Shown here: piece by piece, positions 1-24,769 of the stretch | How positions within the stretch are numbered: position 1 is the first letter of the stretch | Layout: each line of letters begins with the position of its first letter | Source: a virus | DNA: 24,769 nucleotides | Strand: one strand, 5' to 3' | IMG/VR virus record: IMGVR_UViG_3300034104_003960 | Location: 1 to 24,769 of that record | Notes under the pieces: model-generated | What the model was told of the DNA's origin: nothing | Databases searched by the model: none | The model's input: only the letters and a program-made list of their open reading frames with translations | Position numbers and translations under genes: made by a program

Positions 1-10
1 GTGTTGGGCC

Positions 11-33
11 ACTCTCGTCAGTCGTCCGAGAGT
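11..33. other. Inverted repeat upstream of the terminase genes
   Basis: A perfect 7-bp inverted repeat (ACTCTCG at 11-17, CGAGAGT at 27-33) with a 9-base loop. It is followed by three copies of TGCA at 34, 41 and 52, themselves symmetrically placed. In lambda-like phages the packaging site and the small-terminase binding repeats lie just before the small terminase gene, so this could be part of such a site. It could also be the end of an upstream terminator. No T-run follows, and the window begins too close to judge. Confidence 0.3.
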
Positions 34-62
34 TGCATAATGCACAATCGTTGCAATAAGCC

Positions 63-713
63 ATGGGCATAACTGAGCTAGGCCAAGCCCTAGGGATCGA
101 CAAATCGGTCGTCTCGAGGCTTGTGAAGAAAGGAATGCCCACGCATTCGGTCGAGGCCGCGCAGTCATGGCGGGAAACGAATGCCAAGCCCCGCGCCAAG
201 AGGGGACAGGCCGGAACCACGCCGCCGCCTCCCAAGGCCACGAAGACCCAGTCGGTTGCTCAATCTGTCCAACCTACGGTCACGCTGCCGAAGATCGAGG
301 CCCAAGCGCATGACGCGCCCGAGCCGGACGACGATGACAACACCCCGCGCCAGTCGCTTCGGCGGGCGAGGTTGGCGGAAAAGGTCGGCTACAACGAGCT
401 TGTCCTCTGCAAACGGAACGGCGGATCGATCGAGGACATTCGAAAGGCCAACTCGATCTACATCGCCGCCAGGAACAACCGCCACAAAGCCGAACGCGAC
501 TTCAAGGAATGGCAACGCGCGGAGGGGATTCTGCTCTACTTCGACGAGGCCAAGGAGATCGCCGGTCGACCGCATGTGGCCGCCAAACAAATGTTGGAAG
601 TGATGCCGAAAAGCCTCGCGCCTCGCTTGTTCGGCCAACCGCAAAAGGCCATCGAGGCCGCGCTTTCCGAGTGGTGTGATTCTCTGACTGAAGTCATTCG
701 CAAAGCCCTATGA
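63..713 (+). CDS. Terminase small subunit (DNA-recognition subunit)
   Basis: This is a 216-residue protein. The first 40 residues form a helix-turn-helix-like segment (ITELGQALGIDKSVVSRLVKKGMP), similar in style to the winged-helix DNA-binding start of lambda Nu1 and related small terminases. A basic, proline-rich linker follows (about 42-90), then a charged helical C-terminal half that probably oligomerises and contacts the large subunit. It would bind the packaging site and hand DNA to the motor. The ATG at 63 is the first start after an in-frame stop at 57-59, and no Shine-Dalgarno is visible. Its stop overlaps the start of the large subunit (ATGA, 710-713), implying coupled translation. 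The call rests on the N-terminal fold and on position. Confidence 0.8.
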   Translation: MGITELGQALGIDKSVVSRLVKKGMPTHSVEAAQSWRETNAKPRAKRGQAGTTPPPPKATKTQSVAQSVQPTVTLPKIEAQAHDAPEPDDDDNTPRQSLRRARLAEKVGYNELVLCKRNGGSIEDIRKANSIYIAARNNRHKAERDFKEWQRAEGILLYFDEAKEIAGRPHVAAKQMLEVMPKSLAPRLFGQPQKAIEAALSEWCDSLTEVIRKAL

Positions 714-2419
714 CCCCCGCCGCCGAAGCCCTGCGCGAGCACATCCGCTCGATCTATGCGCCGATCGATCGCCGGTCGGTCGTTCAGTGGTGTAGCGACG
801 AAGTGATCCTCTCTGAGCGTCAGACCCAGATGCCGGGGAACTTTTCAACATCCATGACGCCGTACATGAATGAGCCGCTCGAGTCTTTCGGCGATATCGA
901 TGTCACGGATATTGTGATGGTTTTTGGAACTCAGACCGGAAAAACCACAATCATACAGGGAGGAGCATCTCATCGTATTTGCAATAAACCACAACCTGCT
1001 TTGTGGGTCATGCCGACCGAAGGCCTCGCCCGATCATTTTCAGAAACGCGATGGATGCCGCTCTTTGACGATTCTCCGACGCTCGCTGCCCAAAAACCGG
1101 CCGATCGAAACCGTTTCAAGACATTAGAACAACACTTCAGCCGTTGTACCATGAACTTCGTCGGGTCCAACTCACCGGCCAACCTCGCCAGCCGCCCCGC
1201 CGGTCTGCTCTTGCTCGATGAGGTCGACAAGTTCGCGACCGAGACCGACAAGGAAACCAGCGCCCTTCACCTCGCCGAAAACCGCACGAAATCTTTCGTC
1301 GGCGCCCTCCGCGTCAAGACCTCGACACCGACCACGCCCGAGGGACCAATCTGGAAAGAGTACCTCAAAGGCACGCAGGAAAAATTCATGCTGCCATGCC
1401 CGCATTGCGCAGAACGCATCGAGCTTTTGTGGGAGCAAGTGAAGTGGGATCGTGAGGCCAAGGCCGACGGCAAGTGGAACATGGCGCAGGTCGAAGAATC
1501 CGCGCGCTATGAATGCCAGCATTGCAAAGGCTCGATCAACGACGGGCAGAAAATGGAAATGCTTCAGCAGGGGAAATGGCAATGCACCAATGAGTCCGCG
1601 CAAAAAGGCTTCCGCTCATTCCACCTCAACTCGCTTTACGCACCATGGCGGTCCTGCACCTTCGGCGCGCTGGCGGTGAAGTTCCTCCGCGACTCGGAAA
1701 CCCTCAACGGCCTGCAAGATTTCACCAACTCGACCATGGCTTTGCCGTGGGAGCAGGTCGAGACCAGCATCGGCGATGCTAAGATTCTCGGCCTTTCCGG
1801 CAGCTACGAAGTCGGCACCTGCCCGATCGATGAACCCGCGCATGTCGTCACCTGCGCCGATGTCGGCCAGGAGAAACAGCACTGGGTCACCACCGCCTTC
1901 GCTGCCGATGGATCATCCTATGTCTTGGACTACGGCACCACTCTATCAGTCGAGGATCTTCTCCGTGATCCGCCACTCCGATCCTATGCTACACCCAGCG
2001 GCGGTATCGTGAAGCCCGAGTGCGGCTTGATCGACTCCGGCTTTGCGACCTTTCGCGTCTATGCCACATGCCAAGAGTCCGGCGGATTCTTTCACCCGGC
2101 AAAGGGCGCAAATGTCACCTTCGGCACGCGGATCAGCCGCACCACGATCGACAACTTTCCCGGCGTCGTGCTCTACACCTATGTCGACCACGCGATCAAG
2201 ACCGAGCTCTTCATCGATCGGATCAAGGACCAGAAACCCGAGCTCAAGATCCCGAAGAAAGTCACCACCGAGTTCATCGCAGGACTGAGCGGGCAAAAGC
2301 TCGTCCCGCGCAAGACGCCGAGCGGCCAAGTCTATGTCTGGAAGGATGTCCGAGACGACCACTTCATGGACGCGCTCAAGTTGTGCCACATCGCGTGGCA
2401 CATCTTGAAAAACGCTTGA
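710..2419 (+). CDS. Terminase large subunit, lambda gpA-like
   Basis: This 569-residue protein is the ATP-driven packaging motor and the nuclease that cuts concatemers. Visible features in order are a Walker A-like GTQTGKTT at 73-80, Walker B LLLLDEVD at 166-173, and two CxxC pairs (CPHC 230-233, CQHC 269-272) likely binding zinc. A C-terminal RNase H-like nuclease region has acidic candidates Asp384 (CADVG), Asp442 (LIDSG) and Asp549/Asp550/Asp554 (RDDHFMDALK). Length and architecture match the GpA family (ATPase plus GpA nuclease). It overlaps the small subunit gene by 4 bases. Its stop lies 3 bases from the end of a convergent reverse gene, so no separate terminator fits between them. Confidence 0.95.
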   Translation: MTPAAEALREHIRSIYAPIDRRSVVQWCSDEVILSERQTQMPGNFSTSMTPYMNEPLESFGDIDVTDIVMVFGTQTGKTTIIQGGASHRICNKPQPALWVMPTEGLARSFSETRWMPLFDDSPTLAAQKPADRNRFKTLEQHFSRCTMNFVGSNSPANLASRPAGLLLLDEVDKFATETDKETSALHLAENRTKSFVGALRVKTSTPTTPEGPIWKEYLKGTQEKFMLPCPHCAERIELLWEQVKWDREAKADGKWNMAQVEESARYECQHCKGSINDGQKMEMLQQGKWQCTNESAQKGFRSFHLNSLYAPWRSCTFGALAVKFLRDSETLNGLQDFTNSTMALPWEQVETSIGDAKILGLSGSYEVGTCPIDEPAHVVTCADVGQEKQHWVTTAFAADGSSYVLDYGTTLSVEDLLRDPPLRSYATPSGGIVKPECGLIDSGFATFRVYATCQESGGFFHPAKGANVTFGTRISRTTIDNFPGVVLYTYVDHAIKTELFIDRIKDQKPELKIPKKVTTEFIAGLSGQKLVPRKTPSGQVYVWKDVRDDHFMDALKLCHIAWHILKNA

Positions 2420-2422
2420 ACA

Positions 2423-2740
2423 TCACAGCTTTGCCGCCTCTTCTTTGATAGATGTAAGGCAATACTCTCTTATGTTCTCAATGAAATCCCTTGCTTTGTC
2501 AGGGTCATGTTCGAGGAAATCATCATCAAGCCAATCGTTCCAGTAATCGTCACATTGGGTTTTTTTGAGGATTTCACTAAGTCCCTTTTTTGTTTCCTCA
2601 TACCTTTCAGAAAGGTAAAGATCCACAGCTTTTTCAAATGCTCGTAATTCTTTTTGCTGATCTCTGAGCATCGAAAGAATGTCGGAAAATCCTCCGATTA
2701 ATTCTTCAGGTGTGGTTTCAATATCTTGTTTCAGTTTCAT
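2423..2740 (-). CDS. Small acidic protein in a reverse accessory cassette
   Basis: This 105-residue, strongly acidic, helix-rich protein has no family I recognise. Heptad-like stretches run from about 20-60 (SDILSMLRDQQKELRAFEKAV), then an acidic WNDWLDDDFLEHDPDKARDF segment. It lies on the opposite strand to the structural genes and is AT-richer than its neighbours: 22 of 60 bases are G or C at 2581-2640, against 36 of 60 at 3961-4020 in the portal gene. The start is 11 bases after the stop of the upstream reverse gene, so the two are probably one operon. The leader before the ATG is A/C-rich with no Shine-Dalgarno. An acquired accessory (moron) gene is the best description. A toxin-antitoxin role is possible but unsupported. 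Confidence 0.65.
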   Translation of the reverse strand: MKLKQDIETTPEELIGGFSDILSMLRDQQKELRAFEKAVDLYLSERYEETKKGLSEILKKTQCDDYWNDWLDDDFLEHDPDKARDFIENIREYCLTSIKEEAAKL

Positions 2741-2751
2741 TTTTTTATTGG

Positions 2752-2934
2752 TTATAGTTCACGGAATGCTTCATCCGCCACGCTGGAAATGCTGGCGGAT
2801 TTTTTTTTGGCCACGCTGCGAAGTTTTGCGTTCGCCTCATGGGAGATCGAGAGCGCGATCGTCACGCGCGTTTTTCCTGCCGGTCGTCCTGCGCCTTCGC
2901 GAGCGCCGCCTCTGGTTTCGGTTTTTTTACTCAT
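2752..2934 (-). CDS. Ribbon-helix-helix-like small DNA-binding protein
   Basis: This 60-residue basic protein has a GGAREGAGRP motif near residues 9-18, followed by KTRVTIALSISHEANAKLRSVAKKKSASISSVADEAFREL. That segment has the strand-helix-helix pattern of ribbon-helix-helix repressors and antitoxins: TRVTIALSI as the DNA-contacting strand, then two helices. The GGxRxGAGRP motif is frequent at the N-termini of phage DNA-binding proteins and recurs in this phage's portal protein. It is the first gene of a probable two-gene reverse operon with the acidic protein. It may autoregulate the cassette or bind the inverted repeat at 3251-3277. The function is inferred from pattern only. Confidence 0.65.
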   Translation of the reverse strand: MSKKTETRGGAREGAGRPAGKTRVTIALSISHEANAKLRSVAKKKSASISSVADEAFREL

Positions 2935-2959
2935 GTTCGGCGTTGATGGTGACTTGCAT
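2927..2959 (-). CDS. Possible 10-codon leader ORF
   Basis: On the reverse strand an ATG at 2959-2957 opens a 10-residue ORF (MQVTINAEHE). Its stop is interleaved with the start of the downstream ribbon-helix-helix-like gene (ATGAGTAA, 2934-2927). The ATG is preceded by an A/C-rich stretch with CCTAACAC, the kind of leader seen before several genes in this phage. It could couple translation of the downstream gene, or it may be chance given the small size. Confidence 0.25.
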   Translation of the reverse strand: MQVTINAEHE

Positions 2960-3032
2960 GGCTTGTTTGGTAGTTAGTGTTAGGCAATTCAGAAGGATTC
3001 CTAATCATAGGTATTCGCGGCCCACGGTAAAT

Positions 3033-3194
3033 TCAGCCCCACATTTCGGCGAGCTTGGCCATTCCCTCGTTGTACTCGCGTTCCTCGGCTTTCGTCATTT
3101 CGATGGTGTGGATTTCATTGGTTCCACAGTCATCCATGGCGGAAGCGATCGGAACTTGTACGGTGTTGTCGGTGGTAGTGCGGATTGTTTTCAT
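3033..3194 (-). CDS. Small hypothetical protein of the reverse cassette
   Basis: This 53-residue protein begins MKTIRTTTDNTVQV and ends NEGMAKLAEMWG. I do not recognise it. I chose the ATG at 3194 because the only upstream in-frame alternative, a TTG at 3239, lies inside the -10 box of the promoter at 3236-3264 and would be untranscribed. The predicted leader is A/C-rich (CCAACAAGAACCGAAAAC before the ATG) with no Shine-Dalgarno. It is separated by about 100 bases from the next reverse gene, so it may be transcribed with it or alone. Confidence 0.55.
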   Translation of the reverse strand: MKTIRTTTDNTVQVPIASAMDDCGTNEIHTIEMTKAEEREYNEGMAKLAEMWG

Positions 3195-3235
3195 GTTTTC
3201 GGTTCTTGTTGGCGTTGCGTCGTGCAACTGGGAGG

Positions 3236-3264
3236 ACAATACGCCCCGCTTTTGATTCCGTCAA
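3236..3264 (-). promoter_or_regulatory. Sigma70-type promoter for the reverse cassette
   Basis: On the reverse strand TTGACG (3264-3259) and TATTGT (3241-3236) are separated by exactly 17 bases, a good vegetative promoter. Transcription would begin near 3228. An inverted repeat, TTTGATT at 3251-3257 and AATCAAA at 3271-3277, overlaps the -35 box and could be an operator. Confidence 0.6.
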
Positions 3265-3296
3265 TAGGGAAATCAAATAAAGATGAATTTTTTTCA

Positions 3297-3323
3297 CGGG
3301 TTGAAAACCCGCCATTTTGACAC
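3297..3323 (+). promoter_or_regulatory. Stem-loop plus TTTTGACAC motif
   Basis: A 6-bp stem (CGGGTT 3297-3302, AACCCG 3306-3311) with a GAA loop is followed 3 bases later by TTTTGACAC (3315-3323). The TTGACA core begins 19 bases before the GTG start of the next gene. No TATAAT-like box follows at 16-18 bases, so an ordinary promoter for this gene is unlikely. Confidence 0.5.
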
Positions 3324-3335
3324 CCGCCCGTCGGC

Positions 3336-3611
3336 GTGAGCGAATCCATGAAAATCAGCGGCGTAAAGTCCTACCTGCGCCGGACCAAGACCAACGAAGA
3401 GCTAGAAGCCTTGGCCGATACCGTCTTTTCAAGCGCCACCGAGGAAGTCGTCATCACCAGCATCGGCACCGAGGGCTCAAGCTCGTCGGGGCAGGTGAGT
3501 TTCCCCAAGTGGCTTTTGCTCCAAGCTATCGAGGAATTACTCACCGACGGAGGCCGTGAGCGTCAGCTTGCCTCGATCGTCGACCGCTCGCGCTACTCAT
3601 CGCCGCTTTGA
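3336..3611 (+). CDS. Putative head-tail joining protein (gpW position)
   Basis: This 91-residue protein lies between the large terminase and the portal gene, the place of gpW in lambda. The segment EELEALADTVFSSATEEVVITSIGTEGSSSSGQV, then a predicted helix (FPKWLLLQAIEELL), fits a small helix-hairpin-helix connector. I cannot show homology. The start is GTG at 3336, placed 19 bases after the TTGACA core as in neighbouring genes. An ATG at 3348 is the alternative and would shorten it by four residues. gpW-like proteins seal the portal after packaging and accept the tail. Confidence 0.55.
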   Translation: MSESMKISGVKSYLRRTKTNEELEALADTVFSSATEEVVITSIGTEGSSSSGQVSFPKWLLLQAIEELLTDGGRERQLASIVDRSRYSSPL

Positions 3612-3620
3612 TTTTGACAC
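3612..3620 (+). promoter_or_regulatory. TTTTGACAC motif before the portal gene
   Basis: TTTTGACAC sits directly after the previous gene's stop. Its TTGACA core at 3614 begins 20 bases before the GTG at 3634. No clear stem-loop lies next to it. The spacing was used to choose the portal start. Confidence 0.5.
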
Positions 3621-3633
3621 CCCGAAATCAATC

Positions 3634-5058
3634 GTGAGCGAAATCAAAAAATCAAACCGCGGCGGCAAGCGCGCCGGAGCCGGACGCCCGAAGAAAAACG
3701 CCACGCCCAAGGCAGCTGCCTTTGAAGCTGCCGAGCACTCAATCAACCGAGGCCTCGTCATCCTCAACACCGTCGAACCCCGCCGCGAGCTCCCCGCGCA
3801 GACTCGCCTCGAGCTACTGAAGAAAGCCCGCTGGCTTTACAACAATGTCGGCGTCGCGGCATACCTCATCGAGCACCTTGCCCAGCGTGCCGTCGGCACC
3901 GGCATCGTCCCCAAGGCCCGCACCGCGAATGCCGAGTGGAACCGCATTGCCGAGCGTGCGTTCGAGGATCGCGCCTGCGCTGAGGCATGGGCATTCGACG
4001 CATCCTCACAGGTCAACTTCTACGGCGCCCAATCCCTCATCCTCCGACAAGTCGCCTGCGATGGTGATTTCTTCGCGCAGTTCCTCACCACCCAGACCGG
4101 CGGCGCACGCGTCCGCTTCATCGGCGGCGAGGCCGTCGGATCAACTGCCGATTCATCCGACCGCTCGTTCGACGGCGTGCTACTCGATCAGTTCGGTGCG
4201 CCCATATCCTACCGCGTTATTACGGACCGCGCGAATGGCAAGTACACCGATGTCCCAGCGCAGGATATGCTCCACTTTCGGCACATCCGCCGGGCAGGCT
4301 ACCCACGCGGCGCGTCATGGCTGCACAACGCAGCGATCAACCTGCAAGACCTCTCGGAGATTCTCTCCTACACCAAGGGCGCATTCAAAGCAGGCGCGCA
4401 GATTGGCTTTTCGATCACCAGTAATGAAGCCGCCAAGATCGGCCTCGGCGCGAAAATCACCACCAGCGAAGGCGAAGACCTCAGCACCGAGCGCCTCTAC
4501 AACGGCACTTTGATCCCCAAGCTCAAGCCGGGCGAGTCGATCCAGAGTTTCAAAAACGAACATCCCGGCCAGAGCTTCGAGCCGTTCGTCCGCTATGTGA
4601 TTTCCGAAGTCGCGCGCGGCATCGGCCTGCCACCGGAGGCGCTCATGATCTTCGTCGGCGCGAGTGGCACCGAGTTTCGCGGTCTGCTCGAAGTCGCGCA
4701 GAATTTCCTCGAGCGCCTGCAACAAATGCTGGTCGATCAATTCTGCCGTCCGTTTTGGAAATTCTGGATCTATCAAGAGATCCAAGCCGGTCGCCTGCCA
4801 TACCCCGGCGACGATTGGTGGAGATGCGAGTTTATCCCGCCGAAGAAAATCACGGTCGACAACGGACGCGATGGCCGCCTGTACAGCGACTTGATGGATA
4901 AGGGCTACATGTCGTGGGAGCGCTACTGCAACCTCCACGGCCTCGATGCCGAAGCCGAGGAGGACGACATCCTGCAAACCTACCTGCGCCGCAAAGCGAA
5001 GTGCGATCAACTCGGCCTCGAGGTTGGCGAGGTTTTCCCAAGCCAAGGCACCGTCTGA
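3634..5058 (+). CDS. Portal protein, lambda gpB-like family
   Basis: This is a 474-residue portal, forming the ring at the head vertex through which DNA enters and to which connectors bind. Sequence typical of the lambda-type family includes LLKKARWLYNNVGVAAYLIEHLAQRAVGTGIVPKA, the SQVNFYGAQSLILRQVACDGDFF region, DMLHFRHIRRAGYPRGASWL, and SFEPFVRYVISEVARGIGLPPEALM. I place the start at GTG 3634, just past the TTTTGACAC motif. A longer frame open from 3556 would overlap the preceding gene by 56 bases. The N-terminus is odd: it carries GGKRAGAGRPKK, a basic motif usually found on phage DNA-binding proteins and small terminases. Confidence 0.9.
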   Translation: MSEIKKSNRGGKRAGAGRPKKNATPKAAAFEAAEHSINRGLVILNTVEPRRELPAQTRLELLKKARWLYNNVGVAAYLIEHLAQRAVGTGIVPKARTANAEWNRIAERAFEDRACAEAWAFDASSQVNFYGAQSLILRQVACDGDFFAQFLTTQTGGARVRFIGGEAVGSTADSSDRSFDGVLLDQFGAPISYRVITDRANGKYTDVPAQDMLHFRHIRRAGYPRGASWLHNAAINLQDLSEILSYTKGAFKAGAQIGFSITSNEAAKIGLGAKITTSEGEDLSTERLYNGTLIPKLKPGESIQSFKNEHPGQSFEPFVRYVISEVARGIGLPPEALMIFVGASGTEFRGLLEVAQNFLERLQQMLVDQFCRPFWKFWIYQEIQAGRLPYPGDDWWRCEFIPPKKITVDNGRDGRLYSDLMDKGYMSWERYCNLHGLDAEAEEDDILQTYLRRKAKCDQLGLEVGEVFPSQGTV

Positions 5059-5060
5059 AA

Positions 5061-5069
5061 TTTTGACAC
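5061..5069 (+). promoter_or_regulatory. TTTTGACAC motif before the prohead protease gene
   Basis: The motif lies 2 bases after the portal stop. Its TTGACA core at 5063 begins 19 bases before the GTG start at 5082, the same geometry as at 3317 and 3614. No -10 box is visible. Confidence 0.5.
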
Positions 5070-5081
5070 GCCCGCTGCGGC

Positions 5082-6203
5082 GTGAAGACCTGGTATGCCC
5101 TATCTGCCCGCGCTGAAGTTCGCCAAACCGAAATCTCCATCTTTGATGAGATCGGTTATTACGGCGTCAGCGCCAAGCAGTTCATCGGCGACCTCAAGCG
5201 CGTCCCTGCCGATCACGAGATCGTCCTCAAGATCCACAGCCCCGGCGGTGAAGTCTTCGATGGCAACGCGATCTTCAACGCGCTCAAGCGTCACCCCGGC
5301 GGCGTCACCGTCCAGATCGAAGGCCTAGCAGCCTCGATGGCCACCGTCATCAGCCTTGCCGGTGCTCCGGTGAAGATGGCGGCGAATGGATTCTACATGA
5401 TCCACAACCCGTGGGGAGTCGCGATGGGCGATGCCGACGAGATGCGCGATCAAGCGGCACTCCTCGAGAAAATCCGCGAAGGCATGATCGCCGCCTACGC
5501 ATCGAAGAGCGGTCAAGAGCCAGAGCAGATCGCCGCGTGGATGGATGCCGAGACATGGTTCTCCGCCGAAGAAGCGCAGGCCGCTGGCTTCGTCGATGAA
5601 GTCACCGACTCACTCGCGATCGCTGCCAATGCCAACAAGTTCTCACGCCTTGGAAAGTTCCGAAACGCACCATCCGATTTGACAGCGCGGTCCGTGGATA
5701 TGGACCAAGAAGTCAAACCCTCCGAAGAGGAAGTCATCATCGCCCCTGCCGATGAGACCATCGTCGAGCCTGCCGCTTCCGAAGAAACACCCGTCGCCAT
5801 CACGGAAGACGCGGTCATCGAAAGCGAAGCTACCGAAGAAGAAGTTCAAGAAGAAGAAGCACCTGCACCTGCCGCGCCGGTCGCATCCGTGCCACACGCC
5901 GACGCGATCTTCGCCAAGTACAACGCCGTGCTCGCCCGCGCTGAAAAAGCCGAGAGCGAACTCACCGCAGTCAAAGCCGAGCTCGATGCAGAGCGCAGCG
6001 CACTCGCGAGCCTCGAGCGTTCGCTTGGCCTCGCCGCCGCACGCGTCGTGCCGGTGATCGAAAATTCCGCGCCAGAAGTGAGCGACCCAGTCGCCGAGTA
6101 CCTCGCCGCCGTTGAGGCAGGCGACCGCAAAGCCGCATCCGCGCTCTTCGAGTCGCACAAGGCCGCGATCTGGAAACACCGCGCATCCCTTTCGAAGGCG
6201 TGA
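5082..6203 (+). CDS. ClpP-like prohead protease with fused C-terminal scaffold region
   Basis: This 373-residue protein has two parts. Residues about 15-190 are a ClpP/S49-type serine protease: KIHSPGGEVFDGNAIFNAL, the nucleophile Ser85 in GLAASMATVISLAG, and a likely catalytic His108 in YMIHNPWG. Residues about 207-265 are very acidic and Pro/Ala-rich. They are followed by a coiled-coil-like stretch (KYNAVLARAEKAESELTAVKAEL...) and a short basic C-terminus. The lambda gpC/Nu3 pair has this layout: the protease matures the prohead, and the tail of the protein acts as scaffold. The start is GTG, 19 bases after a TTGACA core. An internal ATG at 5700 may make the scaffold alone. Confidence 0.9.
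   Translation: MKTWYALSARAEVRQTEISIFDEIGYYGVSAKQFIGDLKRVPADHEIVLKIHSPGGEVFDGNAIFNALKRHPGGVTVQIEGLAASMATVISLAGAPVKMAANGFYMIHNPWGVAMGDADEMRDQAALLEKIREGMIAAYASKSGQEPEQIAAWMDAETWFSAEEAQAAGFVDEVTDSLAIAANANKFSRLGKFRNAPSDLTARSVDMDQEVKPSEEEVIIAPADETIVEPAASEETPVAITEDAVIESEATEEEVQEEEAPAPAAPVASVPHADAIFAKYNAVLARAEKAESELTAVKAELDAERSALASLERSLGLAAARVVPVIENSAPEVSDPVAEYLAAVEAGDRKAASALFESHKAAIWKHRASLSKA
5678..5684 (+). promoter_or_regulatory. Internal TTTGACA motif inside the protease gene
   Basis: TTTGACA occurs inside the coding sequence. Its TTGACA core at 5679 begins 21 bases before an in-frame ATG at 5700, matching the geometry of the intergenic copies. It falls exactly at the junction between the protease and the acidic scaffold region. 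Confidence 0.45.
5700..6203 (+). CDS. Nested capsid scaffold protein (Nu3-like)
   Basis: An in-frame internal start (ATG 5700, MDQEVKPSEEE) would give a 167-residue protein identical to the C-terminal part of the protease. It would comprise the acidic linker, the coiled-coil-like region and a basic end. Lambda makes its scaffold Nu3 in just this way from inside gene C. Here the internal ATG is preceded at 21 bases by the TTTGACA motif that marks other starts in this phage. There is no separate scaffold or decoration gene between the protease and the capsid, so a scaffold has to come from this gene. Existence of the separate product is inferred. Confidence 0.6.
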   Translation: MDQEVKPSEEEVIIAPADETIVEPAASEETPVAITEDAVIESEATEEEVQEEEAPAPAAPVASVPHADAIFAKYNAVLARAEKAESELTAVKAELDAERSALASLERSLGLAAARVVPVIENSAPEVSDPVAEYLAAVEAGDRKAASALFESHKAAIWKHRASLSKA

Positions 6204-6245
6204 GCCGGAGAGAACCACGAAACCAACCCCAAACACACCCCCGCA

Positions 6246-7103
6246 ATGCCTAACACATTCGACTCCTCCCTCGTTGCCGATTCCATCGCGCAACAAGCAC
6301 AGACGGTTCTCAGCAACCGTCTCGCCGCCCTTAACCTTTTCGCCACCGACTTCTCGTCGGATGCCAAGAAGGCCAAGGACACCATCCAAGTCCCGATCGT
6401 TTCCGCGACCGGCGCGACTGTTGTCAACCCGACCAACTTTGAGCCCGGCGGCAGCGCCACCGTGGGCAAAGGCACCGTCACCCTCGACCACATCTTCCAA
6501 CCGTTCGCAATCACTGCGGCTGAGTTGGCAAACGGCCACCGCCTTGAGCGCTTGATCCAAATCTCGCTCGACGCACTCGCCGACAAGATCTGGGCGCTCG
6601 CCACCACACCGGTTACTGTTGCCAACTTCGGCGCAGCCGCTGTGACGAAGGCTGCCACCGGCATCACCGCCACCTCTGGCGATCTGCCAAAGGTATGGGC
6701 TGCGATCAGCAAGAGCGCCCGCAAAGGCCTCGTCGTGTCACCCACGATCTACTCGCAGTTGATCCCGACCAGCACGACCGCCATCAACCTCGGAGCCGGT
6801 GCTTACGGCTTCGACAACGGTGTCCACTACGCCAGCTCGTTCGGTGGTGAAACCAACATGATCGGTTTCGGCTGCTCGCCAGAAGCCCTTGTGATGGCCG
6901 CTGCCGCTCCCGCGATCGACGACGCAGTGCGCGCTCAGTTCGCCGTCAGCGATGTTGTCACCCTCGACCAACTCGGTCTCTCGGTGCAATACAATGTCTG
7001 GGGCTCGACCGCCAACCGTCAAGTCAACGCTTCGCTTGAGCTCATGTTCGGCGCAGCCAAAGGCCTCACCGACGGCACCATGGCGATCATCAAGTCCGCA
7101 TAA
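6246..7103 (+). CDS. Major capsid protein
   Basis: This 285-residue protein lies directly after the protease/scaffold gene, where HK97-fold capsid proteins sit. The N-terminal helical stretch (SLVADSIAQQAQTVLSNRL), the segment KDTIQVPIVSATGATVVNPTNFEPGG, and the strand-rich core ending NRQVNASLELMFGAAKGLTDGTMAIIKSA suit a short HK97-like subunit. The fold call is by context, not by a motif I can prove. The leader is A/C-rich (AACCAACCCCAAACACACC) with no Shine-Dalgarno and no TTTGACA. A strong terminator follows at 7130-7170, as expected for a very highly expressed gene. A stabilising decoration gene is not seen nearby. Confidence 0.85.
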   Translation: MPNTFDSSLVADSIAQQAQTVLSNRLAALNLFATDFSSDAKKAKDTIQVPIVSATGATVVNPTNFEPGGSATVGKGTVTLDHIFQPFAITAAELANGHRLERLIQISLDALADKIWALATTPVTVANFGAAAVTKAATGITATSGDLPKVWAAISKSARKGLVVSPTIYSQLIPTSTTAINLGAGAYGFDNGVHYASSFGGETNMIGFGCSPEALVMAAAAPAIDDAVRAQFAVSDVVTLDQLGLSVQYNVWGSTANRQVNASLELMFGAAKGLTDGTMAIIKSA

Positions 7104-7129
7104 GGTTCGGATTCTCATCGGTAGCGTTC

Positions 7130-7170
7130 AACTCCCCATCGGCCAAGCGTCGGTGGGGAGTTCTTCTTTT
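7130..7170 (+). terminator. Strong intrinsic terminator after the capsid gene
   Basis: A 14-bp stem (7130-7143 with 7149-7162, two G-T wobbles, arm AACTCCCCATCGGC), loop CAAGC, then CTTCTTTT. The last T-run is also the TTTT of the next TTTTGACA motif, so terminator tail and motif overlap. Confidence 0.85.
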
Positions 7171-7174
7171 GACA
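7167..7174 (+). promoter_or_regulatory. TTTTGACA motif merged with the terminator tail
   Basis: The TTGACA core at 7169 begins 22 bases before the ATG at 7191. Because it starts within the T-run of the capsid terminator, only read-through or newly started transcripts would carry the whole motif. Confidence 0.5.
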
Positions 7175-7190
7175 TGCACGCGCATTCAGA

Positions 7191-7520
7191 ATGACCCCCG
7201 CCGCGATCAACGCCTTCCGCCTCAAATCGGCGGCAGTTCAAAACGAGGCACACGGCGTCACGGTTCGTTTCCGAAATGCCGACATCAAGGTGGTGATTTC
7301 CACCGTGCGACTTTCGCTCTCGCTCGAGCTTGGCGGCAATGCCCAAGGCGGTGAGTACACCGTGCGTTTTCTCGGCTCCACTCTCACCACCTCACCCACA
7401 CGCGGCGAGCAACTCACCTTCGGTGGTCGCAAGTACACTATCACTGAGGTCCGCGATGCCATCAGCACGCCGGGCGAGCATGTCGTGACGATTCACCCTG
7501 GCTCAATTTCCACCCTATGA
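7191..7520 (+). CDS. Putative head-completion or stopper protein
   Basis: This 109-residue protein is predicted to be mostly beta: VTVRFRNADIKVVISTVRLSLSLELGG, then LTFGGRKYTITEVRDAISTPGEHVVTIHPG. Small beta-barrel stopper proteins of the lambda gpFII type have this size, position (just after the capsid) and a similar GGRKYTITEV-like strand. They close the head and dock the tail. No catalytic motif is visible and homology is not proven. Its stop overlaps the start of the next gene (ATGA, 7517-7520). Confidence 0.5.
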   Translation: MTPAAINAFRLKSAAVQNEAHGVTVRFRNADIKVVISTVRLSLSLELGGNAQGGEYTVRFLGSTLTTSPTRGEQLTFGGRKYTITEVRDAISTPGEHVVTIHPGSISTL

Positions 7521-7918
7521 ACCTTTTGATTGAGCAATCCGTGCGCGACTGGCTCGCCGACCTCGAGGCCTTCGAAGGCATCGCCATTCATTGCGGCCAG
7601 AGTGACGAAGAAATCCCCAACGATGCGCCGCTCATCATGGTCGCCTGCGAGGACATCAACACACCTGCGCCCACGCTCTACATCGCCACCGTGCGGCTGA
7701 TCGTCAGCACGCCCTCCGTCATGGCCGATGCGCTCACCGATCACCGCAATCTTGTGGCGAGCCTACGCAGCACCCTCAACGACGCCGAGACCATGGCCGA
7801 CTTTTTTCCCGAAGGCATCACCTGCGCCGGCGCGTCCATCAACACATGGAACGAGTCGCAGAGCAACGACCGCTGGATGTCGCAAGTGAACCTCACACTA
7901 GGCATGGTCGAGGGATAA
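7517..7918 (+). CDS. Putative tail terminator or minor tail protein (gpU-like position)
   Basis: This 133-residue protein combines helices at the N-terminus (LIEQSVRDWLADLEAFEGIAIHCG) with strands (APTLYIATVRLIVSTPS, WMSQVNLTLGMVEG). Its pattern, of short helices and then a strand-rich half closing with a tail-tube-like strand, and its place between the connector and the tube gene suit the tail terminator, which caps tail-tube growth and joins the head. Translation is probably coupled to the preceding gene through the ATGA overlap. Confidence 0.5.
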   Translation: MNLLIEQSVRDWLADLEAFEGIAIHCGQSDEEIPNDAPLIMVACEDINTPAPTLYIATVRLIVSTPSVMADALTDHRNLVASLRSTLNDAETMADFFPEGITCAGASINTWNESQSNDRWMSQVNLTLGMVEG

Positions 7919-7939
7919 TCGCGCAACGCGATTTGACAC
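7917..7939 (+). promoter_or_regulatory. Stem-loop fused to the TTTGACAC motif before the tail tube gene
   Basis: A perfect 7-bp stem (AATCGCG 7917-7923, CGCGATT 7927-7933, loop CAA) runs straight into TGACAC, so the motif's Ts are part of the stem. The TTGACA core at 7933 is 35 bases before the ATG at 7968, or 14 before an in-frame GTG at 7947. Either way the spacing differs from the 19-22 seen elsewhere. Confidence 0.5.
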
Positions 7940-7967
7940 GCGGGCAGTGGGAGACCCCCACAATACC

Positions 7968-8339
7968 ATGCCCGCCACCATCTACAAAGCATCGTCCGTC
8001 TCTTCAGTTGAGTTCGGCATCACCAACGAGACCGGCATCTTGCTCAGCTCGTTTTCGCGCAATGTCACCGCCAACAAGTCCGAGCTTCGCGACGCGGAAG
8101 GTGAAGTTGTCGCCGTCGCTATCACCGGCAAGCAAGCCGAGATCACCCTCGAAGGCACGCTGAACGGCAGCGCGACGATGCAAGTCGGCAACCTGCTCAC
8201 ACTGTCCAACGACATCGACAAGTACGGCCTCGCAGACGGCACCGTGATCGTCAACTCGGTGCAGGAGAAGTCTGCCGCCGGTGAGTTCAAGACCATCTCG
8301 GTCAGCGCCACTCAGTACAGCGCGACGATGGAGGACTAA
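7968..8339 (+). CDS. Major tail (tube) protein
   Basis: This 123-residue protein has the alternating strand pattern and Ser/Thr/Val-rich composition of siphophage tube subunits (SSFSRNVTANKSELRDAEGEVVAVAITGKQAEITLEGTLNG...). The ITLEGTL strand near the middle and the final strand EFKTISVSATQYSATMED are typical for the fold. It precedes the tail chaperones and tape measure, the canonical place, and a strong terminator follows. I prefer the ATG at 7968 because MPATIYK matches the start style of another tail gene here (MPAIIYQ at 12980). A GTG at 7947 would add seven residues. Confidence 0.75.
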   Translation: MPATIYKASSVSSVEFGITNETGILLSSFSRNVTANKSELRDAEGEVVAVAITGKQAEITLEGTLNGSATMQVGNLLTLSNDIDKYGLADGTVIVNSVQEKSAAGEFKTISVSATQYSATMED

Positions 8340-8364
8340 GCGCCACGCGCCTCTACCCGCCGAC

Positions 8365-8395
8365 GGCTCCCCGGCTAATGGGAGCCAATTTTTTT
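8365..8395 (+). terminator. Intrinsic terminator after the tail tube gene
   Basis: A perfect 7-bp stem (GGCTCCC 8365-8371, GGGAGCC 8380-8386), an 8-base loop, then AATTTTTTT. It is followed by ACACATT and the next ATG at 8403. It probably lowers expression of the minor tail genes relative to the tube protein. Confidence 0.85.
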
Positions 8396-8402
8396 ACACA
8401 TT

Positions 8403-8798
8403 ATGGACCACACAGAACTATTCCACACTAGCAACCTCAAGCTCGCTGCGACGCTCGCCACCCTTGGCTTTGATCCGCACGAAGCACCCGTCACGCGACA
8501 AGTCCGCAGCGACGGCAACGAGACCACCATCTTCTGGTTCAAGGCTTCACACCCGCACAACGGAGAGAGCGCCTTCGATGTTTTCCAGAAGTTCACCAAG
8601 CGTGCCGAGTTTTTCGCCGAGAGCGATCCCGAGCACCCGATCAACTACATGCGCGCGGTCCTTCAAAACCGCGACGAGTTCATCGATCTGATCCGCAACA
8701 CGCCGCGCGATGTCGTCATCGAGCGCAATGGCCGGCGGATCGCGATCCGCGAAACCGCCTCGGAAGAGACGAAGAAGAAGTTCGCTGCGCTGCTCTGA
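8403..8798 (+). CDS. Hypothetical protein between tail tube and tail chaperone genes
   Basis: This 131-residue protein begins MDHTELFHTSNLKLAATLATLGFDPHEAPVTRQ and has a central TTIFWFKASHP strand and helical charged stretches (RDEFIDLIRNTPRDVVIERNGRRIAIRETASEETKKKF). I do not recognise it with confidence. The opening pattern (target of two short helices, then a Phe-Trp-Phe strand) recalls small phage proteins that compare two short forms of a substrate, but this is only a resemblance. The leader is the end of the tail tube terminator, and the start lies 8 bases after its T-run. Confidence 0.7.
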   Translation: MDHTELFHTSNLKLAATLATLGFDPHEAPVTRQVRSDGNETTIFWFKASHPHNGESAFDVFQKFTKRAEFFAESDPEHPINYMRAVLQNRDEFIDLIRNTPRDVVIERNGRRIAIRETASEETKKKFAALL

Positions 8799-8818
8799 TC
8801 TCCAACCCCCACACATAT

Positions 8819-9217
8819 ATGAAAAAAGACACGAAAATTGAACTAGTAAAAGATGACGAAGTCCTGCGCGAGCAGGGCATGACCAGTGGGCCTGCTAAGG
8901 CGAGCCGCTGGGAGCTGCGCACCACCGCCGCCACCGAGGTGAGCTGGATGCAGCGCAACAAGGTGTTGCAACCGGAGATGGACATCCTATGGCGCGCCAG
9001 TGCCTTCGCCTACATCCACGAGGCACCCCGCGTCGAGATCCGCAAGGTGATCAATGACCACGACACCTTCATCGAAGCAGTCGACCGCTGGATGGACAAA
9101 AACGACCCATCCTCAAACGAGATCAAGGAGCTCGCGACGCTCATGAACTCACGCATCGAGGAATGGTTCGCCAGCTCAAGCGAGCAAGAAAACTCAGCCT
9201 CAGCGCCGGGAAACTGA
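8819..9217 (+). CDS. Tail assembly chaperone, gpG-like (unshifted product)
   Basis: This 132-residue protein lies directly before the tape measure neighbourhood in the place of lambda G. It is helical and charged, with a conserved-looking stretch VSWMQRNKVLQPEMDILWRASAFAYIHEAPRVEIRKVINDHDTFIEAVDRWMDK and a low-complexity, polar end (SSSEQENSASAPGN). Tail chaperones coat the tape measure protein while the tube polymerises. The last codons before the stop form the slippery heptamer GGGAAAC, so a minority of ribosomes should continue into the gpT-like frame (9214-9447). The leader is A/C-rich (CCAACCCCCACACATAT), without Shine-Dalgarno. Confidence 0.8.
   Translation: MKKDTKIELVKDDEVLREQGMTSGPAKASRWELRTTAATEVSWMQRNKVLQPEMDILWRASAFAYIHEAPRVEIRKVINDHDTFIEAVDRWMDKNDPSSNEIKELATLMNSRIEEWFASSSEQENSASAPGN
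9208..9214 (+). promoter_or_regulatory. Programmed -1 frameshift site GGGAAAC
   Basis: In the gpG-like frame the last codons read CCG GGA AAC TGA. GGGAAAC fits the X XXY YYZ rule exactly and the stop follows at once. A -1 slip lets both tRNAs re-pair and reads GGG AAA CTG AAC into the open downstream frame. Lambda uses GGGAAAG in the same gene. Confidence 0.9.
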
Positions 9218-9447
9218 ACAGCCCCGGTTGGCTCGCAGGCTATGCCTGGCGGATCGCATCCATCACCGGCTGGGGCTACCGCGAGATCATGGAAGACCTG
9301 CCGTTCGCGGCAGGCTTGCAGATCCTCCATGCGGAGGACTACGCCCACAATCGCCAGCGAATATGGTCGAGAAACAAGGCTGTGTCCGAATTTGACTCTC
9401 TGGAGTTGATTGAAGACGCATTCGAGAAATTAACGCCATGCCAATGA
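9214..9447 (+). CDS. Frameshift extension of the tail chaperone, gpT-like
   Basis: After the -1 slip, translation continues for 77 residues (LNSPGWLAGYAWRIASITGWGYREIMEDLPFAAGLQ...) to the TGA at 9445-9447, giving a fusion of about 209 residues. The frame is open upstream to about 9163, but no convincing independent start is present. The only ATG (9163) would read basic residues on top of the end of gpG. In lambda the longer G-T fusion bridges the tape measure and the tail tube, and its ratio to gpG is critical. The aromatic-rich GYAWRIASITGWGYREIME segment is the likely T domain core. Confidence 0.85.
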   Translation: MNSPGWLAGYAWRIASITGWGYREIMEDLPFAAGLQILHAEDYAHNRQRIWSRNKAVSEFDSLELIEDAFEKLTPCQ

Positions 9448-10289
9448 CCGCCTACACGAATGACATCGAGGATATGCTGGATAAATACCAGCAGGTCAGC
9501 GGTCGCTCGGTGCGCGATCTCGTGCGGGCCTACGCTCGCCTGGCTTGCGTTCAACTCGCCAATCGAACACAGGCGTTCACGACCGGCCCGAGCGATGGGC
9601 CTGCCGCTCTGGATCGCCAGTCGAAGACGGTATCTTTCGACATCAAGAAAGTCATCAAGGACAAAGAAAGCCTGCGCGAGCGTTTTGAGAAATCGGTTCA
9701 AGATGAAAAAATCCGAGATCGATTGGTCAAGGTGTTGAACGCAGGCCGTTATGACATCCTAGCCAAGATCATGGTCAATATCGGCATGATTCACAGTGAG
9801 TCGGATTTCATCAAGATCGCAGGTGTTTCATCAGCGAAAACCGCGCACACGCAGCACATCAAAAGAAAAAGCGGTCGAACGAACTTACCACCCGGCAAAG
9901 TCTACCTGAGCACCGGCGAGCTCGAGAGCTACATCGAAGAGGTCTCAAAGCGCATCGGCTACGCTAAGGGCGGATGGGCAGAGTGTGCGCGTGAGATCGG
10001 TGGCATTAGCGGCGATGGTGCTCGCGGAATCCCCGCCTATGCCAAACGGCACAAGGGCAAGAATTTCAGCGTCAGCGACCGTTCGAACGACAAGGATGAG
10101 CCGCATTTCACAATGACCAACTCCACCCCCTACATCCGCAAGCTATTGGACCAGAGGCAAGAAATGGCGGCGATGAACATCGCCCGTGAGCGCATGATCA
10201 AGTCACTTGAGAAGATTTTCCAAGCAGCCGCCAAGAAAGGCTCTGACATTCCAGCCACCACAAAAAAAGAAACTGATTCAGCCGTATGA
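9438..10289 (+). CDS. Putative minor tail protein before the tape measure
   Basis: This 283-residue protein is not recognised with certainty. It opens with helices (TNDIEDMLDKYQQVSGRSVRDLVRAYARLACVQLANRTQAF). A middle charged region with LDRQSKTVSFDIKKVIKDKESLRERF and a Gly-rich segment AKGGWAECAREIGGISGDGARGIPAYAKRHKG follow. It ends with helices close to the tape measure start. Its C-terminal half, with a GxxPxYAKRHKG-like pattern and a TMTNSTPYIRK turn, resembles phage minor tail proteins of the HK97 gp10/lambda Z type, but it lies after the chaperones, not before the tube. ATG 9438 or 9444 (ATGA overlap with the T frame) can be the start. It overlaps the tape measure start by 4 bases. Confidence 0.6.
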   Translation: MPMTAYTNDIEDMLDKYQQVSGRSVRDLVRAYARLACVQLANRTQAFTTGPSDGPAALDRQSKTVSFDIKKVIKDKESLRERFEKSVQDEKIRDRLVKVLNAGRYDILAKIMVNIGMIHSESDFIKIAGVSSAKTAHTQHIKRKSGRTNLPPGKVYLSTGELESYIEEVSKRIGYAKGGWAECAREIGGISGDGARGIPAYAKRHKGKNFSVSDRSNDKDEPHFTMTNSTPYIRKLLDQRQEMAAMNIARERMIKSLEKIFQAAAKKGSDIPATTKKETDSAV

Positions 10290-12961
10290 GCGATTCCACA
10301 GTAAAATTTGGAGCAGAGGATGTCGGGCTCGAGAAAACCCTGAAGAAGCTTCAGGAAGAGCTCGGAGGCCTCCAAGACAAGGTGAAGTCCGGTGACCTAT
10401 CGATGTCGGAGCTCGAGAGCACCATGAAGCGCATCGGACAGGTCGAGTCGCTTGAGAAGCGCCTCAAAGGCATGGGCGGTGAGGCGGCTCAGACATCACC
10501 AAAGATCAACGAGCTTGGCGATCAAGCAAGGACCATGGGCAAGAAAGCCGAGGACGCTGGAGAACGCGGTCACTTGAGTCTCGGCAAGATCGGTGCAGCG
10601 GCAGGCGTGGCAGGCGCTGCGTTCGCCGCTGGCATGAAGGTGATGGAGTTGGCAGCCGCAGCGACAAGAGCCGTCATCGATAGCTTCGGGGAAGCACTCG
10701 ACCTCGGCGGCAGGCTCTCGGACCTCAAAGCCCGCACCGGCGAAACGGCTGGGCAACTCCTTCTCCTCGAGCGCGCCTTTGATAATACAGGCGTCGGGGC
10801 GGAGAAGGTTGGCACCGTCATCAACAAACTGCAAAACTTCATGCAGGACGCTGCCAATGGCGGTGATAAGCAAACAGCAGCAATGGCTCAGCTGGGGATC
10901 ACATTGCAAGAGCTTCAAGGCAAAACACCGATCGAGCAGATGCGGATATTTGCAGAGAGGATCGCAGCGATTGAAGATCCCACACAAAGAGTCGCAGTCG
11001 CTTCCGATGTGTTTGGCACGAAACTAGGTGGCTCGCTTCTTCCGATTCTCACCAGTTTTTCAGGGGAGCTCAGAAACGCACAGGATGAACTTGGATCGAT
11101 GACCAAGATCATGGATCAAAACAGCGATGTATTCGATACCATCGGCGACAAGTTCGAGATCATTAAAGGCAAGCTCATGGAGTTCGCCGCAGGCGTGATG
11201 TCGAGAGCGCTCCCAGCACTCGAGCTCTTCACCACCGCCTTCTCAAAATTCGATGCCGCAGGTTTCGGTCAACGCCTTGCTGATGCGTTCATTGGTGGCA
11301 GGGAGGCGATGAATGGATTTTCTAAAGCACTGGAGGCTCTCAAGGTTGGAAACCTATCTCTTGCTTTTGAAATAGCTTTTGCTTCGGTGCTTCTTCAAAC
11401 AAAGCAAACAGCCAACGAGATTTACAAGAATTTCGTCGCCTCACTAAAAGCCGTCGGCGGGTTCATCGTCGAAGTGTTAGGACCGGATAGCACCATTTGG
11501 TCGATGATCTCGATGCAATTCGAAAAACTCGGCCTAGGTGTCGAACTTTCGTTCAAGCGCTCCGTGAAATCGATCATGGAAGCCACAGGGCTTTTTAGCA
11601 CTGATACCATCAAGGCGATCCAAGAAAGCATAGATGTAACCTCAGACAGCATTAGCAGTCTCGAGTATCTAATGAAGGCCAGCGCCGGAACCATAAAAAC
11701 CGACTTCAAAAACGCAGCTTCAGCATTCCCTGAAGAGTTTAAGCGTGCATACGGTGAAATAAATCCGATCTTTGATGTACAGCAAGACATCCAGAAAGTC
11801 TCTGACCTCACATCGAAACTTGCAGAGCAACAAATTTTCGGCGAAGAAGCCGTCAAAACAACCCAAGAGCTTCGCACATCGCTCAAGGAAATGCAGGATG
11901 AGTCATTGTCTCCATTGCAGCAGGTTTTTGCGGCAGTCGGAGGCACAGCTAAAAACTTCTCCGATGCAATGCTCAACCTCGGAAATAATATCCGAGCGGT
12001 TCCAGATGAAAAAAACATCGGGATCAAAATGAATGGCGCTGATAAAGCGGAAGCTGAGATCAAAAGAGTAAGCAATGCGCTGGACGGAATGCCCAATCAG
12101 AAAACCGTGGAACTTGCACTTGATGCAGGTTCTTTCAACAACCTCGCAGAACTCAAAAAAGAGCTCGATTTTTTCCCAGATTCCAAACAGATAAAACTGG
12201 TTTTGGAAAAAACCGGGCTCAGTCTTGAGGAGTTAAAGGAGCAGATCAACGGAATCCCTGAAGAAAAAAGAGCTAAAATCGCAATCGAGGCAACCGGCAT
12301 TGATGACCTTGGGAAAGCTCGCGACATCCTCAATGCCATTGAAGACAAATCGATCGAGGCCGCCGCAAAAGCCATAGGTGTCGACGATATAGCTGAGCTG
12401 GAAAGCAGGCTCAATGGTGTGCCAGATCAAAAAACGGCTGAGCTCGCGATGAAGATCACGGGCAAGGATAGCATTGAAGAAGCGGCCAAAGCGCTCGAAT
12501 CATTCCCAGGCACAAAAGATGCAAGGTTACTGATTGAGACTTCAGGCCTTTCATCCGTAACGGAGGTAAGAAAGATGCTCGATGGTATTCCCAACGAAAA
12601 GCAAACCAAACTGGCTGTCGAAGCGAGTGGATTGAAAAGCGTCGAAGACCTCAAGAAAGCCATCGATCTGATCCAAGACGGAACAGCCAAGATCGACGCC
12701 AACACATCGTCAGCGGACGCCAAGGTCAAAGAGCTTGATAATAGCATCAAAAAACTAGGCTCCGAGGCTGTGGAGGTAAATCTTAACGCCAGCGGCAGCG
12801 TCGAAAAAATTCGCTCGCAGCTCTCGAAAGAAATTGATCTTGGCCTCAGCAGTTCGAAAGGCACAGATATTCTGAATCAGATAAAGCCAGTAATCGAAGC
12901 AATCCGCGACCTTGTCACCAAACTTGAAAAGAAACTCCCGCAGTCAGCCCTCGGATACTAA
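10286..12961 (+). CDS. Tape measure protein
   Basis: This 891-residue protein sets tail length and is probably injected into the host envelope. It begins with charged coiled-coil-like sequence (residues 10-70) and a hydrophobic, Ala/Gly-rich stretch (101-128). Next comes a typical tape measure core, with LKARTGETAGQLLLLERAFDNTG (148-169) and EKVGTVINKLQNFMQDA, then ADVFGTKLGG-like phage core sequence near 239-249. Another hydrophobic patch lies at 385-398. Residues about 573-800 are an array of 28-residue repeats, followed by a helical C-terminus. No lytic or peptidase domain is visible. The start overlaps the preceding stop (ATGA), and no terminator follows. Confidence 0.92.
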   Translation: MSDSTVKFGAEDVGLEKTLKKLQEELGGLQDKVKSGDLSMSELESTMKRIGQVESLEKRLKGMGGEAAQTSPKINELGDQARTMGKKAEDAGERGHLSLGKIGAAAGVAGAAFAAGMKVMELAAAATRAVIDSFGEALDLGGRLSDLKARTGETAGQLLLLERAFDNTGVGAEKVGTVINKLQNFMQDAANGGDKQTAAMAQLGITLQELQGKTPIEQMRIFAERIAAIEDPTQRVAVASDVFGTKLGGSLLPILTSFSGELRNAQDELGSMTKIMDQNSDVFDTIGDKFEIIKGKLMEFAAGVMSRALPALELFTTAFSKFDAAGFGQRLADAFIGGREAMNGFSKALEALKVGNLSLAFEIAFASVLLQTKQTANEIYKNFVASLKAVGGFIVEVLGPDSTIWSMISMQFEKLGLGVELSFKRSVKSIMEATGLFSTDTIKAIQESIDVTSDSISSLEYLMKASAGTIKTDFKNAASAFPEEFKRAYGEINPIFDVQQDIQKVSDLTSKLAEQQIFGEEAVKTTQELRTSLKEMQDESLSPLQQVFAAVGGTAKNFSDAMLNLGNNIRAVPDEKNIGIKMNGADKAEAEIKRVSNALDGMPNQKTVELALDAGSFNNLAELKKELDFFPDSKQIKLVLEKTGLSLEELKEQINGIPEEKRAKIAIEATGIDDLGKARDILNAIEDKSIEAAAKAIGVDDIAELESRLNGVPDQKTAELAMKITGKDSIEEAAKALESFPGTKDARLLIETSGLSSVTEVRKMLDGIPNEKQTKLAVEASGLKSVEDLKKAIDLIQDGTAKIDANTSSADAKVKELDNSIKKLGSEAVEVNLNASGSVEKIRSQLSKEIDLGLSSSKGTDILNQIKPVIEAIRDLVTKLEKKLPQSALGY
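12002..12685 (+). repeat. Array of 28-residue repeats in the tape measure
   Basis: About eight to nine degenerate repeats with the pattern (I/V/F)P(D/N)xKxxxLxxExxGxxsxxELkkxLdx. Repeat marks (Pro or its counterpart) fall at residues 573, 603, 631, 658, 686, 713, 741, 769 and 797, spaced 30, 28, 27, 28, 27, 28, 28 and 28. The DNA repeats are diverged, so this is an old expansion held at protein level. Confidence 0.85.
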
Positions 12962-12979
12962 CAATCACCACATCACCAA

Positions 12980-13801
12980 ATGCCAGCGATCATCTACCAG
13001 AAAACACCGGGCGGGCTCTTCGCGACCGGCGAGCGCACGGTTTCGACTTTCCCCAGCGGCCTCATCCGCGTCGACCAGACATTCATCTGCCCGACATCAG
13101 ACGCCGCCACTCACCGCGCGGCACTCGCTGTCGGTAATGACATGCCCGGCGACAGCGCGCCAGCGATAGACGGCCTTAAGATTTTTCCCGAGCCGCAAGA
13201 GAAGAAACGAGACAACGGTTTCACCGAGTTTATTGTTAGTGCATATGGGAGGGTTTCCACTAACGTCACTATCAATGAATCAATAAAAACATTTAGATAC
13301 AGAAATTACTTTTACACTTGGAAGACAATAGACATGATTTATGTAATTCAAGCGTCAGAAAATTTGATAAGATTACCAGAAGTATCACCATCTATTTTGG
13401 TACAAGATATTGATTGGAATGTTTCTTTCGATCTTAAAACCAACGGTGATACTTTGTTGAGTCAAACAATAAATCTTACTGATTATTATAATCCTACTTT
13501 TGTTTTTGCCTTTATTGGAACTGGCACTGTCACCATATCAGGTTCGGGTGTTCCAAACGCCACGACGATAACAGGAATCGGGCCAAACAAAGTAATAAAA
13601 CAAACCGTGGATCGCTCCGGCGCATCGGGCAGTGTGATTGAAATTGCTGTTTCCGGAGATGTAAGGCTCGCAGCACTTAAAAAGTCAATCACTGAACCTC
13701 CTTTAAGAGAAATATCACGAGGTTCCTGGTTGGCCGCGGGCACCCAAAGAACAAATTTTGGGACATTCAATGAGATTGCGGTTAGTTATAGAAGTTATTG
13801 A
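12980..13801 (+). CDS. Distal tail protein candidate with AT-rich middle
   Basis: This 273-residue protein directly follows the tape measure, in the position of distal tail or tip proteins. It opens MPAIIYQKTPGG and is rich in strands throughout. No motif identifies it. The segment coded at about 13225-13520 (residues 82-180: RNYFYTWKTIDMIYVIQASENLIRL...) is AT-rich, with 18 of 60 G or C bases at 13321-13380, and uses codons unlike the flanks. Both ends of the gene are GC-rich. That looks like a swapped module, common in receptor-contact proteins. The leader is A/C-rich (AACAATCACCACATCACCAA). Confidence 0.65.
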   Translation: MPAIIYQKTPGGLFATGERTVSTFPSGLIRVDQTFICPTSDAATHRAALAVGNDMPGDSAPAIDGLKIFPEPQEKKRDNGFTEFIVSAYGRVSTNVTINESIKTFRYRNYFYTWKTIDMIYVIQASENLIRLPEVSPSILVQDIDWNVSFDLKTNGDTLLSQTINLTDYYNPTFVFAFIGTGTVTISGSGVPNATTITGIGPNKVIKQTVDRSGASGSVIEIAVSGDVRLAALKKSITEPPLREISRGSWLAAGTQRTNFGTFNEIAVSYRSY

Positions 13802-13807
13802 TTTGCC

Positions 13808-14083
13808 ATGTCCGACCTCAAACTACCAGTCAACTTCGAAGAGAAGGCCAAGCTGCCGCCTGCGGCCAATGGCACGGGCTATCCGTACCGGATCTCGGCG
13901 TCGGATTTGATGAAGAACTTCACTTACGCTGCGCTCGACGCCCATGAGGACTGGATTGAAGATGTTGGAGTTTCCCAATACACTGGCCGCAAGCTCAAGC
14001 TGCCTCAACTACCCGGCAGCGGCACGCATGTGCTCGGCTGCATCGACGGTGAAATCCAATGGATCGGAACGGAATCCTGTTAA
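13808..14083 (+). CDS. Small hypothetical virion-region protein
   Basis: This 91-residue protein has MSDLKLPVNFEEKAKLPPAANGTGYPYRISASDLMKNF, then a beta-rich end (RKLKLPQLPGSGTHVLGCIDGEIQWIGTESC). The last part (THVLGCIDGEIQWI) reads like the end of a beta-sandwich seen in tail-fibre-type proteins, but I cannot assign a family. It lies within the distal tail cluster, 6 bases after the previous stop and 3 bases before the next start, so it is co-transcribed and possibly translated by reinitiation. Confidence 0.65.
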   Translation: MSDLKLPVNFEEKAKLPPAANGTGYPYRISASDLMKNFTYAALDAHEDWIEDVGVSQYTGRKLKLPQLPGSGTHVLGCIDGEIQWIGTESC

Positions 14084-14086
14084 TCC

Positions 14087-14725
14087 ATGGCCACGATCAA
14101 ATACCAAGAGGATGCGCAGGGGAACAAGAAGGTGATCATTTCGGTTGTCGGCAGCGAAACCAAGGTTAGTTGCGAATGCTGTTCCTCATGTCTTGCTTAT
14201 CCTGCTTACCCAGTTGAGGTTGGAATCGATGAGGATGGCAATCCGACATTTGACCAATGGACTGCCGATTCAGCGAACCTTCCTGACTCAATCAATTTCT
14301 TTGGCACTACGCTATCTAAGAGCGGCACGAGTTACGGCAACACAACCAATGGCGTTTTTCTTGAGGGTGAAAAGTGGGCGGTTTACCGCAACGGAGTAAG
14401 AACCATAAAAGACCATTTGATTTCGGGCGGAATCAAAGATTTGTTTTTGGATCAGTATACCGCGACTTGGCCGAAACTCGACGAAACCGAAAACTATACC
14501 GTCACCTTGATTCGCACTGGCTGCAACACTTGGGATGCTCCATTCATTGCGGATGGGTGCGGTGCTGGTGGTGCTGAATTAGAAATTAGCGATCTTGGAT
14601 GGAGTTTTACTGTTCTCTCGCTAACCTCAGGTGGCGGCCCATGTTATGGATATGGAGATGGAAAATACCCAGACTACCCGCAAAATGACCCAACTGGAAC
14701 ATGGAATGAGGTTACCATTTCATGA
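14087..14725 (+). CDS. Hypothetical distal tail-region protein with Cys cluster
   Basis: This 212-residue protein has a short N-terminal strand region, then a compact cysteine cluster CECCSSC (about residues 29-35), which could bind metal or form disulphides. A long strand- and aromatic-rich body follows (FFGTTLSKSGTSYGN..., EKWAVYRNGVRTIKDHLISGGIKDLF, NYTVTLIRTGCNTWDAPF), and the end is Gly/Tyr-rich (GGGPCYGYGDGKYPDYPQ). The body looks like a secreted or surface-exposed beta domain. It is not recognised as a known family. Its stop overlaps the next start (ATGA, 14722-14725). Confidence 0.65.
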   Translation: MATIKYQEDAQGNKKVIISVVGSETKVSCECCSSCLAYPAYPVEVGIDEDGNPTFDQWTADSANLPDSINFFGTTLSKSGTSYGNTTNGVFLEGEKWAVYRNGVRTIKDHLISGGIKDLFLDQYTATWPKLDETENYTVTLIRTGCNTWDAPFIADGCGAGGAELEISDLGWSFTVLSLTSGGGPCYGYGDGKYPDYPQNDPTGTWNEVTIS

Positions 14726-15069
14726 TCTGCCCCCATCAGTCCCGAACCGCAGACCGAGGGCAATACACCTGCGCGGTCGGCAAGCATGGCGGCAAGCCGT
14801 GGCCGGGGCAATGTGCTGCCTGTCTCAACCCGAAACTGAGCACCGGGCAAATGATGGCAAACCTCGGCTCATCGCTCGTCAAATGGGCGGGCTCTGGCTT
14901 CACCGCCAGCGATCCCGACACGCTCGCCAGCCGCATGGATACCTGCAAAGCCTGCGACCTGTGGGACGCTGCCGGCATGGCAGGCACCGGACGCTGCCGC
15001 AAGTGCGGGTGCTCGACACAGGCAAAGCTCCGCATGGCCTCGGAGAAATGCCCGCTGGGCAAGTGGTGA
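14722..15069 (+). CDS. Cys-rich zinc-ribbon-like protein
   Basis: This 115-residue protein has cysteines arranged as likely metal sites: MICPH and YTC near the start, QCAACLNP in the middle, and a C-terminal set DTCKACDLWD, GRCRKCGCSTQAKLRM and EKCPLGKW. The C-terminal CxxC ... CxxCGC ... CP pattern, ending in GKW, is one I know from small proteins in phage tail modules, whose role is not established. It may be structural or act in tail assembly. The start overlaps the previous stop. The stem-loop at 15049-15061 lies inside its last codons. Confidence 0.7.
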   Translation: MICPHQSRTADRGQYTCAVGKHGGKPWPGQCAACLNPKLSTGQMMANLGSSLVKWAGSGFTASDPDTLASRMDTCKACDLWDAAGMAGTGRCRKCGCSTQAKLRMASEKCPLGKW

Positions 15070-15080
15070 GTTTTTGACAC
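15049..15080 (+). promoter_or_regulatory. Stem-loop and TTTTTGACAC motif
   Basis: A 5-bp stem (TGCCC 15049-15053, GGGCA 15057-15061, loop GCT) is followed 9 bases later by TTTTTGACAC (15071-15080). The TTGACA core at 15074 begins 22 bases before the ATG at 15096. Confidence 0.4.
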
Positions 15081-15095
15081 AAACCCAGCATTGCA

Positions 15096-15959
15096 ATGAA
15101 TATCACCAACGCACGCGCCACAGTAGGCTTGTCTTCCAAGGCCTCGCCAACTTCGACCAACACGAGTGGGTCAGTTCAAATCGGTCAGAATAACGAAACC
15201 CTGTCCTTTCCAACCGCTGATGTAGCATTCACGCTCCAAGCGTTTTTCGCAGGAGCAAATGGTGTGCTTGCACTGAATCCCTTCACAGGCTCGACCACTG
15301 GCTCTACGACTTGGGTCGCTGGTGCTCCGCAGGTTGAAACCGCAACCGCAGCCGGGACCGCAACCGCATCATCCAACGCTAATCTTGTTGTGACTGCGGC
15401 GGGGATGACCGGTTCACCCAAAACGATTTCGGTTCCGCTTCTTAGTGGCGACACCGCTTCCGTCTGCGCTGAAAAATTCCGCGCGGCCCTGGCCAATGAT
15501 GCTGCTGTTTCCGGTTTGTTTACTGTCAGCGGCACGGGGACATCGGTAGTTCTTACCCGGAATCCAGTCAAAATACTGCAAAGTGATGGCGTTTCGGTTC
15601 CGCTTTATACAACATCGGATGCCACATTGAACATCGCGATCAACGCTGGAACAACTGGCATTACTGCGGCTGCCTCTTCCGCAAACACGATTGCCGGTAC
15701 TCTTTCGAGTGGGGTGCTCATCTATGATGGCGATGGCCGCGACTTTGAAGGCACCACCCTCCCAACACTCACGACAATCAGCGCCCAGTTGTTCAAAACA
15801 ATCGAATCCAACTTTGTTGTCGATGGTAGCGGCGATGACTTGTTTAGCATCTTTGGAAATGGCTCCTATCTCTTTGCACCAGGGCTTAACGAGGCGAGCT
15901 ACACATTCACATCAAGCGCTGCTGGGGCTTTGCAAATTACAATCGTCGGCGTCGACTAA
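15096..15959 (+). CDS. Ser/Thr/Ala-rich structural protein of the distal tail region
   Basis: This 287-residue protein is rich in Thr, Ser, Ala and Gly with alternating strands (ATAAGTATASSNANLVVTAAGMTGSPKTISVPLLSGDTAS). A helix, VCAEKFRAALANDAAVSGLFTVSGTGTSVVLTRN, sits in the pattern of sheath- or tube-like domains that repeat 'cut the interval, then test for value'. The C-terminal part (FSIFGNGSYLFAPGLNEASYTF) has a beta-sandwich look. No family is recognised. Such composition is usual for tail tip, baseplate or decoration proteins. It starts 22 bases after a TTGACA core. Confidence 0.65.
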   Translation: MNITNARATVGLSSKASPTSTNTSGSVQIGQNNETLSFPTADVAFTLQAFFAGANGVLALNPFTGSTTGSTTWVAGAPQVETATAAGTATASSNANLVVTAAGMTGSPKTISVPLLSGDTASVCAEKFRAALANDAAVSGLFTVSGTGTSVVLTRNPVKILQSDGVSVPLYTTSDATLNIAINAGTTGITAAASSANTIAGTLSSGVLIYDGDGRDFEGTTLPTLTTISAQLFKTIESNFVVDGSGDDLFSIFGNGSYLFAPGLNEASYTFTSSAAGALQITIVGVD

Positions 15960-15979
15960 GTGCCGATTGATGGATAGTC

Positions 15980-16032
15980 GCCAGTTCGTCTGGCAAATTT
16001 GACATGGTGCCGGGCTTGATGCCCGGCACCAT
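15980..16032 (+). promoter_or_regulatory. Two hairpins flanking TTTGACA, start codon in the second loop
   Basis: A 5-bp hairpin (GCCAG 15980-15984, CTGGC 15990-15994) is followed by AAATTTGACA. The TTGACA core (15999-16004) runs into a perfect 12-bp hairpin (ATGGTGCCGGGC 16004-16015, GCCCGGCACCAT 16021-16032). Its 5-base loop TTGAT contains the A and T of the ATG start at 16019. No T-run follows the second hairpin, so it is not a typical terminator. It could control access to the start. Confidence 0.65.
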
Positions 16033-16336
16033 CACATTATCGCAAGGCGAGCGGCTTTCCTTGCTCGCGACTGCCAAGCAAAACGGCACAGCGATCACGC
16101 TCGATTCGTCGTGGTTGGTCGGTGCCGCTATCATGCCCAATGGTCAGTCATCGCCGGTCGACATGGCCGCGTCGATCGTCCTGGGCAAAGTCTCGATCGA
16201 CTTCGACACCGCCGACCTCAAGCCCGGCACGCATGTCATGGACATTCGGTTCACGAATCCCGAGAGCCGCGACCAATGGAGCCAAACGATCAAAGTCGTG
16301 ATCGATCGCACCGTCACCCCTTACAGCCCCCGCTAA
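16019..16336 (+). CDS. Small beta-rich virion-region protein
   Basis: This 105-residue protein (MPGTITLSQGERLSLLATAKQNGTAITL...) is made of short strands, with a central DMAASIVLGKVSIDFDTADLKPGTHVMDIRFTNPESRDQWSQTIKVVI pattern typical of an immunoglobulin- or baseplate-like beta domain. The ATG at 16019 is chosen because it begins 20 bases after the TTGACA core. An ATG at 16004 would add five residues and would make the motif abut the start. It lies just before the tail fibre gene and is likely a tail tip or fibre-attachment component. Confidence 0.6.
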   Translation: MPGTITLSQGERLSLLATAKQNGTAITLDSSWLVGAAIMPNGQSSPVDMAASIVLGKVSIDFDTADLKPGTHVMDIRFTNPESRDQWSQTIKVVIDRTVTPYSPR

Positions 16337-16342
16337 CGAGCC

Positions 16343-18841
16343 ATGCCCATCAACGAAATCGACATCGTCCAAACTCCAAGCGGCCAACTCGTCACCGAGA
16401 TTGAGCTTCAGCAAGGCCTGCCGGGTCCACCGAACACGCTCGAGATCGGCAACGTCACAACTGGCGTGCAAGCAGCGGCTAGTATTACTGGTTCGAGTCC
16501 GTCGCAGTTGCTGCATCTGACTTTGCCTAAAGGCAATACAGGCACAGCAGCTACTATCGCTGTTGGCACGACTACAACTGGCGCAGCTGGAAGTGACGCA
16601 TTAGTGACTAATGCCGGAACAAATTCGGCAGCTGTCTTTGACTTCACCATTCCGCGTGGCAACACAGGCGCGACGGGCACAGCAGCTACTATCGCTGTTG
16701 GCGCGACTACAACTGGCGAAGCTGGAAGTAGCGCATCAGTGACTAATGTCGGAACAAATTCGGCAGCTGTTTTTAACTTCGACATCCCGCGTGGCAACAC
16801 AGGCGCGACTGGCCCTGCAACACAGCTTTCGGTAGCCAGCACTTCCACGGGCAGTGCAGGATCAGAAGCGTCTGTTACAATCAGCGGAACTGCGCCCGTC
16901 CAGTCGCTTGCATTCACCATCCCGCGTGGCAACACAGGCGCGACAGGCCCTGCGACACAGCTCTCAGTAGCCAGCACCACCACGGGTGCGGCGGGATCAA
17001 ATGCATCTGTTACAATCAGCGGCGATGCGCCTAACCAGTCGCTCGCATTCACAATACCCACAGGCCCACAAGGCCCACAAGGCCCGACCGGCAGCAGTGG
17101 TGCTACCGCCCAGCTGACTGGCTACGTATCAAGCCCCGGCACGGTCGCGGCAACCGATACGGTGATTCAAGCGGTCGGCAAGCTAAACGGCAATGACGAG
17201 CTGAAAGCCCCGATTGCATCTCTGTATCCATACATCGGCGGCAAGCTGCTCACCTACACCGACGAGGAGGCGGCTATTGCCGATCCGTTGATTTCCGCAG
17301 GTGACATCTACCGAAAGACCGCTGGCGGCGTTGATTACGTCAACCCCGACAACGTGCCATCACTCGATCTGCGCTTTGCCGCCGACAAGACGCTGACCGC
17401 GAGGCGTGGCCCGACGCCGACCTTTACGCGAGGAAGTGGCGCAACCTACATCGGGAGCGATGGTCTGATCCACGGGGTCGATACCTCGACCACCTCGAAC
17501 ACGATCGGCACAGGCAGCCGGACATTCACTCTGGCAGCGACCGCCGGACAGGATCAATTCTGGCGCACTGGCGATGCCGTCGAGGCATCGAATGGGGCAA
17601 ACATCATGGCCGGAACTGTGACCAGTTACAATGCCACCACGCAGTCGCTGGTTTGCAACATGACGACCGCGAGCGGATCGGGAACATTCACCTCATGGCG
17701 TATCGGCTATCGCGGCCCCCGCTTCGACCACAATACCACATCTCCATTCGCCTGCCGTGGCTTGCTGATCGAGGAGGGGCGGACGAATGCGCTTCAGCAC
17801 AGTGCCAACTTCAAAAATACGACCTCAAGCAACTACTGGGAAAACATAACAGGAACAACGGTAACTGTTGACCAAACAACATCCCCAGATGGAGGTGTAA
17901 ATGCAGACTTGCTTACTACTTCTACGACAGCTTTCGATTGCTTTACTAGGCGTAGTGGTGTTTATGCGGCGGCATCTACACAACATACTTACTCGATATT
18001 TGTAAAACGAGGCCCGTCAAATTACCGATATGTTGGATTTTATGTTGGAGCTGGCACAGGCGGTACAGGTCAGTTTCCATATTTTGATTTTGACAATCCA
18101 ACGATTGTTCAGCTTCCAACAATTACGTACGGGACAATAAATTCAACTAGAGTAGATCCTTATCCAAATGGATGGTATCGAATTAGTATTACATTTACTA
18201 CTGGTGCAACTACACCAAGCACATTTGCTGGGGTTTTTATTTCCTCGTCGACTGGAGCGGCGCAATCGACTAACCCTGCTGGTAACGACTGTTATATCTG
18301 GGGTATCCAGTCTGAGCTAGGCTCCTTCGCCACCTCCTACATCCCGACGACGACAACACCACTGAACCGTAGCGCGGATGTGTGTAGTATTACGGGGGCT
18401 GACTTTACGAGCTTCTATAATCAGAGCGAGGGGACATTCTTGTTGAAAGCGACATCGCTGATGGCAACCGCAACAACAGGAAATCGGACGTTTGTTTCCT
18501 TTACGGATGGTGGATACATCAATCAACAAGGCCTTTACAAAGCTGCCAATACTAATAACTTAGGTTTTCCTATTGGGGTTGGAATAGGTCCTACTATCGG
18601 CACCCTAACAGCCGGCAGTCCATTTGCCGTTAGCGGAGCAATGCAGGTCGCTAACAATGCCGCAGCTTTTAACGGGGCGGCAGCGGTAGCAGTAACAGGA
18701 TCAGCGGCGACAGGCATTTCAAAGCTGGAGTTTCGCGATCCAACGGCAGCGGCGTCAGGGCATCCGACAATGCACATCTCACAGTTCCGCTACTACAAAA
18801 AACGCCTGCCAAACGCAAAACTCCAAGCACTCACGGTATGA
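16343..18841 (+). CDS. Tail fibre with collagen-like repeats and carbohydrate-binding-like domain
   Basis: This is an 832-residue receptor-binding fibre. Residues 1-60 are the attachment end. Residues about 62-240 form a tandem beta repeat ending in IPRGNTGATG, followed by GPQGPQGPTG (collagen-like). A linker to about 330 contains AQLTGYVSSPGTVAATDTVIQAVGKLN. A jelly-roll-like region then starts at LDLRFAADKTLTARRGPTPTFTRGSGATYIG. It contains RGLLIEEGRTNALQHSANF and HTYSIFVKRGPSNYRYVGFYVG, typical of concanavalin/carbohydrate-binding domains in phage fibres. The end has TMHISQFRYYKKRLPNAKLQALTV. Part of the region (about 17820-18300) is AT-rich, with 21 of 60 G or C bases at 18181-18240, suggesting module exchange. 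It overlaps the next gene by 4 bases. Confidence 0.88.
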   Translation: MPINEIDIVQTPSGQLVTEIELQQGLPGPPNTLEIGNVTTGVQAAASITGSSPSQLLHLTLPKGNTGTAATIAVGTTTTGAAGSDALVTNAGTNSAAVFDFTIPRGNTGATGTAATIAVGATTTGEAGSSASVTNVGTNSAAVFNFDIPRGNTGATGPATQLSVASTSTGSAGSEASVTISGTAPVQSLAFTIPRGNTGATGPATQLSVASTTTGAAGSNASVTISGDAPNQSLAFTIPTGPQGPQGPTGSSGATAQLTGYVSSPGTVAATDTVIQAVGKLNGNDELKAPIASLYPYIGGKLLTYTDEEAAIADPLISAGDIYRKTAGGVDYVNPDNVPSLDLRFAADKTLTARRGPTPTFTRGSGATYIGSDGLIHGVDTSTTSNTIGTGSRTFTLAATAGQDQFWRTGDAVEASNGANIMAGTVTSYNATTQSLVCNMTTASGSGTFTSWRIGYRGPRFDHNTTSPFACRGLLIEEGRTNALQHSANFKNTTSSNYWENITGTTVTVDQTTSPDGGVNADLLTTSTTAFDCFTRRSGVYAAASTQHTYSIFVKRGPSNYRYVGFYVGAGTGGTGQFPYFDFDNPTIVQLPTITYGTINSTRVDPYPNGWYRISITFTTGATTPSTFAGVFISSSTGAAQSTNPAGNDCYIWGIQSELGSFATSYIPTTTTPLNRSADVCSITGADFTSFYNQSEGTFLLKATSLMATATTGNRTFVSFTDGGYINQQGLYKAANTNNLGFPIGVGIGPTIGTLTAGSPFAVSGAMQVANNAAAFNGAAAVAVTGSAATGISKLEFRDPTAAASGHPTMHISQFRYYKKRLPNAKLQALTV
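16526..17056 (+). repeat. Tandem 45-residue (135-bp) repeats in the tail fibre
   Basis: Repeat ends (PKG/PRG/PTG) fall at residues 62, 104, 149, 194 and 239, giving one 42-residue and three 45-residue units. Neighbouring units share long runs of identical DNA (for example around 16560-16620 and 16690-16750), so the array is young and can recombine in place. Each ends in a short collagen-like GxxGxTG piece. Confidence 0.85.
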
Positions 18842-19131
18842 TCGACTATCTTCTCAAATTCCCAGACCGCGCCACCGCAGTCCAGTTCGGACTAGCCAAC
18901 GGATTTGCTATCATCGACGACGAAGGCAACGAGCAAATCACCCTTGCGTCCCATGAGTATGCGCTTTGCATCGTCGGTGAGCACAACGGCGATGGGCAAT
19001 GGTGGGTGCTGTTCCGCGATCTGGTGGGCATCCCGATTCCCGCAGGCGGCGAGCAGTTTATTTTCTGGGCTTCCACCTCCGGCGAACAACGCCCTACCGA
19101 CGAATCCACACCTAACATCTTCTGGTCATGA
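18838..19131 (+). CDS. Small protein downstream of the tail fibre
   Basis: This 97-residue protein opens MIDYLLKFPDRATAVQFGLANGFAIIDDEG and ends GEQFIFWASTSGEQRPTDESTPNIFWS. This kind of short Trp-rich protein often follows fibre genes and may help fibre folding or attachment, but I cannot assign a family. Translation is coupled at both ends by 4-base overlaps (18838-18841 and 19128-19131). Confidence 0.65.
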   Translation: MIDYLLKFPDRATAVQFGLANGFAIIDDEGNEQITLASHEYALCIVGEHNGDGQWWVLFRDLVGIPIPAGGEQFIFWASTSGEQRPTDESTPNIFWS

Positions 19132-19349
19132 TCGAACTCCCCATCGCATGGATTCTTGGCACGATCGGCACGCTTTCGGGCGCAGTCGCAACCTTGGCCG
19201 CGCTCATGTGGAACTTCATGAAGTCACGCCTCGAAGCGCAGGATCGAGTGATCAACGCCCAGAGCGCGACGATCGAAAAACTCCAAGGCGAAGTCGAGCG
19301 CATGGCCGCCGGATGCGGTGTCATTGAGTGCCACTGGAAACGCCGTTGA
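19128..19349 (+). CDS. Small membrane protein, candidate inner-membrane spanin or lysis accessory
   Basis: This 73-residue protein has one N-terminal membrane segment (residues about 5-30, LPIAWILGTIGTLSGAVATLAALMWNFM). A charged coiled-coil-like end follows (KSRLEAQDRVINAQSATIEKLQGEVERM), with two Cys near the C-terminus. An N-terminal anchor plus coiled coil is the plan of inner-membrane spanins, and it sits just before a holin-like and a lipoprotein gene. It could also be a holin accessory. The role rests on topology and position only. Confidence 0.6.
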   Translation: MIELPIAWILGTIGTLSGAVATLAALMWNFMKSRLEAQDRVINAQSATIEKLQGEVERMAAGCGVIECHWKRR

Positions 19350-19377
19350 TTTTCTAACACCGAACCCAACCCAAACC

Positions 19378-19584
19378 ATGACACCCGAACAAAGCACACT
19401 CCGCCTCGTCCTCTATGTCCTCATCGCCGTCGTCTCCGCCGGAAGCGCGGGACTCGCGACGATCGACTTCGCTGATGCGAAACAAACTATCGGCTTCGCG
19501 CTTGGCCTGCTCGGCACCGCGCTGACGACCGCCCGCAGCTACATCGACACCTCCGAAAAAACTGTCTATCGTGATGAACTCTGA
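19378..19584 (+). CDS. Putative holin, two membrane segments
   Basis: This 68-residue protein has two hydrophobic segments (about residues 9-28, RLVLYVLIAVVSAGSAGLATI, and about 34-52, IGFALGLLGTALTTARSYI) and a short charged tail. Size, topology and position in the lysis cluster fit a small class II-like holin, which would form holes in the inner membrane at the set lysis time. The ATG at 19378 has an A/C-rich leader (CACCGAACCCAACCCAAACC). An in-frame GTG at 19318 would overlap the previous gene and is unlikely. Confidence 0.65.
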   Translation: MTPEQSTLRLVLYVLIAVVSAGSAGLATIDFADAKQTIGFALGLLGTALTTARSYIDTSEKTVYRDEL

Positions 19585-19759
19585 AACCAAATCCGACCGA
19601 GTCGGCCTCATCTGGGCGCTCATCGCCTCGCTGCTCATCTGGGCAGCCGTCGCCGTGATGACCTCCTGCACCCTACGGGTCAACCCGGATGGCAGCAAAG
19701 ATGCCACCATCGACGCTCCCGCCGCTCTCCGCGTGCTGGAGATCATCGCCGAAAAATAA
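19574..19759 (+). CDS. Small lipoprotein, outer spanin candidate
   Basis: This 61-residue protein has an N-terminal hydrophobic signal-like segment (VGLIWALIASLLIWAAVAVMTSC). The Cys in MTSC is the candidate lipidated residue, followed by a short mature part (TLRVNPDGSKDATIDAPAALRVLEIIAEK). The lipobox is not perfect, since small residues are expected just before Cys and Met is less usual at -3. Small lipoproteins next to holin and lysin genes are often outer-membrane spanins, here paired perhaps with the protein at 19128-19349. It overlaps the end of the holin-like gene by 11 bases. A GTG at 19571 is an alternative start. Confidence 0.6.
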   Translation: MNSETKSDRVGLIWALIASLLIWAAVAVMTSCTLRVNPDGSKDATIDAPAALRVLEIIAEK

Positions 19760-19766
19760 CTGACCC

Positions 19767-20330
19767 ATGAACAAGCCGCGAGCCAAACAGTTTGCGGTCA
19801 TGGCCGCAGCGGTCAAGGTGTGGGTCAAAGCCTATCCCGACGAACTGCTGCCGCCGATGTTCGTGGTCGGAATCCGCGGCTACTATCGCGACACCATGGG
19901 AGCCGCTGGCAAAAACGATCGAGGCATCTATGACGATGCGATTTTCGTCGTCGGACCCGAAACCTTTGCCGCCTTCAATGCGAACACCGACCCGAGCCGT
20001 CATCGCCCAGGCATTGCCTCACTGATTTCCGGCGTCCATCCGTACAAGCCCGGCAACCACGGCATCAGTCGCCCCGGTGGTGGCTATCCTGCCTTCCGCC
20101 CGAACACCAAAGGCGAAGCCTTGCCAGTCATGCGCGACGGCATGGACGGCATCAAGCAAGGCATCGCCATCAACATCCACAAAGGCGGCTACAAAGGCAC
20201 AAGCTCGCTCGGCTGCCAGACGATCCCACCCGCGCAATGGGATGCGTTCTACCTACTCACCCGCAGCGAGATGAAGAAGGCGAACCAAAAGGGTTTCGAG
20301 TACATCCTCTGCGACGGGCCTATCGTTTAA
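19767..20330 (+). CDS. Endolysin candidate with L,D-transpeptidase-like active site
   Basis: This 187-residue protein contains AINIHKGGYKGTSSLGCQTI (134-153). It has His138, Ser147, Gly149 and Cys150 in the H-x(8)-SxGC arrangement of L,D-transpeptidase (YkuD-like) catalytic sites. Upstream are long segments such as PPMFVVGIRGYYRDTMG and DDAIFVVGPETFAAFNANTDPS. It lies directly after the holin and lipoprotein genes, where the lysin belongs, and no lysozyme or amidase gene is seen elsewhere. Phage lysins of this type would attack peptidoglycan cross-links, perhaps by hydrolysis. The substrate is not shown by sequence. No signal peptide is obvious, so release probably depends on the holin. Confidence 0.7.
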   Translation: MNKPRAKQFAVMAAAVKVWVKAYPDELLPPMFVVGIRGYYRDTMGAAGKNDRGIYDDAIFVVGPETFAAFNANTDPSRHRPGIASLISGVHPYKPGNHGISRPGGGYPAFRPNTKGEALPVMRDGMDGIKQGIAINIHKGGYKGTSSLGCQTIPPAQWDAFYLLTRSEMKKANQKGFEYILCDGPIV

Positions 20331-20344
20331 CACCACCGCCAAGC

Positions 20345-21076
20345 ATGGCCTACAAAAAGTTCATAGTAGCCGCCGACAACCATGGCGGTCTGGTCTGCGA
20401 GGCAGCGAAGAAGAAATTTCTCGCGTTCGCCGACGATTGGAAGCCGCACCATCGGATTCACCTTGGCGATCTGTGGGATTTCTCACCCCTGCGCCGTGGG
20501 GCATCGCCCGAGGAAAAAGCCGACGGCATCTCGGATGACTACCAATGCGGCCTCGATTTTCTCGACGCCTTCCGCCCGAACTTTCTCACGCTCGGCAACC
20601 ATGACGATCGGATCTGGATGCACTCGACGAAGTGCTCGGACGGCATGCTCCGCGAACATTGTGCGAAGCTCGCTCAAGCCTCGGAGGATGAGTTCAAAAA
20701 GCGCAAGATCGCATGGGTGCCGTATCACGTCGGCAAGTACCTGCGCATGCCCGAGGGGGGACCGAAGCTGATCCATGGCTTCCGCGCCACCATGTACCCG
20801 GCTAAGGCGCATTTCGAGAACTGGGGCGCCTGCCTGCACGGCCACACCCACAAGCCCGATGTCTACACCGCCCGCCACATCGATGGCGAGGCGAGCTTTT
20901 CCGTCGGCTGCCTTGCTGACATCGATCAACTCTCCTACGCCGACCGCACGCCCGCCAAGCTCGCATGGCGAAACGGCTGGCTCTACGGCATCATCAACGA
21001 TCGCACCGGCGCATGGCAGGCTTGGCATGTGATCAAGGAAGGAACCACTTGGATCTCGCCGATGGGCATTTTATGA
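20345..21076 (+). CDS. Metallophosphoesterase (calcineurin-like)
   Basis: This 243-residue protein has the full set of family motifs: DNH at 11-13, GDLWD at 41-45, GNHDD at 84-88, His144 (IHG), and HGHTH at 165-169. It should bind two metal ions and cut phosphomonoesters or phosphodiesters. The substrate is unknown; nucleotides, nucleic acid or modified host molecules are possible. Start ATG 20345 follows a TAACACC leader. A further upstream frame would overlap the lysin gene by 94 bases and is not needed. It sits between the lysin and integrase regions and shares a 4-base overlap with the next gene, so it may be a late or lysogeny-related accessory. Confidence 0.88.
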   Translation: MAYKKFIVAADNHGGLVCEAAKKKFLAFADDWKPHHRIHLGDLWDFSPLRRGASPEEKADGISDDYQCGLDFLDAFRPNFLTLGNHDDRIWMHSTKCSDGMLREHCAKLAQASEDEFKKRKIAWVPYHVGKYLRMPEGGPKLIHGFRATMYPAKAHFENWGACLHGHTHKPDVYTARHIDGEASFSVGCLADIDQLSYADRTPAKLAWRNGWLYGIINDRTGAWQAWHVIKEGTTWISPMGIL

Positions 21077-21318
21077 AAAAGAAAACAAACGACGCGATCA
21101 GCTCGCTCGATTTCGCCCTCTCCCAGCTCGTCGATGAGCCCCAGCGCGCGGATGAGTTCTCATCGAATGAGTTCTTTGAGCAGGCGCTCAAAAAAGAGCC
21201 GACCATCACATTTGCAACGGTAGCCTATCGGATCAAAAGAATGGTCAGTCAAGGTGCCTTGATTGCGCGAAAAACTCGCATTAACGGTAAGGTCGCTAAC
21301 CTTTACTCAAAGGCTTGA
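21073..21318 (+). CDS. Small winged-helix-like DNA-binding protein
   Basis: This 81-residue protein begins MKKKTNDAISSLDFALSQLVDEPQRADEFSSNEFFEQAL. It continues with a helix-turn-helix-like segment, ITFATVAYRIKRMVSQGALIARKTRINGKVANLYSKA. The pattern, three helices then a beta hairpin with basic residues (GALIARKTRINGKVANLY), fits a small winged helix. The start is coupled to the phosphoesterase gene by an ATGA overlap. An upstream in-frame ATG at 20965 would code unlikely basic sequence within that gene and was not used. It could be a regulator or DNA-packaging helper; the target is unknown. Confidence 0.7.
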   Translation: MKKKTNDAISSLDFALSQLVDEPQRADEFSSNEFFEQALKKEPTITFATVAYRIKRMVSQGALIARKTRINGKVANLYSKA

Positions 21319-21330
21319 GATCCGCGCCAC

Positions 21331-21351
21331 AGGTCAAGCTGTTCTTGACCT
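21331..21351. terminator. Hairpin between convergent genes
   Basis: A perfect 8-bp stem (AGGTCAAG 21331-21338, CTTGACCT 21344-21351) with loop CTGTT lies between the end of the forward gene at 21318 and the end of the reverse integrase gene at 21370. No T-run follows on either strand. It may still end transcription in both directions, or act as an operator or att arm site. Confidence 0.55.
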
Positions 21352-21369
21352 ATTACTCAGATTCACCCG

Positions 21370-22467
21370 CTATTCAATCACACAAAAAGGTGGCAAATAA
21401 ACCGATTCGCAATCGCACATCCCGAAATAAGCCAACCCATCCGCCTGCGTCACCGCCCGCCGGTAGTGCCTGAATAACGTCGAGCTGCCAGCCGTGTGAC
21501 CCATCGCCGCCTTGGCCTTCGCCTCATCAGTCGCCGCGAGGTAGTGGGAGGCAAACGAATGCCGGAGAATGTCCTGCTCGCCAGCAATGCCAGCCGCCTT
21601 CCTGATCCGTTGCCAAGCTCGCCGCCAACCCGCAGGCAGCACCGGCCCCTCGGTAGGATGACCGACCAGCTCCGCCCGCAGCCTCGGCGTCAGCGGAATG
21701 TGCCGGTCGCTGCCGGTCTTCGATGTCGCAGGCGCAACGTAGATTTCCTTCGCTCCCACGGCCTCCCAGTCAAGCCGGGCGATCTCTCCGCTCTCCGCGT
21801 CCGGTCGGATGCCCGCAAACGCCAACAACGCCACCACACGGCGCTCCTCGACCGACTGGCAATGACCGAGCACCTTCTCGACCTCCGCCAGTGTGAGGAT
21901 CTTGATCTCACTCGATTTACGATGCCGCTCGCGGTAGTTCAACACGGCGAGGATGCGCGTTGTCCGCATATCGATCGTCGCACGGGAGAGTTTCCGATCT
22001 TCGACCAGGGCTTTTTCAATGACACCCCGGTCGATCACCCCGCAGGGCTTTGCCAAAAAACCTTTTGGAACCCACCGCAGCATACGATCCATGTCCTGCC
22101 GGTAGCGTTTCGACCAGCGACCTTCGCCATCGAGAACCGCGCGATCATACCGCTGCAAGAATGTTTCCTGCGCGCCCGAGGTCGCCATTTGCTTCGCGAC
22201 GATCTTCGCCGCCTCGACCAGTCCAACGCCGGTACCTTCGAGGATGCTGATGGCCTCAGTCGCCTGCAAAGCGATCGCGAGAGGTAGCGCCGATCCACGG
22301 ACCCCCGAGGCGTATTGTGACCTGAGCTTGCCCGCGTATCGATTCGCCTCGGACTCCGTGCGGAAGTATTTTTTATGCCGCTTTCCATCGGCGGCCATGC
22401 TCTTCGGGATATTTACCCGCCACCCTTGAGGCGTCTTGAACGGTTTGATCTCAGCTACGCGCGGCAT
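21370..22467 (-). CDS. int: Tyrosine-recombinase integrase
   Basis: This 365-residue integrase would join attP to a host attB. Catalytic residues seen are Arg221 (FAGIRPDAESGEIARLDW), Lys250 (TSKTGSDRHIPL), Arg302 and His303 (DILRHSFASHYLA), His324 (AMGHTAGSSTLF) and nucleophile Tyr335 (RHYRRA). The usual first His of the HxxRH box is replaced by Asp299. I recall similar replacements in integrases of the Verrucomicrobiota/Planctomycetota group. The N-terminus has an arm-binding-like segment (QGWRVNIPKSMAADGKRHKKYFRTESEANRYAGKL). It is read leftward from 22467, away from the attP site 80 bases upstream. Upstream on the coding strand is AAGGTGCAGGCAAG before the ATG. Confidence 0.95.
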   Translation of the reverse strand: MPRVAEIKPFKTPQGWRVNIPKSMAADGKRHKKYFRTESEANRYAGKLRSQYASGVRGSALPLAIALQATEAISILEGTGVGLVEAAKIVAKQMATSGAQETFLQRYDRAVLDGEGRWSKRYRQDMDRMLRWVPKGFLAKPCGVIDRGVIEKALVEDRKLSRATIDMRTTRILAVLNYRERHRKSSEIKILTLAEVEKVLGHCQSVEERRVVALLAFAGIRPDAESGEIARLDWEAVGAKEIYVAPATSKTGSDRHIPLTPRLRAELVGHPTEGPVLPAGWRRAWQRIRKAAGIAGEQDILRHSFASHYLAATDEAKAKAAMGHTAGSSTLFRHYRRAVTQADGLAYFGMCDCESVYLPPFCVIE

Positions 22468-22505
22468 CTTGCCTGCACCTTATGGCCCTTTCGTGCTTTC
22501 TCAAG

Positions 22506-22532
22506 TTTCTTCTTTTTCCCTTTTTGCCCTCT
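22506..22532. other. Pyrimidine tract between integrase and attP
   Basis: An unbroken 20-base pyrimidine run (22506-22525, T-rich) is followed by G and six more pyrimidines. In the reverse direction it is a purine-rich tract in the integrase leader (GGGAAAAAGAAGAAA). It may bend DNA or carry integrase or host-factor sites next to the att core, or simply be part of the integrase promoter region. Confidence 0.35.
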
Positions 22533-22547
22533 AAAACCCTAATAAAA

Positions 22548-22592
22548 TGGAGCCGCTGGTCGGATTTGAACCGACGACCTGCTCATTACGAA
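22548..22592 (-). other. attP core: 3' 45 bases of tRNA-Thr(CGT)
   Basis: On the reverse strand the sequence runs from anticodon loop TTCGTAA (anticodon CGT, Thr) through half-stem TGAGC, variable loop AGGTC, T-stem GTCGG/CCGAC with loop TTCAAAT, and acceptor CAGCGGC, then T and CCA. That is tRNA positions 32-76. Sequence 5' of this (CTGTTC) does not pair with TGAGC, so the tRNA is broken at the anticodon loop. A tRNA 3' fragment 80 bases from an integrase start is the usual attachment core, used to restore the host tRNA after integration. Confidence 0.85.
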
Positions 22593-22780
22593 GAACAGGA
22601 GGACTCGCTATTCATCAAGGATTGCGGGCCTTGTCTTAAAAATGGACCCTTCAGGGACTTATCGCGGATCAAAACCATTTTCGTAGCCTCAACCAAATGA
22701 TCCGGCGAGCATTACCGATGCGGTAAAAGTGTGGACGATTGACGCCCAGCTCGCATACCTCCGCGCTGGATACATGGCGA

Positions 22781-23188
22781 TCACTTCGGCCTTCTCTTTG
22801 CTCCGTATTCGGGAGCCTCTTCGGCGACCATGGATGTCGGGAGGACATGCAGCGCACCGGATGATCCATTCAGCGCAGCGACCGCCCATTCCTCAATGGT
22901 CGAGTACGGGCTCGATTTGAAAGCCTCCGACCAGAGCCGGTATTCCTCAATCGAAGGTTCAAGCGAGATCGACTTCGTGAGCTCAGGCTTCTTCGATTGC
23001 TCTGCTTCTTCTCGCTCGATGGCATCGGTCAAAGCCTTTTGCAGCAGAGTGCTGCGGGACTTCGAGGTAGCATTGGGAGCCAATGCCGAGCGGATAGCGT
23101 GATCGGATCTACCGGTGGCTTCGACAAGCCACTTTCGGTTTCGCCCTAGTTTTTCAAGGCGCTGGTCTATTTCGTCGAACGGAATCAT
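22781..23188 (-). CDS. Putative lysogeny repressor
   Basis: This 135-residue protein, with an N-terminal helix-turn-helix-like region (RLEKLGRNRKWLVEATGRSDHAIRSALAP, about residues 9-37), lies divergent to the early genes across a pair of operator-like palindromes. That is the layout of phage immunity regions. The middle is charged (DAIEREEAEQSKKPELTKS) and the end has a helical SIEEYRLWSEAFKSSPYSTIEEWAVAAL segment that may dimerise. There is no S24-type self-cleaving peptidase, so induction through RecA-stimulated autocleavage is not supported. The family is not recognised beyond this. Confidence 0.7.
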   Translation of the reverse strand: MIPFDEIDQRLEKLGRNRKWLVEATGRSDHAIRSALAPNATSKSRSTLLQKALTDAIEREEAEQSKKPELTKSISLEPSIEEYRLWSEAFKSSPYSTIEEWAVAALNGSSGALHVLPTSMVAEEAPEYGAKRRPK

Positions 23189-23206
23189 GGGGCGAATGTA
23201 CCCTAA

Positions 23207-23225
23207 AAATGGGACTTTCCCATAA
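23207..23225. promoter_or_regulatory. Operator-like palindrome 1
   Basis: AAATGGGACTTTCCCATAA has 6-bp perfect arms (ATGGGA, TCCCAT) and centre 23216. It lies nearer the repressor start (18 bases upstream) and its centre is 52 bp from that of the second site, about five helical turns, on the same face of DNA. Confidence 0.8.
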
Positions 23226-23252
23226 AAATTACGCGATCATGTTATTTTCCTA

Positions 23253-23280
23253 TTGACCTTATGGGAATTTCCCATAAAAA
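23253..23280 (+). promoter_or_regulatory. Rightward early promoter
   Basis: TTGACC (23253-23258) and TAAAAA (23275-23280) are 16 bases apart. The operator at 23259-23277 fills the spacer, so a bound repressor would exclude polymerase. The predicted transcript starts only a few bases before the ATG at 23290, so the mRNA would be almost leaderless. Confidence 0.6.
23259..23277. promoter_or_regulatory. Operator-like palindrome 2
   Basis: TTATGGGAATTTCCCATAA is a perfect 19-bp palindrome with 9-bp arms about a central T (23268). It matches site 1 in its core. It lies between the -35 and -10 boxes of the rightward promoter. Confidence 0.88.
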
Positions 23281-23289
23281 GGGCCCGAC

Positions 23290-23478
23290 ATGAACGCAGA
23301 CACGCTTTCAAAACCGTTTGAAACAAGCACTCTTCCGCAAATCGCGCTCAAGGATCTTCCAGAGCAAACCAAGGACTACATCATCGCGTATTCGGCCACC
23401 GGGCTGACCGTTCAGCAGTCCATCCGCGAAATCCTCACCGCCGCCGCCAAGGCACAGCTCGAAGGAGGTGCGGCGTGA
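23290..23478 (+). CDS. Small early protein after the operators
   Basis: This 62-residue protein (MNADTLSKPFETSTLPQIALKDLPEQTKDYIIAYSATGLTVQQSIREILTAAAKAQLEGGAA) is the first gene of the rightward early operon. The segment EQTKDYIIAYSATGLTVQQSIREILT could be helix-turn-helix or ribbon-helix-helix, so a Cro-like role is possible but not shown. An inverted repeat, TTTCAAA at 23306-23312 and TTTGAAA at 23317-23323, sits within its first codons. Its end contains AAGGAGGTG, which acts as Shine-Dalgarno for the next gene and overlaps its start (GTGA). Confidence 0.65.
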   Translation: MNADTLSKPFETSTLPQIALKDLPEQTKDYIIAYSATGLTVQQSIREILTAAAKAQLEGGAA

Positions 23479-23684
23479 AAACCAAGCCTCGCCTCATCAC
23501 TGCCGCTGCCTTGGCCAAGGAGCTCGGTGTCTCTGCACCGACTGTCCGCAATCTCGAATCCAAGGGAGTCATCAGCCCCGAGTTCCGCATCGACAGCCTT
23601 GTTCGCTACGACCTCGCGAAGGTGCTCATTCAGCTCAAGGACGCACGCACCGCGCCGCCATCTCCAACTGCTCTCACCTACTAA
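23475..23684 (+). CDS. MerR-like helix-turn-helix protein, excisionase-like
   Basis: This 69-residue protein (LITAAALAKELGVSAPTVRNLESKGVISPEFRIDSLVRYDLAKVL) has the MerR/excisionase-type winged-helix pattern: a helix-turn-helix with TVRNLESKG and then a wing with RYDLAKVL. This could be excisionase or an early regulator. It starts with GTG after a strong AGGAGGTG Shine-Dalgarno, one of the very few in the window, and overlaps the preceding stop (GTGA). A near neighbour to the repressor and operators is expected for a lysogeny switch protein. Confidence 0.75.
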   Translation: MKTKPRLITAAALAKELGVSAPTVRNLESKGVISPEFRIDSLVRYDLAKVLIQLKDARTAPPSPTALTY

Positions 23685-23702
23685 CCCCAACCCAATCCAA
23701 AA

Positions 23703-23981
23703 ATGAAAAGATCCGAACGATACTACTCCCAAGCGCGCTCAAGCGCATTCCAATCCGCCGCCTTGTTCATGGGCGGAGTCGCTGCCGCCTGCTGGATACC
23801 TGGCGCAATCATCTCAAATCAGCAAGGCGCGAGCTCGATCTGGCTGCTGATCCTCATCGCTGCAACCGGCGCAGGGCTCATCGCCGCCTTCGCAACCGCG
23901 ACCAACGCCATGCGCGCCTACCGCATCGGCGTCGAAGAAGAGTTCGCCGAAGCCCGCCGCGCGATCCGTCCGCGCCTGTGA
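23703..23981 (+). CDS. Small membrane protein
   Basis: This 92-residue protein has two hydrophobic segments (about residues 14-38, FQSAALFMGGVAAACWIPGAIIS, and about 43-66, SSIWLLILIAATGAGLIAAFAT) and charged ends. The C-terminus (IGVEEEFAEARRAIRPRL) is likely cytoplasmic. It lies in the early operon, so it could act in superinfection exclusion or lysogenic conversion. The leader is A/C-rich (AACCCCAACCCAATCCAAAA). No family is recognised. Confidence 0.65.
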   Translation: MKRSERYYSQARSSAFQSAALFMGGVAAACWIPGAIISNQQGASSIWLLILIAATGAGLIAAFATATNAMRAYRIGVEEEFAEARRAIRPRL

Positions 23982-24003
23982 ATCTCCAACCATAGCTACA
24001 ACC

Positions 24004-24243
24004 ATGATCTTTCACATCACCCAACGCATCAAAAATCCAACCGTCATCGTCGCCAGCCGGACACAAATCACCGACAGCGTCACGACACGGCAAATCGCCG
24101 GGACCATGCACCTAGTCATGCCGCACTCGGCGCGCGAGGTGCTCGCCCTGCAAATGCTCGAACACCAAGTCGAGAAGTTCGCCCCTGCCTACGGCAACGG
24201 CGTGCTCATCACCGAGGCCGCGCACGCGAAACTCAACGCCTAA
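24004..24243 (+). CDS. Hypothetical early protein
   Basis: This 79-residue protein opens MIFHITQRIKNPTVIVASRTQITDSVTTRQIAGTMHLVMPHSAREVLALQMLEHQVEKFAPAYGN. The strands at the start and the helix at REVLALQMLEHQVEKF give a small alpha/beta look. No domain is recognised. It starts with an A/C-rich leader (CTCCAACCATAGCTACAACC) and is followed after 4 bases by the next gene. Confidence 0.6.
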   Translation: MIFHITQRIKNPTVIVASRTQITDSVTTRQIAGTMHLVMPHSAREVLALQMLEHQVEKFAPAYGNGVLITEAAHAKLNA

Positions 24244-24247
24244 CACC

Positions 24248-24433
24248 ATGGCATTCGACCCTACCACCTACGACGACAACACCCTCGTGGAGGCGATCAA
24301 AAGCCTTCGCCACAGCCGCAGCGACTACCTCGGGAGCTGGGGAAAGAAACGCCTCGCCGTTCTCGAACACGAGGCCAACCGCCGGAAGCTGACAATTCAA
24401 CCCACCCCGAAAAATGAACGCCACGCAATCTGA
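24248..24433 (+). CDS. Small hypothetical early protein
   Basis: This 61-residue protein (MAFDPTTYDDNTLVEAIKSLRHSRSDYLGSWGKKRLAVLEHEANRRKLTIQPTPKNERHAI) is mostly helical and basic. The leader is just CTAACACC before the ATG. Its last codons overlap the start of the next gene by 20 bases, so it is probably translated in coupling. The family is not recognised. Confidence 0.6.
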   Translation: MAFDPTTYDDNTLVEAIKSLRHSRSDYLGSWGKKRLAVLEHEANRRKLTIQPTPKNERHAI

Positions 24434-24764
24434 CTTTGATTTTGAATCGAAGCGGATGCCAGTGCCGGCAGCGGCGGAGGTTGATCAGTTGATCGATTTC
24501 CTTCTCTGGTCATCGGCCAAGAGCTGGGTCAACGCAAAGCAGATTGCCGCGATCCTTGGCTTCAACGAACGCAAGATCCGATCACTCGCTCAGCACTCGG
24601 AGGGTATCATCATCAGCGGCCCCGGCTGTCCCGGATACCGCCACATCAACCACTGCACCTTCGACGAGTGCCGCGAGGTCTATCAGCGCCTCGATTCGCA
24701 ATGCGATGCCATGAAGCGCCGCTCGATCCAAATCCGCCAAATGGCGCATCGCCTCATTTCCTAA
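24414..24764 (+). CDS. Winged-helix-like phage early protein
   Basis: This 116-residue protein has a helix-turn-helix pattern SWVNAKQIAAILGFNERKIRSLAQHSEGIIISGPGCPGYRHINHCTFDECREVYQRLDSQCDAMKRRSIQIRQMAHRL. The GYRHINHCT region with RSLAQHSEGIIISGPG is one I know from proteins of phage early regions, of unknown role but likely DNA-binding. The gene is complete, ending at TAA (24762-24764), and the window ends 5 bases later with CACCC, like the leader of a following gene. No replication gene is reached. Confidence 0.7.
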   Translation: MNATQSDFDFESKRMPVPAAAEVDQLIDFLLWSSAKSWVNAKQIAAILGFNERKIRSLAQHSEGIIISGPGCPGYRHINHCTFDECREVYQRLDSQCDAMKRRSIQIRQMAHRLIS

Positions 24765-24769
24765 CACCC

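Follow-up and report, generated by a model that had tools for sequence, protein, structure and literature searches.

A protein of predicted L,D-transpeptidase fold as the probable endolysin of a tailed phage

Characterised enzymes of the L,D-transpeptidase (YkuD) fold are mostly transpeptidases or carboxypeptidases, a record that counts against finding one of them in the role of an endolysin. The classical YkuD active-site motif has been given as HG(S/T), about ten residues, (S/T)xGC and then a hydrophobic-Arg pair after the cysteine (PMC12729407). Among the enzymes described with this fold, LdtCd2 has L,D-endopeptidase activity (PMC12729407) and Csd6 is a carboxypeptidase (PMC6403190), and LDTBcn is reported to cleave the L-Ala1-D-Glu2 bond, with endopeptidase products (PMC10864386). 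In the hydrolase DpaA (LdtF) of E. coli, Ala145, two residues after Cys143, replaces the arginine of many transpeptidases, and its authors contrast a single-entrance cleft with the groove of transpeptidases (PMC10653827). The type VI secretion system (T6SS) effector Tlde1a, with H121, S128 and C131, is toxic through carboxypeptidase and exchange activity (PMC9638812).

YkuD-type domains are already known in phage lytic proteins: the PhaLP collection holds 10 of them (PMC8310338), and one YkuD-type lytic protein is reported from gut phages (PMC13284279). The chemistry is therefore rare in a lysin and not new, so that the original prediction, which called it unusual, holds as to rarity but not as to precedent. 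The lysins in these two sources were Pfam or CDD matches to YkuD, whereas the family described here is invisible to Pfam and supplies the sole recognised lysin of its window. Because catalogues of endolysins are organised by known domain families, phages whose lysin family has no Pfam domain appear to be lysin-less. No paper recognised in the literature search, whose coverage left out most subscription papers, described this family as a lysin. Within the literature searched, novelty lies in the family itself, in its being distinct from YkuD, in its serving a phage group that has no other recognised lysin, and in the repeated joining of the domain to glycan-cleaving partners.

The window, meaning the whole stretch of DNA analysed here, is one entire virus-class IMG/VR record (IMGVR_UViG_3300034104_003960; 24,769 bases, record giving no completeness). 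It is a tailed-phage segment with terminase, portal, Clp-type head protease, tape measure and integrase. The lysin candidate is a single open frame running from ATG to TAA, and is present in the record as a sole copy. The gene and the codons of its predicted active site are as follows.

19767..20330 (+): predicted L,D-transpeptidase-fold lysin, 187 aa (PHROG 3000, structure model, fold search, hydropathy scan)
20178..20180 (+): His138 codon, predicted catalytic base; identical in 87/87 aligned sequences, on predicted strand 137-139
20205..20207 (+): Ser147 codon, serine of (S/T)xGC; identical in 87/87
20214..20216 (+): Cys150 codon, predicted nucleophile; identical in 87/87, directly before predicted strand 151-153
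20220..20222 (+): Thr152 codon, position Cys+2, where YkuD transpeptidases usually have Arg; Thr in 87/87

The hydropathy scan revealed no transmembrane segment in the 187-aa protein. PHROG 3000, a family of "unknown function", matches residues 33-183 at E 5.2e-10, which places the protein in that family, and a search of Pfam and NCBIfam gave nothing significant; sub-threshold Pfam matches, one of them to Colicin-E5 immunity protein (E 0.19), were treated as noise. Searched against PDB sequences, the single protein had no match and the family profile gave chance matches only (E 0.69 and above).

The fold was approached through an AlphaFold2 model made with the alignment of relatives (pLDDT 91.7, pTM 0.90). 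In this model His138 lies on a strand and Cys150 at the start of the next strand, with a helix thereafter, and this succession of strand-His, loop, Cys-strand and helix is the order of the YkuD fold. Foldseek against the PDB returned Csd6, an L,D-carboxypeptidase, as its single match below 1e-3 (E 5.9e-4, TM 0.41). When the top 994 PDB chains were aligned with VIA-align, 40 kept Z ≥ 2, and each of the 31 listed entries is an enzyme of the L,D-transpeptidase fold (Z 5.8-9.5). Best among the entries listed is the 1,3-L,D-transpeptidase LDTGo (8qzg; Z 9.5, rmsd 3.9, 159 residues), and these entries also include Bd1075 (8.6), Pgp2 (8.6), YkuD (8.4), DpaA (8ikr, 7.6) and Tlde1a (7uma, 6.8). The Z values are middling, and the argument therefore rests on the agreement among rows. 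Structural matches were also obtained to a marine-phage "Lysin" in BFVD (E 2.8e-8) and to a DUF5675 phage protein (E 3.4e-4, TM 0.47). On the strength of the model, the 187-aa protein is predicted to belong to the L,D-transpeptidase (YkuD) fold.

His138, Ser147 and Cys150 had been proposed to follow an HxxxxxxxxSxGC plan, and the translated sequence reads H-x8-S-x-G-C exactly at these positions. The classical motif HG(S/T)-X10-(S/T)XGC-hydrophobic-Arg does not fit the lysin, which reads H-x8-S-x-G-C-Q-T, with a shorter spacing of eight residues, Q-T after the cysteine and no arginine. The lysin motif is a short-spaced, Arg-less form of the classical one, and the assignment is settled by the fold prediction and not by the motif. 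Shuffling the lysin protein 20,000 times produced the exact motif in 5 cases, so that its presence is more than chance; by itself it is nevertheless weak, since the six frames of the window contain six looser strings of the form H-x(6-17)-[ST]-x-G-C. Beyond the three active-site residues and Thr152, G149 is also identical in 87/87 aligned relatives and Q151 in 84/87, and the further invariant residues (87/87) are R37, Y55, D56, D57, N73, P76, H98, G140 and F161. This conservation is partly by construction, because GCQT[IV][PH]PxQ served as one search seed. In a seed-free check of 82 domain ORFs from the 80 genome loci, 21 lacked the seed, and H-x8-S-x-G-C was present in 18 of these 21. Of the three that did not show it, L106 has a broken frame, L094 lies at a contig end, and L102 differs in spacing, though its His, Ser and Cys still align with those of the family. 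In L106, from Chitinophaga sedimenti, the domain copy is spread over two frames and is either broken or mis-sequenced. The predicted fold and the invariant His, Ser and Cys together support the original assignment of an L,D-transpeptidase-type active site.

Judged from profile comparisons, the lysin family is separate at the sequence level from YkuD, Tlde1 and DUF5675. Membership of YkuD (PF03734) was rejected, as the window protein gave no match at E 1 and 0/87 members matched at E 0.1. Membership of Tlde1 (PF10908) and of DUF5675 (PF18925) was rejected likewise, with 0/87 members matching at E 0.1 in each case and hhalign values of 0.4% (three Tlde1 sequences only) and 0.5% (nine DUF5675 sequences), respectively. 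Comparison of the family with YkuD proteins of host genomes by hhalign gave a probability of 1.0%, for a set of 20 loci minus L207 and L209 in which L203, at least, may be the wrong stretch; the yardstick in profile-profile comparison is the 91.9% reached by YkuD and Tlde1. What is shared with these groups lies elsewhere. The YkuD L,D-transpeptidases, of which LDTGo (8qzg) is the nearest solved structure, have in common with the lysin the predicted fold, the His and the (S/T)xGC Cys. Tlde1 T6SS effectors share the predicted fold, a short His-to-Cys spacing and, on the reading proposed here, antibacterial use of the fold, and DUF5675 shares phage occurrence and a short H...GC motif, but there is no profile match to either. 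DpaA shares the predicted fold and a Cys+2 residue other than Arg, which is Ala in DpaA and Thr in the lysin; DpaA, however, only releases wall-bound lipoprotein and is non-lytic, which counts against an Arg-less site implying lysis. PHROG 3000 matches as the same family but carries no function; the present analysis assigns it a predicted fold and active site, together with a probable role.

Among viral contigs the alignment search yielded 358 relatives, and among genome contigs 87; 80 from each set were kept. The annotated phage collection contained one relative, gp76 of Bdellovibrio phage phi1422 (40% identity; two accessions of the same phage), which matches PHROG 3000 at E 1.2e-35, and rhizobial plasmids contained 12. 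The closest genome relative, L027, is 91% identical and lies in a Verrucomicrobia metagenome assembly, so this sequence affinity suggests Verrucomicrobia as the host group of the phage. Within the phylum Verrucomicrobia the family was found in 5/288 genomes, a rate as expected for a mobile or prophage gene. In the tree, where the window is represented by L003 and kin, its close relatives belong to a clade made up of 30 viral and 8 bacterial rows (support 98/93). This clade is separate from the main fused clade (100/97; the tree label "GHfused" was set ahead of partner testing, and L103 is without a recognised partner) and from a third clade of mostly stand-alone bacterial proteins (96/84).

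Three small genes with membrane-type features precede the lysin gene on the same strand.

19128..19349 (+): 73-aa protein, tentatively a possible i-spanin; N-terminal transmembrane stretch, polar tail
19378..19584 (+): holin-like gene, 68 aa from an inner ATG; weak match to PHROG 565 "holin" (E 0.006), made on the longer frame 19318-19584
19574..19759 (+): small membrane/lipoprotein-like gene, 61 aa, o-spanin-like; transmembrane stretch, then ...MTSC

The lipoprotein-like gene stops 7 bases ahead of the lysin start. By tblastn it has a homologue in 22/37 related loci, and the holin-like gene has one in 18/37; the 73-aa protein, whose polar tail is probably a coiled-coil, has a homologue in 7/37. 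Comparison with Rz-like spanins gave noise-level values for both candidates (PHROG 4306, E 0.22, for the 61-aa gene; PHROG 89, E 0.13, for the 73-aa protein). The order holin-like, lipoprotein-like, lysin recurs among close relatives. In phi1422 no obvious holin was found beside gp76, and the phi1422 paper lists a "Lysin" without gene identity, which may be a gene other than gp76.

Several other features of these regions were recorded. Directly 3' of the lysin gene lies a metallophosphoesterase-like gene (20345-21076, +; PHROG 221, E 1.7e-9), kept in 8/37 loci. Three genes upstream of gp76, phi1422 gp73 (L227, 43436-44149) carries a CBM_5_12 carbohydrate-binding module, which is also found in one ORF of G002, a relative of the window phage. 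The integrase gene (21370-22467, -) adjoins a frame (22482-22700, +) reading RWSDLNRRPAHYE, a kind of string that often results when the 3' portion of a tRNA gene is translated. The region beside the integrase is likely an attachment site, though ARAGORN found no whole tRNA.

The candidate had been put forward as the only one in the window, with no lysozyme, amidase or peptidase alongside it. This was upheld: a Pfam scan of the other 36 window proteins found none, and no second known lysin family appeared in the window, in a 38,438-base relative or, for three families, in 29 related records. A different lysin could lie on sequence missing from the window record; the 48 ORFs of the 38,438-base relative include no lysozyme, amidase or peptidoglycan peptidase (the PHROG scan of this relative covering the best 25 of 40 families). 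PHROG 7, Amidase_2 and Peptidase_M15_3 each occurred in 0/29 related records above 30 kb, and the GH24 Pfam profile in 0/12, with positive controls in both cases; the related records are fragments or of unstated completeness, and profile scans could miss an unrecognised lysin family. For phi1422, 60 of 76 proteins were scanned, with no known lysin among the matches listed (one scan covering 25 of 30 families).

These observations bear on the reading of the protein as a true transpeptidase or D-amino-acid exchanger that modifies or seals the host peptidoglycan, be it for protection, for exclusion of other phages or for Tlde1-like poisoning, a separate and unrecognised gene then providing the lysin. 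Such a function would be in keeping with the best-aligned solved structures, which are mostly transpeptidases, and with Tlde1a, a protein of the same fold whose toxicity comes from carboxypeptidase and exchange activity (PMC9638812). We nonetheless consider it unlikely, given the position of the gene directly after the holin-like and lipoprotein-like genes, the lack of any other lysin family in the 36 + 48 proteins or, for three families, the 29 records, and the presence of Thr, not Arg, at Cys+2.

Bacterial relatives provide a further line of evidence. In 17/80 genome loci, and likewise in three proteins encoded on plasmids, the domain is part of a long chain that also carries a glycan-cleaving partner, recognised or probable. 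A GH24 phage lysozyme was found N-terminal of the domain by Pfam in 5 loci (L024-L026, L041, L066), and by similarity, again N-terminal, in 8 more (L037-L040, L043, L045, L046, L053); a glucosaminidase (GH73) is N-terminal of the domain in 2 loci (L036, L102). The verrucomicrobial proteins L052, L057, L063, L068 and L074 share a GH23/goose-lysozyme-like domain, and a caspase domain begins 3 of the 5. Modelling of the shared partner domain gave low confidence (pLDDT 60) and Foldseek found nothing below 1e-3 with the model; the leading VIA-align matches were nevertheless goose-type lysozymes and lytic transglycosylases (30 chains with Z ≥ 8, best 10.6). The alignment of the partner domain holds the strings QETAYF, GYGIFQ and AYNG, which resemble lytic-transglycosylase motifs, and L057 has a weak SLT match (E 0.01). 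The partner is a probable GH23-type domain. As several glycan-cleaving partners are joined to the domain, its substrate is argued to be peptidoglycan.

Some of these bacterial proteins have features of their own. L052, L057 and L063 each combine caspase, GH23-like and L,D-transpeptidase-like domains in a single polypeptide, and may act as toxins or in defence. On the rhizobial megaplasmids L024, L026 and L228, proteins combining GH24 with the L,D-transpeptidase-like domain are encoded near other enzyme genes, which in varying mixes include those for a DUF2235 phospholipase, a caspase or an S8 peptidase. A link to T6SS was considered because the rhizobial relatives adjoin a Tle1-like phospholipase gene; no VgrG, PAAR or T6SS annotation was found in the 20-kb flanks on two plasmids, for which the gene tables are incomplete.

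The fusions may also be taken as cooperation between activities, in which case the phage protein would be a Csd6-like L,D-carboxypeptidase or accessory hydrolase that trims stems, lysis needing a second, unrecognised enzyme. Besides the many long bacterial proteins that fuse the domain to a glycan-cleaving one, Csd6 itself, as the only Foldseek PDB match below 1e-3, would fit this explanation. In the phage and its near relatives, however, the domain stands alone, with no glycan-cleaving partner recognised, and we judge the explanation to be quite unlikely. That the protein is a virion-associated enzyme opening the wall at entry is very improbable, for although the gene lies close behind the tail genes, small membrane genes directly precede it, the protein is stand-alone in the phage, and close relatives retain the order holin-like, lipoprotein-like, lysin.

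The gene is, in our estimation, likely to encode the endolysin of the phage, a cysteine L,D-endopeptidase acting through Cys150. Its role as a lysin is supported by the lysis-type gene order, the lack of a transmembrane segment and the muramidase fusions of relatives. Hydrolysis is hinted at mainly because Cys+2 of the lysin is not Arg, as in the hydrolase DpaA, and we infer hydrolysis over transpeptidation from Thr in place of Arg at this position together with the lysis context. We further infer the bond cut, any fit of the enzyme to the peptidoglycan of the host, the holin and spanin roles and the host itself. In the mechanism envisaged, the holin-like protein, encoded two genes upstream of the lysin, would open the inner membrane, giving the soluble 187-aa enzyme access to the peptidoglycan. 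Cys150, with His138 as its activator and Ser147 keeping it in the short (S/T)xGC loop, would then attack an L-to-D peptide bond of the stem peptide to form a thioester that water releases. The target bond may lie in or next to cross-links, being either mDAP3-D-Ala4 of the donor stem or L-Ala1-D-Glu2, the latter modelled on the 1,3-LDT group, whose structure aligns best with the lysin. Repeated cleavage would unzip the wall, and the small lipoprotein/spanin-like partners would handle the outer membrane.

More tentatively, it is possible that the reading extends to the whole of this undescribed large LDT-fold family with no detectable YkuD sequence relation. The family would then be a dedicated lytic L,D-endopeptidase, serving as sole endolysin of one group of phages, those of Verrucomicrobia and others, and as an interchangeable module joined in bacteria to GH24, GH73 and GH23-like domains, in one clade behind a caspase. 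By analogy with LDTGo, the bond cut by the family could be L-Ala1-D-Glu2, whose cleavage would sever every stem.

If the family is lytic, a fold best known for building cross-links becomes one that destroys them, and Thr for Arg at Cys+2 would offer a testable difference for the switch between transpeptidase and hydrolase. Verrucomicrobia phages are little studied, and a lytic family would add a new catalytic module to the catalogues of lysins and antibacterial effectors, for hosts such as Verrucomicrobia.
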